From: a virus
Virus record (IMG/VR): IMGVR_UViG_3300047548_000314
Location: 1-64,000 of that record
DNA length: 64,000 bases
Reading direction: 5' to 3' (one strand)
This document shows positions 1-64,000 of this stretch, piece after piece. The translations under genes and the position numbers were made by a program. The notes under the pieces were generated by a model. That model was not told the origin of the DNA. It made no database searches and saw only the letters and a list, made by a program, of their open reading frames with translations. Positions within the stretch are counted from its first letter, which is position 1. Each line of letters opens with the position of its first letter.

Positions 1-81
1 ACCTGTCCACATTGCGGCAAGACTGGTCAAAAGGCGGCGATGTATCGGTTCCACTTCAATAAGTGTAGGTCAAAGCCCTAG
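1..81 (+). CDS. HNH homing endonuclease, C-terminal fragment
   Basis: The window opens inside a plus-strand gene; only the last 26 codons are present. They encode CPHCGK-x-G followed by a His and a final Cys (YRFHFNKC), the same zinc-finger-like tail that ends the HNH endonucleases at 26245 and 61525 (CPHCGKIGKG and CEHCGTSGKG). The tail probably binds DNA. The catalytic part lies to the left of the window. Its stop overlaps the tail of the convergent gene on the other strand by four bases. Confidence 0.75.
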   Translation, partial: TCPHCGKTGQKAAMYRFHFNKCRSKP

Positions 82-491
82 TTTCTTCGCATTTTTGCGA
101 TATCTTCGGCATCCTGCCTAGACGATACTGGTTGCAGACACGACTTGTGTAGCACGGCAACACCTATAATCTTAGTACCGGTATAGACATTTTCCTTACG
201 AGCAAAACCAACACCGACACCAATGCCGCTCTCATACTTAGGAGCCTGGCGGACAAAGGTTGTAGCCTTCATAGGCTCCTTAATAATACCACCGAGCTTG
301 GGCTTATACTTGCCCTGACGATATGCAATATATTCGTCAAGCGTTTTGGGCTTGAGACCATACTTCTTCATCTGCTTGTTGTAATCATTAAGCTCCATAG
401 CCATCTTGTGATATTGGCTATCGGACAGTTTCTTCCTACGCTTACTAGTAGAAAGCGTGGTGAACTGGGGACCTAAAAGATGCATAGTCAT
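78..491 (-). CDS. Conserved hypothetical protein, 137 aa
   Basis: The product is basic and hydrophilic, with a Lys/Arg-rich stretch near residues 17-21 and a Gly-rich stretch (GIGVGVGF) near residue 90. No catalytic motif or membrane segment is visible. An AAGGAGA Shine-Dalgarno supports the start. A possible weak sigma-70 promoter (TTGACA at 537-542) lies upstream. It is the last gene of this minus-strand run and converges on the endonuclease fragment. Function unknown. Confidence 0.75.
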   Translation of the reverse strand: MTMHLLGPQFTTLSTSKRRKKLSDSQYHKMAMELNDYNKQMKKYGLKPKTLDEYIAYRQGKYKPKLGGIIKEPMKATTFVRQAPKYESGIGVGVGFARKENVYTGTKIIGVAVLHKSCLQPVSSRQDAEDIAKMRRN

Positions 492-524
492 AGAATGTCT
501 CCTTACAATTACTCTTGTAACATA

Positions 525-887
525 TTATGAGGAGATTGTCAACTGATAAATTGTCCCAACCGTAGATCGGCTCACTCGTCTGGAAGTATGTTTCTTGGCA
601 TACTCAAGATATGCCTCCGCGTCTTCACGCTTACTAAACAGATAGTGATCATTATGGTGTGCGTCTATATTGCAGTCACCCAAAAAGCATTGTGTCTCAT
701 ATTTGCCATCTTTGTCTGTATAATCAAATGCTCTAAATCTATCTATGTTATGCAGGTTGTGAACATTTGCCATTTCAGTCAAGAATGAGTTTGGTCCCAA
801 ACCATGAACCAAATATAATGTCTGCCCAAGAAAAGCAAACAACAGTTCCTTGTCAGTGGTGATAGCACCTTTGGGAACGTTATTCAT
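525..887 (-). CDS. Hypothetical protein, 120 aa
   Basis: The soluble product has a His-rich middle (DAHHNDHYLF) and a helical C-terminal half. It is not recognised. The start ATG overlaps the last codons of the upstream gene (GATGAATAA), so translation is probably coupled. It belongs to the run of small overlapping accessory genes at 0.5-2.2 kb, which in T4-like phages typically carries early host-takeover functions. That role is inferred from position only. Confidence 0.7.
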   Translation of the reverse strand: MNNVPKGAITTDKELLFAFLGQTLYLVHGLGPNSFLTEMANVHNLHNIDRFRAFDYTDKDGKYETQCFLGDCNIDAHHNDHYLFSKREDAEAYLEYAKKHTSRRVSRSTVGTIYQLTISS

Positions 888-1086
888 CTTTTAGCTTCTT
901 CCACATATATTCACGTTCGCAGTACCATTCATCTTCATGCCCTGCCCAGTCATGCCAGCGAACTCTCCAAGCCTTCTTGAACCATATTGATTCTCCGGAT
1001 TTTTTGCACCTGCGAGGTAATAGGCATAACAATTTGTCTTGCTGCTCATGAAACCAATATGGACCATCGTCAAGTAAAGGTGCCAT
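880..1086 (-). CDS. Hypothetical protein, 68 aa, Trp-rich
   Basis: The ATG at 1086 (MAPLLDDGPYW) is chosen over the ATG at 1110 because AGGAGA lies seven bases before it. The start overlaps the stop of the preceding gene as TAATG. The product is small and rich in Trp, Cys and charged residues, with no recognised domain. A competing frame at 891-1073 has no comparable ribosome site and looks like a shadow. Confidence 0.65.
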   Translation of the reverse strand: MAPLLDDGPYWFHEQQDKLLCLLPRRCKKSGESIWFKKAWRVRWHDWAGHEDEWYCEREYMWKKLKDE

Positions 1087-1322
1087 TATAATTCTCCTGC
1101 CAATCCGCAATAACCGTGTTCACCTGTATAATCAGGAACTGGCTTACCGTTCGCTACAAATTCAATCAATGGATCTTTAACCCATCTCCACATCATACAG
1201 TCACTTGCGATACAACGGCAATGCCCAATGTTGCTTCTATTGTCAGTACGATTGAATGAACCATTAGAATGATATACTCTTGAATGGGGACACCACCGTT
1301 CTCTGGCTTCTTCTTCTGTCAC
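1086..1322 (-). CDS. Cys-rich small protein with CIASDCMMWRW motif
   Basis: The product has about 78 residues. It has a CPHSR site near the N-terminus, a central C-x-C-x4-C-MMWRW motif and a C-terminal GYCGLAG. Small phage proteins with this cysteine pattern are common and have no assigned function; metal binding is plausible. The start is taken as GTG 1322, because GAGGTG lies just before it inside the last codons of the preceding gene. GTG 1328 is an in-frame alternative. Confidence 0.7.
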   Translation of the reverse strand: MTEEEARERWCPHSRVYHSNGSFNRTDNRSNIGHCRCIASDCMMWRWVKDPLIEFVANGKPVPDYTGEHGYCGLAGEL

Positions 1323-1552
1323 GACCACCTCAAGATAAAGAAAGTAAGGTCTTCGGGACTCTTAAACACGACACGACACTTATCAGTCATACCTTTTGTT
1401 CTATAAGTAGCATATGGTTTCAGTGCTATTTCACGATCAATGTTACTCTTGACTTCCCTAATAAAGTTTAACCACCATTGAGGAACATCTATCTCACATT
1501 CGCCATTCATCCTAATCCAATACCAAGTTTTGAGATTGTAGGAAAGTTTCAC
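1319..1552 (-). CDS. Small paralogue ending FxLRWS, member 2 (77 aa)
   Basis: This belongs to a family of small proteins found in three clusters in the window (1.3-1.8, 21.1-22.6 and 41.2-41.7 kb). Members share an acidic residue cluster, then an aromatic strand and a C-terminal F-x-LRWS-like end; here it is DLTFFILRWS. The GTG start overlaps the stop of the neighbouring member (GTGA), with GAGGT as ribosome site. The codons for the final RWS and stop contain the ribosome site and GTG start of the next gene. Function unknown. Confidence 0.75.
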   Translation of the reverse strand: MKLSYNLKTWYWIRMNGECEIDVPQWWLNFIREVKSNIDREIALKPYATYRTKGMTDKCRVVFKSPEDLTFFILRWS

Positions 1553-1785
1553 GAGTACCTCAACACAAAAAGAGTATAATCTTGTTCACTGTTAAAGTCA
1601 ATAGCAATACCAGTGCGATGAGGCAAGGTCCTAGCCTTATGAGGAAATTTACGATTCCAAGTATCTACCCAATTACCTTGCCAACTTGTTATCTGCTGAT
1701 AATTCCATTCAGCTAATTCATCGTGGCAATTTTTCCACCACTTTGGGCGTTCATCAAACTTAACGGGAAGAATATATGTATACAT
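1549..1785 (-). CDS. Small paralogue ending FxLRWS, member 1 (78 aa)
   Basis: A Trp-rich N-terminal half (DERPKWWKNCHDE) is followed by the family C-terminus YTLFVLRYS. The N-terminal RPKWW and the central Trp-x-Lys pattern resemble the member at 22331-22567 (RPKWFRDKY). The ATG overlaps the stop of the SWIM-finger gene as TAATG, so the two are likely translated together. Fold and function are unknown. Confidence 0.75.
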   Translation of the reverse strand: MYTYILPVKFDERPKWWKNCHDELAEWNYQQITSWQGNWVDTWNRKFPHKARTLPHRTGIAIDFNSEQDYTLFVLRYS

Positions 1786-2174
1786 TATGCCAGAACCTCT
1801 TGAACGTGCTTACAAGTCTTGCGAAAACCATATCCCGGGCAAGTGCAAGTAGCCTTACCATTCTCCTTAGTCACGATATAGGTATTACCCTTACTACCCT
1901 GAACAGTGATAGTTTCACGATTGCTCTTGACAGGAGTATATTCAACAGTAGCGTCATTGACTGCTACGATACGCTTCATATTGATACGACGAAAGGGGAA
2001 CTTGGGATTGCCAGTCGTGATGCCAATCTCGTCATTTTCAAAATACTTTTCACGCATAATGGTGCCAGTATATTCCTCAAACTCGGGACCTACATAACCA
2101 TTTGCATAACGATCACGAACATCGTAAAGCGCATTGCGAACCTTGATCGTGACAGTCTGACCTACAGTGAGCAT
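1785..2174 (-). CDS. SWIM-type zinc-finger protein, 129 aa
   Basis: The C-terminus carries the SWIM signature C-x-C-xn-C-x-H: C110, C112, C121 and H123 (ATCTCPGYGFRKTCKH). SWIM fingers are known zinc-binding DNA- or protein-binding modules. The N-terminal two thirds is beta-rich and not recognised. The gene follows a strong sigma-70 promoter at 2205-2233 and leads the minus-strand run down to 1.1 kb, so it is probably early. Whether it binds nucleic acid is inferred. Confidence 0.8.
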   Translation of the reverse strand: MLTVGQTVTIKVRNALYDVRDRYANGYVGPEFEEYTGTIMREKYFENDEIGITTGNPKFPFRRINMKRIVAVNDATVEYTPVKSNRETITVQGSKGNTYIVTKENGKATCTCPGYGFRKTCKHVQEVLA

Positions 2175-2204
2175 AACAAAACCTCGTTCTGAACTTATAG
2201 ATTC

Positions 2205-2233
2205 ACTATATGCCCAAAACGAGGTAATGTCAA
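2205..2233 (-). promoter_or_regulatory. Sigma-70-like promoter for the SWIM gene
   Basis: TTGACA (2228-2233) and TATAGT (2205-2210) are separated by 17 bp. The start codon of the SWIM-finger gene is 31 bp downstream of the -10 box. Confidence 0.75.
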
Positions 2234-2913
2234 CCTTTATTTTGTAAAAATCTTTGGTAGTTGTCTAATTTTCCATAGTCTTTGAGACCTTTTCGCAATA
2301 TCTCTTTTATGCCTGATTGACCACCGAATTCAGCAAATAGTTGGTTTTGATCTAACTCAGGAACAATGTCTGCAATCCATTCGATTAAGGTATCCCAGTT
2401 GTTATGTTCAAGCACAGCAGCAATGATATCAAACGCTTCTTCCGATATTAGATAGAACAATTCGTCCATCACTTTTGCGCGTTCTTCGTCACTAAAATGT
2501 TGTGTTGGTTCTTCCGAACTCTTGGGAACAAAAGTTTTTTCGGGATTGACAACGGTAAAAGCAGAATCAGGGATAGAACGAAGCCACTTGCGAAGTGAAG
2601 GGATGTTGCTACCTTCATATCCTTTGTGGCTAAGCAATTCGTATAACCGAATAGTTTCGCCTACCCGATTATAAATCACTATTACCAAACCATCTTTTAA
2701 ATTAATGTGAGCGTGACTATAGCCAGCTAAAGGATCGCCAGTAAAAGGTTTGTCTCTTTTACCAAACTTTCTACCTTCCAATTTAGCATCACAGAATGCT
2801 AACATTTCCTCAGGAAGATCAGGATATTTTTTAATAAACCGGGTATAGTTGCTTGCAAACTTAGGAGTTATTGCAAATGCGTTAGGCTTAGCAACTATTT
2901 CAAATAAGCGCAT
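2230..2913 (-). CDS. Protein with RelE/YafQ-like N-terminal region, 227 aa
   Basis: Residues 20-100 resemble the compact toxin fold of RelE/YafQ mRNA interferases: a basic KFGKRDKPFTG segment, then AHINLKDGLVIVIYNRVGETIRLYELLSHKGY, which matches the strand and tail pattern of that family. The remaining 120 residues are acidic and helical and not recognised. The first residues (MRLFEIVAK) resemble the N-terminal peptide of the putative head proteins at 54-64 kb. Its ATG overlaps the preceding stop as TGATG. A toxin-like nuclease role is inferred. Confidence 0.5.
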   Translation of the reverse strand: MRLFEIVAKPNAFAITPKFASNYTRFIKKYPDLPEEMLAFCDAKLEGRKFGKRDKPFTGDPLAGYSHAHINLKDGLVIVIYNRVGETIRLYELLSHKGYEGSNIPSLRKWLRSIPDSAFTVVNPEKTFVPKSSEEPTQHFSDEERAKVMDELFYLISEEAFDIIAAVLEHNNWDTLIEWIADIVPELDQNQLFAEFGGQSGIKEILRKGLKDYGKLDNYQRFLQNKG

Positions 2914-3095
2914 CAGTAGGTATGACCATACTTCTTTGCAACGCTTTCGGGCATGTCAATGAGTTTCCCATTATACCAAACATACACATTCTTTTCAACT
3001 GGCTGTTCTTCACCAGATTCACGCAGCATAAGAAGCTTCTGGCGCGCCCTTTCATTGAGAGCTTTGAGTTTTTCGCGCTTTTCTTCGGGAGTCAT
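2913..3095 (-). CDS. Hypothetical protein, 60 aa
   Basis: The frame is open from 3152, but a late-promoter sequence (3124-3131) lies inside that extension, so the ATG at 3095 (MTPEEKREK) is preferred; AGAAAGA serves as ribosome site. The product has a basic helical first half and a short beta-like tail. It is not recognised. It is coupled to the RelE-like gene by TGATG. Confidence 0.65.
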   Translation of the reverse strand: MTPEEKREKLKALNERARQKLLMLRESGEEQPVEKNVYVWYNGKLIDMPESVAKKYGHTY

Positions 3096-3123
3096 ATACA
3101 TTCTTTCTGTGATTAATAATGTA

Positions 3124-3131
3124 TATTTATC
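3124..3131 (-). promoter_or_regulatory. T4-type late promoter GATAAATA
   Basis: GATAAATA reads toward the 60-aa gene at 3095 and the RelE-like gene. It matches the T4 late -10 consensus TATAAATA except at the first base. Confidence 0.55.
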
Positions 3132-3162
3132 ACGATTTGCCCATTCTGTCAACCAAAAACTG

Positions 3163-3363
3163 TTACTTTTCTAGACAAACATACTTGCGAGGAGCATCAT
3201 ACTTCATATTGAATTCAAGGACCTCCTTCAACACATCACGGGGTAATGTATTATATGGATCAAGTCTTTGCTGATATACCTGCCGAATAGCGTTCTCACA
3301 CTGATTCTTGGTGTTAAAGTCACCCAAAACGGTGTTGGTTAATAGTGCAACAAGAACAAACAT
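3163..3363 (-). CDS. Small exported protein, 66 aa
   Basis: The N-terminus (MFVLVALLTNTVLGD) is a short hydrophobic stretch that could be a signal peptide or anchor. The rest is hydrophilic, with two cysteines (C24 and C63) that could form a disulfide. AAGGAA precedes the ATG. It lies among other short envelope-type proteins, including a lipoprotein upstream. Periplasmic location is inferred; function unknown. Confidence 0.65.
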   Translation of the reverse strand: MFVLVALLTNTVLGDFNTKNQCENAIRQVYQQRLDPYNTLPRDVLKEVLEFNMKYDAPRKYVCLEK

Positions 3364-3380
3364 AAGTGTTTCCTTAAGAT

Positions 3381-3551
3381 TTAAACTGTCTTTTTATCAA
3401 CAGTGTCATAAATGAACGAACGATAAAATTCATCGTTGGGCGTAGACGGCTTAAGATATAGGTGCTTAAGCATATCAATGTTGTTGGAACTGGCTCTCAC
3501 TGTATAATCAGTGTGTTCGCTATCATTCCAAAGTCGTAGTTCATAACGCAT
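3381..3551 (-). CDS. Hypothetical protein, 56 aa
   Basis: This short frame begins MRYELRLWND and ends DTVDKKTV. AGGAG lies nine bases before the ATG. It fills the gap between two exported-protein genes with the same orientation and spacing, which supports its reality. No motif is recognised. Confidence 0.65.
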   Translation of the reverse strand: MRYELRLWNDSEHTDYTVRASSNNIDMLKHLYLKPSTPNDEFYRSFIYDTVDKKTV

Positions 3552-3562
3552 TATATAATCTC

Positions 3563-3775
3563 CTAGCAGTTATATGGCTTACCATCTGTCTTTAGATGGG
3601 GGGTAATTGATCCGCCATATGAATTTGTCATATAGATATATTCAACGTGGTCGCGACACACCAAAATTGCGTCATTAACTCGCGCTTGAAGTGAGTCTTG
3701 AGCTTTACCACAGCCGGTAAGCAATAGCGGAATGATTGCTGCAACTGAAAGCGTGATAATACAAGATAGCTTCAT
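3563..3775 (-). CDS. Small lipoprotein, 70 aa
   Basis: The sequence starts MKLSC and has a hydrophobic core ending in the lipobox LLTGC, so the mature protein would begin at C22 and be lipid-modified. The mature part is about 49 residues, with two more cysteines (C40 and the last residue). Phage lipoproteins of this kind are known to block superinfection, for example by masking receptors. That role is possible here but unproven. Confidence 0.75.
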   Translation of the reverse strand: MKLSCIITLSVAAIIPLLLTGCGKAQDSLQARVNDAILVCRDHVEYIYMTNSYGGSITPHLKTDGKPYNC

Positions 3776-3787
3776 TATACAATCACC

Positions 3788-3979
3788 TTAACGAAAACGG
3801 TAGGGGAAAACAAGCTGTTCGTCAATATAGACGGTCTTGCCATCACTGGTGCGAATGATGATATCCTGAATATATTCCTCAGGATCGTCAGTACGAGCAA
3901 CGAACGAACCAATAACCTGAGTCATATCGCCGCGGTCGTTATGAACCCAACCTTCAACAATGTCACCAACCTGAAACAT
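3788..3979 (-). CDS. Hypothetical beta-rich protein, 63 aa
   Basis: The product starts MFQVGDIVEGWV and alternates short hydrophobic strands with acidic turns, which suggests a small beta-barrel such as an SH3- or OB-like fold. It follows a sigma-70 promoter and a ribosome site (AGGAGA). It heads the envelope-protein run at 3.2-4.0 kb. Function unknown. Confidence 0.7.
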   Translation of the reverse strand: MFQVGDIVEGWVHNDRGDMTQVIGSFVARTDDPEEYIQDIIIRTSDGKTVYIDEQLVFPYRFR

Positions 3980-4009
3980 AACAATCTCCTGTCTGTTGAA
4001 TATAGATTA

Positions 4010-4038
4010 ACACTATACTATTTTTAGTATATTGTCAA
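4010..4038 (-). promoter_or_regulatory. Sigma-70-like promoter
   Basis: TTGACA (4033-4038), a 17 bp spacer and TAGTGT (4010-4015). A TATAGT two bases over (4012-4017) would give a 15 bp spacer. It serves the gene at 3979. Confidence 0.6.
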
Positions 4039-4043
4039 CCTTT

Positions 4044-4742
4044 TTAGTGCCTAAAATAACGCGGTTCGCCCCTAGTATACCTAGCTGGAACATCGCCCTT
4101 GATAATTTCAAAGAGCCGTTTCTTTTCAAGTCCTAACCAGTCACTGGCGAAAAACTTAACTTCATACCCATATCGGGTACCATCACCGCTTCCACCACCA
4201 CCGGTATTAACGCCAATCTGTTTGAACATATCGCTAGTGGACAAGACAAAGTTGTGACTGACCTGAAACTCAATACGACCTTCCCAACCAGGATATCCAG
4301 TTGGCTTATCTTTTTCTCTGCCCCAGTTAGTTAGACCATTACGAGGACAGCTATGACTGTTACTAACATTATCATTCCAGCGAACATCAAGATAAGTGAT
4401 CTTCACCCAAAACTTCTCACGAAGATGTTCTCTACGCTCACCCCAACGATCACGACCATTTTGGATAACACCATCAAACAGGAATTCTGGATGAGTCTCA
4501 ATCCAATCAACAATCTTTTCAAAAGATGGCTGATTGATAAGCTCTTGAAAGATACGATCACGAATGTTGTCACGGATCTGGCGATGAATACGATCTTCAC
4601 GAAGAATACGAAGATGATTCACATAACCCTTCTTGGTACCGAAAACCTCTCCGGTCCAAGGACAACGAAATGCAGTGGCAATCTTGGCATCATCAACGGG
4701 GATGATTGCACCATTGTGCTTATATGCTTTAATTTTGGGCAT
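4044..4742 (-). CDS. Hypothetical protein with C2H2-like N-terminal site, 232 aa
   Basis: Residues 26-45 (FRCPWTGEVFGTKKGYVNHL) look like a degenerate zinc finger, with one Cys and a His in the expected places. The middle is basic and helical; the C-terminal half has aromatic and Gly-rich strands (NTGGGGSGDG). Nothing identifies an enzyme. The start overlaps the end of the 56-aa gene upstream by 14 bases, and both share the cassette promoter at 4925. Confidence 0.65.
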   Translation of the reverse strand: MPKIKAYKHNGAIIPVDDAKIATAFRCPWTGEVFGTKKGYVNHLRILREDRIHRQIRDNIRDRIFQELINQPSFEKIVDWIETHPEFLFDGVIQNGRDRWGERREHLREKFWVKITYLDVRWNDNVSNSHSCPRNGLTNWGREKDKPTGYPGWEGRIEFQVSHNFVLSTSDMFKQIGVNTGGGGSGDGTRYGYEVKFFASDWLGLEKKRLFEIIKGDVPARYTRGEPRYFRH

Positions 4743-4899
4743 TAGTCGGTCTTTCTACTGCAGGATCGCTATCAGCTACACCTTCTTCATAACCGGCTTC
4801 CCAAGCTTGACGAGCAATAGACTCGTAACGCCAAGGATCGTCATTGCTGTAATGAAACTGCGGAACAATTTCCTGCTGGAACCATTCATCAAAGGTCAT
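4729..4899 (-). CDS. Hypothetical acidic protein, 56 aa
   Basis: This short frame reads MTFDEWFQQEIVPQFHYSND and continues to VERPTNAQN. AAGGAGA precedes the ATG and a strong promoter cassette lies just upstream. Its end overlaps the start of the 232-aa gene. The DEWF and AWEAGYEEG patterns recur in short early phage proteins, but no function is known. Confidence 0.7.
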   Translation of the reverse strand: MTFDEWFQQEIVPQFHYSNDDPWRYESIARQAWEAGYEEGVADSDPAVERPTNAQN

Positions 4900-4924
4900 A
4901 TCACTATCTCCTTGCTATATATTT

Positions 4925-4953
4925 GTTATAGCATTTTGGGTAAACAATGTCAA
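4925..4953 (-). promoter_or_regulatory. Early promoter, cassette copy 1
   Basis: TTGACA (4948-4953), 17 bp, TATAAC (4925-4930). It lies in a 36-base block (4908-4943) repeated identically at 10473-10508 and 23226-23261. The block also has a GCTATA/TATAGC inverted repeat over the -10 region. Confidence 0.85.
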
Positions 4954-4990
4954 CCGTTAATTTACCTAAGGTAAACAGGAAGTTTAAAAA

Positions 4991-5062
4991 GATAAATAAA
5001 AGTGTAGTTCGCGGATCTGGACAATCCCAACTACTCTAAGAGCTAAAGAGGAGCTATCAGCA
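4991..5062 (+). promoter_or_regulatory. Homing-endonuclease leader, copy 1
   Basis: Late promoter GATAAATA (4991-4998). Five bases later, stem GTAGTT (5004-5009) pairs with AACTAC (5029-5034), enclosing GGA (5013-5015)/TCC (5025-5027). A second stem AGCT (5041-5044)/AGCT (5052-5055) has a 7-base loop holding the purine-rich ribosome site. ATG is at 5063. Confidence 0.85.
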
Positions 5063-5671
5063 ATGAATATTTATTACGTATACGCCTACCTAAGATCAAA
5101 AGACTCTAAAACTGCTAAAGCAGGAACTCCATATTATATTGGTAAGGGTAAGGGAAATCGCATACGTAAAAAACACTCTGTTCCCGTGCCTGATGATCCC
5201 GTATATATAGTGTTTCTTGAGCGGAACCTCACTGAAATAGGGGCCCTTGCCTTAGAGAGAAGAATGATTAAGTGGCACGGTCGTAAAGATAAGGGAACTG
5301 GAATTTTACATAATAAAACAGATGGAGGACAAGGGTTCAGCGGCGTCAAGAGAAATCCAAACACGACAAACAAAATCCTTGAAACTCGTAAGAAAAACGG
5401 AACCTGGTCAACTATAACTCCTGAATCTATTGCAAAAAGAACAGCTACTAGGAAGTTAAACGGTTATCGTTTTACAGTGGAGTCCGAAAGAAGAATGAGA
5501 GAAACAAAGATTAAAAACGGAACCTACAATTCAAACTCACCTGAATCCACTGCTAAGCGAATAGCTACCAGGAGAAAAAAAGGCAACTATAAACAAACAC
5601 CTGAATCTATTGCTAAAATGTTAGAAACAAAAAGGCGCAATAAAGAATTAAGAGTTTTGGGTATTACTTGA
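5063..5671 (+). CDS. GIY-YIG homing endonuclease, 202 aa
   Basis: The N-terminal nuclease core has the GIY-type motif YYVYAYLR and then [11 protein letters not shown], the family's two-strand signature, with the catalytic-region Arg/Glu helix around [15 protein letters not shown]. Residues from about 105 on are repeats of the NUMOD3 type ([38 protein letters not shown]) that bind DNA. It is free-standing, on the strand opposite its neighbours, and ends 24 bases inside the convergent membrane-protein gene. Expression is expected late, from the leader at 4991. Confidence 0.9.
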
Positions 5672-5863
5672 CTTAAATAGTATCCCGAACAAAATCAAAA
5701 GGCCCCACGCTTGTAGCCATCCAATTTCCTTAATACCAGGAATAGCAGCAACTAGACAGATATTCCAAAGCCACATAACCGGCAGACTCATAATCAACCC
5801 AATGATTACGATTGCGAGAATTCCAAGAACTGCAATACCAAATATTGCACCAACCTTATCCAT
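5648..5863 (-). CDS. Small membrane protein, 71 aa
   Basis: The product begins MDKVGAIFG and has two hydrophobic segments (about residues 7-35 and 48-64) separated by a short polar loop. Small two-segment proteins with this LPVMWLWN pattern are frequent in phages and of unknown role. ATG 5863 has AAAGG upstream; an in-frame ATG at 5926 overlaps the previous stop (ATGA) and would add 21 residues. Confidence 0.7.
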
Positions 5864-5922
5864 TACATTACCTTTCTCAATTGTAGTTTTTTGCGTGACC
5901 CCGCCGGGAATCTTATAGTGTA

Positions 5923-6099
5923 TCATTGAACAATCTCAAAATTATCATTCAGCCAACGCTTATCGCCGGTCTTAACGCTTTCAATCCACAGCATAGTGGG
6001 CTTGGGAGTAAGTGAGGATTCGATCACTCGCCATTCGTCACCGTGTTCATTAATTCGGTTCTTACCGTGTTTGGTAATACCCTTAAGTTTGATAATCAT
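5923..6099 (-). CDS. Hypothetical protein, 58 aa
   Basis: The frame reads MIIKLKGITKHGKNRINEHG and ends NDNFEIVQ. The ATG overlaps the stop of the preceding gene (ATGA) and its own stop overlaps the next open frame the same way, which argues for translation. It is predicted soluble and basic, with no motif. Function unknown. Confidence 0.65.
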   Translation of the reverse strand: MIIKLKGITKHGKNRINEHGDEWRVIESSLTPKPTMLWIESVKTGDKRWLNDNFEIVQ

Positions 6100-6290
6100 A
6101 CTAGATGTTTATACTCTTCTGGCATGGTCTTGTCAACCAACTCTTGCAGTAAATGTTTACGATCAAAGAAATTATCCTCATAATATACACGAGAATATTC
6201 TTCCTGAATCATCTTGAAAACATCTTCAAGCTTATGCTTGAACATTTTCTTGCGAATATAATTGCGAACAATGTTTTCACGAATACTCAC
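6096..6290 (-). CDS. Hypothetical helical protein, 64 aa
   Basis: The product (MSIRENIVRNYIRKKMFKHK) is helical and highly charged. It overlaps its neighbours by four bases on both sides and sits in a run of four similarly small genes. No motif is recognised. Confidence 0.6.
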   Translation of the reverse strand: MSIRENIVRNYIRKKMFKHKLEDVFKMIQEEYSRVYYEDNFFDRKHLLQELVDKTMPEEYKHLV

Positions 6291-6472
6291 TTTGCTACCC
6301 TCCGCTCAATTAGCATACTGCAAGCGGTATTTTCATCGGGCCAAAAGTGAGTGCATTCGCCGTTCTTTTGATACTTTAAAAATTCAATGAGAACATCGCC
6401 AAGAGAATTGTAGCGTTCTTTAGCCATCTTGTTGACTATACGCAATGCGTGATTAGTATCAGTTACCATCAT
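6287..6472 (-). CDS. Hypothetical protein, 61 aa
   Basis: The start is set at the double ATG (6472/6469), because AAGGAGAAT lies directly before it inside the end of the upstream gene; the open frame extends to 6505 without a ribosome site. The product starts MMVTDTNHALRIVNKM and is mixed alpha/beta. Function unknown. Confidence 0.6.
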   Translation of the reverse strand: MMVTDTNHALRIVNKMAKERYNSLGDVLIEFLKYQKNGECTHFWPDENTACSMLIERRVAK

Positions 6473-6662
6473 TATTCTCCTTGCGAAGCTTAACGCGATA
6501 CTCAATCTCCTTACGAACCTCAGGAAACTGAATCATCAGTGTGTTTAGAGTGGACTCAAAGTATCCAGCAGAGTATGCAAACTTCGATTCTGTTGGCACG
6601 GATGCAGTGTCAATGAGATAATTAAGTAACTCATAGTTGGACATAACACTAACATCAGTCAT
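6459..6662 (-). CDS. Hypothetical protein, 67 aa
   Basis: The ATG at 6662 (MTDVSVMSNYELLNYLID) follows the stop of the 91-aa gene by one base and is preferred over the frame's far upstream ATG, which lies deep inside that gene. The product is acidic then basic and helical. No domain is recognised. Confidence 0.6.
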   Translation of the reverse strand: MTDVSVMSNYELLNYLIDTASVPTESKFAYSAGYFESTLNTLMIQFPEVRKEIEYRVKLRKENNDGN

Positions 6663-6663
6663 C

Positions 6664-6939
6664 TTACATACTCCAGTAGGATTCGGAATCGGGACGGCAG
6701 CTCCAAGGAGTGTCAGCAGCGATACGCACATCCTTGCCACTCATTAGACTCTTGACAGTGATATACTTTTCAGCATATTCAATGCGAAACTGCGAAGAAG
6801 GATAACCGCTATTACGAAGCTCATTGACTTCACGATCCATTGCAGCATCGTTGGGACGATTATAATCGTAGGAGCCTACGAAACGCTCACCATTCTTGCA
6901 ACGACGATCAAGACGATAAATCTTAAGAGTATATTCCAT
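6664..6939 (-). CDS. Hypothetical protein, 91 aa
   Basis: The start at 6939 (MEYTLKIYRLDRR) has CGGAGA seven bases upstream. The middle (DREVNELRNSGYPSSQFRIEYAEK) resembles the C-terminal half of the 63-aa protein at 11874 (EDEVRMLRSRFPDYNGWKIEW), so the two may be distant paralogues. Function unknown. Confidence 0.65.
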   Translation of the reverse strand: MEYTLKIYRLDRRCKNGERFVGSYDYNRPNDAAMDREVNELRNSGYPSSQFRIEYAEKYITVKSLMSGKDVRIAADTPWSCRPDSESYWSM

Positions 6940-6967
6940 TTCGTATCTCCGTTTCATCAGCTTATAA

Positions 6968-6996
6968 TTTACTATAGACAAAAAGGTACCCGAAGT
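6968..6996 (-). promoter_or_regulatory. Sigma-70-like promoter
   Basis: TTGACT followed after 17 bp by TATAGT lies just upstream of the 91-aa gene and the small-gene run ending at 5.6 kb. Confidence 0.65.
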
Positions 6997-7035
6997 CAAC
7001 CAAAAAGTGACCTCGGGTACAAGTTTTTTTACTAA

Positions 7036-7932
7036 TTACTTCTGCGAAGCAATAAGCTGATTGAGAGCCTCAACAAGCTTTTCGGGAGTCAGAGTGCTAG
7101 CTTCACGCTCAGCAGCTTCCTGCACACTCTTAGCAAACGCCTCGTCAACCTTATCCTTATCGATTTCGTCAACGATTTCATAGCGGCAAGCACGGCCCTT
7201 GCTATCATTGTAGTCAGTAGGAATGCTGACAACATCGCGAGGATTGATCTTGAGGATGATCGTGCGGTCACCGTGAAAGCTACGCAGATACTCCTTAGAG
7301 CAGAAGTGCAGACCAGTAGAGCAAGTGCGGTTCTGATCATCGTCTACAAGATTGCGCTCCATAGAAACTACAGTAACACCGTCGACAACTTCAACAGTAA
7401 CTTCGTTGTTCTTACCTGCATTTTCTGCAATAGCAGCCTTATCCTCGTCAGTCAGATAGACAGCGGGCTTGTTAAGCACAGTGCCCGAATGACAATCAAG
7501 ATAGTCACCACGAACCTTCTTGTAAGCGAGGAAGCAACCATCCGGGGTAATCGGAAGAGTGTTCTTCTCAAGGAAGCCATAGAGTTCGTTGACAGCCCGC
7601 TTGCTCGGATTCTGCATCAGATTCTCCATAAAAGCAACAAGCGGCTCAACAGGGAAGTCTTCCTGGATCATAGCAACCATACGCTTGGTGAGAGCATTGT
7701 GCATTTCACGACCCTTCCAGAAGATAGTATCTCCCTGGATCTCAATGTTGCCCTGACCGAAATTGATCACAGCCTTCTTGGGTTCGATGATATCCTGAAC
7801 AGTTTCCCACTCACCTGCCTTGATAGCATTGAGCAGCTTATTATAAGCAATATGGCTCTTACTGATAGTATGCGGCGTAGTGCCGATAACCACAGTGATG
7901 TTAGAACCCTGGACAATATACGGAAACGACAT
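7036..7932 (-). CDS. rIIB: RIIB-like protein, 298 aa
   Basis: The sequence shows the RIIB hallmark FLAYKKVRGDYLDCHSGTVLNKP near residue 140 and a C-terminal region with HFCSKEYLRSF. T4 RIIB (312 aa) acts with RIIA at the membrane in rapid-lysis control and exclusion by lambda Rex; the mechanism is unsettled. It lies just downstream of rIIA in the usual order and has its own promoter at 7968-7996. Confidence 0.9.
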   Translation of the reverse strand: MSFPYIVQGSNITVVIGTTPHTISKSHIAYNKLLNAIKAGEWETVQDIIEPKKAVINFGQGNIEIQGDTIFWKGREMHNALTKRMVAMIQEDFPVEPLVAFMENLMQNPSKRAVNELYGFLEKNTLPITPDGCFLAYKKVRGDYLDCHSGTVLNKPAVYLTDEDKAAIAENAGKNNEVTVEVVDGVTVVSMERNLVDDDQNRTCSTGLHFCSKEYLRSFHGDRTIILKINPRDVVSIPTDYNDSKGRACRYEIVDEIDKDKVDEAFAKSVQEAAEREASTLTPEKLVEALNQLIASQK

Positions 7933-7967
7933 TTAAATTACCTTTCAAAGAGAGTTTAGAGAATTAA

Positions 7968-7996
7968 TTAATAACACACTTACACAACAATGTCAA
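7968..7996 (-). promoter_or_regulatory. Sigma-70-like promoter for rIIB
   Basis: TTGACA (7991-7996), 17 bp, TATTAA (7968-7973), in the short gap between rIIA and rIIB. Confidence 0.7.
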
Positions 7997-7999
7997 CAC

Positions 8000-10144
8000 T
8001 TAAATAGCCTTATAAGCATCAATAGCATTGATATATTCAGCAATTGCCTTCGTATCACGATAGTAACGGCTGAGTTCGTTAAGGAGAGGATAACGCTGCT
8101 GAAGGTCTTCCATTTCCTTCTTGTACTTAGCAACTTCATCGGTCACATTAACATTTCCTGCTTCCACCTTATAGATGGTGCACAGAGTCTGGAAGCCCCT
8201 ACGAGTATTTGCGCTAGATGCCTTAACACCAACAAACTCGTTAAACAGCTTGAGATAAGGACTATCACTGTTCAATTCATTCTGAATATAGTTGTGCCTA
8301 AAGAACGAATCGAAGTCAATAGCTTCCTTAATTACACTCTTAACATCAACTACATTCGGCTGGGTCAGCTTATCAGCTACATATGTATCAAGATCAACCC
8401 AGTTCTTCTTGCTCTGAATAGCCTTAAGATCACTCTTACGAACACCATAAACAGTTTCAGTAAGAACACCACTATCAGCAAGAGCGGAAGCAAAAGTCTT
8501 CATATCATATGCCCTAGCAACACCTTCGCACCGAAAACCAGTAAGCGGAAGATAGTAGTAAGTCTTGCTATCGTCAAACGAATCAATCGCGCCGGCATCG
8601 CGCCAGACCATATCCTGGCTATTCATATGCCCAAGATTGTTACGGCGCTCAAGCTTGAGGATAGAGATATTCTTACCCAAACCCTTAGCGCGTTCCTTCT
8701 CCATAAGAGTAGAAGCCTTACGAATCTGCTTCTTGGGCGGATTGGAAAGTGCCTTGAAGAAGCTGTCAAGCTTCATGTCCTTAGCCTTTACAGCCTTTTC
8801 GAGGACATAAACATAATCATTATTTCCAACATCATCGGAGTTTTTCCAATGATACTTAGCGCGTTCCTGCGCACCAACCCTAGTGTCATTCACGACAAAC
8901 TGGGTATTCTTAGAAACAGCAATCGACCAGTGCTTTTCATAGTGACCAGTTTCGTTATTGTAAATGTTCTCCAAATTAATACGAGAAGCAGTATTAGAAC
9001 CATATCCGTGATTAATGTAGAAACCACGAACAACAAGATTATACTTCTTTTCCAGAGTCTTTTCGTCAAACAGAAACTTCTTAGTGCGATTATAGCGATT
9101 ATTGGTAATCAGTTCAAAGCCAGTGTCAGTTACATACTTCTGCGTAGCAGCAGCCCAAAGATCACTGTTCAGCTTCTTCTCAAGAATATAAGCCTTTTCC
9201 CAAGCATTCTTGACACTAGCAACTTCTTCGGCAACACGATCAGCAAGCACACTATTCAGTGCTTCAAGCTTTGCCTTGATAGCAGCAACAGTTTCAGGAA
9301 TGTAGGAGAGACCTTCACGAGAAGCCTGAATGTCAAGTTCACCAATGTTAAACTCAATAGTCAGACCACAACGCAGAAGGTGACCAACTTCACCGAGGTC
9401 CATATTGCTGGGAACATCAAGCGGATATTCAATGTTACCCATAACAGCAACGCTACGACCATGAGTGTTAGTGTGGACACCAGGAATAATGTCACGATCT
9501 TCGTAGTTAGGATCAATGAACGAGAACTCGCCGGCACCGCCAGACACCACCGGACGATTCTTGAAATGCTTGTAAACGTGGCGAGCTTCTTCCTGAAACT
9601 TGCGGAAGTCATAACTATCTTCAACTGCAAAACGGATCTCAACACCAGTAGGTTCGTTACTAGCTTCCTCGCCCATCGGAGCAATGCTAGGAACACCCTC
9701 TTCATTGATGAATGCAGTAAACACACGCTTGATGCCATTCTTGACAGCAACAATAGTGAAATTGTCGGTATAGCTGAACGCACTCTTAGAACCCAGCCCA
9801 AGACCACCGATCAGTTCGTCGGTAGCAGTCTTGGTAGACTCAAAGTAAGTGGTGAAAATGTTACGAACTTCCTGTTCGTCAAGGCCCACACCATAGTCGC
9901 GAACACTGAACCAGGGCTCAAGAGTGTTGGGAAGGTGCACATCAAAGGGCACATCGCTACGACCTGCTTGAGTATGCGAGTCATCAGCGTTACAAGAATA
10001 TTCACGGATAATAGCACGGACCTTGTTAGCATATAGGCCCGAACTAAGAATGCTAAATGCCTTAGCACTGTTGCGAATGCGGAATTCACCTACCTGTCCG
10101 ACATTACTAAGAATAGGTTCGCTAGTAGCGTTCTTGATAATCAT
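8000..10144 (-). CDS. rIIA: RIIA-like protein, GHKL-fold ATPase, 714 aa
   Basis: The N-terminal third carries the GHKL ATP-binding boxes: REYSCNADDSH (N-box, N52), VRDYGVGLD (D83-x-G-x-G) and LIGGLGLGSKSAF (about residues 111-123). The length is close to T4 RIIA (725 aa). RIIA is a membrane-associated protein that acts with RIIB in lysis and superinfection control. The gene has a promoter at 10175-10203, and rIIB follows 67 bp later. The long open frame on the opposite strand is a shadow. Confidence 0.92.
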   Translation of the reverse strand: MIIKNATSEPILSNVGQVGEFRIRNSAKAFSILSSGLYANKVRAIIREYSCNADDSHTQAGRSDVPFDVHLPNTLEPWFSVRDYGVGLDEQEVRNIFTTYFESTKTATDELIGGLGLGSKSAFSYTDNFTIVAVKNGIKRVFTAFINEEGVPSIAPMGEEASNEPTGVEIRFAVEDSYDFRKFQEEARHVYKHFKNRPVVSGGAGEFSFIDPNYEDRDIIPGVHTNTHGRSVAVMGNIEYPLDVPSNMDLGEVGHLLRCGLTIEFNIGELDIQASREGLSYIPETVAAIKAKLEALNSVLADRVAEEVASVKNAWEKAYILEKKLNSDLWAAATQKYVTDTGFELITNNRYNRTKKFLFDEKTLEKKYNLVVRGFYINHGYGSNTASRINLENIYNNETGHYEKHWSIAVSKNTQFVVNDTRVGAQERAKYHWKNSDDVGNNDYVYVLEKAVKAKDMKLDSFFKALSNPPKKQIRKASTLMEKERAKGLGKNISILKLERRNNLGHMNSQDMVWRDAGAIDSFDDSKTYYYLPLTGFRCEGVARAYDMKTFASALADSGVLTETVYGVRKSDLKAIQSKKNWVDLDTYVADKLTQPNVVDVKSVIKEAIDFDSFFRHNYIQNELNSDSPYLKLFNEFVGVKASSANTRRGFQTLCTIYKVEAGNVNVTDEVAKYKKEMEDLQQRYPLLNELSRYYRDTKAIAEYINAIDAYKAI

Positions 10145-10174
10145 TGTGTCTCTCTGTCTTGAGTTAATATATTA

Positions 10175-10203
10175 CTTATAGCATTTTGGGTAAGTGGTGT
10201 CAA
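10175..10203 (-). promoter_or_regulatory. Early promoter for rIIA
   Basis: TTGACA (10198-10203), 17 bp, TATAAG (10175-10180). The spacer and upstream bases match the repeated cassette at 10473-10518 closely, so this is a diverged fourth copy. Confidence 0.8.
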
Positions 10204-10219
10204 CCGAAAAGTTGCCTAA

Positions 10220-10465
10220 TTAAGCAATAAGAGAATCAACAAGGTCCTGCTTAGAACCAAATGCATCTTCGACCGGGACAAAACCGTGACATGTGGCATA
10301 CGCTTCACGACCCTTACCGAACGGAGTGAACAGTTCTTTCTGTTGATCAGTGCAAGCCCAATCTTCGTGGGCATTTTCAACTACGATACGAGCAAGGACC
10401 TTTGCACTGTGAATGCGGTCGTTGCGAATGTAGTAGATAATCTGTTCGAGGTCAAACTTAAACAT
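10220..10465 (-). CDS. Conserved hypothetical protein, 81 aa
   Basis: The sequence runs MFKFDLEQIIYYIRNDRIHS, then a Cys/His pair (DWACTDQQ, ATCHGF) and a C-terminal acidic helix. Short phage proteins with the pattern N-x-(K/R)-IHSA-V-L-x-R-x-VEN are common near rII regions; none has a known role. It has a cassette promoter and AAGGAGA ribosome site of its own. Confidence 0.75.
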   Translation of the reverse strand: MFKFDLEQIIYYIRNDRIHSAKVLARIVVENAHEDWACTDQQKELFTPFGKGREAYATCHGFVPVEDAFGSKQDLVDSLIA

Positions 10466-10489
10466 TCAGTGTCTCCTTGCTATATATTT

Positions 10490-10518
10490 GTTATAGCATT
10501 TTGGGTAAGTGGTGTCAA
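10490..10518 (-). promoter_or_regulatory. Early promoter, cassette copy 2
   Basis: TTGACA (10513-10518), 17 bp, TATAAC (10490-10495), inside the 36-base block 10473-10508 identical to those at 4908 and 23226. Confidence 0.85.
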
Positions 10519-10778
10519 CCACTTTTTTCCAAATTCTGCAAAAAAGTTAAAACTTCTTCCTCACTGTTGTAGATACCGTGATGATTAATAGGGTATTTCA
10601 ATGCTACATGTATTTGATTACCAAACTTGCGTATGATGCCATAACCAGGATAGCGTCCTGAACCAGGCGCACGGTTGTTCCACCGAGTGCGTCTATAACT
10701 CGTCCAAGGGAATGGCTTGCAATCATACTCGGTTCCGAGCAATTCAGCACACTTATGATAAAAGGTTTCGTTATCCAT
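10515..10778 (-). CDS. Hypothetical protein, 87 aa, probably leaderless mRNA
   Basis: The product (MDNETFYHKCAELLGTEYDC) is basic in the middle, with a Tyr/Gly/Arg stretch (GSGRYPGYG), and has a C-terminal helix. No domain is recognised. There is no Shine-Dalgarno. The -10 box (10785-10790) lies exactly six bases before the ATG, which puts the expected transcription start on the A of the start codon. Confidence 0.7.
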   Translation of the reverse strand: MDNETFYHKCAELLGTEYDCKPFPWTSYRRTRWNNRAPGSGRYPGYGIIRKFGNQIHVALKYPINHHGIYNSEEEVLTFLQNLEKSG

Positions 10779-10784
10779 TGTTAT

Positions 10785-10813
10785 ACTCTATCAGTAAACA
10801 ATAGATATGTCAA
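10785..10813 (-). promoter_or_regulatory. Sigma-70-like promoter, leaderless type
   Basis: TTGACA (10808-10813), 17 bp, TAGAGT (10785-10790), with the ATG at the predicted +1. Confidence 0.7.
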
Positions 10814-10820
10814 GCGAAAT

Positions 10821-10889
10821 GATAAATAAAAGTGTAGTTCGCGGAGGTGAGATTCCCAACTACTCTAATACTGTTAAGGAGTATCAGCA
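10821..10889 (+). promoter_or_regulatory. Homing-endonuclease leader, copy 2
   Basis: GATAAATA (10821-10828), then stem GTAGTT (10834-10839)/AACTAC (10858-10863) with inner GGA (10843-10845)/TCC (10854-10856). A second stem ATACT (10868-10872)/AGTAT (10880-10884) has the ribosome site in its 7-base loop. Confidence 0.88.
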
Positions 10890-11591
10890 ATGACTATTTA
10901 TTATGTATATGCCTACCTAAGAAAAGATGGAAGCCCTTACTATATCGGCAAAGGCAAGGATGATCGTGCTTCAAGAGGCAGGCACGATGTTGCTATACCA
11001 AATGATCCTAGTCGTATTGTATTTATGGAAACCGGGTTAACAAATGTGGGCGCTTGTGCATTGGAACGCCGGTATATTCGTTGGTACGGTAGAAAAGATA
11101 TCGGAACCGGCATACTGCGTAACAAAACCGAAGGCGGCGATGGCGGAAAGACGATCAGTACTGAACATCGCCGCCGGATCAATAAACAGTTATGGGAGGA
11201 TGGCGCATTCAATAATAGACCTGCACCATCCAATGCCACAAGAGAAAAAATATCAAATAAGTTAATGGGCCGGCCCGCCCCGTTAACGGAAGCCGGACGA
11301 GAACGAAAACGAAAAGCAACGCTATTGGCCTGGAGCGACCCCGAACAGCGCAAAACCCGAATAGAAAATATTAAAAAAGCAAGATCACTTAACCCTACTA
11401 CACACACTGCGGAAACTCGTAAAAAAATAGCAGACGCATTAAAGAATCGCAATACTGACAGAAATATATATTATAATGATCCTAGGCACTGTGCTTGCTG
11501 CGGCACGGAGCTTGCATATGAAAAACGAAACAACAATACTTGTAGTAGGTCGTGTAGTAAAGTTCTATATCACCGAACCACGATCAAATAA
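10890..11591 (+). CDS. GIY-YIG homing endonuclease with zinc-binding tail, 233 aa
   Basis: The nuclease core reads [23 protein letters not shown], with the Glu/Arg helix [13 protein letters not shown]. It is followed by NUMOD3-like segments ([24 protein letters not shown]). The C-terminus has four cysteines (CACCG and CSRSC), probably a zinc ribbon for DNA binding. Its 3' end overlaps the 44-aa gene on the other strand, which may be the interrupted original neighbour. Late expression from the leader at 10821. Confidence 0.9.
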
Positions 11592-11704
11592 CCACTAAGG
11601 TTATAAAGGTAAAAGACCGCCACTCGCTCAACTTCATCTATCGCAGGGCGATGAAGTTCAAGGTCGACATGGCGATCTTTAAGGTGTTCGAGTATCGTTT
11701 TCAT
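11570..11704 (-). CDS. Hypothetical protein, 44 aa, probably leaderless
   Basis: The frame [20 protein letters not shown] continues to GYLIVVR. No Shine-Dalgarno is present, but a promoter puts the transcription start on its ATG (six bases after the -10 box). The last 22 bases overlap the endonuclease on the other strand, so the gene may have lost its original 3' end when the endonuclease arrived. Confidence 0.5.
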
Positions 11705-11710
11705 AGATTG

Positions 11711-11739
11711 ACATTACACTACTTTGGGTAAGCTGTCAA
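11711..11739 (-). promoter_or_regulatory. Sigma-70-like promoter, leaderless type
   Basis: TTGACA (11734-11739), a 17 bp spacer that contains ACCCAAA as in the cassette promoters, and TAATGT (11711-11716). It lies in the 3' end of the DUF1289-like gene. Confidence 0.65.
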
Positions 11740-11880
11740 CCTAATCCTATCTATTATTTTAGCTTGCTGCGACTCAGACAGTCTGGACCAACTTGCAATC
11801 TCATCAATGGTTCTCCCGCATCCTTTACAGATGCGGGAGTCATTCAGCTTACAAATATCGATGCAAGGTGATTTTACCAC
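11719..11880 (-). CDS. DUF1289-like Cys4 protein, 53 aa
   Basis: The protein VKSPCIDICKLNDSRICKGC and the following RTIDEIASWSRLSESQQAKI match the DUF1289 pattern: four cysteines (C6, C10, C18, C21 counting the GTG as 1), then RT-x-x-EI-x-x-W. Such proteins are thought to bind a metal; their role is unknown. The GTG start overlaps the stop of the upstream gene (GTGGTAA). A perfect 10-bp inverted repeat (11813-11822 with 11830-11839) lies inside the coding region. Confidence 0.7.
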   Translation of the reverse strand: MVKSPCIDICKLNDSRICKGCGRTIDEIASWSRLSESQQAKIIDRIRLTAYPK

Positions 11881-12065
11881 TCAATCTTCCAACCATTGTA
11901 ATCAGGAAACCTAGACCGCAGCATTCTAACTTCATCTTCTACTGCTGTCCCTGACCAACCTTCATAACGATAGGCTACTTTGAATACCCCGTCTTTATAG
12001 ACATTCACTACATAGTCTAGCATTTTACTGGTTCCAGGAGACGAAAGTTTTTGTATTTTCAACAT
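11874..12065 (-). CDS. Hypothetical protein, 63 aa
   Basis: ATG 12065 (MLKIQKLSSPGTSK) is preferred because GGGAG lies nine bases before it; an ATG two codons earlier is too close. The C-terminal half resembles part of the 91-aa protein at 6664. Function unknown. It shares a promoter (12095-12122) with the DUF1289-like gene. Confidence 0.65.
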   Translation of the reverse strand: MLKIQKLSSPGTSKMLDYVVNVYKDGVFKVAYRYEGWSGTAVEDEVRMLRSRFPDYNGWKIEW

Positions 12066-12094
12066 AATCATTCTCCCTTCGTAAGTATTTAGCT

Positions 12095-12122
12095 ATTTTA
12101 CGCAATCAATGTGTTATGTCAA
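12095..12122 (-). promoter_or_regulatory. Sigma-70-like promoter
   Basis: TTGACA (12117-12122), a 16 bp spacer and TAAAAT (12095-12100), upstream of the gene at 12065. Confidence 0.65.
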
Positions 12123-12252
12123 GTGTTTTCCTATAATTTTCGTCAAATGTTAATTTGCAAGGTGACCAGTTACAAGCGTGACTAACTAGTTTGTTGCAAA
12201 TATTACACTTAATTTTAGTCTCGGTTTTTGAGGATTTTGTCAATAAGCCCAT
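12106..12252 (-). CDS. Possible Cys4 zinc-binding protein overlapping clpP, 48 aa
   Basis: This frame starts inside the last codons of clpP, shifted by one base, and runs past its end: [20 protein letters not shown], then HACNWSPCK. It has a C-x2-C pair and a C-x4-C pair, as in small zinc-ribbon proteins. A full AGGAGG ribosome site lies nine bases before its ATG, within clpP codons. Translation would be coupled to clpP. Moderate confidence because only sequence pattern supports it. Confidence 0.5.
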
Positions 12253-12805
12253 AGTCTAGTGCCTCCTGCGCACTCATAAAATAATCTCGTTCCATATCCT
12301 TGCTTAGGTCCTCAAAAGTCTTACCCTTGCTGTTATGTGTAACATAGATTTCAGTAAGATTCTTCTTCATTGCGAGGATTTCACGAACCTGAATTTCCAT
12401 ATCAGTTGCTTGGCCCCTTGCACCACCGCTTGGCTGGTGAATCATATGGCGAGCATTAGGTAGCATATAACGCTTTCCTGCTGCACCGGCTTGAGCAAGC
12501 AATGAACCCATACTGCAAGCCTGTCCCATAACAATAGTGGTAACATCAGGCTTGATAAACTGCATGGTATCGTAGATTGCCATTCCAGCAGTTACACTAC
12601 CGCCCGGGCTATTAATATATAGGCTAATATCCAAACTAGGATCTTCTGATTCCAGGAAAAGTAATTGGGCAACGATTAAGTTTGCCATCTGATCGTGAAC
12701 TTCGCCCTCAAGCAAGATAACACGTTCGCGTAATAGTCGGCTATAAATGTCATATGAACGTTCACCTCGGCTACTCTGTTCAATGACAATGGGTACTAGT
12801 GACAT
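12215..12805 (-). CDS. clpP: ClpP serine protease subunit, 196 aa
   Basis: This is a full-length ClpP, the barrel-forming protease that degrades proteins fed to it by ClpX or ClpA. The catalytic triad is visible: S98 in GQACSMGS, H123 in [10 protein letters not shown] and the Asp in KDMERD (about D170). The oxyanion segment SPGGSV and the final [15 protein letters not shown] are typical. It is one of four proteostasis genes in 12.2-17.6 kb. Most T4-like phages lack it. Confidence 0.95.
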
Positions 12806-12872
12806 TAAAAATCCTTTATGTTGTTGAGAAAATCAATTTACTACAAAACGCAAATTAACACAACAGTTTAGG

Positions 12873-14414
12873 TTACCTTTTCTTTCTTCCTACGTCACCG
12901 ACTGCGCGAGGTTCGGTTGGCTCTTGTCGCTTGCCGGCACCCGTTGCTATCGCTGCTGCCTGGTTTTTGAATTCTTTTTCGCTAGGGATACGCTTGTCTC
13001 TACCCACTACTTCATTGTCGCCGGCACTATCCGTGTCTTCAGGCTTGCCTTTACCCTTGTCAATTTTGAATGTAAAGTTACCTTTAATACCTGTGCTATA
13101 GTAGGTTTTGCCAGCACTTAGATAGACGCCTTTGATACTATCGCCGGGATATACAGTATCAAACTCACTTAATGTCCACTGTCCTTTACTTTCTTTGGCT
13201 TTAGTATATACCTGTACCAATGCACCATTGTTGAGAATATCAGCTGCCGCTTTACTGAAATTAGTATGTTCGTTGACTTCTTCTGCGGCTTTATGTGCTA
13301 CAGCAGCTAATAAGTGATAGTAAAAATTAACACTTTCTGGATTATCTGTCTTTCTGCTTTGAGCTAGTTTAACTAAATTGTCAGATAAACCCATATTCTC
13401 AAGTTCACTCATTGGTTGAGGACGCATTTCTTTAAATAAGCGAATCTTGTTAGCATCTTCTCTATCAATGATATCATACTTTAATCCAAGATAGATAGGG
13501 GCTAATGCCTGTCCCTTCTTTTGAATCTCTCGCATAATTTCGATAGTATCTTCATATTTTTCAATCAATTTTCTGCCAGCATCAGTTTCACTTAATTCAT
13601 TAACGCTATTGATGAGGTTACTAGTGCTTGCAGTGGCACCTTTTCCTCCCTTAGTGCTGACTTTAATTGACTTGCCTTCACTATTAGTCATTATACTGTC
13701 ACTTAACCCAGCAGTCTTGCTATCGTCAAATGATATTACAGTACCTTCAAACGATCCTCCTAAAAAGATTTCAGCAGCCTCTCCCGCATTACCAGTATAT
13801 TGACCTCTTTGTAATGCAATGGGCTGTAATATCTCGCAAAAATAATCTCTGAATCCTGTAAAACTAAAATCCTTAGGAGCCTCAAATGTCATTGGCAATG
13901 GTTCGCCGGCAGCTATATTATATGCTACTTGATATAGTGGATTATCAGTGCCCAAACTATTGGCTAATTGATCTAATATATCTTTTACGGTAAGATCAAG
14001 CTTATCAGTTAATAAATCTTGCGGACTTAATCCAGACTGTATCTTAGCAGCAGCTTTACCAGAAAAGCGATAGTCTCCGATTTGGTTAGGAACATAGTTA
14101 TCAGTTACAGAAGGTTTGATACTCTCTAGATATCTACCAAATAAGACTTCACCTTCAGGACTTTCAAAGCTGGCTATAGCGAATCCACCTGATCTACCTG
14201 AACGAGTATTAAGCCATTGCACGTTTTCCCCTGCTTGTTGCAGTGCTTGGTCCATTTCTTCTGGTGATAATTTGCCGCCGCCTTCAGGGAAAAACTTGAT
14301 ACCATTAAAGATTAATTCATTTCCGTTACTGTCACGGAACACATCACCTTGTTTGCGATTTGCAAGTCCGGTGCTTTCATTGATTGTTTCTAGTTTATCT
14401 AAGATATCACGCAT
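12873..14414 (-). CDS. Hypothetical protein, 513 aa, possible head-internal protein
   Basis: The N-terminus (MRDILDKLETINES) resembles the short Met-basic-hydrophobic-Glu peptide shared by the putative head proteins at 52.6-63.6 kb. The middle has a conserved-looking block (KSIKVSTKGGKGATASTSNL) of unknown meaning and the C-terminus is basic. No enzyme motif is recognised. There is no ribosome site. A late promoter (14419-14426) ends four bases before the ATG, so the late mRNA is probably leaderless. Confidence 0.65.
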   Translation of the reverse strand: MRDILDKLETINESTGLANRKQGDVFRDSNGNELIFNGIKFFPEGGGKLSPEEMDQALQQAGENVQWLNTRSGRSGGFAIASFESPEGEVLFGRYLESIKPSVTDNYVPNQIGDYRFSGKAAAKIQSGLSPQDLLTDKLDLTVKDILDQLANSLGTDNPLYQVAYNIAAGEPLPMTFEAPKDFSFTGFRDYFCEILQPIALQRGQYTGNAGEAAEIFLGGSFEGTVISFDDSKTAGLSDSIMTNSEGKSIKVSTKGGKGATASTSNLINSVNELSETDAGRKLIEKYEDTIEIMREIQKKGQALAPIYLGLKYDIIDREDANKIRLFKEMRPQPMSELENMGLSDNLVKLAQSRKTDNPESVNFYYHLLAAVAHKAAEEVNEHTNFSKAAADILNNGALVQVYTKAKESKGQWTLSEFDTVYPGDSIKGVYLSAGKTYYSTGIKGNFTFKIDKGKGKPEDTDSAGDNEVVGRDKRIPSEKEFKNQAAAIATGAGKRQEPTEPRAVGDVGRKKR

Positions 14415-14418
14415 CTTG

Positions 14419-14426
14419 TATTTATT
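14419..14426 (-). promoter_or_regulatory. Late promoter, leaderless type
   Basis: AATAAATA followed by four bases and then ATG at 14414, which places the expected late start at or next to the start codon. Confidence 0.6.
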
Positions 14427-14446
14427 CTAATTATATGGACAGAAGT

Positions 14447-14454
14447 CATAAATA
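14447..14454 (+). promoter_or_regulatory. Late promoter CATAAATA
   Basis: This reads right, toward the two plus-strand genes at 14487 and 14826. It is divergent from the late promoter at 14419. Confidence 0.5.
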
Positions 14455-14486
14455 TAAAAAGAAACATAGCAAATAGGAGAAAAACT

Positions 14487-14825
14487 ATGGAATTTCTAAT
14501 CGCTGCGGTTATTGTTGTTATTGCAGCATATATCGGTTACAAGTATTATCAAGCCAAAACTGCTATTGCACCAGAACCTACTATCCTTGAACTTAGAGAA
14601 ACGACAGAAGTTCTTGTTCAGCCAGTTCAAGCTAAGGCAGATGTTGCAAAGGTAGAAACAACAATAAAGCCAAAGACACCTAAAGCAGAGGTTGCAGAAA
14701 AGCGCACTCGTAGTAAGGGCAAGTTCGTAGGGGATGATAAGTCTACCCCGGACGTAAACGAAGCCTTCAAGGACGGGAAAGCTCCACCAAAGAAGAAAAA
14801 GCCAAACATCAAAATTGCTAAGTAA
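14487..14825 (+). CDS. Single-pass membrane protein with Lys-rich tail, 112 aa
   Basis: Residues 3-21 (FLIAAVIVVIAAYIGYKYY) form one membrane segment at the N-terminus. The rest is a Pro/Lys/Glu-rich, probably unstructured tail ending KAPPKKKKPNIKIAK. AGGAG precedes the ATG. The stop directly abuts the ATG of the next gene (TAAATG), so the pair is co-translated. Topology suggests the tail faces one compartment and recruits a partner; this is inferred. Confidence 0.75.
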   Translation: MEFLIAAVIVVIAAYIGYKYYQAKTAIAPEPTILELRETTEVLVQPVQAKADVAKVETTIKPKTPKAEVAEKRTRSKGKFVGDDKSTPDVNEAFKDGKAPPKKKKPNIKIAK

Positions 14826-15524
14826 ATGCAAGAGATTGGCTTTGATATCATTAGTGACTTATATTTGACCCCGGATGAAAGTTTCAGTTGGGAAAACAAA
14901 GCCACTAGCTTATATTGTATAGTTGCCGGGAATATTAGCAAAGATTTGCGCACTGTGATACAAGTGTTGATACATTTGTCAACTAAGTATCAGGGTGTAT
15001 TCTTTGTTCCCGGCAGACTTGAATATGAAGAATGCGAGAACATCGTAAAACGAACAGAAGAACTTAATGCTATAGCATTAGGAATACCCAACATTTGTAT
15101 GTTACATCAAAATGTTGTGGTTATTGATGGGATAGCACTATTAGGAACAAATGGCTGGGCTAACATTGAAAACAATCTAACAGCTAATAACATTATTATG
15201 TCTGCTGCTAGATATGAAGATTTTTCTTATTTAACCAAATGTTTGACTAAACTTCAACGTCACTTAGACGTTAAAAAGATAATTTTGATAACAAATGCAA
15301 TACCGAATATTGATTTATATTTCGGTGAAGTGCCAGAAAATCTATCTGACCAAATACCCTTGTGTGAAATATTACAAGCTGATACTGAACACAAAGTTAC
15401 ACACTGGGTATTTGGTACTTATAACAAGAATGTTGATGTAAACTCAAACAACATTAACTACTTAAACAATCCATATAATCATAGTATGCCATACTATGCA
15501 AAAAGATTGTCAGTATTAATTTGA
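14826..15524 (+). CDS. Degenerate calcineurin-like phosphoesterase, 232 aa
   Basis: The order of motifs follows the metallophosphoesterase fold, but the metal-binding residues are replaced: ISDLY for the usual DxH, VAGNIS for GD, VPGRLEY for GNHE, ITNAIPN for the THxxP region and WVFGTYNKNVD for GHTH. The protein should keep the fold and lose catalysis, perhaps acting as a binding protein. It is coupled to the membrane protein before it and converges on clpS with a 9-base overlap. Confidence 0.7.
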   Translation: MQEIGFDIISDLYLTPDESFSWENKATSLYCIVAGNISKDLRTVIQVLIHLSTKYQGVFFVPGRLEYEECENIVKRTEELNAIALGIPNICMLHQNVVVIDGIALLGTNGWANIENNLTANNIIMSAARYEDFSYLTKCLTKLQRHLDVKKIILITNAIPNIDLYFGEVPENLSDQIPLCEILQADTEHKVTHWVFGTYNKNVDVNSNNINYLNNPYNHSMPYYAKRLSVLI

Positions 15525-15824
15525 CTCAGCTTCAACCTTGACTTGCAAAGGATAGCCCTGGGCTCTTGCTTCAAGCGTAACTTCAATGCCCTTCTGCTCT
15601 GCAATTTCATATGGAAGAATCGCAACAACTGCACTACCGTTTTCGTGAATGTCAACTGTAATCTGTGACGCGGTGTCAGGGTTATAATTGAAAAAGTCAA
15701 TCAATGTAGCAACTACAAATTCCATTGAAGTGCGGTCATCATTTAGATAGATGATCTTGAAAAGAGGCGGTTCCTTCAAAGAAAGGTTCGGCTTGATCTT
15801 ATTCTTAATTTCAGCATTAGGCAT
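15516..15824 (-). CDS. clpS: ClpS adaptor, 102 aa
   Basis: The sequence PPLFKIIYLNDDRTSMEFVV matches the ClpS core, including the N-degron pocket residues N-D-D and T-x-M. The second pocket residue His is present in VDIHENGSA. ClpS delivers N-end-rule substrates to the ClpA (or ClpC) N-domain. The ATG at 15824 has AAGGAAA upstream; an upstream ATG at 15872 lies inside the leader hairpin. No clpA is in this window, so it may work with host ClpA. Confidence 0.9.
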   Translation of the reverse strand: MPNAEIKNKIKPNLSLKEPPLFKIIYLNDDRTSMEFVVATLIDFFNYNPDTASQITVDIHENGSAVVAILPYEIAEQKGIEVTLEARAQGYPLQVKVEAESN

Positions 15825-15841
15825 TAGAGTTTCCTTATATA

Positions 15842-15870
15842 GTGCTTGCGGGTACCATACCCGCAAGCAC
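15842..15870 (-). promoter_or_regulatory. Leader hairpin of clpS (may also terminate hsp20 mRNA)
   Basis: A perfect 12-bp stem (15842-15853 with 15859-15870) and a 5-base loop. It begins five bases after the late promoter at 15876-15883, so it would form at the very 5' end of the clpS mRNA. It also lies just after hsp20 and could act as its terminator. Confidence 0.75.
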
Positions 15871-15875
15871 ACTTT

Positions 15876-15883
15876 TATTTATA
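15876..15883 (-). promoter_or_regulatory. Late promoter TATAAATA for clpS
   Basis: A perfect match to the T4 late consensus, placed at the stop codon of hsp20 and reading toward clpS. Confidence 0.75.
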
Positions 15884-16330
15884 TTACTTTTCGTAGGTAA
15901 TAGCAATCGTTTTGGGCTTTTGCTCTTCAGGAACTTGTCGTTCAAGTCCGATCTTGAGAATGCCGTTTTCAACCTTTGCACCGATAACTTCAACGTAATC
16001 AGCAAGCGTGAATGTGCGACCGAATGTGCGGGCACTAATACCACGATGTAGGTACTCAAATTCCCTATTATACTCAATCGTTTGTTCGCCTGAAATAGTT
16101 AGAACATTCTTTTCAACCGTGATGTTGATATCACCTTCGCGGAAACCAGCAACAGCTAACTCAATTTCGAATGAGTCCTCGCTATATTTTATAATATTGT
16201 AAGGTGGATAATTGACGCTGGTTTGTTGTTGGTTAGCTCGCATCAATTCATCAAAGATGTTGTCAAATCCGATACCGAACTTATGAATTGATGGGATATC
16301 GAGGGAACGAAGGCTTAATTCTCTAGTCAT
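15884..16330 (-). CDS. Hsp20 small heat-shock protein, 148 aa
   Basis: The alpha-crystallin domain spans about residues 45-140, with the family motifs FEIELAVAGFREGDINITVE, LTISGE and an A-x-VENGILKIGLER end. Small heat-shock proteins hold unfolding proteins for refolding by ATP-driven chaperones. IbpA of E. coli is of similar length. Together with ClpP, ClpS and ClpX it forms a phage proteostasis set. An AAGGAGA site precedes the ATG. Confidence 0.92.
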   Translation of the reverse strand: MTRELSLRSLDIPSIHKFGIGFDNIFDELMRANQQQTSVNYPPYNIIKYSEDSFEIELAVAGFREGDINITVEKNVLTISGEQTIEYNREFEYLHRGISARTFGRTFTLADYVEVIGAKVENGILKIGLERQVPEEQKPKTIAITYEK

Positions 16331-16364
16331 TGTTTCTATCTCCTTTATTAAGCAAGACTATTTT

Positions 16365-16402
16365 GTTGTAGACCTCACTGAGCATCTACAACGATACTTA
16401 TA
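16365..16402 (-). promoter_or_regulatory. Leader hairpin and possible late promoter for hsp20
   Basis: TATAAGTA (16395-16402), a late-promoter variant, followed two bases on by an 8-bp stem GTTGTAGA/TCTACAAC (arms 16365-16372 and 16385-16392) with a 12-base loop. The promoter assignment is tentative; the hairpin is clear. Confidence 0.5.
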
Positions 16403-16436
16403 TACTACTTTTTCGCAAAAAATACTAGTTTTTTGG

Positions 16437-17636
16437 TCAATACAATGATTCGGGAGCATTAACTAAATCTTCATCGATGATAAGTTGAACAAGCCCTCGT
16501 TCTTTGTATAACCTTATGTGGAACATATGAGGCATCAATACTTTTTCAATTTCAGTATGTAATCCTCTTGCTCCGGTCTTTAGATCAATGCAGTTTTGAG
16601 CAATTTTTCTTAATGCACCATCAGTGAATACTAAGTCAATTCCGTCGACGGAGAACAAATATTTGTATTGTTCAATGAAACTATTCTTAACCTCAGTCAA
16701 CACTGACACCAATTGGTCTAAAGTGAGTTCTTCTAAAGTGATAGTGGTAGTAAATCGTCCGATAAACTCAGGAATCATACCAAATCTTGTTAAATCGTCT
16801 GGAGTAACTTTCGAGATATCGACTGCTTCATCTTTGTTTTTAACTACAGCGCCAAAACCAATTGCACTGCTTTCAGTTCTAGTTTTGATAATCTTGTCAA
16901 GTCCCACGAAAGCCCCGCCAGCAATAAACAATATATTTTTGGTATCTACCTCAATATTTTCTGCTTGCGGATGCTTCCTCTTTCCGGCAGGATTGACTCT
17001 GCACTTAGTTCCTTCTACTAATTTAAGCAATGCCTGCTGCACGCCTTCTCCGCTAACGTCTCTTGTAATGCTAGTATGTTCGCTCTTACGAGCAATCTTA
17101 TCAATTTCGTCAATGAATACAATGCCGCGCTCTGCCAAAGATACATCATAGTTGGCCAAGCTTAATAGCATATTGATCATACTTTCTACGTCTTCGCCTA
17201 CATACCCAGCTTCGGTAAGGTTAGTTGCATCAGCTACTACGAAGGGAACGTTGAGATACTTTGCTACGCTACGTGCAAGCAATGTCTTACCAGAACCAGT
17301 TGGTCCAACGAACAATACGTTGCCCTTCTGTATGTCAAGGTCCTTAGGAGGATTATTAATGCGTTTATAGTGATTGGCAATAGCAACTGCTAATACTTTC
17401 TTAGCGTTATCCTGTCCTATAACGTGCTTATCAAGGTGATCTTTGATGCTATATGCATCAAACATCTTCTGTTCATCAAGTTTGATTGGTTTAACGTTCT
17501 TTTCTTCTATTACTAGTTGATTGCACAAATCAATGCAAGTGGTGCAGATAGCAACATCTTCACCTACGATTAATTTTTTAACTTCATCTTTGTGGCTCCC
17601 GCAGAAAGAGCAGTGATGTAATTTTTTATCAGACAT
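16437..17636 (-). CDS. clpX: ClpX unfoldase ATPase, 399 aa
   Basis: This is a full-length ClpX, the AAA+ ring that unfolds substrates and threads them into ClpP. The N-terminal zinc domain has C9, C12, C31 and C34. Walker A is GPTGSGKT (111-118), the pore loop is GYVG (144-147) and Walker B is IVFIDE (172-177). The IGF loop that docks on ClpP is intact (259-261). All parts needed for a working ClpXP with the phage ClpP are present. Confidence 0.95.
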
Positions 17637-17650
17637 ATGTTTACTTATTA

Positions 17651-19141
17651 CTAACTATTTTTGCTTAGATATTCTTCGATTTGATCACGCTCGTTATCAG
17701 ACAATAACTCTGGATCATACTCGCCCGAATCAAGTTTGGTTATCAAATGACGAATATATTCTTCGTCAAATAAAGTTTGTTCTTTGTTTATTTCAAACCA
17801 TCTATCACCACCAAACTTATATGCTCGGTTAGGAAGCATATCTACTCTAACAAACGTATCACCTTTTTTTGCGAATTTAGGAAATTCTATTCCAAAGTTT
17901 GCATTAGACAGAGTTTCATCGGGTTTTGCGATAAACAATTCAGGATGCATTTCTTGTAATGCACTCTTGCTCACGCTTTTCCCCTGATATTTTATATATC
18001 CGGTGTCGGTTTCTTGAAGTGTTATTCCTTCAGTTCTGATTTCCGGTGCGGCTTCGGGCTGTCGTGCCTCTCCCCTAATGTGTCCCTCAATCTTTTCTTC
18101 TTGTCCTGGTAGTTCCCCATCAATTTCATCATCAGAGGGATCGTGTATCTCCAGCTCACTCGGTCGTAATTCTCCAACTGGTTCAACAACCACCGGCTGT
18201 ATCTCAATTTCAACATTAGGCTTCTCCTTAACCTCGTAAGGAGTTTCGGTTAATACATCATCAAGAACTTCATCTAAGAACTTACTAGTATCTTCGTCAA
18301 GTTTATTGGTTGAGAACGTTTCTTTAAACTTATCCTCTTCCTCTTCTTCCTCACGCTTTTTCAAGTCTTCTTCTAACCACTTATAACTACTTTGTGCAGC
18401 AAGAACTAATGTAAGAGCTAGTGGATCAAATACAAACACTATAAGTATGATTACCCATCTAACCGCTCTTTCAAGTAAGTTACTATCAGGATTATCACCA
18501 TAGATCAATGCTGCTATATATTTGATTGGGCCAACTTCTGCTTCTACCTTACGAACCTGGGCACGAATGGGAGCAGCGTCTTCGTTTAATTTAGCTATCG
18601 TTTCTTGATCGGCTGCGATTTCAGCTTGGATTCGGGCACGTTCTTTCTTCTGCTGATTTCTAACTGAAACAGCACGATTTGCACCCTTATCGTCAGTTGT
18701 TCTACCTAGAAGCTGGTCAACTTGCGCATCCATCTGTTGTAGTGCTTTGCGGTTAGCATCTATGTTTTCTTTAGCAGTTTGAATCTTAGTATCATATACT
18801 GCTACTTTAGCGCCAACATCACCACTGACCAATGTTTGGTCACTGTGTGCTTTACTCAAGAAACCAAATATACCCATACTAGTTAGAAACGCAAGAGCTA
18901 CTACAGCAGGAACAAGATATAGTTTAAGATTCCATCCTGCTCTATTCCAATATCTATGTAACCAAACCGTAGTTACAACTTTGGCGAGTTCTAGGGAACC
19001 ACCCATAATGATGATAGGGATAACAGCAGCAGCAAATATTGCTATTAATCCCTGTATACTGTAATAAGCCGCTATTGCGCTAAGACTAAGTGCAACCAAT
19101 AAGGTTAATGTTGCAAAACTGAATACTTTTCTAAAATTCAT
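17651..19141 (-). CDS. Membrane protein with coiled coil and acidic tail, 496 aa
   Basis: Three hydrophobic segments lie in the first 110 residues and one near residue 230 ([20 protein letters not shown]). Between them is a long charged coiled coil (about 120-220). The C-terminal half is acidic and Pro/Glu-rich, then folds again at the end ([18 protein letters not shown]). No enzyme motif is visible. A late promoter ends four bases before the ATG and no ribosome site is present, so the late mRNA is probably leaderless. Confidence 0.75.
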
Positions 19142-19145
19142 AATG

Positions 19146-19153
19146 TATTTATT
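19146..19153 (-). promoter_or_regulatory. Late promoter, leaderless type
   Basis: AATAAATA, four bases, ATG at 19141: the same spacing as at 14419, 27732 and 53217. Confidence 0.6.
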
Positions 19154-19373
19154 CGGTTACACCAAATAAATGACCATAGTTACTTATAAACTCAGGTGCA
19201 AACATAACCAATTTTCTGGGAATTCCTGGTCCTTGATGAATATGATAAGTGATCCAGGCGCCTTCCTCTCTGCGCTTAACTTGAACTACTTCAATGCTAT
19301 CGCCATCTTCAAATGTATAAATTTCGCCTACAAGATGTTGATAGTCTTCCACTTTAGGAAGTTCTTCATTCAT
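19149..19373 (-). CDS. Conserved hypothetical protein, 74 aa
   Basis: A beta-rich small protein: IYTFEDGDSIEVVQVKRREE, then GPGIPRKLVMFAPEFISNYG and HLFGVTE. The pattern IPRKLVM-x5-F-x3-YGHLFG looks like a conserved small-protein core, but no function is known. The start overlaps the stop of the upstream zinc-binding gene. Confidence 0.75.
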   Translation of the reverse strand: MNEELPKVEDYQHLVGEIYTFEDGDSIEVVQVKRREEGAWITYHIHQGPGIPRKLVMFAPEFISNYGHLFGVTE

Positions 19374-19548
19374 TATTTTCTCCGAACATATTTTCTTTCA
19401 TACGAATCTCTGTGATCATAGGATCCTTGAGAGCGCATTCTTCACAAATTTCTTCGTGTTTGATACCATATGGGCGTGTAGTCGTGATAAGACCACATCC
19501 TTCACAACGATGAGGTGGTTCTTCAATAATAATTTTAAAAATAGTCAT
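19366..19548 (-). CDS. Small zinc-binding protein, 60 aa
   Basis: Two C-x2-C knuckles (CEGCG and CEEC) about 20 residues apart form a classical zinc ribbon in RCEGCGLITTTRPYGIKHEE. The start overlaps the preceding stop (ATGA) and the end overlaps the next start. Such ribbons often bind nucleic acids or proteins; the partner here is unknown. Confidence 0.75.
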   Translation of the reverse strand: MTIFKIIIEEPPHRCEGCGLITTTRPYGIKHEEICEECALKDPMITEIRMKENMFGENNE

Positions 19549-19700
19549 TTACAGATTCTTTCAATTTGATCGGCAGGTGTATGCTGTGCGAACCCTTCTA
19601 TACGGCAGTTTGACTTTGCCATACTATCTATTGCTAAAGCACCGAATATAGCTAAAGCAAACCCTATAACCATAATAGCTAGCCACTTAGTATCATTCAT
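19545..19700 (-). CDS. Small membrane-anchored protein, 51 aa
   Basis: The frame MNDTKWLAIMVIGFALAIFG continues with ALAIDSMAKSNCRIEGFAQH and ends QIERICK. One membrane segment (6-25) precedes a short tail with two cysteines. The start overlaps the stop of the ligase gene (TGATG) and the stop overlaps the zinc-ribbon start (ATGA). Function unknown. Confidence 0.75.
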   Translation of the reverse strand: MNDTKWLAIMVIGFALAIFGALAIDSMAKSNCRIEGFAQHTPADQIERICK

Positions 19701-21031
19701 CACTTATCATCCCTAAAACGAACAAAACGGGGGAACCGAAGACTATAGCTACCATCCTGATTCTGCGTAATAGCATCAGCCATAATTTCCACAGTGCGAC
19801 CAAAGATAAACGAACGGTCTTCCCAAAGTTGCTTGCGTTCGCTATCACTGAACCCACTACCAGCATTGACAACAATATCCTTACCGTGATCGTGTCCTGC
19901 ACAAACCAATGCACCAAGACGACCCTTATTGCGACCAGTACCTTCTTCAATACCGATAACCTGCAAGTCAACAGTGATCGTGGGCTTCCACTTGAGCCAA
20001 AACTTGCTACGAGTGCATTCATAAGGAGCATCAAGGTCCTTGATCATAATGCCCTCAAATCCAGCAGCAACCATATTCTGTGCATACTTATGAAGTTCAT
20101 TTTGTCCTTCTTCGGTGTCAAGGTCAACTTCAATATGAGGAAGCAGTTCAACATTGGGCATCTTATCAATGGTAGGACGCATCTTGTCAAGAATAGCAAG
20201 ACGCTTATGCAACTGTGCGTTATGATGCCCCTCTAGGAAATTATTCATAGGAATAACATCAAAAATATGGAAGACACTATCATCATTCTGAACATCTTCC
20301 TTACGACGAGCCTGCCGCATCAGTTCCTGAAAACTATTGCCTACAACCTCACCGTCAAGAACAAATCCTTGCCCAGTCACACCTTCTGCTTCAAGCAGGT
20401 CAATTGCATAATTTTCAATCTGTTCTTCAATATGACGGAAATTTTCAAAAATTTTACCATTGCGACTGTAACAGTTGATATTGACACCACCATAATCGGG
20501 GAAGCCAACAGTCATCAGAACACGAACACCGTCAAGCTTGGGTTCAAGACGCTTGATGCCCTTCATTTCAGGGCGGCCCTCGCTGTTAGTAGCAAGTTGG
20601 CAACTGAATACGGGAATCTCATATTCCGTCTTTTTAACAATCTTGTTTATGGTAGTAGTGCTTACTCCGCAACGCATATCACGACGAAGAATGGGAGCAA
20701 GAAATAGATTCCACTCGTCACTGTCAAAACGATAGGAGATATCACTGATAGCATCACGAGCAGCATTACCAGTGATCCTGCGCTGACTAAGGTCATCGAT
20801 AAGTTCAACGAATTCATCCCAAGGATTTTCAGCGTCAACGATACCTAAACTGTCTGGAATCTGCTTTACACCAAATGTAACATATGGATTATAGCAGAGA
20901 TAAAGCCCCTTGAGAAAGAAATGTGATATCTCGCTGCCAAGCTTAGCAGCCTCAAGTGCTTGCTTAAGAACATCTTCTTTATGAAGACGCCCATTGTCTT
21001 CGTTAAGCTTTTTGATCCACGCGGCTGACAT
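19700..21031 (-). CDS. ATP-dependent DNA ligase, 443 aa
   Basis: Motif I is EPKLDGVR, with K165 as the AMP-accepting lysine. Other nucleotidyltransferase motifs follow: FVLDGEVVG (III), FEGIMIK (IV) and WLKWKP (V). The C-terminal OB domain contains GRLGALVCAG. This is the T4 gp30 type, which seals nicks in lagging-strand synthesis and repair. Length is near the T4 enzyme (487 aa). It has its own promoter at 21066 and leads a run of three small genes. Confidence 0.93.
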   Translation of the reverse strand: MSAAWIKKLNEDNGRLHKEDVLKQALEAAKLGSEISHFFLKGLYLCYNPYVTFGVKQIPDSLGIVDAENPWDEFVELIDDLSQRRITGNAARDAISDISYRFDSDEWNLFLAPILRRDMRCGVSTTTINKIVKKTEYEIPVFSCQLATNSEGRPEMKGIKRLEPKLDGVRVLMTVGFPDYGGVNINCYSRNGKIFENFRHIEEQIENYAIDLLEAEGVTGQGFVLDGEVVGNSFQELMRQARRKEDVQNDDSVFHIFDVIPMNNFLEGHHNAQLHKRLAILDKMRPTIDKMPNVELLPHIEVDLDTEEGQNELHKYAQNMVAAGFEGIMIKDLDAPYECTRSKFWLKWKPTITVDLQVIGIEEGTGRNKGRLGALVCAGHDHGKDIVVNAGSGFSDSERKQLWEDRSFIFGRTVEIMADAITQNQDGSYSLRFPRFVRFRDDK

Positions 21032-21065
21032 ATATTATCCTATAATTTATTTAACTTAGTTTCTA

Positions 21066-21094
21066 ACTATATCACAGACAAACACTGTTGTCAA
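21066..21094 (-). promoter_or_regulatory. Sigma-70-like promoter for DNA ligase
   Basis: TTGACA (21089-21094), 17 bp, TATAGT (21066-21071). Confidence 0.75.
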
Positions 21095-21312
21095 GACCAA
21101 TGTAATAGGAACCAGGTCATATCATTCTCATTTTGAAACGCAAGACTGTCTTTAACCTCGGGGATACCAGTTGTAGATATCAATTCAGCATTCCACTTGG
21201 CAAATTCTGTCGATAAGTCACGGATAATCTTTTCAGATGGTAACTGATATAAGAAATTAAACCACCAAGTTTTGGGCTTATAATCATCGCCTGTTATGGG
21301 TAAAATGCACAT
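21091..21312 (-). CDS. Small paralogue ending FLLHWS, member 3 (73 aa)
   Basis: Family features: a central Trp pair (KTWWFNFLYQL), then an acidic NENDMTWFLLHWS end. It is the last of six consecutive members and related frames in 21.1-22.6 kb. The ligase promoter -35 box overlaps its final codons. The ATG follows the previous stop after two bases. Confidence 0.7.
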   Translation of the reverse strand: MCILPITGDDYKPKTWWFNFLYQLPSEKIIRDLSTEFAKWNAELISTTGIPEVKDSLAFQNENDMTWFLLHWS

Positions 21313-21314
21313 TA

Positions 21315-21554
21315 TTATAAGAAACCTATTATAAAAGCGGTAGCTTCATATTCTTTGTCAAAGATAAAATCATAGTCCCATAACTCTCTACCATAATAAT
21401 CTTCATAGTGCGGAGCGGTGAAGGGCCAGCGTTTCTTAATACTATAGCTCATTTTACGGTCGTGACAAAATCTAAATGCCTTAGTGGTGTTAATAGTGCC
21501 CTTGACCCTAACACAATATTTGGGACCACGCCTAACTAGCTTATACTTGATCAC
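21315..21554 (-). CDS. Small paralogue, member 4 (79 aa)
   Basis: GTG 21554 is chosen because it lies in the GTGTGGTCGTGA end of the upstream member. The product is basic at the N-terminus (KYKLVRRGPKYCVRVKG) and ends KEYEATAFIIGFL, a diverged form of the family tail. Function unknown. Confidence 0.65.
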   Translation of the reverse strand: MIKYKLVRRGPKYCVRVKGTINTTKAFRFCHDRKMSYSIKKRWPFTAPHYEDYYGRELWDYDFIFDKEYEATAFIIGFL

Positions 21555-21937
21555 GACCACACCAATGTAAACCAAACATAGTCACTTTCTTCTTTGAAGG
21601 CGAAGAACATAAGGTCAACACCGCCGATACCATTAAACTCAAAGTTGCCTTGTTGATCATAAAAGCCTCGCAGCCAATCGTTGCGCCATTTACCTTGACA
21701 ATTCTTTTCGCACCATTTTACCATTTGATTAATACGATTCATATACGGATCGTAGCCTAGCGGTTCAACCGGAAACACCTGAGCATACCCGTGATAGAAA
21801 GTATGCGACTGTCGTGCTAGATATCCTATATCAGGGTCGTGTTTAAGTTCATACTCACGCCAGGTCTTACAGCCGTGAGTTTCTAGGAAACGCTTTTCCT
21901 TATAACCTTTATAGCGTTGTTTAAGTTTTTCTATCAT
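21551..21937 (-). CDS. Larger paralogue ending FTLVWS, member 5 (128 aa)
   Basis: The longest family member, with an extra basic N-terminal helix (MIEKLKQRYKGYKEKRF). The C-terminus is EESDYVWFTLVWS. ATG 21937 follows GAGGTGG, which is encoded by the end of the upstream member. Function unknown. Confidence 0.7.
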   Translation of the reverse strand: MIEKLKQRYKGYKEKRFLETHGCKTWREYELKHDPDIGYLARQSHTFYHGYAQVFPVEPLGYDPYMNRINQMVKWCEKNCQGKWRNDWLRGFYDQQGNFEFNGIGGVDLMFFAFKEESDYVWFTLVWS

Positions 21938-22143
21938 TCCCACCTCAACAAAAATGCTAATCTATCAGCTTCATTCTTGAATGTAAGAATTAGCCCAGTT
22001 AGTAACCAACCCGGAGTATACTTGTTTGTCCAATCTTCAATTTCCATCTGATGGTCGACATAATAACGCCAGTCTTTAATAACGAGCATAGGTGCTATAT
22101 TTTTAAGCATAGGCTCTCTATGCTGAATAGCTGTGAATTTCAC
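21934..22143 (-). CDS. Small paralogue ending FLLRWE, member 6 (69 aa)
   Basis: The product starts with a GTG inside the upstream member's GTGGTCGTGA end and closes NEADRLAFLLRWE. A Trp-rich centre (DWRYYVDHQMEIEDWTNKY) is shared with other members. Function unknown. Confidence 0.65.
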   Translation of the reverse strand: MKFTAIQHREPMLKNIAPMLVIKDWRYYVDHQMEIEDWTNKYTPGWLLTGLILTFKNEADRLAFLLRWE

Positions 22144-22334
22144 GACCACTTCAACACTATAAATGACAATGATGGCGGATCATTGTATATTTCTACATAA
22201 CCCTTAAATCCCTCACTGGGTTCGCTAACACCGTTTTGCCAAGTGTCAGGACCAGAAGGTCCAATATGGCTGTTCAACAGTGCGTTAATCTCATTATACG
22301 AGAGTTTGGTGTCACTGAAATATAATCTCATCAT
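22140..22334 (-). CDS. Small paralogue ending FIVLKWS, member 7 (64 aa)
   Basis: The double ATG at 22334 follows AAAGGAAC and is preferred to the frame's upstream start. The product MMRLYFSDTKLSYNEINALL ends DPPSLSFIVLKWS. Function unknown. Confidence 0.65.
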   Translation of the reverse strand: MMRLYFSDTKLSYNEINALLNSHIGPSGPDTWQNGVSEPSEGFKGYVEIYNDPPSLSFIVLKWS

Positions 22335-22567
22335 AGTTCCTTTAATATGAACCAAGTATACATTTCTTCGTTTTCGAAATCAATATGAATTCTACCCTGT
22401 CTCAGCCGAACCTTGTGTTCATATTTGTCATTCCAATACCAAGTCCATGGCTTGTCACGAAAACCATTACCGAACATTATATTTTCAACAAGCAAATCAC
22501 GGTATTTGTCTCTGAACCACTTAGGACGATCTTCGGGTTTTTCAGAAAGTATGACTAGGAATGACAC
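22331..22567 (-). CDS. Small paralogue, member 8 (78 aa)
   Basis: A GTG start with AAGGT upstream. The region EDRPKWFRDKYRDLL resembles DERPKWWKNCHDEL of the member at 1549. The end, ENEEMYTWFILKEL, is a variant of the family tail. It starts directly after the gene at 22568. Confidence 0.7.
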   Translation of the reverse strand: MSFLVILSEKPEDRPKWFRDKYRDLLVENIMFGNGFRDKPWTWYWNDKYEHKVRLRQGRIHIDFENEEMYTWFILKEL

Positions 22568-23218
22568 TTACAGAACCTTCACGTGGCTAAGCTGGGTGCG
22601 ATCTTCCTTATGGCTCTTAACCTTACCCTTGATACGAAGCTTAGAACCAACATCTAAACTCTTGCGCGAAGCGAAGAACACTACGGCACCATCAGTGATA
22701 GCAGTGACAAAGTTGGTATCCCAGTTGTTAGAATAGTTGCAGCGAACAACTTCAATGTCAAGCTCAACCTTCGAACCAACACTGTTGTTCAGTGTGCCGC
22801 TAGTTTCACGAAGACGAACATTCTGTTCATTACGAACCAAAGAACGCTCATAGCTAGCAGGAAGTGAGGAAGCAACAGCAATATCATAATTGCTATCGGT
22901 AGTTTCCTTGTCGGCAATGTTGAGCATAGCCTGCTCAAAATCGCTGAGGGTCTTGCCAGTGATAATCTTGAAGGAAAGACCGTGACAATATTGACGGACC
23001 TTATCGCCCATTTCACGATCGGCGTCGGAGATATCATAAGTGCCGTTCAGAAACATACGGATGAGAGTCTTGTTGGCAGTCTTGTCGACGGTAACATTAC
23101 CATCATCGTGATAAGTGTTCTCATCATACTTAAAGTAGCCACCATTGACACGGTGAGCAGCACAAGCAGCAGCAAAAACATCACTAACATTGTAAACGGG
23201 ACGGGTATAACGAGCCAT
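22568..23218 (-). CDS. Hypothetical protein with OB-like C-terminus, 216 aa
   Basis: The C-terminal region (VGSKLRIKGKVKSHKEDRTQLSHVKVL) has the strand pattern of an OB fold like that in single-strand DNA-binding or replication proteins. The N-terminal 120 residues are mixed and not recognised. It lies between the ligase region and a PP-loop gene and has a strong early promoter cassette. A nucleic-acid-binding role is inferred. Confidence 0.6.
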   Translation of the reverse strand: MARYTRPVYNVSDVFAAACAAHRVNGGYFKYDENTYHDDGNVTVDKTANKTLIRMFLNGTYDISDADREMGDKVRQYCHGLSFKIITGKTLSDFEQAMLNIADKETTDSNYDIAVASSLPASYERSLVRNEQNVRLRETSGTLNNSVGSKVELDIEVVRCNYSNNWDTNFVTAITDGAVVFFASRKSLDVGSKLRIKGKVKSHKEDRTQLSHVKVL

Positions 23219-23242
23219 CTGATATCTCCTTGCTATATATTT

Positions 23243-23271
23243 GTTATAGCATTTTGGGTAACCTATGTCAA
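23243..23271 (-). promoter_or_regulatory. Early promoter, cassette copy 3
   Basis: TTGACA (23266-23271), 17 bp, TATAAC (23243-23248), inside the 36-base block at 23226-23261. Confidence 0.85.
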
Positions 23272-23274
23272 GTG

Positions 23275-24216
23275 TTAAATTCCAAAATTGTCATTTTTTC
23301 CGGGCTCAACGCCCAACATTCTACCCATACTAGTATTCCATTTAATGATACTAGCTGTTGTACCGCATAGCTCTTCCATATCTTTTTTGATTTTAACACC
23401 ATCAAACCAATCTTTTAACATCGTGATATTTTCCCAACCGTGACTTTTGTGTCTTAGTTCCAAACGACCAAACCCTAGATTGTATAGCATTTGATGTTTT
23501 AAGTTTTTGATACGTAGGTTATCTCCTCCCATATCAAACGGGTTTTCAGATACAAGTTTAATATGCTCTTTGATAAAGAACAAGTTTGACTCTAAACTAT
23601 GACTAAGCATATTGCCTATTCCAGGTATGCCTTGTTCTCGCATAAAAATATCATAAAACGCAAATTCGTGCCTATGCGGGCTATATTGTGGTTTATTGAT
23701 TTCAGTTTGCGGCCAACTATAATCTCCGCCAATGATTGGGAAATTGTGACACTGCTGTATCAACCACATATGTGTAGGGACCATAGTATAAGTTATACCA
23801 TATGGCTCCATATATGGTACGTGATCTCCGTTTGTGAAAAAATTTTCAACATCCAATTCATAGAAAACTTGTCTAACGTTATGTTCTCTGCAAAATTTTT
23901 CAGCATAATATAAATCGTGCGTATTAAAGGGGCTACCTTTATACATTAACTTCATAGTTACTGCAATAACAGGAATGTTGTGTTTTAAACAAGATACAAT
24001 GGTGGCCTCACTATCAAGACCACCACTATATAATACTTCTGCTGACTTTTTTATGTCAGGTATATTAGATGCTAAAGCATCTATACCATTTGGGAAATTT
24101 TCACAATCAACATCAAGAAATTCCATAGTGAACAAGTTTTCATTTTCACTGATGGATTCAAGCGTTAACTTTTTATAGTTGTTTTTTCCAACATACCAGG
24201 TTCGTATAGTCATCAA
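23275..24216 (-). CDS. PP-loop ATPase (N-type ATP pyrophosphatase), 313 aa
   Basis: The signature SGGLDSEA (about residues 64-71) is the PP-loop that adenylates substrates in QueC, asparagine synthetase and thiouridylases. The rest (for example HNVRQVFYELDVENFF and GGDYSWPQTE) does not show QueC's C-terminal zinc cysteines. The window encodes FolE, QueD and QueE but no clear QueC, so this could be a substitute. The substrate is unknown. Confidence 0.65.
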   Translation of the reverse strand: MMTIRTWYVGKNNYKKLTLESISENENLFTMEFLDVDCENFPNGIDALASNIPDIKKSAEVLYSGGLDSEATIVSCLKHNIPVIAVTMKLMYKGSPFNTHDLYYAEKFCREHNVRQVFYELDVENFFTNGDHVPYMEPYGITYTMVPTHMWLIQQCHNFPIIGGDYSWPQTEINKPQYSPHRHEFAFYDIFMREQGIPGIGNMLSHSLESNLFFIKEHIKLVSENPFDMGGDNLRIKNLKHQMLYNLGFGRLELRHKSHGWENITMLKDWFDGVKIKKDMEELCGTTASIIKWNTSMGRMLGVEPGKNDNFGI

Positions 24217-24239
24217 TTATTTAATCAGTAGTACCGTAA

Positions 24240-24398
24240 TTAGTTATTATCCTTTTTAACACGCCCGGACTCAAAGGCATCTACGATCTTGTCAACCAGG
24301 CTCTTTTCACCTTCCTCCAGAACCTGAACCCAAACATTAGGACGGTCCTCATACTGACGAAAGATACCGCCCGGCAGTGTGATTTCTTTATACTTCAT
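24240..24398 (-). CDS. Hypothetical protein, 52 aa
   Basis: The frame MKYKEITLPGGIFRQYEDRP ends GRVKKDNN. It fits the gap between the PP-loop gene and the membrane protein, with a GGAG ribosome site and an 11-base overlap with the upstream gene. Soluble and acidic; function unknown. Confidence 0.65.
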   Translation of the reverse strand: MKYKEITLPGGIFRQYEDRPNVWVQVLEEGEKSLVDKIVDAFESGRVKKDNN

Positions 24399-24570
24399 TT
24401 CTAACTCCAAAAAGATTCAATTTAACAGTTACTAGAGCCAAAATATAAGCAAAAATAGCGCCCGATAAACCAGCGACTACCACATTAACCCCTAGATAAA
24501 AACAGCCAATGAGGAAGAAAATTACCAACTGTGCAACAGCAGCAGACAGGTATAAGATTTTAAGACTCAC
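24388..24570 (-). CDS. Small membrane protein, 60 aa
   Basis: Two hydrophobic segments cover most of the protein (LYLSAAVAQLVIFFLIG and VVVAGLSGAIFAYILALV). The GTG start overlaps the preceding stop (GTGA) with GGAG upstream. It could be a small holin-like or membrane-modifying protein, but nothing specific shows this. Confidence 0.7.
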   Translation of the reverse strand: MSLKILYLSAAVAQLVIFFLIGCFYLGVNVVVAGLSGAIFAYILALVTVKLNLFGVRNEV

Positions 24571-24773
24571 TTCCTAGACTCCAGTATAAAGTCACGAACA
24601 CGCTCTCGGTCAATGCTATCATAGACAGGCTGATCACCGTGACTACGATACATATATTCAAGCTTACGGGTAGCGTCAACTACTTCGTGATAAGTAGCAT
24701 CAACATCCTTGTAGACACCATCCTTACCGTTATAGAAGGAGAGAACATAGTTGACAAAATCTTCCTTATCCAT
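24567..24773 (-). CDS. Hypothetical protein, 68 aa
   Basis: ATG 24773 (MDKEDFVNYVLSFYNG) has CGGAG upstream; the frame's earlier start codon lacks one. The product is acidic, with a C-terminal IDRERVRDFILESRK helix. No function is known. Confidence 0.7.
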   Translation of the reverse strand: MDKEDFVNYVLSFYNGKDGVYKDVDATYHEVVDATRKLEYMYRSHGDQPVYDSIDRERVRDFILESRK

Positions 24774-24775
24774 TG

Positions 24776-24961
24776 TCAATACTCCGATGAATATTCAGGA
24801 ATTACATCGCCGATTGGATAGGTGTGATACTGATGCACACCCTGCTTCTTGATGTTCTCTACAACAGTAGCAACATCGTCAAGATCGAAGCTGACATAAT
24901 GATCCCAATCAAGGACATTGTCGGGCGTCGCCTTACGCCATACTGTGATATATCGTTGCAT
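24776..24961 (-). CDS. Hypothetical protein, 61 aa
   Basis: The product MQRYITVWRKATPDNVLDWD is mixed alpha/beta and ends in DVIPEYSSEY. The ATG overlaps the preceding stop by one base. The CGGAGTATT ribosome site of the next gene lies in its last codons. Function unknown. Confidence 0.65.
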   Translation of the reverse strand: MQRYITVWRKATPDNVLDWDHYVSFDLDDVATVVENIKKQGVHQYHTYPIGDVIPEYSSEY

Positions 24962-25185
24962 TAGTCATCTCCAAGCTGAGCTTTAAGTGCCCGCTGAAGT
25001 TTAATAACACGAAATGCATCGCCACGCAAGATAAAAGTTGACTCAAGCCAACCTTTTTCTTCATAGTAGTCTACGCCATACATTATAGCAGCATTGCGGA
25101 CTTGGCCACGGAGGAGAGCGCCGGCTGAGCAGGGAAAACGTGCTTCCCCTGAGCCCAAGGGCTTCATAGCTTCTTCACGAGTCAT
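24961..25185 (-). CDS. Hypothetical protein, 74 aa
   Basis: The sequence MTREEAMKPLGSGEARFPCS is followed by a compact alpha/beta region and a basic helix (VIKLQRALKAQLGDD). The ATG overlaps the stop of a 31-aa frame upstream (TAATG). Unknown function. Confidence 0.65.
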   Translation of the reverse strand: MTREEAMKPLGSGEARFPCSAGALLRGQVRNAAIMYGVDYYEEKGWLESTFILRGDAFRVIKLQRALKAQLGDD

Positions 25186-25280
25186 TAGATCAGGCTCCTA
25201 TCCGCAACATTCACAACACGAACACGGTACAGATAATTTTCAACGGATTCGTTGTGTTCGGGGAAACGATTATTATTCAC
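25185..25280 (-). CDS. Very small protein, 31 aa
   Basis: A GTG-initiated frame: VNNNRFPEHNESVENYLYRV, ending VADRSLI. It overlaps the 30-aa gene upstream and the 74-aa gene downstream, and the gap contains no other frame. Supported by packing and coupling only. Confidence 0.45.
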   Translation of the reverse strand: MNNNRFPEHNESVENYLYRVRVVNVADRSLI

Positions 25281-25365
25281 GAACTAACTCTCGCCACTCA
25301 GGAGAAAGCCGGTCAAACTTATCCATTTTACGTTCAGCATTAATTTTTAAGATATCCGTAAACAT
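25273..25365 (-). CDS. Very small protein, 30 aa
   Basis: The frame MFTDILKINAERKMDKFDRL ends SPEWRELVRE. AAGGAGA lies ten bases before the ATG and a strong sigma-70 promoter stands directly upstream, so it opens the transcript reaching down to 23.3 kb. Function unknown. Confidence 0.6.
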   Translation of the reverse strand: MFTDILKINAERKMDKFDRLSPEWRELVRE

Positions 25366-25392
25366 AAAAAATCTCCTTAGAAGCTATATTAG

Positions 25393-25421
25393 AATATAGC
25401 TCCAAGGAGACCTTTTGTCAA
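25393..25421 (-). promoter_or_regulatory. Sigma-70-like promoter with palindromic -10 region
   Basis: TTGACA (25416-25421), 17 bp, TATATT (25393-25398). The -10 lies within a perfect 9-bp inverted repeat (AGCTATATT/AATATAGCT, 25382-25401). Confidence 0.7.
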
Positions 25422-25430
25422 CCGTTTATT

Positions 25431-25700
25431 TTACTTTTTTGGATTCTGATTTACAAAATCATACATTTTTTGAGCGGTCTCTAGGACCTTTTCAAGACCC
25501 GGAAATTCTGGCATATCAACCTTAGCAACAACTTGCTTGGTTTCTGGATCACGGTACTGAGTCATTTCCCATCCAGCGAATTTCATCTTGTATTCCTCAA
25601 GAACCAGCTTGTTGGCGAGGCCCAAAATATCAGAACGAATCTCATATCCATTCTTGTTAAACTTAATTTCGGGCATTCCCGGAATCTTATTCTCATTCAT
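25431..25700 (-). CDS. Conserved hypothetical protein, 89 aa
   Basis: ATG 25700 (MNENKIPGMPEIKFNKNGYE) has AAGGA upstream. The pattern IKFNKNGYEIRSDILGLA, then GWEMTQYRDPETKQVV and a C-terminal helix, suggests a small alpha/beta protein. Possibly structural or regulatory; function unknown. Confidence 0.7.
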   Translation of the reverse strand: MNENKIPGMPEIKFNKNGYEIRSDILGLANKLVLEEYKMKFAGWEMTQYRDPETKQVVAKVDMPEFPGLEKVLETAQKMYDFVNQNPKK

Positions 25701-25710
25701 AGTATAATCC

Positions 25711-25806
25711 TTAAATTCCAAACAATGCGCAAAACAAAAAGCCCATACCGATTAAAACGGTTGCGGCAAGTCCGCGCGATACTAAAACAATGTTCTCTGT
25801 CTGCAT
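25711..25806 (-). CDS. Very small membrane protein, 31 aa
   Basis: The frame MQTENIVLVSRGLAATVLIG ends MGFLFCALFGI, a single membrane span. The ribosome site (GGGAAAG) lies in the last codons of the upstream gene. An upstream in-frame start at 25902 would add an unlikely basic stretch. Confidence 0.6.
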   Translation of the reverse strand: MQTENIVLVSRGLAATVLIGMGFLFCALFGI

Positions 25807-25807
25807 T

Positions 25808-26086
25808 TTACTTTCCCTTCTTCTGTGTATCTGTCTTATCTCTCTTAAAACGATTCTTGATATCATTATAAGACTGTGTATAAAACTGTTTGTCAGTAAC
25901 AATCTTAGTTACATCATCACCTGCTTTAAACATAGTGTCAATGGCTTTTCTTGTATATTCTGACTGTGCATTAACAAAATCGTGAAAAGCCTTATTCAGA
26001 CCTTCGTGCTTGAAGAACGTATCAATATACATTCTCTTTGAGGTTTCCACAATATCAGTGGTATTATTAATCATCATCTTAAACAT
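25808..26086 (-). CDS. Helical protein, 92 aa, late-expressed
   Basis: The sequence MYIDTFFKHEGLNKAFHDFV with NAQSEYTRKAIDTMF is amphipathic helix throughout and faintly resembles phasin-like proteins; this is not a firm match. The C-terminus is Lys-rich. It has a perfect late promoter, a leader hairpin at the predicted 5' end and a GGAG ribosome site. Confidence 0.65.
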   Translation of the reverse strand: MFKMMINNTTDIVETSKRMYIDTFFKHEGLNKAFHDFVNAQSEYTRKAIDTMFKAGDDVTKIVTDKQFYTQSYNDIKNRFKRDKTDTQKKGK

Positions 26087-26108
26087 ATTTTTTCTCCGTG
26101 TGTGTTAA

Positions 26109-26137
26109 CGGAACTAAGTTCCGCATATTTATTTATA
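26109..26137 (-). promoter_or_regulatory. Late promoter with 5'-terminal hairpin
   Basis: TATAAATA (26130-26137) followed six bases later by CGGAAC/GTTCCG with a 3-base loop (26109-26123). The hairpin would start at or next to +1 of the transcript. Confidence 0.75.
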
Positions 26138-26175
26138 CATGCTAGTACTATAAAAGTAAACGATTTTGGGTAAAT

Positions 26176-26244
26176 GATAAATAAAGATGTAGTTCGCGGA
26201 ATTGGCGTTCCCAACTACTCTAACGCTTACAAGGAGCATCAGCG
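26176..26244 (+). promoter_or_regulatory. Homing-endonuclease leader, copy 3
   Basis: GATAAATA (26176-26183), stem GTAGTT (26189-26194)/AACTAC (26213-26218), inner GGA (26198-26200)/TCC (26209-26211), then GCT (26225-26227)/AGC (26235-26237) around the ribosome-site loop. ATG at 26245. Confidence 0.85.
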
Positions 26245-26844
26245 ATGACTATTTATAGAAAAACCAATTACCGCAAAATATACGAAAACCACTATGGTCC
26301 TATTCCCAAAGATGACCAAGGTCGGTCATATGATATTCATCATATCGACGGCGACCGTTCAAATAACTCTCCCTTAAACCTCAAAGCAGTATCAATGCAG
26401 GAGCATTACGACATTCATTATTCACAAGGTGACTGGGCTGCCTGCCATCGTCTGAGTTTTAAACTAGGACTAACTGCAAAAGAAATATCAGACCTGGCTA
26501 GTCGGAACGCAAAAGAGCAGGTAAAAAACGGAACTCATAACTTTTTGGGAGGAGAGATTCAACGCAGAAGCGGTCAGAAACGAGTGATCGAAGGGACTCA
26601 TCCGTTTCTGGGCGGCGAGATTAGTAGAGCAACTACACAAAGACGACTAGCAAGCGGCTCTCATCATTTTATCGGTAATTCCAACCCAGTGTATACTCAA
26701 TTACAGAACGGCAATCATCCATTTGCAGGGCCACATGCACCTAGTCAAATAATGTGGACCTGTCCACATTGTGGTAAAATTGGCAAAGGGAGAGGAAACT
26801 ATACTAGGTTTCACGGTGATAGCTGTAAGCACCGTGTCACTTGA
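26245..26844 (+). CDS. HNH homing endonuclease, 199 aa
   Basis: The HNH core is YDIHHIDGDRSNNSPLNLKAVS with an EHYDIHYSQGDW extension, giving the catalytic His and Asn. The middle holds repeats built on G-T-H-x-F-L-G-G (NGTHNFLGGEI, EGTHPFLGGEI, SGSHHFIG, NGNHPFAG) that likely read DNA. The C-terminus is a zinc finger (CPHCGKIGKG...HGDSC). It is closely related to the endonuclease at 61525 and shares its leader. Confidence 0.9.
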   Translation: MTIYRKTNYRKIYENHYGPIPKDDQGRSYDIHHIDGDRSNNSPLNLKAVSMQEHYDIHYSQGDWAACHRLSFKLGLTAKEISDLASRNAKEQVKNGTHNFLGGEIQRRSGQKRVIEGTHPFLGGEISRATTQRRLASGSHHFIGNSNPVYTQLQNGNHPFAGPHAPSQIMWTCPHCGKIGKGRGNYTRFHGDSCKHRVT

Positions 26845-27238
26845 CAGATTCCAAATAACTCTCAAGGTCTCCATAAAGAGTTAACATCATCGCAGTACGA
26901 TGGTCGTATAATCTAATGTAAGGTTGTTTCTTACCCACGCCAACATAGTAAGGGCATTTGACCTTTTTGTCAAGTATGAGAGTATATCTTCCCCAGTTAG
27001 CAGCGCCCTTAGTATTGTTAGGAGGGGTGAAGTCAAAGTCATAGTGCGCTATCTTTGCAGTCTCAAATGCTTTAGCTCCTGCATCAGTAAGTCTTAGTCC
27101 TGATCCTGCTCTGCCGGTAACAAACCAGTCAAAGATCAGCTTATCCGACGCTACATCCTTCCAAGGAAAGTCTGGGTTATCCTTGGCTTCATCAAGTATG
27201 AGTTTGATTATATCAGTCTTGGTTTTAGGATAGGTCAT
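26837..27238 (-). CDS. Conserved hypothetical protein, 133 aa
   Basis: The N-terminal 60 residues look like a helical domain ending in LRLTDAGAKAFETAKI. The C-terminal half, WGRYTLILDKKVKCPYYVGVG and KKQPYIRLYDHRTAMM, is a compact beta domain. This layout seems conserved in large T4-like phages, but the function is not known. It overlaps the convergent HNH gene by eight bases. Confidence 0.7.
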   Translation of the reverse strand: MTYPKTKTDIIKLILDEAKDNPDFPWKDVASDKLIFDWFVTGRAGSGLRLTDAGAKAFETAKIAHYDFDFTPPNNTKGAANWGRYTLILDKKVKCPYYVGVGKKQPYIRLYDHRTAMMLTLYGDLESYLESVK

Positions 27239-27524
27239 CAGGATAGACTGTTCTACCCGAGTTCATAAAGACAACAGTGAACTTATCAGTTTTAAACTGT
27301 GCGTTCAACTTGCGACATAGATTTCTTGCATGTCCAGGATTAGAAAAACTAGTTTTCTTATATTTAGGTGCAGCATCATTAGCAAGATAATGACTTGATT
27401 TGAGATTGATAGGCTGGTCATCATAGAACACAGCCCAGATTCCTGCTGCCTCCACAATTTGGTCGCACTTATATGTTTTCTTATCAACATATTCTAGCAA
27501 CACAGTTGGCTGTGTTCTGCTCAT
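27225..27524 (-). CDS. Hypothetical protein, 99 aa
   Basis: An alpha/beta protein starting MSRTQPTVLLEYVDKKTYKC, with a central GHARNLCRKLNAQFKTDKF. It overlaps both neighbours by a few bases. No motif is recognised. Confidence 0.65.
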   Translation of the reverse strand: MSRTQPTVLLEYVDKKTYKCDQIVEAAGIWAVFYDDQPINLKSSHYLANDAAPKYKKTSFSNPGHARNLCRKLNAQFKTDKFTVVFMNSGRTVYPDDLS

Positions 27525-27727
27525 TTAAATGTTCCGCCTTTAATTTCAATCTGTATTACGTCATCGTTTTTGTTTTTTGAGTTATCATTCAATTCTTGTA
27601 AATCAGCAAGCAACCTAGTGATATCGTCACGTAATCCCCGAGCATCATTAATAGGCAGAACCACATCCTTATTCATCTTGGATTCTACAACAGCCATCTT
27701 ATCAATGAAACGCTTAATATGTAACAT
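27521..27727 (-). CDS. Coiled-coil protein, 68 aa, late leaderless
   Basis: The product MLHIKRFIDKMAVVESKMNK has heptad-like spacing through residue 50. The ATG overlaps the upstream stop (TGATG) and lies four bases after a late promoter, so it can be made by coupling early and from a leaderless mRNA late. Function unknown. Confidence 0.65.
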   Translation of the reverse strand: MLHIKRFIDKMAVVESKMNKDVVLPINDARGLRDDITRLLADLQELNDNSKNKNDDVIQIEIKGGTFK

Positions 27728-28182
27728 CAAGTATTTATCACTGCCTGTGCTTCTGATTCAGTTTTAAAAGGTCCTTGATATGGATACCGCTGAATGAAGA
27801 TATACTTGGGACAGAATAATACTTGCTTAACATTATTCTGCTCCATAACATAATATCCGGCTGCGTGAAGGCACTTGCTCTTTTTAGTTTTAGTGAACAG
27901 ATGCAATCCACGCTGAATATCAAGTATACTGTTATATACTCGTTTCGTAGTAGGATACTCTGGATATGGATGAGTAGGTTTGCTGATAGTATCTGAAATA
28001 CTCTCAAACTTAATTTTTGTGGTTTTCTTTAGATCATCGGTGTTGTTGAATTGCAGGAAATTTCCGTTCAATTGCACCCCATAACCAGCATTGTTTGCTT
28101 CAATATTACCTACTTTCTTGTGACCATCAGTGACGATCCAAAATTGGTTTTTAACGATTGGTTTTGCTACTAATTCAGTCAT
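27727..28182 (-). CDS. Hypothetical protein, 151 aa
   Basis: The sequence shows a beta-rich N-terminal half (VTDGHKKVGNIEANNAGYGV) and a C-terminal KCLHAAGYYVMEQNNVKQVL segment. No enzyme motif is visible. Its end supplies the late promoter for the coiled-coil gene. Confidence 0.7.
   Translation of the reverse strand: MTELVAKPIVKNQFWIVTDGHKKVGNIEANNAGYGVQLNGNFLQFNNTDDLKKTTKIKFESISDTISKPTHPYPEYPTTKRVYNSILDIQRGLHLFTKTKKSKCLHAAGYYVMEQNNVKQVLFCPKYIFIQRYPYQGPFKTESEAQAVINT
27732..27739 (-). promoter_or_regulatory. Late promoter, leaderless type
   Basis: GATAAATA inside the 3' end of the 151-aa gene, four bases before the ATG at 27727. Confidence 0.6.
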
Positions 28183-28360
28183 CCTCAGGCTCCAATTCTC
28201 GGTATCCTACGATATCGCATAGTTGGGCAATAAAATCATATGCGTTTTCAATTACCCGGTCGCATTGATAAACGCTTTCCTCGCCCCAAATATCCTGATC
28301 TTCAATGAATTGTTCTACAATATCATAAAGCTTGAGGGCTTTTTCAGTCTTGTCAGTCAT
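28175..28360 (-). CDS. Hypothetical acidic protein, 61 aa
   Basis: The product MTDKTEKALKLYDIVEQFIE is helical and strongly acidic, ending LEPEDD. It overlaps both neighbours by eight bases. Function unknown. Confidence 0.65.
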   Translation of the reverse strand: MTDKTEKALKLYDIVEQFIEDQDIWGEESVYQCDRVIENAYDFIAQLCDIVGYRELEPEDD

Positions 28361-28649
28361 TGTATTCCTTTGTTAGCATTTTGAATAAATCTTTCTTTTT
28401 CTTAGGAGCCCAGTATTTAGCATCGGGACCACATTTACCGTGATTGCGATATACTTCACAATAATCCATTTTGGCCTTAACCTTTTGAGTACCCACAACC
28501 GGATGGCTAATTTCGTGGGCGGGACTAAAAGATTTAGCACACTTGTACCAATGTGACTCCGGGCCTTTCCATTCCATCAGATAGCTAAAGAATGTAGCTA
28601 ACTTGCTGCAACGAGAATGAATACAAGATTTACAAGTGAATTCAGTCAT
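28353..28649 (-). CDS. Cys-rich protein, probable metal binding, 98 aa
   Basis: ATG 28649 (MTEFTCKSCIHSRCSKLATF) has AAGGG upstream. The N-terminal C-x2-C-x4-C and the later cysteines (YKCAKSF, DYCEVYRNHGKCG) could bind zinc or an iron-sulfur cluster. It follows the FEN nuclease by overlap. Function unknown. Confidence 0.7.
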   Translation of the reverse strand: MTEFTCKSCIHSRCSKLATFFSYLMEWKGPESHWYKCAKSFSPAHEISHPVVGTQKVKAKMDYCEVYRNHGKCGPDAKYWAPKKKKDLFKMLTKEYND

Positions 28650-29643
28650 TAAGAACACCCTTATATGATGTATTCAGCCACTTACTGAAAGTCTCAGCCT
28701 GCTCACTGATACGAGTAAGTTCATACTTACCGCAGAACTTCATAAGATGAATGCCAACCATTGAATTAATGTTGGTGCGAACTTCAGCCTTGATCACATT
28801 GTCAACAGCCTCCTTGATTTCATCGGGCTGGGCGCGAAGATCAATTAGTGTGCGGTTGCGCTCATAGTCATCCTTAACACGATGCTCAATACCATCGTGA
28901 TCAACCCAACGCTGCAACAGAAAGTTATTCCAATTGAACCCTTGCTTGTTACGGTCCTCAAAAGCCTCACGAATACCTACTGTATTCTTAGAACCCTTCT
29001 CACGAGCGCCGGGATATGCACTGAACACATTGTCAGTAGCGTCACCGCGAATGATCTTCTTGAACAGTAGATACTCGGGATCCTCAAGCAACTTATGCTC
29101 GCCAGTCTTCTTGTCCTTAACAGGCTTACCACGATCATTGAAGTAACCATCTTTAGTGATAAGCTGGTTGCTAACACCATTATACTGCTTCACATTGTCA
29201 CTGATAAGCTGGACAAAGTCACTGTCGCTAGAAATGATATAATGTTCATCATCGGGATGAAGGTCAATGAAACGAGCAATAAGGTCGTCTGCTTCTGCAT
29301 TAGGACAACGCAACACGCTAGCATTAGTCTTATCACGCAGGTAGGTAGTGAAGATATCATACGTTTCCCAGAACATCTGATTTTCTTCAACTTCTTTTTG
29401 CGTCATCGCACTTTCGTCAAGCTTGCGATGAGCCTTATATCTGGGATAATAATCCTTACGCCAACTGCGACCCTCAAGACAGAACACAACGTGGTCTATG
29501 CCATAGTTACGCACAATCATATTGACTGATGAGAATGTAAGATGCAATGCCATACCAATCTTCTCCCAAGTGTCAGTATTGCGATTAGCAACGTGCCGAG
29601 CGCGGAAGAAAGTGTTAGCAGTGTCAATAAGTGCGTATTTCAT
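28642..29643 (-). CDS. RNase H / FEN-like 5' nuclease, 333 aa
   Basis: The FEN/5'-3' exonuclease acids appear in order: the N-terminal LIDTAN, then CPNAEADDLIARFI and the SSDSDFVQLI motif, with a helix-hairpin region near GDATDNVF. T4 RNase H (305 aa) of this family removes RNA primers. It follows a sigma-70 promoter and should act with the ligase and polymerase in lagging-strand maturation. Confidence 0.9.
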   Translation of the reverse strand: MKYALIDTANTFFRARHVANRNTDTWEKIGMALHLTFSSVNMIVRNYGIDHVVFCLEGRSWRKDYYPRYKAHRKLDESAMTQKEVEENQMFWETYDIFTTYLRDKTNASVLRCPNAEADDLIARFIDLHPDDEHYIISSDSDFVQLISDNVKQYNGVSNQLITKDGYFNDRGKPVKDKKTGEHKLLEDPEYLLFKKIIRGDATDNVFSAYPGAREKGSKNTVGIREAFEDRNKQGFNWNNFLLQRWVDHDGIEHRVKDDYERNRTLIDLRAQPDEIKEAVDNVIKAEVRTNINSMVGIHLMKFCGKYELTRISEQAETFSKWLNTSYKGVLND

Positions 29644-29671
29644 GCGGTATCCTGTCTGTTAATATATAGAC

Positions 29672-29700
29672 ATATTACACGATATAGTAGCAGTTGTCAA
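29672..29700 (-). promoter_or_regulatory. Sigma-70-like promoter for the FEN gene
   Basis: TTGACA (29695-29700), 17 bp, TAATAT (29672-29677). Confidence 0.7.
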
Positions 29701-30539
29701 GCTGCATCTTTAATAATTCCAGCCAATTTGGCATTTTTTATCCAAAGTTTAACCAGTTCACTTGGGCTAACTGAAGGGTTTCCAGCTGTGTTATATCGAA
29801 CCTCATCAAAGTCGATGCCCTTGAAAATTTCCAAGACTCTTGAATCGTGTTGTTTAAAGAAATAATGACTTTGCCTACTATAACTCTTGAATTCTTCGGT
29901 ACGAATGGTACCGGCTTTTCCGCCGACGCGCTGAATAGAAAAGTCGGCATCATCAGGTTCAGTGATAGTGAACCATTCAGATACGTCTTTAATAGAAAAT
30001 GTCTGAATTTTGGGACGAACTACGTCTTTCTTAACCCATACTTGGGCACAACACCATACGCTATAAGGATTTCCATTAAAGATAAAACTATTTTCGGGAA
30101 CAATTTCCTCATATATAAGATGAAAATTTTTATCCAAACGGTTAATAACACTGTCTTTCTTAAATGTTCTCGGAAGGACAAACGCAATAGCATCACTGAA
30201 TATGGCTGCTCGATTGAAGAATTGTATTGCTAGGTTAGAATTTTTCCCGAACGGAGGATTCCCAAGTGTAATAATACTTTTGTCTTTAGGGACGTTCCAC
30301 CAGAAGAAATCTTGCTGTATAACACCTACCGCCTTTGGTTCTAAATCAAGTCCAATCCGCTTGTTGACATCAAGGAGATTATAGAAGCTACCTGTTCCCG
30401 CCGAGGGCTCCAAAAGAATATCTGCTGCACTTATATCTATTACTTCCTTAATTTTATTGTAGAAATGTTCTGCGTATTTAGGATCAGTATAAAACTGATC
30501 AAGCTCCCGAGAACGTTCTTGGTGTGCTTTCTTGCTCAT
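29697..30539 (-). CDS. N6-adenine DNA methyltransferase, 280 aa
   Basis: Motif I is LLEPSAGTGSFY (residues 42-53) and the catalytic motif is GNPPFG (93-98), the amino-methyltransferase pattern. The C-terminal half lacks an obvious target-recognition match. Its start overlaps the end of a restriction-endonuclease-like gene by 41 bases, the usual tight arrangement of a type II system. It would methylate adenine in the site cut by its partner; the site cannot be read from sequence. Confidence 0.85.
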   Translation of the reverse strand: MSKKAHQERSRELDQFYTDPKYAEHFYNKIKEVIDISAADILLEPSAGTGSFYNLLDVNKRIGLDLEPKAVGVIQQDFFWWNVPKDKSIITLGNPPFGKNSNLAIQFFNRAAIFSDAIAFVLPRTFKKDSVINRLDKNFHLIYEEIVPENSFIFNGNPYSVWCCAQVWVKKDVVRPKIQTFSIKDVSEWFTITEPDDADFSIQRVGGKAGTIRTEEFKSYSRQSHYFFKQHDSRVLEIFKGIDFDEVRYNTAGNPSVSPSELVKLWIKNAKLAGIIKDAA

Positions 30540-31149
30540 ATGGTAAACTTATTCCTTTATAATCAGTAGTGTATTTACTAAAGGGTATGTCAGAGCTAAT
30601 CAAATCATTGATCTTTACTGAACATTGGACTCTGCGCTGTGTTTTACTATCGATCTTGGCATCAATAGCAACTATACCTTTACCGTATGTCTCATAAATT
30701 GTAGAACGCCGCTCCTTCCAGACCTTACGATTTGATAACTGCCCCTCTCTACCATATGGGATCGCCTTGACATATTCCACAAACGGTGTCAAAGTTTCTT
30801 CGGTCAAATCTGCGAACAACGTAGCATAATGCTTGGGTGAAAACTGAAATTCGTAGATTTCGTGATATAGTTTCAGCTTAGGTGTGATCTGCTTCCAAAT
30901 ACCTACAACCATAACAAAATCGTCATCTCTACAATGGCGTAGGAACCGCAATATGTCTCCGCAACCTACTCCGGAGCCGCTAGTGGCCTTTATTGATCTG
31001 TCTACCTCGCTTAGATAGCCTCTAGCAATATCCATTGAATTAGTATAGGAATTTGGCAGCAGTCTTTGATATTCAGCCTTAGACAACCCGGTAATAGCCT
31101 CAATTACTACATTCTCAAATAACAGACCATGACTTTGGACTTCTGACAT
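30499..31149 (-). CDS. Type II restriction-endonuclease-like protein, 216 aa
   Basis: Two features suggest a type II restriction enzyme: an SHGLLFENVV start (SHG-x-x-FE is frequent in such enzymes) and GYLSEVDRSIKATSGSGVGC-GD, which fits a PD-(D/E)xK active site in the form (E/D)-x-SIK followed by V-x-CGD-x-x-RF. It overlaps the methyltransferase gene and is read first. ATG 31149 follows AAGGAAA. The fold is inferred from pattern; no alignment was run. Confidence 0.65.
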   Translation of the reverse strand: MSEVQSHGLLFENVVIEAITGLSKAEYQRLLPNSYTNSMDIARGYLSEVDRSIKATSGSGVGCGDILRFLRHCRDDDFVMVVGIWKQITPKLKLYHEIYEFQFSPKHYATLFADLTEETLTPFVEYVKAIPYGREGQLSNRKVWKERRSTIYETYGKGIVAIDAKIDSKTQRRVQCSVKINDLISSDIPFSKYTTDYKGISLPYEQESTPRTFSGA

Positions 31150-31161
31150 TATCAACTTTCC

Positions 31162-31638
31162 TTAACTTACCTCAGTATACCCATCACCCAAATCACGCTG
31201 CTGGATGATTCTCAAATCACTATCACGCTTTTCCGGATCAGCTTGCTCTTGTTCATACACTTCAAGGGCAATATTGCGACAAACAGTTTGGAACCAACGA
31301 TCAACGATCATAGCATCGGTGTCGCTATTGCTAAGCTTATATCCCTGCTTAACAAGATTTACGACAAACTTATCATTCCAATCAAGCTCAAATGATCCAT
31401 TGTTAATATCTTTAGGATCAAGATCAACGCTCAAGATTGCGATATAGGGTTCACCTGCTAAAGTAGCTTTTTCTTTAGCAGTTAATTCAACCGGCTTGGG
31501 TTTTGGCTTACGAGGCTTTCTCGGCTTTTTGGGCTTTTCTTCAACGACTGGTTCAGGTATAGGTTGTGGTGCCCCACTTCCTCCAGAACCAATATCATAT
31601 AATTCAGGTGCTAAAAATCTTTTTAATTTTTCAAACAT
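31162..31638 (-). CDS. Hypothetical protein with Pro/Lys-rich linker, 158 aa
   Basis: A short N-terminal helix (MFEKLKRFLAPELYD) is joined by a Gly/Pro/Lys linker (about residues 20-50) to a globular domain with SVDLDPKDINNGSFELDWND and DRWFQTVCRNIALE. The domain looks conserved but is not identified. ATG 31638 follows AAGG. It lies between the UvdE-like gene and the restriction pair. Confidence 0.65.
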   Translation of the reverse strand: MFEKLKRFLAPELYDIGSGGSGAPQPIPEPVVEEKPKKPRKPRKPKPKPVELTAKEKATLAGEPYIAILSVDLDPKDINNGSFELDWNDKFVVNLVKQGYKLSNSDTDAMIVDRWFQTVCRNIALEVYEQEQADPEKRDSDLRIIQQRDLGDGYTEVS

Positions 31639-31640
31639 AA

Positions 31641-32669
31641 TCAACCTTTCTTGATATATGTATCATAGAGTAGTTGTGTGGCTAGATTCTTAGCCTTACT
31701 CTCGCACATAATATCAGCCCACTCATTGTGGGTCATTGCCCAGTCGTTGACTTCCTTATTCCAATAATAGTCACTATGGGCACGAAGCCTCTGCTTGTTG
31801 TGACCACTTTCTAACAGTGTGTCAATATGGGGTCTAGTGTTCCTACAGTGGTCTGTGAGCAAGTCTTCACGGGAAACTGAATAATGGATAACAGGACGAT
31901 TACCATTCCAGCTATCAATAATCCTCTTAATGCGGTCGTCAGTAGGTTCAATGTATTCTCCTGTTTTTACCCAGTGATGATGAATGTCTAACACGAGCGG
32001 GCAAGTGTCTACAAGCTCAAGACTTGCATCAATACCCCAAGTCATTTCGTCATTCTCGATTGTGAGACTGTTACGAGCCTCGGGACTAAGGCGAGACATA
32101 ACACGCTTGATGCCGTCAGGTCCTTGACGACCACTGATATGAACGTTGATCTTGATATCCTGAAAGTTGTTACCATAACCCATAAAACGAGCCAAGTCAA
32201 CGTGATACTCGAATTCTTCGATTGACTTATTGACCACTTCCTCGCGATCACTAGCAAGAACTACAAACTGATCGGGATGAAACGACAAGCGAACATCATT
32301 GTCACGAGCAGTCTTGCCGATCGGAGCGAACCAACGAGCAAGACTATCCTGCACATCCTGCCGAGTCCAGAAGTCTTTGTATTCATCCATAGTATAGAAT
32401 GATAGCATATCGCTAGTAAGACGCAACATACGCTGTTCAATAGGAAGAGTAGCTACCTTTTTGACAAGATTGTGCGTATTGATACTGTTGCGTTTAGCAA
32501 CTTCAATCAACTTGTCTTCGACCTTATTGCGTGTATTACGCTTAGCCCAAGCATAGGTAGTTCCGCCAGTGTTGAGTCCCTCAGCACTAGCGATTTCACC
32601 TTTCTTATTGATTTCAGCCCACTTACAAGCGAAACCAATGCGGCGGATATCTGAATTAAATGTGTTCAT
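31641..32669 (-). CDS. uvdE: UV-damage endonuclease (UvdE-like), 342 aa
   Basis: The TIM-barrel motifs of UvdE are visible: RIGFACKW at the start, RLSFHPDQFVVL, NVHISGRQGPDGIKR, LTIENDEMTWG and VLDIHHHWVKTGE, which supply the His, Asp and Glu metal ligands. UvdE nicks DNA 5' of UV photoproducts. ATG 32669 is chosen because the promoter (-10 at 32677-32682) lies inside the longer frame; the mRNA would be leaderless. Confidence 0.88.
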   Translation of the reverse strand: MNTFNSDIRRIGFACKWAEINKKGEIASAEGLNTGGTTYAWAKRNTRNKVEDKLIEVAKRNSINTHNLVKKVATLPIEQRMLRLTSDMLSFYTMDEYKDFWTRQDVQDSLARWFAPIGKTARDNDVRLSFHPDQFVVLASDREEVVNKSIEEFEYHVDLARFMGYGNNFQDIKINVHISGRQGPDGIKRVMSRLSPEARNSLTIENDEMTWGIDASLELVDTCPLVLDIHHHWVKTGEYIEPTDDRIKRIIDSWNGNRPVIHYSVSREDLLTDHCRNTRPHIDTLLESGHNKQRLRAHSDYYWNKEVNDWAMTHNEWADIMCESKAKNLATQLLYDTYIKKG

Positions 32670-32676
32670 AGTATCC

Positions 32677-32705
32677 ACTATATCATTGTTTAGTGAGTGT
32701 GTCAA
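32677..32705 (-). promoter_or_regulatory. Sigma-70-like promoter, leaderless type, for uvdE
   Basis: TTGACA (32700-32705), 17 bp, TATAGT (32677-32682), seven bases before the ATG. Confidence 0.75.
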
Positions 32706-33552
32706 CCTTTAAAAGCTCATCTATCGTAAACATATCAACCATATATTTAGACACATCTTCCAAAACGCTATGGGGAGTGTCTCCCTTTCTGCGAGGACCT
32801 ATCTTCATTGTGATAGCATCTTCTTCTCCAGTGGGATACAGATAATTTTGATTCACTCTTTCAAAAATCTCAAAGATTTCCTTGACACTATATCCCACAC
32901 CGTGTCCTAACGATTCAACAGTGTTAGCTGGCTTTTCAATTGCTAGCTTAAGCGCATAACAGATTTCGTCAACGTGAACATAATCTCTAACACAGGTTCC
33001 GTCAAACCCAGTAGGATAATCGTTACCATATATAGTGAATTCTCTAGTCTCTCTCATCTTCATTAAATTATACATAAGTCCATCTATATTAGTAGGACCA
33101 TACCCGCTTGTACCAATTACATTGTAAAATCTAAAAATGGTATATGGAATGTTGTCGTGTTCTGTGCAATATTCTCTTACTACATCTTCTGCTGCTCTCT
33201 TGCTAATTCCATATGCACTATCACATAATACAGCCGCTCCAGTAGATGCAAAGATAAAGTTCTTAGTCTTTATCCTATTGATTACATTCATTGTTCCGTT
33301 TAAATTGGTAATATAATGAATTATGGGGTGCTTTTCGCTTTCAGAAATATTAACTAATGCAGCAAGATGAATAACTGCATCGTATTCCTCGTCTGAATCA
33401 AAAGGACGATTAATATCAATCTTGTAGAATTCCTTGACTGGATGTTGTGGCTCACGAATATCAAGTCCGTGAACTATATAATCCTTCTCAAGCAACTTAC
33501 AAAGGTGCGAACCAATATACCCTGAACTTCCAGTAACTAGTATCTTTTTCAT
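32683..33552 (-). CDS. NAD-dependent sugar epimerase (GalE-like), 289 aa
   Basis: The Rossmann motif is GSSGYIGSH at the N-terminus. The catalytic Ser/Tyr-x3-Lys set is in FASTGAAVL and YGISK, and YPTGFDGTCVRDYVHVDE is typical of UDP-glucose 4-epimerases. It would interconvert nucleotide sugars for the nearby glycosyltransferases. ATG 33552 is used because the upstream TTG lacks support. Substrate unknown. Confidence 0.88.
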   Translation of the reverse strand: MKKILVTGSSGYIGSHLCKLLEKDYIVHGLDIREPQHPVKEFYKIDINRPFDSDEEYDAVIHLAALVNISESEKHPIIHYITNLNGTMNVINRIKTKNFIFASTGAAVLCDSAYGISKRAAEDVVREYCTEHDNIPYTIFRFYNVIGTSGYGPTNIDGLMYNLMKMRETREFTIYGNDYPTGFDGTCVRDYVHVDEICYALKLAIEKPANTVESLGHGVGYSVKEIFEIFERVNQNYLYPTGEEDAITMKIGPRRKGDTPHSVLEDVSKYMVDMFTIDELLKVDTLTKQ

Positions 33553-33553
33553 A

Positions 33554-34882
33554 TCAAAACTCAAACAATCCTGTTCCTATTACTTCTTCTTTGGGTTCAA
33601 AAGAAGGGTCCTTTGTCAAATAAGTATCAGTGTCAGTGTATATTACTCTAAACTTATGTTTATTGGACAATACACTTTTCACATCGTCAATACAAATGAT
33701 TCTACGCTTTAAGTCAGTGATGTAATCGCTATATTTGACGGTGGTTTCATTGCAAATCTTAGCAGTATTACTATTACTCTTGCGAGATTCAAATTCATTG
33801 AAGCAATGATTCCACTTATGAAACACCGCCTCTTCGTGAACTTTAAAATGGTTCACTGAGTCATATTCTTTATACCAATCTTTTGCAGTAGGATACTGAT
33901 CATAAACTTTTTTTACATCCTCAGCCATATTACGCTTACTTGTCGTAAAAAATTGTGTGCTTGGGAAATTATCTGTCCAACGCTGGTTGATTAACGCAAA
34001 TGTAGGCAATTGAATAATCTGTTCTAGAAAAGCAATTCCATAACTTTCTACCGTGCTTGGATTAAAAGCTACTCTACATCCAGTGATAAAATCTACCTTT
34101 TCCTGCCCAATGATTCCAACTTTAATCTGATAGTCAACTCCAAGCTTCTTTAGTCTCTCATCAAACTTTTTAGCACCATTGCTACTAGTCATAATACGAG
34201 CGGGAAGTCTAGTCTGCTCAATCAAGTCAAGAAACAACTCGGGATTCTTACCTTCTTCCCAACGACCGATGAACAACACACCTTCACGATTTTTATCGTA
34301 TTCTTTCAACAAGTTTGGTTCGGGGAGAGGAATGGGTAGATGATATGCATTTTCAAAACGAAGACGATTGAACACACTTTGAGTGCCGATAGTGATGTTT
34401 GGCATCTGTAATTGCAACCTCATCATATCGTTGACACTATCTAAGAAAGGATTCTTAGTATCCTTGAAGATTTGACTTTCCAAATGGGTATATGCAATGG
34501 TTTGGATATAATCTGTTAATCCGAGAGTAGATATTACCTGAATAGTCTCGTATGTATTGCAAACAAAAACATCATACAAGTTAGATGTAAGAGCCTTAAT
34601 AGTAGCATCACGAAAGTTAGCCATACGCTCATAGCAATAACTATCACCATACATAAAGATGGCACTGTGGTCAGTGTATTTTAATGGATTGTCTGGATAG
34701 ATGATATTTGCTTTGAGTTCTCTAACAAAATCATCCGCAATACCTTGAGGGCTTTTATCGGTGATAACATCCACATATAGTCCTTGACTATTCATTAACT
34801 CGCAGAAACTTTTTGTGAATTGACCAATACCACCGTGCGGTATTAATGTCTGCGAACTAACTAGGAATCCGATTCTTTTCAT
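33554..34882 (-). CDS. GT-B glycosyltransferase, 442 aa
   Basis: The N-terminal HGGIGQFTKSFCELM and the C-terminal NPSTVESYGIAFLEQI (the E-x7-E sugar-nucleotide motif) place it in the GT4-like family. It is read in one unit with the methyltransferase upstream (4-base overlap) and the epimerase downstream, so the three probably build or modify a glycan. Acceptor unknown. Confidence 0.85.
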   Translation of the reverse strand: MKRIGFLVSSQTLIPHGGIGQFTKSFCELMNSQGLYVDVITDKSPQGIADDFVRELKANIIYPDNPLKYTDHSAIFMYGDSYCYERMANFRDATIKALTSNLYDVFVCNTYETIQVISTLGLTDYIQTIAYTHLESQIFKDTKNPFLDSVNDMMRLQLQMPNITIGTQSVFNRLRFENAYHLPIPLPEPNLLKEYDKNREGVLFIGRWEEGKNPELFLDLIEQTRLPARIMTSSNGAKKFDERLKKLGVDYQIKVGIIGQEKVDFITGCRVAFNPSTVESYGIAFLEQIIQLPTFALINQRWTDNFPSTQFFTTSKRNMAEDVKKVYDQYPTAKDWYKEYDSVNHFKVHEEAVFHKWNHCFNEFESRKSNSNTAKICNETTVKYSDYITDLKRRIICIDDVKSVLSNKHKFRVIYTDTDTYLTKDPSFEPKEEVIGTGLFEF

Positions 34883-35652
34883 ATCTTATTTGCTTTTACT
34901 AATAGATGCCAACCTAGGTATTCACTCACTGCCTCTCGCATTTCAGTAGACATTGCTGCAAACCAGGGTTCAAGTTCATAGATATGTTGTTTGTATTTTT
35001 CTACATTCCACATAAAACAATGAGCTTGGCGTATTCTTGCTATTTCAAACTTACCTTCAAGCAATTCATAAATTTCATCGTGCGTATATGCTTTTGCATA
35101 TGGGCATCCTGCTTGAGCCTCATATTGATCTAATCCAGCTTTAATCATAGCATATTTCCAGCTATTCTTTGCGTAAACAAAAAATCTCAAATCACCGCCG
35201 TCAACTAAAACATTATGAATGTTATTAAAAATCTTTTGAATATCCGGATAATGATGTAGCACACCGCAACTATAAACAAGATCAAACTTGCCATATTTAG
35301 ATAGGTCATTAATTGCGTTGTCAACAAAAAATTGACCTTGCAATCCCATTACTTCAAAACGCTTTTGTGCAAGCTTAACACTTTCGTCACTAATGTCAAT
35401 TCCCACATATTCAGCACCGTTTTTCACAAATTCTGCTGCATCTGCGCCTAACCCACAACCAATTTCAAGCACTCGTTTGCCTTGATATAAGTGGAATTGC
35501 GCAAGTTCACGGAGATGTGGCTCGACCTTATATCGCTTGTTAGAGTTTTCTTCAAAGAACTCTAGTGTACCAATCTCACTGGTACTATGCTTAATGTTGC
35601 AAGGTTGACGATTCCAATAGTCAACAATCTTTTGTTCTAAGTTATCAGTCAT
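34879..35652 (-). CDS. SAM-dependent methyltransferase, 257 aa
   Basis: The Rossmann motif VLEIGCGLGADAAEF (about residues 65-79), GIDISDESVKLAQ and YSCGVLHHYPD are class I methyltransferase motifs of the UbiE/small-molecule type, not a DNA methylase. Together with the epimerase and glycosyltransferase it likely methylates a sugar. No clear promoter was found directly upstream. Confidence 0.85.
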   Translation of the reverse strand: MTDNLEQKIVDYWNRQPCNIKHSTSEIGTLEFFEENSNKRYKVEPHLRELAQFHLYQGKRVLEIGCGLGADAAEFVKNGAEYVGIDISDESVKLAQKRFEVMGLQGQFFVDNAINDLSKYGKFDLVYSCGVLHHYPDIQKIFNNIHNVLVDGGDLRFFVYAKNSWKYAMIKAGLDQYEAQAGCPYAKAYTHDEIYELLEGKFEIARIRQAHCFMWNVEKYKQHIYELEPWFAAMSTEMREAVSEYLGWHLLVKANKI

Positions 35653-35713
35653 TTTTAACTTCCATTTAATATATTCATACTTGTCAACCCAATTGGATAT
35701 TCTAGACGTAACA

Positions 35714-36469
35714 TTATCTTCCCCACTCTACTACGAGGTTGTACCCTGCATCTTTGATCTTATTTTCATACATAATCGTTTTCTCATATAAATCCTTCAT
35801 CGGTATCTTCACTACCGGATGAATCAAGTTTGGATCAAATGTTTCTGGACACCCATGCCAAAATCTACCATGGTATAAATAAACAGTGTTTGTGGTCTCG
35901 TCATACCCGTCTACTTTGTATTGTACATCCTTTAACCATACTTGTCTACCTTTAATCCCCAAAGAATCTAACCATTTTGTTTCACTGTCACTAACAAAAC
36001 TACCGACCGACTGACTTGTCCATGCCGCAACCTGCGCTAACTTTAGGCGTTCCATATTGTCTTCTTTGTAACATTCAGGGCATTGTCCCATCTTGTTACT
36101 TGCTATAGAACTATAATATACATTATGTTTGGTGCATCTAATATTTGCTAATCTTTTGTATCTTCCGGAAGTGTCAATATAACACTCTGTAACATCAATG
36201 TTGGGTCTGTCCTTAAGAGCCCTGTTCTTGAGTTCAAACAAGGTGTTGGTTCTTTTTTCCCACATCTTGCCACTTTCGTAATATCCCTTGCGACAACAAT
36301 GTTTTAACTTTAATATTTGCCAAGGCAATGAATAGAAGGTCCCGTGCTTACATTGATATTCAATCTTGGTGTCGGTATTAAGATACTCTCCTAATATCGT
36401 AATACCTAATTCCGGATTTACTTCGCTTATGAACTGTTCTGTGGTTTTCTTATTAATAGGATTTGTCAT
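35714..36469 (-). CDS. Vsr-like (EDxHD-type) homing endonuclease, 251 aa
   Basis: The C-terminal third has the Vsr-fold nuclease pattern: SVGSFVSDSETKWLDSLGI, VQYKVDGYDETTNTVYLYHG and RFWHGCP, giving the Asp and His active-site residues. The N-terminal part contains zinc-like Cys/His clusters (CKHG, CTKH, CPEC) for DNA binding. It sits between queE and the sugar genes on the coding strand and has a T4 I-TevI-style hairpin/late-promoter switch. Confidence 0.8.
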   Translation of the reverse strand: MTNPINKKTTEQFISEVNPELGITILGEYLNTDTKIEYQCKHGTFYSLPWQILKLKHCCRKGYYESGKMWEKRTNTLFELKNRALKDRPNIDVTECYIDTSGRYKRLANIRCTKHNVYYSSIASNKMGQCPECYKEDNMERLKLAQVAAWTSQSVGSFVSDSETKWLDSLGIKGRQVWLKDVQYKVDGYDETTNTVYLYHGRFWHGCPETFDPNLIHPVVKIPMKDLYEKTIMYENKIKDAGYNLVVEWGR

Positions 36470-36519
36470 ATTCCCCTCGTATTATTAAATAGTCTTCATT
36501 ATTTATACAATACGAGGGG
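36470..36519 (-). promoter_or_regulatory. Late promoter in the loop of a ribosome-site-blocking hairpin
   Basis: An 11-bp inverted repeat, CCCCTCGTATT (36473-36483) and AATACGAGGGG (36509-36519), flanks TATAAATA (36500-36507). Early read-through RNA would form the stem and hide the GAGGGG ribosome site; a late transcript starts in the loop, lacks one arm and is translatable. Confidence 0.85.
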
Positions 36520-36536
36520 TAATAAACTTTTACTAT

Positions 36537-37406
36537 TTAGGTACCCCACCTGTTGCCGAACAATGGCAAATGCAGCCGATCACTATAACGAACACCATTT
36601 TTTATAGCAAGGTCTGCAACTGTGCGATTGTTAAGATGATATACACTCTCTACTCCGCCGACAGGCATAAAGTAAACAGGACCTATAAAGCCTTCTTGAC
36701 GATAACGCTTAATCATTTCTAATGCTTCATTAGCATCGTCTTCTGTTGCGATAACAAACTTGAGATAGGTATAACCAACATCTTCATACCGGCACACTAC
36801 CTCGGGCTTGATAGCTTCTTCTGTAGTATGTCCGGAACAAGATAGTTTGGGACTTACGCTAAATGTAATCTCACGATCAAATGCATAGCCAGTCTTTTCA
36901 CCCAGAACAGCTTCCCAACGCCAATCGTCAAGATATTTGATAAACTCATCTGTAATCGGTTGTGTGCCGTTTGTCTCAAAGGTAATCTCTCTGAGACTTT
37001 TCATCTTTTCGTGACTTAAGAGTTCTGGGTAGGATCGTTGCCATCCGAGGAGTGGTTCTCCTCCTGTGATGACGAGGTGTTCTTCTTTCCATTCTTTAAA
37101 CGGTAGTAGTTCCATAATGTCGCTGACAATAGTATCAATGTCCCTGCTGGGAGAAAGATGCTTGAAGCGAGGATCCCAGGATGCGTAGGAGTCGCAGCCC
37201 GTAGTGACGAGAGGAAGCTGTCCGTATTCGTTGTATTCGTTTGCTTCAATTTTTTCCCGCTCATTTGATAATTCTCCTTTTGGCATTCCAAAGCCGCTAC
37301 AAGTAAAGTTGCATCCAAATGTTCTCAGGAAGATACTTGGGACTCCCATATATCTACCCTCACCTTGGATTGAGTAAAATAATTCACTTATCTTGATTTT
37401 TGTCAT
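36537..37406 (-). CDS. queE: QueE, 7-carboxy-7-deazaguanine synthase, 289 aa
   Basis: A radical-SAM enzyme that makes CDG from CPH4 in preQ0/queuosine synthesis. SIQGEGRYMGVPSIFLRTFG is the QueE start. The cluster ligands are C32 and C36 (GCNFTCSG), with the third probably C71 (TTGCDSYASW) instead of the usual CxxxCxxC. VITGGEPLL and ETNGTQ are typical. It overlaps the 56-aa membrane gene by 23 bases. With FolE and QueD it gives three steps of the pathway. Confidence 0.9.
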   Translation of the reverse strand: MTKIKISELFYSIQGEGRYMGVPSIFLRTFGCNFTCSGFGMPKGELSNEREKIEANEYNEYGQLPLVTTGCDSYASWDPRFKHLSPSRDIDTIVSDIMELLPFKEWKEEHLVITGGEPLLGWQRSYPELLSHEKMKSLREITFETNGTQPITDEFIKYLDDWRWEAVLGEKTGYAFDREITFSVSPKLSCSGHTTEEAIKPEVVCRYEDVGYTYLKFVIATEDDANEALEMIKRYRQEGFIGPVYFMPVGGVESVYHLNNRTVADLAIKNGVRYSDRLHLPLFGNRWGT

Positions 37407-37554
37407 CTATTTTCCAACCGTGATATTTGGGATCAATCCCATACTTTTTTCTATATTCATATCTATCTTGTTCCCAACGCCAACATCCATACACAATAAA
37501 AGAAAGTATAGCGCACAATACAGAAACACTTATAACTATAATTAAGTCAGTCAT
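37384..37554 (-). CDS. Small membrane protein, 56 aa
   Basis: The frame MTDLIIVISVSVLCAILSFI has one membrane span, then a basic tail (RWEQDRYEYRKKYGIDPKYH). The ATG overlaps the stop of the phosphoribosyltransferase gene (ATGA) and its 3' end overlaps queE. Function unknown. Confidence 0.65.
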   Translation of the reverse strand: MTDLIIVISVSVLCAILSFIVYGCWRWEQDRYEYRKKYGIDPKYHGWKIDDKNQDK

Positions 37555-38050
37555 TTTCCCACCAATTTTCCCAAGGAAAAATTACCCAGTGTGGATCTTC
37601 AGCCTTGTTGATACTCTTACCAATATAATTTATCTGCGTTAAACTTTGATCATTGTCAATCAATGCTGCAAAGCGAACACTTTCATTCCAAATACCATCC
37701 CATTTTTCATCACCGGGGAATGCACTTGATTGCCAATCTTTCTTGATCCATTCTAATGTAGCACCAGTATCGTTAATGTCATCAACAATGAGAATCTTCT
37801 TACCATCGTATGCATCTTCTGCCATCCAACAGTTACTTTCACACCCATCATCACTTCCGTCACGCAAACTGACTTTAACAGTTTCTAATGGAATGTCAAG
37901 ATACTGACTGATCTTGACTGCGGGAACTAGACCGCCGCGAGTAAGACCCACGATATAGTCAGGCACCCACTGATCCTTTATGATCTGACGAAGGATGTTA
38001 TGAATCAATGCGTCAATCTGTTTGTCTGTGTAATATACTTTTTTAATCAA
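37547..38050 (-). CDS. Phosphoribosyltransferase, 167 aa
   Basis: The PRPP-binding motif ILIVDDINDTGATLEW (residues 86-101) is diagnostic of type I phosphoribosyltransferases; VGLTRGGLVPAV upstream supports a xanthine/hypoxanthine (Gpt-like) type. It salvages purine bases to nucleotides, or may feed the nearby deazaguanine pathway. Substrate not resolvable here. Confidence 0.85.
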   Translation of the reverse strand: MIKKVYYTDKQIDALIHNILRQIIKDQWVPDYIVGLTRGGLVPAVKISQYLDIPLETVKVSLRDGSDDGCESNCWMAEDAYDGKKILIVDDINDTGATLEWIKKDWQSSAFPGDEKWDGIWNESVRFAALIDNDQSLTQINYIGKSINKAEDPHWVIFPWENWWEND

Positions 38051-38282
38051 TTAACATTCTCCAAGAAATATGAATTCTTTTTCCACACCTTTTATGTTTC
38101 TTTCCGGGTAACCAAAGAATGAATCCGTAGGGTGTTTTGTCAAATCCCCAACCGGAAGTACTTGAACTAGGAGTAACACTAATATATGGATGCGTGAGAA
38201 ACCAAAATTTGGCTAATACTAATTTCCATCTAGATGCTTTTCCTATAGGAGAGGTACTCCAACTAGAATATATCTTAACCAT
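38043..38282 (-). CDS. Hypothetical basic protein, 79 aa
   Basis: The product MVKIYSSWSTSPIGKASRWK is basic and aromatic and ends KRIHISWRMLID. The ATG overlaps the end of the upstream membrane gene. No motif is recognised. Confidence 0.55.
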   Translation of the reverse strand: MVKIYSSWSTSPIGKASRWKLVLAKFWFLTHPYISVTPSSSTSGWGFDKTPYGFILWLPGKKHKRCGKRIHISWRMLID

Positions 38283-38439
38283 TCCAATGCCTCAATGCGT
38301 TTGCGATAATGAACATATTAGTGACTATTGCTTGAAAAATCAAGAATGTTCTTACCCAAGCTACACTATCACTTTCATTATCACAATCGCTTGCCTTCTC
38401 ACCCAGAGCCTTGAACCAAATTCTTTTTATTCTTGACAA
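38275..38439 (-). CDS. Small membrane protein with TTG start, 54 aa
   Basis: A TTG at 38439 (MSRIKRIWFKALGEKASDCD), preceded by a purine-rich AGAAGAGAA stretch, gives a product with a basic N-terminus, acidic stretch and one membrane segment (TFLIFQAIVTNMFIIANALR). Small phage proteins with the pattern ALGEKASD, then RT-hydrophobic-ITN-x-FIIA, are frequent. It overlaps the glycosyltransferase end by 41 bases. The frame open to 38514 has no start context. Confidence 0.65.
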   Translation of the reverse strand: MSRIKRIWFKALGEKASDCDNESDSVAWVRTFLIFQAIVTNMFIIANALRHWNG

Positions 38440-39277
38440 TTTCTTCTCTTTCTTCCAAACTAGTAAAACATTGATTATTCGGGTCGTTTTCTTTGAATGT
38501 AGACCACAAGTCAAAGTTTTTTGGATCCTTTAACCACTGATCTAGCCAGCCCGGGCTCTGTCCAATTCTTTGTAGATACCAATTCAGTTTCTTACCCCAC
38601 GCTAACTTCAACCTTAATTGGTCAGGGTGATTCAAATCAGTGGGTTGGTGTGGATTATTATCGTCAAACATTCTTTCTTGAGCAGTTTGATCGTTATTAT
38701 TACCGGTCAAATCGTGTCTATCGTGATAAACATAAACACTAGGAACATTTTGAATGATACCTACGATGTATGCAACTTGACTTACCCAAGAATCAGTTAC
38801 TTGATGAGGAGTCAAAACATCAAATAATGCTACCCAGTCTTTTGGTATGCAAGGAAATATTGCATTAGGGTGTTCATTATGATTATCTTTAAATCGTAGT
38901 ACCTTAAATTGTCCATTATACTTAGCAATTTCAAGGTCCCAGTTGTCAGTTTGCATCACTGCATCATCATTCCATAATATCATCCACTCACCCATACTTT
39001 CACGGGCTAAATGATTAACATATAGATGAAGATTAAGATAACCCAATCTTTTAAATGTAAAGGCTCGCATTGCAACATCGCGGTCATTCAATTCTGGAAC
39101 CAATTCATTATTGACATAATCAATGGTCAATGGATCATCATCATCAATTGCCAACAATATTTCAATACCGTCTGTATTACTTGCAGTATCCAAAAGAGAA
39201 AAGACGCTTCTCTTTAATAGATCAGGCCTTCCTCTAGTAGGAAGTAAAATTGAAATTTTTTGTTGTTGAATTGGCAT
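38399..39277 (-). CDS. Family 2 glycosyltransferase-like protein, 292 aa
   Basis: The GT-A start ISILLPTRGRPDLLKRSV, the metal/nucleotide region LLAIDDDD and the DxD-like WNDDAVM fit a family 2 glycosyltransferase. The C-terminal half is less typical. It follows queD by one shared base. Donor and acceptor unknown. Confidence 0.8.
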   Translation of the reverse strand: MPIQQQKISILLPTRGRPDLLKRSVFSLLDTASNTDGIEILLAIDDDDPLTIDYVNNELVPELNDRDVAMRAFTFKRLGYLNLHLYVNHLARESMGEWMILWNDDAVMQTDNWDLEIAKYNGQFKVLRFKDNHNEHPNAIFPCIPKDWVALFDVLTPHQVTDSWVSQVAYIVGIIQNVPSVYVYHDRHDLTGNNNDQTAQERMFDDNNPHQPTDLNHPDQLRLKLAWGKKLNWYLQRIGQSPGWLDQWLKDPKNFDLWSTFKENDPNNQCFTSLEEREEIVKNKKNLVQGSG

Positions 39278-39747
39278 TAATCAAACTCCTTATCTTCTCT
39301 GTGACCAACACGCATCGCCATATTGCTGTCGGTCTCGCGTACTGCTACCTTACAACACCAAACATTGTCTCCCCAACCATATGTTGGAAGAAAAATAGTA
39401 TTCACATATTCATAAAGAAAGTCTGCGATGCCTTCGCATCCTGTCTTTTCAACTTCAGTAATCTTAGCAAGCTTCAACTCACCTAGTCTAAGTAGTTCTT
39501 CACGCTGAGGATCATCAACAGCAACAAGCAATGTGTGATCAAACCAGTCTTCAAGCAATGCCTTAAGTGGCTTTAATCCACCAAAGTCTACTACCCAGTT
39601 TCTTGCGTCTAATGTATTTGATTCAAACTCAAAATGAAAACTAAGTGCATAACCGTGAATCAAATTACAGTGGCTATCTGCCTTCCACTGACGATATGCT
39701 ACTGGTCCTATTTGGTTATATGTTTTAGTACTAATATATTTTGCCAT
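39277..39747 (-). CDS. queD: QueD, 6-carboxytetrahydropterin synthase, 156 aa
   Basis: The T-fold enzyme that converts dihydroneopterin triphosphate to CPH4, the step before QueE. SHCNLIHGY gives the catalytic Cys (C27) and zinc His residues, VVDFGGLKPLK and DHTLLV are the typical motifs, and TEVEKTGCEGIADFL ends the core. ATG 39747 has AAGGA upstream; the open frame starts earlier, at 39771, without support. Confidence 0.9.
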   Translation of the reverse strand: MAKYISTKTYNQIGPVAYRQWKADSHCNLIHGYALSFHFEFESNTLDARNWVVDFGGLKPLKALLEDWFDHTLLVAVDDPQREELLRLGELKLAKITEVEKTGCEGIADFLYEYVNTIFLPTYGWGDNVWCCKVAVRETDSNMAMRVGHREDKEFD

Positions 39748-39797
39748 CTTTATTTCCTTATAAGATGACACGCAGAATGTTTTGAGTGGGATGAGCG

Positions 39798-40235
39798 TCA
39801 GAGACCACTGTAATTAATGTTGTATATATCACAATATCCTTCAGCGTTATAGATTTGTTCTAAATCTAAACTGTGATCATAATATCCTTCTTTTAGCATT
39901 TCTTGATAGGTTATGCTAGGATGAGAAGGAACATATGGATTAACCATATAATAAATCATAGCGTAATCATTGATATTCATAAACTCAATAGGTACCTCTT
40001 TCTTATCATAAAGATGTGGATAGCCCTCAAGAATATCTAATGCTTCTTCGCAATTTCGTGTAATGTCCCACAATACAGTTTGCAATGTATCACCCTGGCT
40101 ATAAACAACATCAGCTACGCCACGGAAAACTAAACGATGATCAGGCAAATCATAGCGACCAAGTGAAACGGCGGCTGGACAGCGATAAGCCATCTGATCG
40201 ATATTAGTATTCATTCCGTATGCTAGATACAACAA
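39798..40235 (-). CDS. Gamma-glutamylcyclotransferase-like protein, 145 aa
   Basis: The GGCT/AIG2 start LYLAYGMN (YGMN corresponds to the YGSN loop), GRYDLPDHRLVFRGVADV and a conserved-looking DILEGYPHLYDKKEV fit this family, which cleaves gamma-glutamyl groups. A TTG start has AAGGAAG nine bases upstream. Role in the phage unknown. Confidence 0.75.
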   Translation of the reverse strand: MLYLAYGMNTNIDQMAYRCPAAVSLGRYDLPDHRLVFRGVADVVYSQGDTLQTVLWDITRNCEEALDILEGYPHLYDKKEVPIEFMNINDYAMIYYMVNPYVPSHPSITYQEMLKEGYYDHSLDLEQIYNAEGYCDIYNINYSGL

Positions 40236-40454
40236 TTACTTAAACTTCCTTATTGTTATCACACCATATCTAAGTGAGACAGTTTCGCAGCCAATCCTAT
40301 TTATCACGGAGTTGGCTCGTTCTATCATCTTTATACTATTTCCGCAGATGATTGTCAAGGGAAATCTATCCTGATTGGTAAAAATAAAATTTTCTACCAA
40401 TAAGTCAACATCCTGATGTTTTACTCCGTGTAAGTCTAACTCATTGTCACGCAT
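40236..40454 (-). CDS. Smr-like domain protein, 72 aa
   Basis: The motifs LDLHGVKHQDVDLLVENFI and PLTIICGNSIKMIE correspond to the Smr domain (LDLHG and the TGxG-like loop), found at the end of MutS2 as a nuclease. Here the loop reads ICGNS. The GC-rich overlap with the cytidylyltransferase gene is eight bases. Nuclease activity is uncertain. Confidence 0.7.
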   Translation of the reverse strand: MRDNELDLHGVKHQDVDLLVENFIFTNQDRFPLTIICGNSIKMIERANSVINRIGCETVSLRYGVITIRKFK

Positions 40455-40920
40455 TTAATTTATCCACTATCTGCGCATCCGCAACACGCTTTCTTAAGCT
40501 GCTTGAACTAAAGCTATGATCACGACTGTTATATACTAACTCTATGCCTCGTTGAATACATTCTTTACGGCCAGTAAATGCTTTACCTTCATATTCAATT
40601 CCTAAAATACGAACATCAACGGGTAAAATAAGTAATAGATCAATTAAATCTTGTTCGGTCTGGTATATTACAACTTCATCAACATACTTAACTGCTGCTA
40701 ATTGAATCTGCCGTTCAACAATTGATTGAATAGGTTTGTTCTTGGTATCAGGGCGATCAATAGTAGGATCAGTCTGTAAACCAGCAATCAAGTAATCACA
40801 ATGATTTTTAGCTTCGGCGAGCATTGCGATATGACCCGCGTGAAGCATATCAAAGGTGCTGAAAGTAATACCTATCTTCCTACCTTCTTCCTTAAGTTCC
40901 TTAATCTTATTAAAGATCAT
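40447..40920 (-). CDS. Cytidylyltransferase-like nucleotidyltransferase, 157 aa
   Basis: TFSTFDMLHAGHIAMLAEAK has the HxGH motif (HAGH) and the C-terminal SFSSSSLRKRV stands for the ISTT motif of glycerol-3-phosphate/ethanolamine-phosphate cytidylyltransferases. It would make a CDP- or nucleotide-linked sugar or alcohol. The gene overlaps its neighbours on both sides. The exact substrate is unknown. Confidence 0.85.
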   Translation of the reverse strand: MIFNKIKELKEEGRKIGITFSTFDMLHAGHIAMLAEAKNHCDYLIAGLQTDPTIDRPDTKNKPIQSIVERQIQLAAVKYVDEVVIYQTEQDLIDLLLILPVDVRILGIEYEGKAFTGRKECIQRGIELVYNSRDHSFSSSSLRKRVADAQIVDKLNA

Positions 40921-41209
40921 ATGGTAATACCTCTTCTATTAATGGATCGTCTCCCGCTCCATATGTTATTCTATATTCTTTATCATTATACTTGTAAAAA
41001 TAAGTATGCGTTATTTGATTGTTTGAATCACTATGATGACCTACTAACTTGAGGACGACAAGCATTTGCTCTGCCTCTTCACCAATAAGTTCTCGCATTT
41101 CAGGACCATGAACCTGACGAATCCATTCGCGTAGTTTAACAGGATCGGCTAAGCGTTCTGCGGTCTGTTTGCGCATAATATCAATAATTTTTTGGTATTT
41201 GTCAGTCAC
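40910..41209 (-). CDS. Hypothetical protein, 99 aa
   Basis: GTG 41209 is used: GAGGTGGTT in the last codons of the upstream paralogue supplies the ribosome site. The product is helical (MTDKYQKIIDIMRKQTAERL) then beta (YFYKYNDKEYRITYGAGDD). Function unknown. Confidence 0.65.
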   Translation of the reverse strand: MTDKYQKIIDIMRKQTAERLADPVKLREWIRQVHGPEMRELIGEEAEQMLVVLKLVGHHSDSNNQITHTYFYKYNDKEYRITYGAGDDPLIEEVLPYDL

Positions 41210-41454
41210 AACCACCTCAACTTAAACCAAACCATATCTTCTTCTGTGGGGAAATCAATGTAGTAGTTACCGTCTTCAAGACCTATAGCCCGATCAGGAC
41301 AGTGTTCATCTACCCAATCTTCTATGTGCGGCTTTATCAAGCTATAGCTACTACCAATGTCTAAGATAGGATGTTCAATTACTGGTTCAAATGTAAAAGG
41401 ATCAGTGTGTGTTACTTTTCCCATACTAAATGGCAGATACATTCTTACTGTCAC
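41206..41454 (-). CDS. Small paralogue ending FKLRWL, member 9 (82 aa)
   Basis: A GTG start at 41454, provided with GAGGTGG by the end of the upstream member. The centre (LIKPHIEDWVDEHCPDRAIG) and the final EEDMVWFKLRWL mark the family. Function unknown. Confidence 0.7.
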   Translation of the reverse strand: MTVRMYLPFSMGKVTHTDPFTFEPVIEHPILDIGSSYSLIKPHIEDWVDEHCPDRAIGLEDGNYYIDFPTEEDMVWFKLRWL

Positions 41455-41741
41455 GACCACCTCAATAAGAACCACGATTCTAAATCTTCTGTGAATGTAT
41501 ATCCAGCCGAATGATTGACAAAATCATAGTCTACATAGGTCCACTTGTCTTTGGGGTAGGATTCTATCCAATTTTGAATTTCTCTATCACGAATAGCATA
41601 TACATTTTTTCCACAATGCAAAGCGGAAAGTTTAGTCCAGGGTTTGAGTATTAGCGGTTCAACTGTCCAACTAGCGTTTAGTTTTCTAGTAGGCGCATTG
41701 ACTTTGGTTTTAATAATTTCAAACTTAGGAATATTGCTCAT
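41451..41741 (-). CDS. Small paralogue ending FLLRWS, member 10 (96 aa)
   Basis: The N-terminus adds about 20 basic residues (KFEIIKTKVNAPTRKLNAS). The end is TEDLESWFLLRWS. The ATG overlaps the stop of folE (ATGA) and its last codons carry the start signals of the next member. Function unknown. Confidence 0.75.
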   Translation of the reverse strand: MSNIPKFEIIKTKVNAPTRKLNASWTVEPLILKPWTKLSALHCGKNVYAIRDREIQNWIESYPKDKWTYVDYDFVNHSAGYTFTEDLESWFLLRWS

Positions 41742-42418
41742 TTCATTCTCGCAATACTGAGGAACTCTGCTCTTGCAGCAGGGTCAGTCTTGAATCCACC
41801 ACCGAGACGGCTAGTGATAGTGCGAGAACCAGTATCTTCAACGCCACGGCTGGCTACGCAATAATGCTTAGCATCAATCATAACAGCCACATTCTCTGTT
41901 TCAAGGATATACTGCAATGCATAGAACACCTGCTCGGTCAATCGTTCCTGAATCTGAGGACGCTTACTGAAGTATTCAACGATACGATTTATCTTTGATA
42001 GACCAAGCACCTTAGTAGTCGGAACATATGCAACGGTAGCAAGACCATCGATGACAACGCCGTGATGTTCACAGTTACTCATCACAACCACATTGCGTTC
42101 AACTACCATTTCATCGTGACCCATCTTGTTTTCTACAACGGTACATTTGGGGAAGTTTTCTTCTTTGAGACCGAAATAAATCTCATTAATATACATTTTG
42201 GCCATTCTGTTGGGAGTTTCCGCAAGACTATCATCATTCAGATCCAGCCCCACCGTCTTCCAAATAGTAGTAAATGCCTCTTCAAGAATATCAATTTTTT
42301 TCTTGTTTTCTACTTCAAGTGCTGATTCAACAATAGGGCATTCTACACCTTTGTTAATAAGGTGTTCTCTAATCTTCTTTCCCAACTTAGGGTCTGTTTT
42401 AGTCTTATCAAAACTCAC
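41738..42418 (-). CDS. folE: FolE, GTP cyclohydrolase I, 226 aa
   Basis: GTP cyclohydrolase IA opens the guanine ring to dihydroneopterin triphosphate, the first step to preQ0. The zinc ligands are C116 and C187 with H118/H119 (NCEHHG and KHYCVASRG). GLSKINRIVEYFSKRPQIQERL is the typical active-site helix. The GTG start has AAGGAG upstream. It opens the run that contains queD and queE. Confidence 0.93.
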   Translation of the reverse strand: MSFDKTKTDPKLGKKIREHLINKGVECPIVESALEVENKKKIDILEEAFTTIWKTVGLDLNDDSLAETPNRMAKMYINEIYFGLKEENFPKCTVVENKMGHDEMVVERNVVVMSNCEHHGVVIDGLATVAYVPTTKVLGLSKINRIVEYFSKRPQIQERLTEQVFYALQYILETENVAVMIDAKHYCVASRGVEDTGSRTITSRLGGGFKTDPAARAEFLSIARMK

Positions 42419-42433
42419 AATGATTCTCCTTAC

Positions 42434-43273
42434 TCATAATTGTTTATGGTTCATAAATGTAGGTTTAGTAGAGTTCCACACTAAACCATACTGATATTTT
42501 CTGTTAGGGAAAGCAGATATGTCATCATCCGATCTATATTTACCCTTTAATTCCCCTTCAAATATAACTCTCTTTCCGGAAGGTTTATACTTTCTTCCGT
42601 ACTCCACATTATAATCAAGCGCAATGTATCTGTCAATTTCTTTGGGTGATAAAAACTTTTCCTCACAGTTAACGATACACCATCGTTTTCCTCTGACTGC
42701 GGATTTACCGTACATTCCATTTGTAGTTCCGTGTCTGGCTTTGGTTTGTTTCTTACCCACTCTGGTTTTAATAGCAGAAGTGTTAATTATATTGTCTTTT
42801 CCGTATATTTCAATGAATAGGCCAAGTTGAGGTTTTTTAATGACAGTATGTTCACCTAGCAAAGTGTTGTAAATTGTTATTGTATCTTTTCTAGGATTAT
42901 TGAATTCTTTGCCGCTATTGCTGTGAGAATTACCGGAAGACCAAGAAGAGGTTCTAATATTAGTCAACCCATATTCTTCCTTGAGGCGCTTGATTAAAGT
43001 TTCCTCTATTCGCACAGCCTCATCTTCTGTAAGACCTTCGTGTAATTTAATGATTGTAGGTGGTATACCCTCAGCGCACATTTGCCGGATAGTGTTAAGC
43101 TTATGGCTGTTTTTAAATTTTCGGGTAGGACGAGCATCCTTTAAATGATCGTACATTCTTCCATCTTTGCCCTTTCCTATATAGAAAGGTTTGTAGAGAA
43201 ATGAAATATTCTCAGTTATGAATTGGCCCGGTTCTCGCGGATCAAGGTAAGCATATACATAGTAATGTGACAT
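42434..43273 (-). CDS. GIY-YIG homing endonuclease, 279 aa
   Basis: The core is YYVYAYLDP ... KPFYIGKGKDGRM, with the Glu helix AVRIEETLIKRLKEEYGLTN. The C-terminal half carries repeat-like DNA-binding segments (KEFNNPRKDTITIYNTLLGE, LSPKEIDRYIALDYNVEY). It inserts before folE on the coding strand. Its leader has a late promoter and two hairpins, but with sequences unrelated to the plus-strand copies. Confidence 0.88.
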   Translation of the reverse strand: MSHYYVYAYLDPREPGQFITENISFLYKPFYIGKGKDGRMYDHLKDARPTRKFKNSHKLNTIRQMCAEGIPPTIIKLHEGLTEDEAVRIEETLIKRLKEEYGLTNIRTSSWSSGNSHSNSGKEFNNPRKDTITIYNTLLGEHTVIKKPQLGLFIEIYGKDNIINTSAIKTRVGKKQTKARHGTTNGMYGKSAVRGKRWCIVNCEEKFLSPKEIDRYIALDYNVEYGRKYKPSGKRVIFEGELKGKYRSDDDISAFPNRKYQYGLVWNSTKPTFMNHKQL

Positions 43274-43343
43274 ATAAGTTCCTAACTCCTTATATAATAT
43301 AAATGATGTTGAAATCTATCATATTTCAACATTACTATTTATC
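43274..43343 (-). promoter_or_regulatory. Late promoter and two-hairpin leader of the GIY-YIG gene
   Basis: GATAAATA (43336-43343), three bases, then a perfect 10-bp stem (43306-43315 with 43323-43332, 7-base loop). A second 7-bp stem (43272-43278 with 43289-43295) holds the AAGGAG site and reaches into the start codon. Confidence 0.8.
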
Positions 43344-43351
43344 CCAAATAA

Positions 43352-43630
43352 CTACTCATTTATTCTTTTAGTTTCGTGCTTAACTTCACCATTTAATAAC
43401 ACGAACTTGTTTAATATTCCATTGTTGACAAACGATACTTCAAGTGAATCCGTTTTGCTATCTGCTAAGACTAGAACATTAGCCCCTTCTCCAGTGATGG
43501 GGAGTATTTCCTTCATTAAACGCATACAGGTAAAATCATCAATAGTGTCATATAAATATTTCAATATAACCCGCTTGACTTGTTCTTCTATGGTGTGAAT
43601 AATCACTGCATCATTACTCCGGTGGTACAT
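43352..43630 (-). CDS. Hypothetical protein, 92 aa
   Basis: The product (DAVIIHTIEEQVKRVILKYL) is alpha/beta with a LPITGEGANVLVLADS core. The start is uncertain: ATG 43630 overlaps the upstream gene by 17 bases, while GTG 43606 lies ten bases after CGGAG. Function unknown. Confidence 0.6.
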   Translation of the reverse strand: MYHRSNDAVIIHTIEEQVKRVILKYLYDTIDDFTCMRLMKEILPITGEGANVLVLADSKTDSLEVSFVNNGILNKFVLLNGEVKHETKRINE

Positions 43631-44018
43631 CTTTTGATTCGGTCATAACAATGAAATAGGGTTTATTCTTGCGAATCATTTCATTGATCATATTTCTAGT
43701 TCCGTTACTTTCACCGTCCCATATAATAATTGCTATATCTGCGTATTCGGCCATCTGACGATTGCGAATAGGGCCAGCTCTTTTGCCATATGTATTCCAA
43801 TCCGCCGGCATTTCCTTAATTGGAATTCCTCGCATATTAGCATACTGTTCACCTAACTGATCAACACCTATTGCTTTTCCGGAGACAATTTCAGTAACTT
43901 GAATGCCATTGCGTTCTATTCCACTACGGTCAACTGCTTCAAGAACTAACTTGAAATCATTGAATGGAATCTTATTCTCTTTGTCTTTGTAACGAGTACC
44001 AGCGATGATAACTTTCAT
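43614..44018 (-). CDS. SLOG/DUF2493-like nucleotide-binding protein, 134 aa
   Basis: The sequence MKVIIAGTRYKDKENKIPFN, then IVSGKAIGVDQLGEQYANMR and PADWNTYGKRAGPIRNRQMA with IIIWDGESNGTRNMI, follows the SLOG fold used by DprA- and YspA-like proteins to bind nucleotide-derived ligands. ATG 44018 overlaps the preceding stop (TAATG). Ligand unknown; similar proteins appear in nucleotide signalling or phage defence. Confidence 0.75.
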   Translation of the reverse strand: MKVIIAGTRYKDKENKIPFNDFKLVLEAVDRSGIERNGIQVTEIVSGKAIGVDQLGEQYANMRGIPIKEMPADWNTYGKRAGPIRNRQMAEYADIAIIIWDGESNGTRNMINEMIRKNKPYFIVMTESKDVPPE

Positions 44019-44143
44019 TATCGCATCATCCTTATCTCTCCGCAGATAGTGCATCGGTGCGGATTAGTGGTTCCGCAGCTATCAATTAATACCCAATGAT
44101 GGATACCAAACCATTTGTGAAGCCACGCTGCATACTTATTCAT
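44018..44143 (-). CDS. Small zinc-ribbon-like protein, 41 aa
   Basis: The frame MNKYAAWLHKWFGIHHWVLI continues DSCGTTNPHRCTICGEIRMM. It has a single Cys plus a C-x2-C pair and a His pair. Start and stop both overlap neighbours as TAATG, which supports translation. Probably binds zinc. Confidence 0.65.
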   Translation of the reverse strand: MNKYAAWLHKWFGIHHWVLIDSCGTTNPHRCTICGEIRMMR

Positions 44144-45321
44144 TAATACTTTGCCTCTCTAGTGTGCTTACGATAATCTGTAGTATAACGACGATATTGA
44201 TCACCCTTACCCTCAAGAATGTCACAGATACGATCAATGGTTCCATCAGTATAATCACTGATCTTGCCCATATTAGGATGAGCCTTCTTCAACAATACAT
44301 CAAGCTTATTTACCGCGTCATCAATAGACCAAGGAACATACATTCTTTCGTGATCATTGGCAAATGTTTCAGGAAAACTGCGATAGGCAGGGTATAATAC
44401 ATTGCATCCCAGTGCATCTGCTTCACTTACAGTGTTACTCACCCAATCCTGCAACGCACAATTGAATACAACACGGCTTTCGTTAAGAATCTCATAATAC
44501 TTGTTCTTGTCAAGATTATCATAGATAATCAACTTACCGTCTTCAACCATCTTGCGAGTGCGAGCCATATAAGTTTCGTTATTTGAACGAAGTTCTCCTC
44601 CACTACAAACAACAAACTCAATGTCAACCTTTGGATGACGAGTTCTATACTCCTCAATAACATCCATATAGAAATCAGGTTGCTTTTCTTGATCCCATCT
44701 TGCTGAGAATACTACACGCATCCTACGACTGTTGAAGGGACGAATATAATTGTCTACTCTTTCAATTACCTCATCCTTACCAAATGCAAGACCTGAGATA
44801 TTATAGATAGGAACGTCCCATCCAGCTACTCGCATATGTGCAACCATTTCTTCGTTAGTCGCAAGAACACCGGACACACTAGCGCATACCATTTGTTCAT
44901 ATGCTCTCATCCAACGATCCATTCCCCAAACGTGGACAAAATCATCAGGATCAATAGTCTGTGCTAGACAACGAACAAAGATGTGAGGACACTTGTCTTC
45001 GGGAAGCTGATCAATGATGTAGGGCAGTGATTCAAAACCGGGCTGAAACATATCTTCAAAGTAGATTACGTCTTCGCTAGTGACTTCACCCTGCTGCATA
45101 AGCTGAACAAGATTCATCATCTGACTCATAGCATAGTAAGAGCGACCGTGTGCATCAAGCACCTGACCAGTCACGATCTTCTGACTGTTATCAAGTTCGC
45201 GCCCCAAAACATACACTACATCAAGGCCCCGCCTAGCGAATACTCGACGATTCCATTCTGTTAATTGTAGTGTATACCGAGCATTATAGGCTTCAAGGCC
45301 CATATAAAATAGTTTTCTCAT
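44143..45321 (-). CDS. GT-B glycosyltransferase-like protein, 392 aa
   Basis: The C-terminal half shows a glycosyltransferase pattern: RVVFSARWDQEKQPDFYMDV, VCSGGELRSN, DKNKYYEILNESRVVFNCALQDWVSNTVSEADALGCNVLYP, with the acidic E-x-D replacing the E-x7-E motif. It may modify DNA or a glycan; proximity to the deazaguanine genes makes DNA a possibility. Moderate confidence. Confidence 0.75.
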   Translation of the reverse strand: MRKLFYMGLEAYNARYTLQLTEWNRRVFARRGLDVVYVLGRELDNSQKIVTGQVLDAHGRSYYAMSQMMNLVQLMQQGEVTSEDVIYFEDMFQPGFESLPYIIDQLPEDKCPHIFVRCLAQTIDPDDFVHVWGMDRWMRAYEQMVCASVSGVLATNEEMVAHMRVAGWDVPIYNISGLAFGKDEVIERVDNYIRPFNSRRMRVVFSARWDQEKQPDFYMDVIEEYRTRHPKVDIEFVVCSGGELRSNNETYMARTRKMVEDGKLIIYDNLDKNKYYEILNESRVVFNCALQDWVSNTVSEADALGCNVLYPAYRSFPETFANDHERMYVPWSIDDAVNKLDVLLKKAHPNMGKISDYTDGTIDRICDILEGKGDQYRRYTTDYRKHTREAKY

Positions 45322-45375
45322 TTGTTATTTTCTTTCACCAACTGTAAACGAAGCCACTAGATATTACAAACAACT

Positions 45376-45597
45376 TTACCTATGAGTCCCTAGAACTTCC
45401 TGTTCCTTAAACTTTGCTAGGTCAGCTTCCCAATTGTTCTTAACTGGCTTCCCGGACATATGTCTCTGGAACACCTTATAAGTGTTGCTCTTGTTATTAT
45501 AAAGGTCGCGCTCATCAAAGCGATAACCATATTCTACGCAAAAATTGCGTAGAGTGTCCAAATCTTCAAAAATCTGATTGATATTAGTCTTAGCCAT
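45376..45597 (-). CDS. Conserved hypothetical protein, 73 aa
   Basis: ATG 45597 (MAKTNINQIFEDLDTLRNFC) has AAGGAG nine bases upstream. The pattern FCVEYGYRFDERDLYNNKSN, then FQRHMSGKPVKNNWEADLAK, is compact and helical. It lies just after the T-fold-like gene. Function unknown. Confidence 0.75.
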   Translation of the reverse strand: MAKTNINQIFEDLDTLRNFCVEYGYRFDERDLYNNKSNTYKVFQRHMSGKPVKNNWEADLAKFKEQEVLGTHR

Positions 45598-45607
45598 TAT
45601 ATACTCC

Positions 45608-46069
45608 TTAGATGGCAAGTGATTGATAAGGTTTTGTTGTGTTGTAATAAATAGTGGCACCGTTCTCACCGTCTTCGCTGACTGTGATTTCAATGTCACG
45701 CTCGGGGTAACGACTTGCAATATGCTCATACAAGCTATCACAAATCATTTCACAAGACTGATAATCAAGATCAATAACTCCCTTGCCATATAGATTTTCT
45801 AGATAGCGTTTGAATTGAATGAACTCAATTTCTCGGTCATTGTGCTTAACTTGAATACCCACTTTAAAATGAAAGATATGCCTATGTGGGTATCCAAGAA
45901 AACTTACATCGTATTCATTCCCTGTAGCAAGATCAATGTTTTCTAATGCATCAGGATACTTATGAATTCCTTCTTTACGAAAGGTAACCCAAATCATTCG
46001 TTTAGCCTGATCAACAATACGCAATCTTTGCGTAGCTCTGGCCATTTCTATATTGTCATCTATATTCAT
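45608..46069 (-). CDS. T-fold-like protein next to DpdA, 153 aa
   Basis: The motifs YPHRHIFHFKVGIQVKHNDREIEFIQFKRYLE and SCEMICDSLYEHI ... YPERDIEITVSEDGENGATI recall the tunnelling-fold (QueD-like) architecture: a beta-hairpin with His pair, a helix and a final strand with an acidic residue. It overlaps the DpdA-like gene (ATGA), so it may be a partner in base modification. The family is not firmly identified. Confidence 0.65.
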   Translation of the reverse strand: MNIDDNIEMARATQRLRIVDQAKRMIWVTFRKEGIHKYPDALENIDLATGNEYDVSFLGYPHRHIFHFKVGIQVKHNDREIEFIQFKRYLENLYGKGVIDLDYQSCEMICDSLYEHIASRYPERDIEITVSEDGENGATIYYNTTKPYQSLAI

Positions 46070-47694
46070 AATTCATCTACCATATCTTGTATAGCATCAT
46101 CGCTATCAATGATTTCTTCATCAACTTCTATATCACTTTCATCAACTGAAAACAAATCATCAAACATAGATTTCAGTGGCTCCTTCTTTACTTTTTCAAC
46201 TTTACTAGAACCAAACTTACCATCGAATAATTCAGTAGATTGTGTTTCAGAATTAACTGCCTTCTTACCAGAGAATCCTTGGCCTGCTTTCATCTGAGTC
46301 CAGAACTTACTATAATGTTCTATCAAATCCAAGCTACTTTGTCTATCTTTAAGGCTAAAAATCTCGTCAACAATTTCACCAAAAGTTGTATGATCAAACT
46401 TGTCTATAACCATATTAGGAAGAATGCCTGTCTCGTAACGACGATTGGCTTCCTGAACAGCATAGATATGCTGATAGACATTATGTGCTTGTATCAATGT
46501 ATAGCTAAGAGTATCCCAGCTAGTCTTAGTTTCTTTACCGTGCTGACCAAGAAAACCTACACCACGATAGCAGATATCTTTCATCAACAATCTATCAGTT
46601 ATTGGACTATCAGTAAACAATTGATGAATATTATCTTCTAAGCAACCTTGACTATACTTGCGATTGTCAGTTGCATACTTTTTATTCTCAGCAGTTTTCT
46701 CCATAGCATAAGTCCACTTTGTATCGTGTTCAAATGTATTGTTGTTGTATGCTAGACCTTTAGCAGCAGCAAAGAATGGGCTTGCACAATCAAATGTAAT
46801 CTTGAACTTGCTATTATGATATTTGCGAATCGCCTTCTGAATATCAGTAAACAATACTGCATATTCCATAATACTAGTGCCGAGACAGTGAATTAAGTCG
46901 TGCTTGCCTTCTTCTAAGAAACCATCGTGAATAATACCCACTAAACGCTTAAGCATCAAATGAATGTCAATCTTGTTTTGACCACCGAACGCCCAGCCAT
47001 TAAATGCACGATCCCCATAGATGTTGGTATCGCAATACTTCTTCATCTCCTCGTACCAGTCATCACTCTGCTTATGATTGCGGCCCTGCAAAACATTTAA
47101 GAACTTGCAGCGACCATCACGATTGTTGATGAAGTATTCGTTATTGATATGGGTAGCAGTAATTGCTTCTTCAATGGTGCTGATACCATGTGCCGAGGTA
47201 CTAGTCTTCTTATCCTTGATATGATAAGTTGTCAGGCTCTGTGATGGAATATCAAGACACATACCATAGTCCATATATTCATCCATCCACTTAAGAACTT
47301 CTGTTCTTTTCTTCATTGCACGAGGGCAGTTAGGATCCTTCCAATCTGCGGGCCACTGACATTTAAGAATCTGGAATCCACCTGAGTCTCCTAATAGAAA
47401 AGTTCCTTCTTCTCTCTTTCGAATGATACTTTCGTTAGGGTCGTCTTTCGTAATGTCAAGATTAGCGTGACCAGCAGAATACAAGCCCCATTTGTAAGTG
47501 AATAATCCTGCTTTACTGTTGAAGAAATTCAAACATTCAACATCACCATTAAATCCTGCAGGAATTCTCGTAGGGTCAAAATAGTTTTCACCTTCACGCT
47601 GCTTACCTAAGCCGCTAATGAAGAAGGACGAGATTGCAGGCAGAAACAATGCCCAATCATCATTGTGATAATCAGAGAGATTAATTTGATCCAA
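46066..47694 (-). CDS. dpdA: DpdA-like tRNA-guanine-transglycosylase-type enzyme, 542 aa
   Basis: The TGT motifs are clear: LLGDSGGFQIL (D103, proton acceptor), NVLQGR, GWAFGG (the GYAIGG loop) and KITFDCASPF (D302, covalent nucleophile). The zinc-binding C-x-C-x2-C of bacterial TGT is absent. DpdA enzymes in phages and bacteria exchange guanine in DNA for a 7-deazaguanine. FolE, QueD and QueE nearby support this role over tRNA modification. Confidence 0.88.
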   Translation of the reverse strand: MDQINLSDYHNDDWALFLPAISSFFISGLGKQREGENYFDPTRIPAGFNGDVECLNFFNSKAGLFTYKWGLYSAGHANLDITKDDPNESIIRKREEGTFLLGDSGGFQILKCQWPADWKDPNCPRAMKKRTEVLKWMDEYMDYGMCLDIPSQSLTTYHIKDKKTSTSAHGISTIEEAITATHINNEYFINNRDGRCKFLNVLQGRNHKQSDDWYEEMKKYCDTNIYGDRAFNGWAFGGQNKIDIHLMLKRLVGIIHDGFLEEGKHDLIHCLGTSIMEYAVLFTDIQKAIRKYHNSKFKITFDCASPFFAAAKGLAYNNNTFEHDTKWTYAMEKTAENKKYATDNRKYSQGCLEDNIHQLFTDSPITDRLLMKDICYRGVGFLGQHGKETKTSWDTLSYTLIQAHNVYQHIYAVQEANRRYETGILPNMVIDKFDHTTFGEIVDEIFSLKDRQSSLDLIEHYSKFWTQMKAGQGFSGKKAVNSETQSTELFDGKFGSSKVEKVKKEPLKSMFDDLFSVDESDIEVDEEIIDSDDAIQDMVDEL

Positions 47695-48058
47695 TTTTTA
47701 CCTCATCTTTGATTAAAGTCTGTACGACTTTAATCTTTTGATCAATTTCTTTCTTTTGGTTTACAAGATCAGCAATAGTAGGATTAGTTTTTGCTAGTTT
47801 TTCAAGTTCAGCATCTTCTGTTGCTTTTTTGATAGCCCAATCCAATGCTGTTTCAGCATCAGGAGTCAAGTTAACCTGAGCGTGACTCATATTTAACTGG
47901 ATCCAACTATTGCCGTCATACACTTCTATATTCTGAGTAGAAGTATTAAATCGCATATCCCCAAGACACATAGCGCCTGTATAGCTATTGACATATGTGG
48001 TCGCTGGCATTCCACCGTTGACCACCATATAACGACCACCGTTAATCGTCCTAATCAT
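47681..48058 (-). CDS. Conserved hypothetical protein, 125 aa
   Basis: ATG 48058 (MIRTINGGRYMVVNGGMPAT) follows the clamp stop. Two parts are visible: a beta-rich region with MRFNTSTQNIEVYDGNSWIQL, as in phage virion proteins, and a C-terminal coiled coil (LVNQKKEIDQKIKVVQTLI). Structural role possible; unknown. Confidence 0.7.
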   Translation of the reverse strand: MIRTINGGRYMVVNGGMPATTYVNSYTGAMCLGDMRFNTSTQNIEVYDGNSWIQLNMSHAQVNLTPDAETALDWAIKKATEDAELEKLAKTNPTIADLVNQKKEIDQKIKVVQTLIKDEVKIGSN

Positions 48059-48059
48059 A

Positions 48060-48791
48060 TCACTTAGTCTGTGCTGGTAATAGATAACGATAGTTTGCAA
48101 TGCCACTATCAACTGTGATTTCAGCAGCGCCTGCATCAGCAAAACGAACTACCTTATCACCGGGTAGATCCATAATAGCAAGAAAGACCTTAACAGGCCA
48201 GTTCCAAGCCTTAGTAAGATTTCCAGTCACATCTGAATGAAACACAAAGTTACCACTGTGTGTAGAATGATCACCGAAATAAATCTTTAGATCGCCATTG
48301 TCTGTCTTGGTCTTAAAGTTAAGTTCTTCGCTGTTAGCACTAGCCTGCTTCTTAAGACGCATAACACCAGCAACTGTTGGTTCAAACTCAACATCCCAGC
48401 TAGCGCCCTTGAATGTGACATTCTTAATCTTATCTTCAACTACATTCTTCAACATCAAGCGATAGTCGTTAACAAAGTCACCTACCTTAGTTTCAAAGTG
48501 AATTGCAGCAGGAACATCAGCTCCGTCTCTGTTTTCCTTAGTCACATTGATAACTGAAGTGTCATCGTAATCATCAAAGCTTAGAATTGTCTTAAGCTTT
48601 GACAAGTTAGGCATACCGAAAGTTCCCTGAAATCCATCAATGGGAGTCTTAAATGTCCCAGTGACGATAACAGTCTTGTCATCAGAATATGCAGAAATCT
48701 TAGTTTCTGTATCGGAGCCCTCGACCTTTACAAGTTCAATGACACCTAGTCCCTGAGTATGTTGGATCAAATCTAGTAAATTATCTTTCAT
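48060..48791 (-). CDS. DNA polymerase sliding clamp, gp45-like, 243 aa
   Basis: The protein is all-beta with alternating strands, near the length of T4 gp45 (228 aa), and sits directly after the polymerase gene as part of the replisome set. GDFVNDYRLMLKNVV and the final ITVDSGIANYRYLLPAQTK fit the clamp fold. It would tether polymerase to DNA and, as in T4, activate late transcription. ATG 48791 has AAAGGAAA upstream. Confidence 0.75.
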   Translation of the reverse strand: MKDNLLDLIQHTQGLGVIELVKVEGSDTETKISAYSDDKTVIVTGTFKTPIDGFQGTFGMPNLSKLKTILSFDDYDDTSVINVTKENRDGADVPAAIHFETKVGDFVNDYRLMLKNVVEDKIKNVTFKGASWDVEFEPTVAGVMRLKKQASANSEELNFKTKTDNGDLKIYFGDHSTHSGNFVFHSDVTGNLTKAWNWPVKVFLAIMDLPGDKVVRFADAGAAEITVDSGIANYRYLLPAQTK

Positions 48792-48866
48792 TTTGTTTCC
48801 TTTATAGTATTTAGGTTCGTATATAGTGTATAATAGTGGAATTTTTTGCAAAAAGCAATAGTGTTG

Positions 48867-51584
48867 TTATCCGAAACTAAAGAAGTCATCGACCTTGCTA
48901 TTAGTATTGGTATCGGTTCTAATGTTCCAATTCAATACGCCCAATAAGTTGTCAATCTTTTCATCAACTAATGTTCGTTCCATTTCTAAGTCATCAAATG
49001 GAAGATCAATAAACCATTTGGGCAATCTCAATTCGTCTGTAGGATATGCAACACTTGTAAATCCAAGTGGATTATCCTTTACTTTACAAACAATAATCTT
49101 CATTCCATCAACTATCTTTTGACTATATTGATCATTGTTCATCTTACGAAGATAGTTATAGTTAAGTGCTGCTCTAACATGTCCGGGCATATTAGCTTTG
49201 CCTGTCTTGCTACGAGCTTCTAATTCACCATAATATGTGAGTTTATTAACACTCTTGGGAGAACCCTTAGTCCAGCTATCTTGCTCGCTTAGCCAATTCT
49301 TGAATTCACGAATCTTGCTTACAACTTCGTCTCTTGGCGCACCAGCAAGCACAATTTCAAGAACTTCCATCAAGAATGCTTGAACATACTTGGGAGTGTC
49401 TGCCCGCTTAAGATCAAGACCCATTGCCTTAATCTCGCCCATCTTGTTCCCTGTATCTTTTCTTTTGCCTTCTTTGTCAAAGATGTTGATGGCATATCTT
49501 TTCTTTGTGATGAACAATGTTCTATCACCGATAAGTTCACGACCTGCCTTAATAACTTCACCGTTTTTGATAGGACAATGAAATGCTCGTTCCATAAATG
49601 AAGGGAAGCTTAGATTGACATGGTCCGCGATAGTGTCATATAGTTCAATACAAGTTTCTTTGTTCCAAACAAGTTCTCCTCGTTCAATCTGACCCTTGAC
49701 AAGAGGATATGCACTAAAATAACAGGAGTCAGTATCACCATACACAATAGCTTCGCCGTCGTGTTCATACTTTTCCGTGATGATTTCATTAATTTGGCTC
49801 ATCATATGTTTCACAACTTGACGACCGCTTAATGTAACTGACTGCCCGATTCTTTTATCATAGAAACGACAATGTTCGTTCAACAATGCACCATATGCTG
49901 AGTTAAGCAAAATCTTGCGAACAAGCTGACGCTTATCATAATAGTCAAACATATCTGTGCCATATGCTTCTTTGGCTTCTTTCTGAATACTTTTTCGTTC
50001 AGTATACCAACGAGACAACAATCCGGGAATGACACCTTCTTGTTCATATGTAAAGATGGTGCCATTAGCACTAATCATCCAGGGCTTATGACTGTCAAAG
50101 ATTAGTTTCCAGATTTCAGCAGCACTCATTTCTACGCTACGACCATCTTCATAATCAATGGTAAGCATAGTACCACGTTCTTGGTTCATAATAGCAGTAT
50201 ATTCTAATGAACCAAACAAGTTTTCCCAAAGAATAGCGCCAGTGACTGCATCTGCATCATCACCGTTCTTCTTTTTACGCTTGTCTTTAGCAAGTGCAAG
50301 GCTCTTTTCACGCATATATTGATTAGTCAATGTCTGTCTAACCTGACCAATGATAGTTTCAGGAGCCATATTCAATGCGCGAATTGTAGATGGATATAGA
50401 CTGTTAATGTCAACTGCACCGACCCATTCGTGAATGCCCTTCTTAGGAACAGCAACATATGCACCCGCTGCTTGTTGCTCATCACCGAAACTATCTCTGC
50501 GCTTTTTGTCAGGCACGACTAAATCACGATTATGTGCTTCGTTATAGATAGCCATTTCAATCATTGCTACTGAACCCATAACAGTGGGCATCAATACAGT
50601 GTTTTCGTGTGCTAGAGCATTTGCAAGATCAAGAAACTTTAGTTTATTATGAATCTTAACCATCAGCATTGTATCCTGACGATTATACTGCACGAATGTC
50701 TTGAAATCTTTGTTGTATAACTGGTCAAGACTACCTTCATATTGAGTCTTGCGCTCACCAACTTCCATTTCACCAATAGCATCTAGACTATAGCTATGGC
50801 GACTTTCATAGTTATACTTCTTATACAACTGTAGATAGTCCATATGAATGCGACCAACTAGGTCATAAGTTGTTTCTTCTTTACCATATCGCTCATATGT
50901 TCTAGACTTTGGAAGTTGACCAAGCAAACAAAACTTTCTAGTATCGTCCTTACTCATAATACGGGTAACACGATTTACTAGATAGGGAATATCGTACCCT
51001 TCTGAGTTCCAACCAGTCAAAACATCTGCATCTTCAATCAATTCAAAGAATGTTTCAAACATTTCTATCTCATTACGAAATAAGAAACAATTCTCAAAGT
51101 CTTTGGTTAATTCTTTTGCAGTTTCATCTGTCATATGTCTTGGAGGCATAACCAATGTAATCAATTGATCAAGCCAATCCAAATACATACTTATTGCTGT
51201 TACACTATTGAATGGATCATCGGTAGGACTGAATCCTCTATCAGGATCAAAGTCGACCTCAATATCGAAAAAGCAAGTATGAAGCTTAGGCGGTTCAGCG
51301 TTTAAGTAGTTGTCACTGAGACACCTAAAAACTACATTGATATCACTTTCGAACAGAGTTTTACCACGATGTATTCTACGCTCTTTCTCAAACTCTGCTT
51401 TCTTGCGAGTAGAGAAACGAGATACGCTGTCTCCAAAGATACTGCGATATTTTCCTCGAGGATCTGTGTAATAGAAAGTATAGTTGGTAGGATATTCCTT
51501 GTAGAGGCGTTTGCCCTCAGAACTACGCTCTACGACAAATATCCTATCACTTTTTCCGTCAAGAACGGCGTCAATATATGACAT
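48867..51584 (-). CDS. Family B DNA polymerase (gp43-like), 905 aa
   Basis: Exonuclease motifs: D107/E109 (FFDIEVDFD), GWNSEGYDIPYL (from G191) and YNRQDTML (from Y300). Polymerase motif A is VDINSLYPSTIRAL (D392), motif B KILLNSAYGALLN (about 557-569) and motif C YGDTDSCYF (about 615-623). The length matches T4 gp43 (898 aa). It is the replicative polymerase with proofreading, adjacent to its clamp and DsbA-like neighbour. Confidence 0.96.
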   Translation of the reverse strand: MSYIDAVLDGKSDRIFVVERSSEGKRLYKEYPTNYTFYYTDPRGKYRSIFGDSVSRFSTRKKAEFEKERRIHRGKTLFESDINVVFRCLSDNYLNAEPPKLHTCFFDIEVDFDPDRGFSPTDDPFNSVTAISMYLDWLDQLITLVMPPRHMTDETAKELTKDFENCFLFRNEIEMFETFFELIEDADVLTGWNSEGYDIPYLVNRVTRIMSKDDTRKFCLLGQLPKSRTYERYGKEETTYDLVGRIHMDYLQLYKKYNYESRHSYSLDAIGEMEVGERKTQYEGSLDQLYNKDFKTFVQYNRQDTMLMVKIHNKLKFLDLANALAHENTVLMPTVMGSVAMIEMAIYNEAHNRDLVVPDKKRRDSFGDEQQAAGAYVAVPKKGIHEWVGAVDINSLYPSTIRALNMAPETIIGQVRQTLTNQYMREKSLALAKDKRKKKNGDDADAVTGAILWENLFGSLEYTAIMNQERGTMLTIDYEDGRSVEMSAAEIWKLIFDSHKPWMISANGTIFTYEQEGVIPGLLSRWYTERKSIQKEAKEAYGTDMFDYYDKRQLVRKILLNSAYGALLNEHCRFYDKRIGQSVTLSGRQVVKHMMSQINEIITEKYEHDGEAIVYGDTDSCYFSAYPLVKGQIERGELVWNKETCIELYDTIADHVNLSFPSFMERAFHCPIKNGEVIKAGRELIGDRTLFITKKRYAINIFDKEGKRKDTGNKMGEIKAMGLDLKRADTPKYVQAFLMEVLEIVLAGAPRDEVVSKIREFKNWLSEQDSWTKGSPKSVNKLTYYGELEARSKTGKANMPGHVRAALNYNYLRKMNNDQYSQKIVDGMKIIVCKVKDNPLGFTSVAYPTDELRLPKWFIDLPFDDLEMERTLVDEKIDNLLGVLNWNIRTDTNTNSKVDDFFSFG

Positions 51585-51587
51585 TAA

Positions 51588-51842
51588 TTAGGCTTTGCCC
51601 ACCGTAAGTAGAATGTTGTTGAGTTCCTCATTTTCCTCGTTCGTTTCGTTCAAACGGGACTTGTGTGCGACCTTAATTGCCTTCTTGAGGATAGAGGGCT
51701 TGATTTCTAATTCTTCTGCAATAGCCTTAATTGTATCATTAAGACCTTCGTTGAGTGTTTCCACTTCAACAAGGACCGAAATACCTTCGTTTACTAATTG
51801 AACCAATTTGACCTTTGCTTCAGCATTAAATGTTCGTGACAA
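51588..51842 (-). CDS. DsbA-like dsDNA-binding protein, 84 aa
   Basis: The helical, mixed-charge protein with LNDTIKAIAEELEIKPSILK and KAIKVAHKSRL resembles T4 DsbA (89 aa), which binds double-stranded DNA at late promoters. It lies directly upstream of the polymerase gene. The identification rests on length, helix pattern and context and is moderate. Confidence 0.6.
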   Translation of the reverse strand: MSRTFNAEAKVKLVQLVNEGISVLVEVETLNEGLNDTIKAIAEELEIKPSILKKAIKVAHKSRLNETNEENEELNNILLTVGKA

Positions 51843-51905
51843 ATTTTATCTCCTTATTTGTTTAACTATATTACAGTATTTTGTGTAGCAACACAACTGG
51901 TTTGG

Positions 51906-51975
51906 TATAAATATAGTTGAGAATCGCGGTACTGGTAATACCCATTCTCTCTAATACTGAAACGGAGTATCAGCG
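51906..51975 (+). promoter_or_regulatory. Homing-endonuclease leader, copy 4
   Basis: TATAAATA (51906-51913), stem GAGAAT (51919-51924)/ATTCTC (51944-51949), inner GGTA (51928-51931)/TACC (51939-51942), then ATACT (51954-51958)/AGTAT (51966-51970). The first stem has different bases from copies 1-3 and 5 but still pairs fully. Confidence 0.88.
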
Positions 51976-52627
51976 ATGAACACTATTTATTTCTATTCCA
52001 ACAAGCCTGATGGTTTTTATGTATATGCGTTTATCCGAAAAAAACGGAACACCTTATTATATTGGTAAAGGAAAAGGTAGAAGGTGGAAACATAACAAAC
52101 ACGAACAATTCAAAACTCCATCTGACTATTCTAGAGTAATTATATTAGAAGCAGGATTGACTGAAATAGGAGCATTCGCACTAGAGAGGAGGTACATTAA
52201 GTGGCACGGTCGAAAAGATATAGGTACCGGCATATTACAGAATCGCACTGACGGCGGCGATGGCGTATCTGGAATGATACAAAGTGAAGAATCCAATCGT
52301 GCAAGAAGTATAGCTCAACTTGGTGTACCTAAAGGTCCTCACACTGAAGAAAGAAAAAAGGCAATTAGCATTGCAAAAAAAGGAAAGAAAATAACAGGGC
52401 GAGGATTAGAAAACCTACGAAAAGCTCGGGAATTAAAAAGAGGAACCAAACGTCCAGATCATAGCGAAAAAATGAAGGGGGCCGGAAACCCTATGTTTGG
52501 CAAGAAAAGAGAGAAGACCCGCGGATCAACCGGAATGAAGTGGTATAATAACGGTATCCTCTCTGTTGTTTCTGATACCTGTCCCCCGGATTATGTTCCG
52601 GGAAGAATATACAAAAGAAAGAAGTAG
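51976..52627 (+). pseudogene. GIY-YIG homing endonuclease interrupted by a frameshift
   Basis: The start set by the leader is ATG 51976 (MNTIYFYSNKPDGFYVYAFI), which contains the GIY half of the motif but runs to a stop after 30 codons. The continuation [14 protein letters not shown], with [13 protein letters not shown] and the C-terminal repeats, is in another frame. The break falls at seven A's (52038-52044); removing one A restores one frame. Either it is dead or it relies on slippage. The frame from ATG 52010 lacks the first strand. Confidence 0.8.
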
Positions 52628-53212
52628 TTACTGAAATATGTGATGGTTCTTCTCGCCATAGATTTTGATATACTTGCCAGCTAACATATCAGCCATCGCT
52701 TCAATGGGACTGCCGGGATAACTATCGCCGGGCTGAATCATACCCAGTTCACTTTGGCGACAATGAACAATTTCGTGGAATACTGTTCTTAAGATATCGA
52801 CTAAATTTCGGTTCTTTGCATAAACCCATATAGTATCTGAACCTTCAGTGTGCCTACCAGTATGATGATTTTGCTGAGCATCTTCTGTGTCCATACTCAG
52901 TTCAATTTTTATTGGATTCTTAAGATGAACCCTACGCATTGCCCATTCAGCAAACTTATTCACTTCGTCAGGAATGTCTAGATTTTCAATGTCAACATCT
53001 ACTTCATCTAACTTGTTTTTAATCCAGGTATCAGGAGTTCTTTTGTATTTTTTAACAAACAAGTCGTGTAATGCCTTACCAGTAATATGATGCTTTTGTG
53101 CAACTTTACGCATAAGTTTATCAATGGTATCATAATCGTGCTTAGCCAAACTAGGTAGTTTTTTGGCTAATTCCGAGGCAGCAGATTCTACTAAGATTTC
53201 ATCACCGAGCAT
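52628..53212 (-). CDS. HExxH metallopeptidase-like protein, 194 aa
   Basis: FHEIVH (H146, E147, H150) is the zinc motif, and E171 in IEAMADMLAG is a likely third ligand, the arrangement of gluzincin-type peptidases. The N-terminal 90 residues are helical. The N-terminus (MLGDEILVES) fits the shared peptide of the head-internal candidates. It may degrade cell wall or host protein on injection. The late promoter at 53217 makes its mRNA leaderless. Confidence 0.75.
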   Translation of the reverse strand: MLGDEILVESAASELAKKLPSLAKHDYDTIDKLMRKVAQKHHITGKALHDLFVKKYKRTPDTWIKNKLDEVDVDIENLDIPDEVNKFAEWAMRRVHLKNPIKIELSMDTEDAQQNHHTGRHTEGSDTIWVYAKNRNLVDILRTVFHEIVHCRQSELGMIQPGDSYPGSPIEAMADMLAGKYIKIYGEKNHHIFQ

Positions 53213-53216
53213 ATTA

Positions 53217-53224
53217 TATTTATC
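53217..53224 (-). promoter_or_regulatory. Late promoter, leaderless type
   Basis: GATAAATA, four bases, ATG at 53212. Confidence 0.6.
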
Positions 53225-53234
53225 ATTGGATATG

Positions 53235-53266
53235 GAAATGGCGACGAATTACTTCGCCGCCATTTC
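53235..53266 (-). terminator. Strong hairpin after the outer-membrane protein gene
   Basis: A 14-bp stem with a 4-base loop (arms 53235-53248 and 53253-53266). One position is A-C on the plus strand but G-U on the minus strand, so the structure is better as minus-strand RNA, downstream of the gene ending at 53280. Confidence 0.7.
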
Positions 53267-53279
53267 TTTTATAAATTAA

Positions 53280-53846
53280 TTAAAACTTCTGGCTGATGGA
53301 AATACCAACAGTATCGCTATCGGTAGTTCCGCGAGTGCGATAATAAGTAGCGCCTACCCCAGTTCTATCACTGATTGCGTAGGTGAGACCAGCGTGAACT
53401 CGCTCCTCGTTAATATTGTCGAGATATTCAAATCCCTGACGATGGCGATAACCAGCAGTTACTGAAACCGGACCATATACCTGACGCGAACCCTTGATTC
53501 CAAGACCCCAGAATTCACTGGTATTGCCCTGCTTGAAAGATTCACCAAGCTCGGCATAAGCAGTGGTCTTAATACCAGCTACTTCTGGGAGATTGTATCC
53601 AATCTTACCAGAAAACTTAGCATCAACTGCACCAGCATTCTGCGCCTGCTTAGCCTGTAGCTCTGCACCAGCAACTACATTGCCGTATACATTACCCCAG
53701 TATTCAACCTTAAGTTCGGTAGAGTCAGTGTGTGCGCCACCGCGAACATCGCCAAGACGAACTTCGCCAGTGAGTGTTCCTGCTGCAAGAGCAGGAGTTG
53801 CAACGACTGCCGAGGCGAGTGCTGCGATTGCAATTAGCTTCTTCAT
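53280..53846 (-). CDS. Outer-membrane beta-barrel protein with signal peptide, 188 aa
   Basis: A Sec signal peptide (MKKLIAIAALASAVVATPAL, cut after ALA) leads to a mature protein of alternating amphipathic strands (LKVEYWGNVYGNVVAGAELQ and more) that ends in the outer-membrane targeting Phe (SISQKF). The barrel looks like 8 strands. It would go to the host outer membrane, perhaps altering receptors or permeability. It is monocistronic, with its own promoter, 5' hairpin and terminator. Confidence 0.85.
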   Translation of the reverse strand: MKKLIAIAALASAVVATPALAAGTLTGEVRLGDVRGGAHTDSTELKVEYWGNVYGNVVAGAELQAKQAQNAGAVDAKFSGKIGYNLPEVAGIKTTAYAELGESFKQGNTSEFWGLGIKGSRQVYGPVSVTAGYRHRQGFEYLDNINEERVHAGLTYAISDRTGVGATYYRTRGTTDSDTVGISISQKF

Positions 53847-53878
53847 AAATTAACTTTCCTTTTTCATAGTTAAAGTCC

Positions 53879-53930
53879 GACTATTTGCATAGTCAGTTAT
53901 ATATTTAACAGGTGTGTAGGTGTATGTCAA
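53879..53930 (-). promoter_or_regulatory. Sigma-70-like promoter with 5'-terminal hairpin
   Basis: TTGACA (53925-53930), 17 bp, TAAATA (53902-53907). The predicted +1 is directly followed by the stem GACTAT/ATAGTC with a 4-base loop (53879-53894). Confidence 0.7.
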
Positions 53931-53945
53931 ATTTATTGGGTAAAC

Positions 53946-54260
53946 TCAATAAATGCTTTTCGGAGCACGTGGCTTGTTATAATTCTTCACGGTATCAATG
54001 AATGCTTCCTTACTCTGAATAGCAAGGTTCTGCATTTCTTCACGGTCCATGGGCTTGAGCGTTTCATAGCGATTCAAGAATGCAATCATTGCATTTACAG
54101 GAAGCTCAACTCTGGAACCATCACGAAAGGCGATAGGGCGATTGCCGCCAGTATCCATACTCTTGCGAATCTGAACGACAAGGTTGGGAACCTTTTCAGT
54201 ATCCGGATCTTCAATGTTGTCATCTTCAAACGATTCAAACAAGATTTCATTAATTTTCAT
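53946..54260 (-). CDS. Hypothetical protein, 104 aa, candidate head-internal
   Basis: The start MKINEILFES fits the shared N-terminal peptide. The rest is acidic then helical (VNAMIAFLNRYETLKPMDRE), with no catalytic motif. It has both an early (54298-54326) and a late (54279-54286) promoter and AAAGG before the ATG. Function unknown. Confidence 0.7.
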   Translation of the reverse strand: MKINEILFESFEDDNIEDPDTEKVPNLVVQIRKSMDTGGNRPIAFRDGSRVELPVNAMIAFLNRYETLKPMDREEMQNLAIQSKEAFIDTVKNYNKPRAPKSIY

Positions 54261-54278
54261 ATTATATCACCTTTTGTG

Positions 54279-54286
54279 TATTTATC
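54279..54286 (-). promoter_or_regulatory. Late promoter GATAAATA
   Basis: It lies 18 bases before the start of the 104-aa gene, with an ordinary ribosome site between. Confidence 0.55.
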
Positions 54287-54297
54287 AGTGAATCACT

Positions 54298-54326
54298 GTT
54301 TTAGCATAGTTAGCTAGCATTGTCAA
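54298..54326 (-). promoter_or_regulatory. Sigma-70-like promoter
   Basis: TTGACA (54321-54326), 17 bp, TAAAAC (54298-54303), upstream of the 104-aa gene. Confidence 0.65.
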
Positions 54327-54335
54327 CCTATTTTA

Positions 54336-57011
54336 TCAATCTGTTGCCAAATTCACATCCACGATGTTTCCAGATAGTCCGGGCTCCATTTCTATGGCCC
54401 TGGTAGCAGCGTGATCACGATCATAACCTAAAAGATTAATCTGCCTGCCACTCGTAGTGGTGATGGTATATACATTCATACCACTGCTGCTAGAAGGCTG
54501 ATGTTGTCGCCTAACTTCTAAATCTTGCTGGCTCCACATAGGTCTATGTGATTCGGCTCTATCTCTTGCGTGTTGCTCATTATTAGCCATAACATTTATA
54601 GTTTCGCCAGTTCTACTATTAGATACTACCCAGCTTCCGAATGTATTATCTTCGTCACTACCGCCAAATGCTGGCTGAGCCTGACCTAAATGACCGCGCA
54701 ACCTATCTCTCCAATCAGAAGATTGACTTGGTTCATTCATTCGTTCTATCTGTTGTGCTTGTCTAGCTTGATACATAGAGACTGTGCTTCTGTCAGAATC
54801 CTGCAATACAATATCAGGTTCTTGAACTCTATACAAGTTAGGATACAATGTCATTGCAATGCGATTAGCTTCTGAAACCGATCTAGCTGCAATATATTCA
54901 CTAGCTGTTACGTAAGGTTGAGTTTGTCCAGTCACACGGTATAACTGATATTCCTGACCCAGGTCACTAGAAGGTTCTGCGCCAGTTTGCAAGCTTACAG
55001 GAGTAACAGTGATATCAGCGCCACTAGTAAAATTATGTGGATCGTTTCTAATTGCACGCCCTCTAGCATTTTGTTCACTGCCAGCAGCTAATCTAACCTC
55101 ATGTCCTGTGTCATTGTTGCGAACAATATATAATTGCTCACCTGGTGCCATTCTAGGAGATGATTGCTGTGGTTCCTCAAACTCATCCTTCAATCTAGCA
55201 GTAAGTTCGCCTTGATTAACCATATTAGGATACATATCAACCGCGATTTCAACTGCTTGCATTGGGCTGAAGGCGTAGATTTCAACTCTCTTATCCGGGT
55301 CGTCACCGTGAACAATATAGTAGTGATTGCCGGTAAACTCAGTTACTAAGATGTTTTCTATATCGTCTGGCTTGAACCAGCTAGGCTCTAGCTTAACTGC
55401 GGCTTGTAATGCTTTATCATCATTACTGACTTGCTCTGTTCGCTTGAGAATGATTCTGCGATTATCGCCGGTTGGGTTATCATATTCAACAATCCAGTCA
55501 CCGTCTCTTGCCTGATAGATTGGAACTTCAATGATACCCTGTGCAGTATATTTTGATTGTTTTCTTTCTGCTTGTGCAGTCTTAAGTTTATTCTTAAGTT
55601 CACTTCTAGTGATAGTGCCGGCAGCATACTGAACAAATATATCCTCAATTGATCCTTTAGTAGGAGCAAACATCTTAGTTAATTTCTTTAGGTATTCCTT
55701 ACGATATTTGTCAGGATCAACTGCTGCATCAAGTGCTACAACACAGCGATATAGTGTATCTTCTACCTTATCAAAATTATCACCAAGCCAATCTCCGCCC
55801 GGGCCTCTGAATTCAACACGATTATCTTTTGGATTGATACTAGTGAACTTACCTACTCTTCCCGAGTGAATAACTTTACTTGCCATTTCTTCTAAATTAT
55901 TTTTTAATTTTTTAAATAAAAGTTCTTTATCTTGCGGACTAGCATCTGCAATAACATCCATCGCACTTTTACAATATGTATTTGCACTGCGACCAAATCT
56001 ATCTAATAGATATTTGTCACCTAATAACAATGTAAGCTTAACAAAGTCTAATTTGTCTTGATCAAAATCAGGAACACTAACATTCATATGTAATCCGGTA
56101 GAGCGATTAGTATAGGCACCTCTTCCGTCGGCCCATTTCTTAACTAACTTAACTTGTTCAACTGCTTGGTCTAATGACAACGGAGGACTAATAAACTCTA
56201 AACCGGTATCACCACCTTCACCGTGTAAACTTGAGTCAGGTTCAATATCGTATGCATCATCTTCTCTATTACCGCCGTGATAACTTGTGCTATAATTGGC
56301 ATGCATTCCTACTGCTCGTGAAAATTCGCTAGCTACCTGTTCAAGATTCATTTCACTATCGCCGCCGGTATAGTATGGCCACATAATATATCCACTAGTG
56401 GCACCGGGAACATCCGACATATTATAAATGCCGATACTATTTAAAAATTGTCTTTCATCAAAGTCGCCTTCTTCTTGTTTTTCATCACGAAATTCTTCAT
56501 ATGCTTTACTGTAGTTATAACCTTGTTCTTCCCATTCATCCTCAATGAATTTTTCCCAGTCTTCCTTTGAAGGAACTCGGTCGCCTAATAAATCTTCTTC
56601 TGTTCCTACATAATCAGCAACTTCGTCATCGCTTACATTTTCACGACACCACTTGGTAAAATATTCTCCACTTTCTTGACTCCATAAATCGTCAATTTGT
56701 TCGCTTTGATATTCGTAGAACTTTTCTTGAAGTTCATTGCGCAAATCATTTATAGCACTACCGTAATTATATTCGCCATCGTCAAAAAACCTTATGATAT
56801 CGTCAATGTCATAAGCATCTTCATCCATACTCATATCTTCTTCTGGATCGGCATCATCATCTACTGTGCCAACATTAGGCACGATCATCTCAAACTCAAT
56901 ACCAACTTTAGCATCAATGTCACTAGCTAATTTTTTGAGGTTGCTAGGACTCATCTTGACTTCAAATAAGTCTTCGTATGATTCAACTATTAAGAAATCT
57001 TTAGCGCGCAA
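54336..57011 (-). CDS. Amidoligase-like protein with C-terminal repeats, 891 aa
   Basis: The middle region matches the amidoligase (glutamine-synthetase-like) fold: KVGIEFEMIVP, EPDSSLHGEGGDTGLEFISP, RSTGLHMNVSVP and LLGDKYLLDRFGRSANTYCK. These proteins join an amine to a carboxylate using ATP. The C-terminal third (about 555-890) contains five similar 45-residue units (HYYIVHGDD, QLYIVRNNDTGHEV, QLYRVTGQ, WVVSNSRTGETINV, NVYTITTTSGRQINL). The N-terminus MRAKDFLIVES is the shared peptide. A paralogue follows at 57814. Confidence 0.75.
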   Translation of the reverse strand: MRAKDFLIVESYEDLFEVKMSPSNLKKLASDIDAKVGIEFEMIVPNVGTVDDDADPEEDMSMDEDAYDIDDIIRFFDDGEYNYGSAINDLRNELQEKFYEYQSEQIDDLWSQESGEYFTKWCRENVSDDEVADYVGTEEDLLGDRVPSKEDWEKFIEDEWEEQGYNYSKAYEEFRDEKQEEGDFDERQFLNSIGIYNMSDVPGATSGYIMWPYYTGGDSEMNLEQVASEFSRAVGMHANYSTSYHGGNREDDAYDIEPDSSLHGEGGDTGLEFISPPLSLDQAVEQVKLVKKWADGRGAYTNRSTGLHMNVSVPDFDQDKLDFVKLTLLLGDKYLLDRFGRSANTYCKSAMDVIADASPQDKELLFKKLKNNLEEMASKVIHSGRVGKFTSINPKDNRVEFRGPGGDWLGDNFDKVEDTLYRCVVALDAAVDPDKYRKEYLKKLTKMFAPTKGSIEDIFVQYAAGTITRSELKNKLKTAQAERKQSKYTAQGIIEVPIYQARDGDWIVEYDNPTGDNRRIILKRTEQVSNDDKALQAAVKLEPSWFKPDDIENILVTEFTGNHYYIVHGDDPDKRVEIYAFSPMQAVEIAVDMYPNMVNQGELTARLKDEFEEPQQSSPRMAPGEQLYIVRNNDTGHEVRLAAGSEQNARGRAIRNDPHNFTSGADITVTPVSLQTGAEPSSDLGQEYQLYRVTGQTQPYVTASEYIAARSVSEANRIAMTLYPNLYRVQEPDIVLQDSDRSTVSMYQARQAQQIERMNEPSQSSDWRDRLRGHLGQAQPAFGGSDEDNTFGSWVVSNSRTGETINVMANNEQHARDRAESHRPMWSQQDLEVRRQHQPSSSSGMNVYTITTTSGRQINLLGYDRDHAATRAIEMEPGLSGNIVDVNLATD

Positions 57012-57014
57012 GTG

Positions 57015-57458
57015 TTAGGCCCTCGCTGTTTTTAAAATGCTTCTTAACATCCACTTGTGTTTACTGTGGGCGTCAATGCGTTCTGCAATGAAGTTAGCAA
57101 TACCCTGTTCGTCGGCATCATTTGCTACGTGGAAGGCTTGCTTATACATCCCGAGTATGATATCATTATCATAGTATAATTCCTGCATCATTAATTCGGC
57201 TCGTGGAATCTTCGTTTGGTCTTCAATTTGACTTAGTTCAGCATAACGAGTTATACTGCCAGGTGTATAACTATCAAGCTGGCGAATGATTTCAGCTATC
57301 TTGTCAATGGTGTTGTCATATACTTCTGAGTAATAGTTACTAAAGAATTCGTGATATTGGGGGAAGTCTGGACCCTCTACGTTCCAGTGAAAATTCTGTG
57401 CCTTGATAGATAGGGCATAGGCTGTTGCCAATAGTGTTTTAAGTGTATCTGCTAACAT
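57015..57458 (-). CDS. Dps-like ferritin-family protein, 147 aa
   Basis: The Dps pattern YALSIKAQNFHWNVEGPDFP with the metal-site His/Trp, then HEFFSNYYSEVYDNTIDKIA (Asp and Glu ligands), marks a mini-ferritin. Host Dps stores iron and shields DNA from oxidation. The length is typical. In the phage it might protect DNA in the head or the infected cell. It has a late promoter (57477-57484) and an AGGAC site. Confidence 0.88.
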   Translation of the reverse strand: MLADTLKTLLATAYALSIKAQNFHWNVEGPDFPQYHEFFSNYYSEVYDNTIDKIAEIIRQLDSYTPGSITRYAELSQIEDQTKIPRAELMMQELYYDNDIILGMYKQAFHVANDADEQGIANFIAERIDAHSKHKWMLRSILKTARA

Positions 57459-57476
57459 AATATAAGTCCTATAGAC

Positions 57477-57484
57477 TATTTATT
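57477..57484 (-). promoter_or_regulatory. Late promoter AATAAATA for the Dps-like gene
   Basis: It lies 19 bases before the ATG with an AGGAC ribosome site between; it overlaps the end of the upstream gene. Confidence 0.55.
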
Positions 57485-57695
57485 GTTTTGATTCAAGAAC
57501 AGCAACTCTTTTGTCCAAGTCGTGAATCTCATCTTCAATATCATCTTTGAGTTGGTCTCTTGCAATTTGGTTATTATCTTGTATTAATTGTATTTGTTCC
57601 TGCAGGTCAATGACAGTCATTAATAGGTAACCTACTCCTGTCAATAATAAAGGAAATATCGCCATTAATATATCTTTTATCAATCCCTCTTTCAT
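57480..57695 (-). CDS. Membrane protein with coiled coil, 71 aa
   Basis: One or two short membrane stretches (LIKDILMAIFPLLLTGVGYL) precede a coiled coil (LQEQIQLIQDNNQIARDQLK, then DLDKRVAVLESK). The layout resembles small holin-like or spanin-like proteins, though that is a guess. The ATG overlaps the preceding stop (TAATG). Confidence 0.7.
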   Translation of the reverse strand: MKEGLIKDILMAIFPLLLTGVGYLLMTVIDLQEQIQLIQDNNQIARDQLKDDIEDEIHDLDKRVAVLESKQ

Positions 57696-57814
57696 TAGTT
57701 GTTCTCAATAAAGTCTTGCAATATTTGTCTTGCTTCTTTATAACTAGCGGCTTCAAATGTAGTAGTTTTCCATTCCCCGCTTTTGCATAGTGCGTTAAAG
57801 GTGTAAGTTCTCAT
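57695..57814 (-). CDS. Hypothetical protein, 39 aa
   Basis: The frame MRTYTFNALCKSGEWKTTTF ends EARQILQDFIENN. Both ends overlap neighbours as TAATG, which supports translation. No motif is recognised. Confidence 0.6.
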   Translation of the reverse strand: MRTYTFNALCKSGEWKTTTFEAASYKEARQILQDFIENN

Positions 57815-60102
57815 TATCCTTCCTCCCCGATATCTATATATCTTAATGGTTTTTTAGTTAATACCGCTGCAATAGCTCTATGATTACCATCTACAATGTG
57901 CCCATTATCTAATACGATAATATAATTTGAAAGATTAGGATCTTTGATGTATGCATTAACAATGTCGTGTTGTTCTGGTTCCATCCTATCAAACAAGTCT
58001 TCAATACCTTCTACATCATATTGATGCGCTAAATTAAAGTCTAGTTCTCTAGGTGTGATCTTTTTAATTTCAAATGGAGTATCCCATATCATAGTACCGT
58101 AGTCCCAGATTTGCTCATTGTCGTCTGGTTTCTCTTGTTTATATAAGTCAGTCAACGTGATAGTTTCAGCACCTTGATCTTCATAAGTCATCGCAATGAT
58201 ACGACGAGGACCCTTCCTTTTAAACTTGTTATATTCTTGTTCATATGTAGTGGGTCCACCTACCATTTGACCACCATTATTTCCAGCACTTCCGCCACCT
58301 TGTCCAGTGCTTACTGTTTCGTCCACAGTAGATTTACTTTGAGCAATCAATTTCCTGACATATTGCTGCACTATAGGATCATTGTAGGGTAGACTATCTT
58401 CACTTAATGCTGCCGGGTATTTGTCACCGGTGATTGTTGATCCGAAAGTAGTATAAATTAATTCACCACCTTCTTTAAAAAATTGATATAATTGTGGCAA
58501 TGTGTCTAAGTTAGGATATATGATAGAAAGAGCAAAGTTTTCTACTCCTAACTTAGACACTTCCTGCCTTGCATTACCTCTGAGTTTTTCCAAGATCATA
58601 TTTTTAGCTTGCTGGCTATTTTTCTGTATTTCTTCGCCGCCCACATTAAAATATTGATTTACCTTATATGAACGAGTATGACCATAAATTATGTTTTGTT
58701 CTAGATTGTCCCAATTTGTTGCAGTGCGTTTCTTCGGATACATCATAGCTATTTGTATAACAGGGATACCATTTTGCTTTATTTGATCAATAGTTGTTCT
58801 AACAGCTTTAATGCCAGTTGGTTGTGTAACAGGAGCACCAAATAATTTAACAAGCTTCTTTAAGTATTCTTGCTTATACATTTCAGGATCGCTTGCAATA
58901 ATCATTGCTTGAACAAATCTACCTACAATGTTGACTATACTACTATAGTCACTTAAGTAATTTCCGCCGGCGTGCCTAAAGCTAATATATTTGCCATTAC
59001 TGCTAATACTTGCAAAGTGATCACCAGTTTCCTTATTGATTATTTTTTGCAATGCTTTGTAATTAATTTGATGTTGAACTTTTTTGTTCTTTTTACTGCG
59101 ATTAGCTGTTTGTTTATAGACTTGTGATGGAGTATAACCTTGCAAAGTTTGTATTACGCTTTTTACATATTCATTATCTTCGCGACCAAAATATTTTAAT
59201 ACATATTGTTCCCCTAAGAACACAGCAAGTTTCAATACATCTAATGTTCCTGGAATACTTACATTGATATGCAAACCTGTGCTGTTATCTGCGCTCGTAT
59301 ATAGTTTAAGTTGCTTAGCCATTGCATAAAAGCTTTTTAACGCATTCATTGCTTGATCAGCTGGAAGTGGCGGGCTTACGATTTCTGCTGCGGCATCACC
59401 ACTATTTGGTTCTAAGCTGCCATCTGGTTCAATGTACCAACTTGTAGTGTTTTTGCTAGATTCGTGGTATTCGTGAAATACCTCTACTTCAGCGTTCATC
59501 GCTTGCTCAACCGCAGGCTTTAAGACAGTAGCAGCTTTATCATAATTTGGATTATGATTATCCCAGTAATCATATTCATCTTGATTATCAAGATTAAACT
59601 GTTCTGTTCCTGCTAAGAATTTATATACTTTCTTTGGATCTTCTACGTCAAAATACTTAAAAAACTTTTCTTCAATCGCCTCAGGATGTTTATCAAACAT
59701 TAACTTCATTAAATCGCCATATGTTTCATTTTCTTCTTTTTCGTCTTTAGACATTGATCTTAACAAATCACTAAAAGTGTTAAACTTACCCATACCAGGC
59801 TTAACTTTGAATAATATATCAAATTTTCTAGGCGTGATTGATATACTATAATATGGGCCATTAGATGTGTAGTACCAATCATATAAGCTAATTTCTGATT
59901 TGAATGCCTCAGCTATAATTTCATCATATTTTTTTTCTTCTTTAGGTACCATATTTAATGTTTTTTTAGGTATGCATACTTCAAACTCAAAGCCAACCAA
60001 TACACCTTTATCCCCGCCTTCTTTAATGGCGTTGGCAAAGCTAGATGGATTCATCTTAGCTTCATCAACAGTATTTTCTAGTAGGAACTCTTTAGCTCTC
60101 AC
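57814..60102 (-). CDS. Amidoligase-like protein with ParB-type C-terminus, 762 aa
   Basis: Paralogue of the protein at 54336: LVGFEFEVCIP, EPDGSLEPNSGDAAAEIVSP, NSTGLHINVSIPGTLDV and LGEQYVLKYFGREDNEYVKS mark the amidoligase domain. The C-terminus adds a ParB/sulfiredoxin-like segment with IVLDNGHIVDGNHRAIAAVL. The N-terminus is MRAKEFLLEN. It may modify proteins or peptides by forming amide bonds. The two genes may act as a pair or in series. Confidence 0.75.
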   Translation of the reverse strand: MRAKEFLLENTVDEAKMNPSSFANAIKEGGDKGVLVGFEFEVCIPKKTLNMVPKEEKKYDEIIAEAFKSEISLYDWYYTSNGPYYSISITPRKFDILFKVKPGMGKFNTFSDLLRSMSKDEKEENETYGDLMKLMFDKHPEAIEEKFFKYFDVEDPKKVYKFLAGTEQFNLDNQDEYDYWDNHNPNYDKAATVLKPAVEQAMNAEVEVFHEYHESSKNTTSWYIEPDGSLEPNSGDAAAEIVSPPLPADQAMNALKSFYAMAKQLKLYTSADNSTGLHINVSIPGTLDVLKLAVFLGEQYVLKYFGREDNEYVKSVIQTLQGYTPSQVYKQTANRSKKNKKVQHQINYKALQKIINKETGDHFASISSNGKYISFRHAGGNYLSDYSSIVNIVGRFVQAMIIASDPEMYKQEYLKKLVKLFGAPVTQPTGIKAVRTTIDQIKQNGIPVIQIAMMYPKKRTATNWDNLEQNIIYGHTRSYKVNQYFNVGGEEIQKNSQQAKNMILEKLRGNARQEVSKLGVENFALSIIYPNLDTLPQLYQFFKEGGELIYTTFGSTITGDKYPAALSEDSLPYNDPIVQQYVRKLIAQSKSTVDETVSTGQGGGSAGNNGGQMVGGPTTYEQEYNKFKRKGPRRIIAMTYEDQGAETITLTDLYKQEKPDDNEQIWDYGTMIWDTPFEIKKITPRELDFNLAHQYDVEGIEDLFDRMEPEQHDIVNAYIKDPNLSNYIIVLDNGHIVDGNHRAIAAVLTKKPLRYIDIGEEG

Positions 60103-61414
60103 TAGTGATTCCTTTTAAGATTGCACTTTCTTTGAAAGTTCCTGCACTTTTTGGTCTGAACTTACGATATGATTGGCCGGCATTGCCACCTTGTCCCATA
60201 CCAGTTCCAAATGAAGTATCTTCATCCATATCTGTTCTGCGCCAACCGCCGGGCTGAGTGCCAATTGGCCCAGAAGTGTCTGGTGTTTCATTCATTCCAA
60301 ATCTATGTATCTTTGGTTCAGGACCTTGACGACCACTATGTTCCCAATCATACCGCATATCTGTTTCAATATCGTTAGCTAACGTATCCCAATAGTCCCA
60401 TAGATCCTTATAGCCATTCATCTTTGATGCTCGTTCTACATCATCTTGTGTAAATCCATTCTTTTGCATATATGGCCATAATTGATCATATGGATCACCG
60501 TCTGGGAAAGAGTTGGAAATTACGCCCTCAATCTTAGACCAAAGCATTTGTAAATCTTGCTTAGATTTTTTCTTTGGTCTATCTAGACTAGCTAGGTATT
60601 TTGACGCTTGCCTTTGTGCTTTTTCTGCTTTTCTTCTTGCTATTTCTCTGCGACGAACTTCACCGGATGCTAAGTCTACTAGATTCTTGTTTGCTGCTTT
60701 GACCATTGCAGGGTCGCGAGCCTCACCTATCTCATCTTCATCACCACTCATAAGTGCTTCAGCAGACCCCATCAGTGTAGCCATATTCTTACCCATATAA
60801 CCATGATCATCAGTGATTGCCATTAAGATATGAGGATACCAATATGATTTAGCTCTACCTTCTTCAGGTGTTCCTCTAACTAAACGCATTGCACTTTCAG
60901 CAAGTTCTTTCATTTCATATGCAATGTCTAAAAGCTGAGAACCAATTTCGTAATTGTCATCACCTTCATTAATTGCACCTCTATATTGACGATCTTTTAA
61001 TCCACCGTATGGATTAATTGCTGCTGTTCTTTCTGCTGTGAATTGTCCGGTATAATCTTCGTTCTTTGGCTTTTTACCTTGCTTTTTCATATTGATGGCA
61101 ATAGCAGCCTGTTGTGCAGGACTTGACGCTTCTTCAACACTTTCATTTGGGACGCAATTATTAACTCTTACACCGCCTTTAATCTTTGTGCCTTCTTTGT
61201 GCTTACCTTTCCAGCACTTAGGGTCTAAACGCTGCTTAACCTCACGAACTTCTTGCTTGATTTCAATCTTCTTGTTCGGAAACTTTACGCGAAGTCGTTT
61301 TGCATCTTCTTCTGCTTCGTGTGATTTAGAATACTTTGTTGATGGTTTCCCGTCAATGTAAAGAACGGATACGCTCTCGCCTTCGTCTACGATCCCTTTC
61401 ATTATTGAACTCAC
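60092..61414 (-). CDS. Hypothetical protein with CWKG...NNC motif, 440 aa
   Basis: GTG 61414 is chosen because AAGGAG lies six bases upstream; ATGs at 61435 and 61402 are alternatives. The region RLDPKCWKGKHKEGTKIKGG and VRVNNCVPNE is a two-Cys motif that recurs in large-phage proteins. The rest is helical and low in complexity near the C-terminus (Gly/Thr-rich). Probably a structural or head-internal protein. It overlaps the amidoligase gene by 11 bases. Confidence 0.65.
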   Translation of the reverse strand: MSSIMKGIVDEGESVSVLYIDGKPSTKYSKSHEAEEDAKRLRVKFPNKKIEIKQEVREVKQRLDPKCWKGKHKEGTKIKGGVRVNNCVPNESVEEASSPAQQAAIAINMKKQGKKPKNEDYTGQFTAERTAAINPYGGLKDRQYRGAINEGDDNYEIGSQLLDIAYEMKELAESAMRLVRGTPEEGRAKSYWYPHILMAITDDHGYMGKNMATLMGSAEALMSGDEDEIGEARDPAMVKAANKNLVDLASGEVRRREIARRKAEKAQRQASKYLASLDRPKKKSKQDLQMLWSKIEGVISNSFPDGDPYDQLWPYMQKNGFTQDDVERASKMNGYKDLWDYWDTLANDIETDMRYDWEHSGRQGPEPKIHRFGMNETPDTSGPIGTQPGGWRRTDMDEDTSFGTGMGQGGNAGQSYRKFRPKSAGTFKESAILKGITSES

Positions 61415-61449
61415 GCCGGTCTCCTTAAATGTCATTATTATGTATTTAG

Positions 61450-61524
61450 TATAAATAGAAATATAATGTAGTTCACGGTACTGGTAATACCCAACTACTC
61501 TAACGCTTACAAGGAGCATCAGCT
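61450..61524 (+). promoter_or_regulatory. Homing-endonuclease leader, copy 5
   Basis: TATAAATA (61450-61457), stem GTAGTT (61468-61473)/AACTAC (61493-61498), inner GGTA (61477-61480)/TACC (61488-61491), then GCT (61505-61507)/AGC (61515-61517). The promoter-to-stem gap is ten bases here, against five in copies 1-4. Confidence 0.85.
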
Positions 61525-62172
61525 ATGTGTATTTATTGTGGTACAGACAAGTACCGTAGAATATATGAACATCATTATGGTCAAATACCGAAAGACGAAA
61601 CCGGAAGAAAGTATGAGATTCATCATATCGACGGTAAGCGTTCAAATAATGACCCTAATAATCTAATCGCGGTATCTATCAAAGAACACTATGACATTCA
61701 TTATTCACAGGGTGATTGGTCCGCTTGTTTAAAGATCAGCGGGCATATACAAATAACGCCGGAAGAAAAGTCGGAATTGTCAAGAAAGGCAGCATACGAA
61801 AGGCTGGCGGCTGGCGTCCATCATTTCTTAGACAAAGAAGCTGCTACTAAACGAAACTTAAAGAGAGTTAAGAACGGCACTCATCCTTTTCTTAGGCGTG
61901 CCGACGGTACTAGTAGAACTAGTGATAGAGTTAAAGATGGCACTAATCCATTTTTAAAGAGGCCGGATGGAACAAGTGTTGCTAGTGACCGCGTAAAGAA
62001 CGGCACTCATCCTTGGCAAGGTGCAGGCTACCATAAAGCAAGAAACCGCGAAATGTTAGAAAACGGAACTCACCCATCCCAGCAACTTTGGAAGTGTGAA
62101 CATTGCGGAACTTCCGGTAAGGGAGCGTCAAACTTTAAGCGATGGCACGGAGACAAGTGTAAGTCAAAGTGA
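61525..62172 (+). CDS. HNH homing endonuclease, 215 aa
   Basis: Closely related to the gene at 26245: YEIHHIDGKRSNNDPNNLIA (HNH core), then at least three repeats on the pattern R-V-K-(N/D)-G-T-(H/N)-P-F-L (HPFLRRADGTS, NPFLKRPDGTS, HPWQGAG), and a C-terminal zinc finger (CEHCGTSGKG, KCKSK). The N-terminus has two cysteines (MCIYCGTDKY). Late expression from copy 5 of the leader; it lies between two minus-strand head-type genes. Confidence 0.9.
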   Translation: MCIYCGTDKYRRIYEHHYGQIPKDETGRKYEIHHIDGKRSNNDPNNLIAVSIKEHYDIHYSQGDWSACLKISGHIQITPEEKSELSRKAAYERLAAGVHHFLDKEAATKRNLKRVKNGTHPFLRRADGTSRTSDRVKDGTNPFLKRPDGTSVASDRVKNGTHPWQGAGYHKARNREMLENGTHPSQQLWKCEHCGTSGKGASNFKRWHGDKCKSK

Positions 62173-62174
62173 CC

Positions 62175-63560
62175 TCACTTATCTCCCAATCTGCAATAGC
62201 CCTTGCTATCAAAGTGATAACCAGTTGGGGCATTCTTTAATGTACCAGATTGCCCGGCTTTGATATTAGCATTATGTCTTTTGATACTTTGATCTAGCTT
62301 AGAACCAGTCTCTGCTTTAGCGAGAGTGTTCTTTAATGCACCGCTCATTGTCTGTGCTTCTTCAATATTAGTTCCGGTTAAATGTGGCTTATCTCGTAAT
62401 TTTTTCATTACCATATTCTTGTAATAGTTGACTTCGTTCTTACCCAATCCAGTGACTGCTGGCTTACCGTCGACTAGAACAGCCCAGCTATGCATGTCAT
62501 TTCCGCCCCATTTTTTGACAGTGATTCTTTTTGCGATTGGGTCAGCAGCCTCACCAACGCCGCCACCTGCAATAACGCCGGCTGTAGTTGCCATTTCAGT
62601 TGGCTCATCTAGGGCATCACCTTCTTGGTGACTAATGAGATATTCAGTAACACTAGTCATCATACCCTTAATAGTGCCAATCTTTTCACTTACCCATTCT
62701 GGAAATTGATCGTGATTTTCTAATCTACTATGAAGTTCTTTAGCATTGCGAGCAATAGTTCTAAGACTATTCTTTAATGTTTCGCCCTCATGTTCTGCTT
62801 TATCTGGATCAAACTTATGAAAACCTGTCTTTAATTTATGACCTTGCCCCGGCACAAGAATCAAATCGTCTTCTTCTAGATGTGCTTCCTTTACTGGCTT
62901 CTTTTTTAATGAAATCTTTTCTCCTGCTGGGTCAGTGATACGTATTTGATTACCGTGTCTTCCGCCTAATAATGACCGGGCCGCAGTGCGGGCCTGATCC
63001 GCAGTGTCGTGATCACTGTGGTGTTCAAACCGATTGGATTTGTAATTAAATTTAGCCAGCTTATACTTGGAATCATCTTCTTCTAGATGTGCCTCGTGAA
63101 CCGTCTTCTTTGATTCAGGATCACCTAATGATAATCTCATTTGTTCTTTGCTTTTGCCATATTTCTTTTTGAAATTGCCATTGTCCATATCTTTAAGATC
63201 CATAGAAAGCTCTTTCATCTTGCTTTCGTTAACAGTTGTCATCTTAGCAATCGCCTTATTAGCGTCCTCTCTAGTTCTAAAGATTCTAGTGCTTAACGCA
63301 GGCTTGCCTTTATATTCTACTTTGAAACACGGCTTTCCCTTGTGATCTTCTGCCTTTACAACCGAATAGTTACTCTTATCGGTAGCTGGCGATTCTGAAA
63401 TAGAGTTAGCATACTTCTTTTTAGTTTTTGTGCCAGTAAGTAGATTGCCGCCCTTCTTACCACCATAGATACTAGCATTACGAGATTGTGTGGTCATTGG
63501 AGAGGCTACTGTAGCGATAGCGCCACTAGTAGTACTTTCATAGATATCTTTAATTTTCAT
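62175..63560 (-). CDS. Hypothetical protein with repeated Glu motifs, 461 aa
   Basis: The N-terminus MKIKDIYES fits the shared peptide. Inside, (V)HEAHLEEDD and (V)KEAHLEEDD repeat about 75 residues apart, with further E-A/E-S sites (ISES, VNES, VGEA). Such I/L/V-x-E sites resemble those cut by the T4 gp21 head protease, so the protein may be processed in the head. It starts downstream of a GATAAATA promoter at 63584. Function unknown. Confidence 0.65.
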   Translation of the reverse strand: MKIKDIYESTTSGAIATVASPMTTQSRNASIYGGKKGGNLLTGTKTKKKYANSISESPATDKSNYSVVKAEDHKGKPCFKVEYKGKPALSTRIFRTREDANKAIAKMTTVNESKMKELSMDLKDMDNGNFKKKYGKSKEQMRLSLGDPESKKTVHEAHLEEDDSKYKLAKFNYKSNRFEHHSDHDTADQARTAARSLLGGRHGNQIRITDPAGEKISLKKKPVKEAHLEEDDLILVPGQGHKLKTGFHKFDPDKAEHEGETLKNSLRTIARNAKELHSRLENHDQFPEWVSEKIGTIKGMMTSVTEYLISHQEGDALDEPTEMATTAGVIAGGGVGEAADPIAKRITVKKWGGNDMHSWAVLVDGKPAVTGLGKNEVNYYKNMVMKKLRDKPHLTGTNIEEAQTMSGALKNTLAKAETGSKLDQSIKRHNANIKAGQSGTLKNAPTGYHFDSKGYCRLGDK

Positions 63561-63583
63561 ATTGGAAACCCATTGTTATAGAG

Positions 63584-63591
63584 TATTTATC
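63584..63591 (-). promoter_or_regulatory. Late promoter GATAAATA
   Basis: It reads toward the 461-aa gene; no clear ribosome site is visible in the 23 bases between promoter and ATG. Confidence 0.5.
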
Positions 63592-63653
63592 ATCCAACCT
63601 AAATAACATATACTAACCTCACACAATGTTTTATTTGAATATTGTTACTATAG

Positions 63654-63661
63654 TATAAATA
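63654..63661 (+). promoter_or_regulatory. Late promoter TATAAATA
   Basis: It reads right, toward the HNH gene at 63676. Unlike the five plus-strand leaders, no hairpin follows; GCTGAGG serves as ribosome site. Confidence 0.65.
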
Positions 63662-63675
63662 AAGCTGAGGTATTT

Positions 63676-64000
63676 ATGTTTAATGACACTGATTATACAA
63701 AACAATACTATCGTATAGTAGATATAGCAAATACAAGAGCACCTGGCTATCTATCTAGGAAACAAGCAAAAGCTATCGTAGGCTATGTAGAACGACACCA
63801 TATTATTCCTAAATCATTGGGAGGAGAAAATACTGCGGACAATCTAGTGTGGCTAACAGCAAACGAACATCTGGAAGTTCATTTGTTGTTACCTAATATG
63901 GTTAATAACATTGAACCCAAAAGAAAGATGCTAGCCGCGGCGGTTAGAATGTGTAATCCGCAGAGTAGAACACAACAACGAACATTCAATAATGACTATT
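63676..64000 (+). CDS. HNH homing endonuclease, N-terminal part
   Basis: The gene starts at ATG 63676 and runs off the window; 108 codons are visible. The core AIVGYVERHHIIPKSLGGEN with TADNLVWLTANEHLEVH is an HNH nuclease, with the catalytic HH pair and the closing His. It is unlike the other two HNH genes in sequence and has its own late promoter without a hairpin. Confidence 0.85.
   Translation, partial: MFNDTDYTKQYYRIVDIANTRAPGYLSRKQAKAIVGYVERHHIIPKSLGGENTADNLVWLTANEHLEVHLLLPNMVNNIEPKRKMLAAAVRMCNPQSRTQQRTFNNDY

Follow-up and report, generated by a model that had tools for sequence, protein, structure and literature searches.

In the window, which is the whole 64-kb stretch of DNA analysed here out of an 83.8-kb IMG/VR virus record, a gene for a small membrane-anchor protein (112 aa; 14487..14825, + strand) is followed directly by a gene for a pseudo-metallophosphoesterase (pseudo-MPE; 232 aa; 14826..15524, + strand), a protein that has kept the metallophosphoesterase (MPE) fold and has, with near certainty, lost the metal ligands of that fold. 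A sequence-only reading of this DNA had described a dead enzyme of the MPE type that is linked to a membrane protein, and the predicted fold, the ligand loss and the conservation of the partner all support that description well. The two genes very probably act together, and a scaffold or adaptor role for the pair is rather likely. More tentatively, the pair would be a membrane-tethered pseudoenzyme scaffold or adaptor placing substrates or the phage Clp machinery in late infection.

The window is a genome fragment from an uncultivated huge phage, most probably a relative of T4. This assignment follows from its gene content—a phage DNA polymerase, rIIA, an ATP-dependent DNA ligase, ClpP, ClpS, Hsp20 and ClpX—from the contigs carrying pseudo-MPE homologues, which reach up to 524 kb, and from its ClpP, which among cultured phages comes closest to those of the jumbo phages Atu_ph07 and Phosso (71–72% identity). 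The pseudo-MPE family, carried by huge freshwater phages, is frequent in uncultivated huge phages and missed by Pfam: progressively wider profiles recovered 13, then 46 and then at least 251 loci in IMG/VR. The cultured phages searched contained no family member, only distant intact MPEs, and a pattern scan of 84,980 bacterial and archaeal genomes found none at its sensitivity. With the family absent from the genomes scanned and the pair matching no PADLOC defence family, a host defence gene can be ruled out, as can a sequencing error or frameshift, an open reading frame of about the same length being present in dozens of independent contigs.

Membership of the pseudo-MPE in the MPE superfamily is seen in both fold and descent, with a beta-alpha-beta sandwich and the five motif loops in order. 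No credible Pfam family score was obtained for the window's protein, Pfam Metallophos matched none of 78 family members, and a search of the PDB by sequence alone returned no MPE; the PHROG 1649 profile, annotated 'metallo-phosphoesterase', matches at E=6e-8 over most of the length. AlphaFold2 run with 78 sequences gave a model with a pLDDT of 92.1 and a pTM of 0.90, the deeper alignment having raised the pLDDT to 92 from the 70 reached with only 10 sequences. Foldseek aligned this model with MPEs of the PDB, namely PptH (E=1e-7) and also Dbr1, purple acid phosphatase, Mre11 and GpdQ, in a list that likewise holds the non-enzymatic members GAP50 (3tgh, rank 10) and Vps29 (8ttd, 6xs7), and among viral models it placed MPEs or metallophosphatases with the best matches (E=3e-12 to about 5e-12). 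The fold predicted for the protein is thus that of an MPE and not an unrelated one, and the five motifs named in the sequence-only reading all align with those of intact phage MPEs, ISDLY corresponding to SDLH, AGNIS to AGDI, PGRLEY to PGNHEY, ITNAIPN to VTHHAP and WVFGTYNKN to WxxGHxH. Taken together, the profile match, the predicted structure and the alignment rule out a chance resemblance to MPEs.

Of the eight positions that bind metal in active MPEs, the window's pseudo-MPE has lost the ligand at seven, where Y13, L65, N157, T198 and N200 each stand in place of His, N36 in place of Asp and R64 in place of Asn. The earlier statement that each metal ligand is replaced accordingly holds for these seven and fails for D11 of motif I, which is retained here and in 113 of 114 distinct pseudo-MPE sequences. 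Across these 114 sequences the bridging Asp is always Asn (N36), position 65 is never the His of GNH, and the pattern of active enzymes (D-x-H / GD / GNH[ED] / H / GHxH) is not found; a single one of the eight ligands is left in 82 sequences and more than three in none. Conserved positions of the pseudo-MPE include E66 (112 of 114) and K201 (107 of 114) as well as D204 and N215. Stray single histidines, 11 at position 13, 16 at position 157 and two each at positions 198 and 200, look like leftovers from a time when the ancestor was active. Judged by these residues, the pseudo-MPE is almost certainly devoid of phosphoesterase activity.

Uniform ligand loss, a median dN/dS of 0.25 over 156 pairs (0.22 for the nearby Hsp20 gene) and the conservation of the old loops mark the pseudo-MPE as a fixed family trait rather than a product of decay, a family that has lost its catalytic residues throughout and yet evolves under purifying selection being what is expected of a pseudoenzyme under selection. 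The former active-site loops are more conserved than the remainder of the protein (3.41 versus 2.66 bits; permutation p=0.0003), a difference that persists when they are compared with other loops only (p=0.008), and D11, N36, E66, P160, K201 and N215 are nearly invariant in the family. Purifying selection and pocket-loop conservation rule out a decaying pseudogene. The Asn, Glu and Lys now fixed in the old site suggest a re-purposed pocket, in which we infer that the Lys occupies the former metal site.

A tree of 16 sequences places the pseudo-MPEs together on a single long-stemmed branch, whose closest neighbours are the intact MPEs of Atu_ph07 and Phosso, and a single ancestral loss of metal binding would be the simplest reading of this topology. 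The search for homologues with intact ligands that had been proposed from the sequence did find such proteins: the MPEs of Atu_ph07 (gp267, YP_009611932) and Phosso (XYS97399), detected by the A3 profile at E=8e-11 and 2e-11, are the closest active homologues and share with the pseudo-MPE an F-x-W element, a GxNxW strand, VTH-x-x-P and a VNN turn. They differ from it in having all metal ligands and a greater length, and their genes adjoin those for glutaredoxin and DNA polymerase I instead of clp genes, with no membrane-anchor partner annotated beside them. The MPEs of Asteriusvirus 121Q (gp461) and PBECO4 (gp108), which belong to PHROG 1649, are homologous as well and also lie between DNA ligase and ClpP, but their ligands are all intact and they are without a membrane-anchor partner. 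Of 17 long contigs checked, 15 encode an intact MPE of about 280 aa at another place, often 4–17 kb away, its motif set having been read directly in the inspected loci and one paralogue (L122) matching Pfam PF00149 at E=9e-9; none was found in the window's own 83.8-kb fragment or in a few other long fragments, all of them incomplete. Since most of these phages have an intact MPE elsewhere, enzymatic activity need not come from the pseudo-MPE gene.

The partner is as constant as the pseudo-MPE itself. Among 79 distinct loci, 75 are testable in that their DNA extends far enough upstream of the pseudo-MPE, and in all 75 a small + strand open reading frame of the same architecture ends directly before it, the two genes overlapping or standing close together in most loci; in the window the stop codon of the one adjoins the start codon of the other (TAAATG). 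The window's partner consists of an N-terminal transmembrane helix MEFLIAAVIVVIAAYIGYKYY, a low-complexity K/A/P/E/V linker and a C-terminal KKPNIKIAK. A transmembrane helix begins the partner in 41 of the 75 loci and a short segment such as MLDFLKRLFGF in the other 34, segments of the latter type having a high helical hydrophobic moment (mean 0.45, at a mean 84th percentile of shuffles). Since transmembrane and amphipathic anchors replace each other, membrane attachment appears to be what matters. The membrane protein with a Lys-rich tail noticed directly upstream is thus conserved, the anchor being an amphipathic helix instead of a transmembrane one in about half of the homologues, and the position of the pair on the strand opposite to its neighbours likewise holds against the conserved neighbours in all loci examined. 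Partner tails contain 22% Ala, 20% Lys and 14% Pro, often with APYKVE/P, and terminate in a KPKxxVAK-like peptide in 45 of 75 loci; a search of the partner against phages gave no match, probably owing to low complexity and divergence.

In several huge phages the Lys-rich tail of the anchor includes one or two calcium repeats of the dockerin type, DVNKDGKVDxxD (L005:1911-2234, L133:5673-5990, L038:1312-1599, L052:5546-5941 and others), and that of L005 is recognised as a type I dockerin by Pfam Dockerin_1 (PF00404; E=1.2e-6, 29 bits against a cut-off of 22.9). The repeat DxNxDGxxxxxD is absent from the window's own partner, in which residues 78-95 (window 14721-14790), GKFVGDDKSTPDVNEAF, resemble GKFVKDDPATPENEAWEGG of the L105 anchor, a short common motif.

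Upstream of the anchor gene stand a T4-late-promoter-like box, CATAAATA (14447..14454, + strand), and an AGGAG ribosome-binding site (14475..14479, + strand), most of the aligned upstream regions likewise showing GGAG at this distance. The T4 late promoter reads TATAAATA, with TAAATA as its core. In 69 of 74 loci TAAATA lies no more than 60 nt ahead of the partner gene, where shuffled sequences would lead one to expect 12.6, and it clusters 20–28 nt before the start, whereas upstream of the pseudo-MPE it is found at 9 of 79 loci, near background; with the motif before the partner and not before the pseudo-MPE, both genes look like one late operon. By comparison with the T4 consensus, the box would be a working late promoter. 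A second late-type box, AATAAATA (14419..14426, - strand), precedes the divergent gene for a 513-aa protein, which has the motif upstream in 45 of 50 loci. TAAATA is also present upstream of the genes for a 496-aa membrane protein, SprT and S21 and of about half of the ClpS genes; it is barely enriched upstream of Hsp20 and not enriched upstream of ClpX or ClpP. The spacing of TAAATA about 10–14 nt from the start codon in the 513-aa (window 14412-14426), 496-aa and SprT-like genes may point to leaderless or nearly leaderless late mRNAs, and the homologue of ribosomal protein S21, present in the cluster at 41 loci (e.g. L135:5463-5681), has the motif at a fixed distance upstream in 41 of 41.

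Around the pair, the gene order over the 79 loci, where misses are mostly contig ends, runs from ClpP, often through the 513-aa protein and an SprT-like protease, to the pair on the opposite strand and on to ClpS, Hsp20 and ClpX. In the window the neighbours on both sides lie on the - strand. ClpP (12215..12805, - strand; Pfam CLP_protease, E=1e-82) is present at 64 of 79 loci and the conserved divergent 513-aa protein (12873..14414, - strand) at 50 of 79, the latter scoring above threshold with no Pfam, PHROG, PADLOC or NCBIfam family. The convergent ClpS adaptor gene (15516..15872, - strand; Pfam ClpS, E=8e-24; 77 of 79 loci) overlaps the end of the pseudo-MPE gene, as is usual for these gene ends, by 4–23 bases across the loci, and is followed by the small heat-shock protein Hsp20 (15884..16330, - strand; Pfam HSP20, E=8e-19; 78 of 79 loci) and the ClpX unfoldase (16437..17636, - strand; Pfam AAA_2 and zf-C4_ClpX; 70 of 79 loci). 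The converse test, which started from phage ClpS and covered its closest relatives only, found the pseudo-MPE at 79 of the 80 closest ClpS loci, the remaining one stopping at a contig edge.

Other members of the cluster were recorded alongside these. In some phages a 384–387-aa protein with a similar start and a C-terminal GDVGRKKR-like end replaces the 513-aa one; a full-length phage DnaK (630 aa) lies between Hsp20 and ClpX in 15 loci (e.g. L079:3264-5153, L077:7572-9461); and the 496-aa membrane protein (window 17651-19141), with an N-terminal hydrophobic region, an acidic tail and weak similarity to DUF4407 (E=0.002), stands beside ClpX in 52 of 79 loci. An open reading frame that by eye resembles a GIY-YIG homing endonuclease occupies window 10890-11591 (+ strand), related ones being found at different points of the cluster in other phages. 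Two records named 'Acinetobacter phage MD-2021a' (L255 and L257; CAKLQF020000008 and CAKLQF020000005) show tig-clpP-clpX and clpS-clpA arranged as in bacteria and seem to be bacterial contigs under a wrong phage label.

Because of this fixed place between ClpP and ClpS-Hsp20-ClpX, a membrane-bound Clp adaptor or scaffold is the most likely reading of the pair. The ancestor from which a large clade of T4-related huge phages descends would have lost metal binding in a single event, with the inactivated fold retained as a platform for binding proteins or peptides. The partner would anchor in the inner membrane and display a flexible, positively charged tail, presumably on the cytoplasmic side, while the pseudo-MPE would bind either this tail or some third protein. 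The resulting complex, both parts of which would be co-produced late in infection from one promoter, would serve the phage Clp system at that stage. The tie to Clp function is itself tentative, somewhat more so than the scaffold reading as a whole: the pair lies on the strand opposite to the Clp genes, the lack of TAAATA enrichment at ClpX and ClpP means that timing may differ, and shared ancestry within one phage clade can keep genes in a fixed order without a functional reason. Its narrowest form, in which the inactivated MPE and a swappable membrane anchor make up a dedicated membrane-tethered adaptor for ClpXP-ClpS proteolysis, is doubtful, if possible.

Only a little less plausible than that narrow form, and still unlikely, is a membrane-bound scaffold of late infection that would serve virion assembly, DNA or nucleoid tethering or lysis timing, its adjacency to clp genes being inherited gene order. 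The T4-late-type motif would suit such a role, as would rIIA, which lies near the pair in the window, and the strongly Lys/Ala-rich tail, which is like the DNA-binding tails of the histone H1 type. The Pseudomonas phage PA5oct (Arenbergviridae) points the same way, as it shares the phage Clp/Hsp20 gene order (ClpX-S21-Hsp20-ClpS) but is without the pair, having instead FtsH and an FtsH-interacting membrane protein close downstream, so that the Clp block does not need the pair. Against this scaffold outside the Clp system, the pair holds its place beside ClpS and Hsp20 while DnaK, S21, SprT and the homing endonuclease vary between loci, and no virion or lysis gene is its constant neighbour in the 79 loci.

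The sequence-only reading had suggested a decoy or sensor of cyclic-nucleotide signals in anti-phage defence, and a metal-free pocket holding a nucleotide or phospho-ligand uncleaved could indeed act as a decoy, sponge or sensor, for example by blunting a cyclic-nucleotide defence of the host. Many MPEs act on cyclic nucleotides, and a small ligand might still be bound by D11, N36, E66, K201 and N215 of the near-invariant pocket, to which P160 also belongs. Jumbo phages have been proposed to carry counter-nucleotide enzymes of the MPE type (PMC7824862), in a survey that mentions phage ClpP, ClpS, ClpX and Hsp20 together with active MPEs and in which the word 'inactive' is absent. The proposal nevertheless fares poorly and is improbable, as this is a phage gene with a late-type promoter motif and a membrane tether, locked in position to the proteostasis genes of the Clp/Hsp20 cluster; PADLOC assigned no defence family to the pair, no defence or counter-defence genes occur among its neighbours in the 79 loci, and an intact MPE, which most of these phages possess, would suit such a purpose better.

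Several MPEs dimerise, and the pseudo-MPE might be the regulatory subunit of a heterodimer with the intact MPE of the same phage, which the frequency and proximity of that paralogue on long contigs would allow; this is quite improbable, as no operon is shared with the intact MPE and none turned up in the window's own or the few other incomplete fragments mentioned above. A divergent enzyme using a different metal site or no metal is the least probable reading of all: the strongly conserved pocket loops and their new, near-invariant Lys/Glu/Asn set speak for it, but the chemistry of the superfamily is two-metal catalysis, and no member of the family retains the bridging Asp or the His of GNH.

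Dead MPE scaffolds are known from eukaryotes, and we know of none described in phages; literature searches, too, found no phage pseudo-MPE. The B subunits of eukaryotic replicative DNA polymerases have an inactivated MPE fold retained as a scaffold subunit but, unlike the phage pseudo-MPE, are large nuclear proteins in polymerase complexes. A further eukaryotic case, GAP50, is found in Plasmodium and Toxoplasma and carries its own transmembrane segment. In this protein an MPE/purple-acid-phosphatase fold serves as the membrane anchor of a machine (PDB 3tgh). The phage pair would likewise tie an MPE fold to a membrane, but through a separate tether. The Vps29 subunit of retromer uses the MPE fold as a metal-independent protein scaffold on membranes (PMC3101248) and is among the structures matched by Foldseek, but it is eukaryotic, has no close sequence kinship to the pseudo-MPE, keeps a vestigial capacity to bind metal and joins the membrane via other subunits. 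Should the link to Clp prove true, the pair would show how phages steer their own proteolysis to the membrane at a late stage of infection, and the ClpP/X/S and Hsp20 cluster, whose purpose in huge phages is still guessed at, would gain a role that can be tested. If the adaptor reading is correct, it would be a phage counterpart of scaffolds of the Vps29 and GAP50 type and an undescribed class of Clp adaptor.
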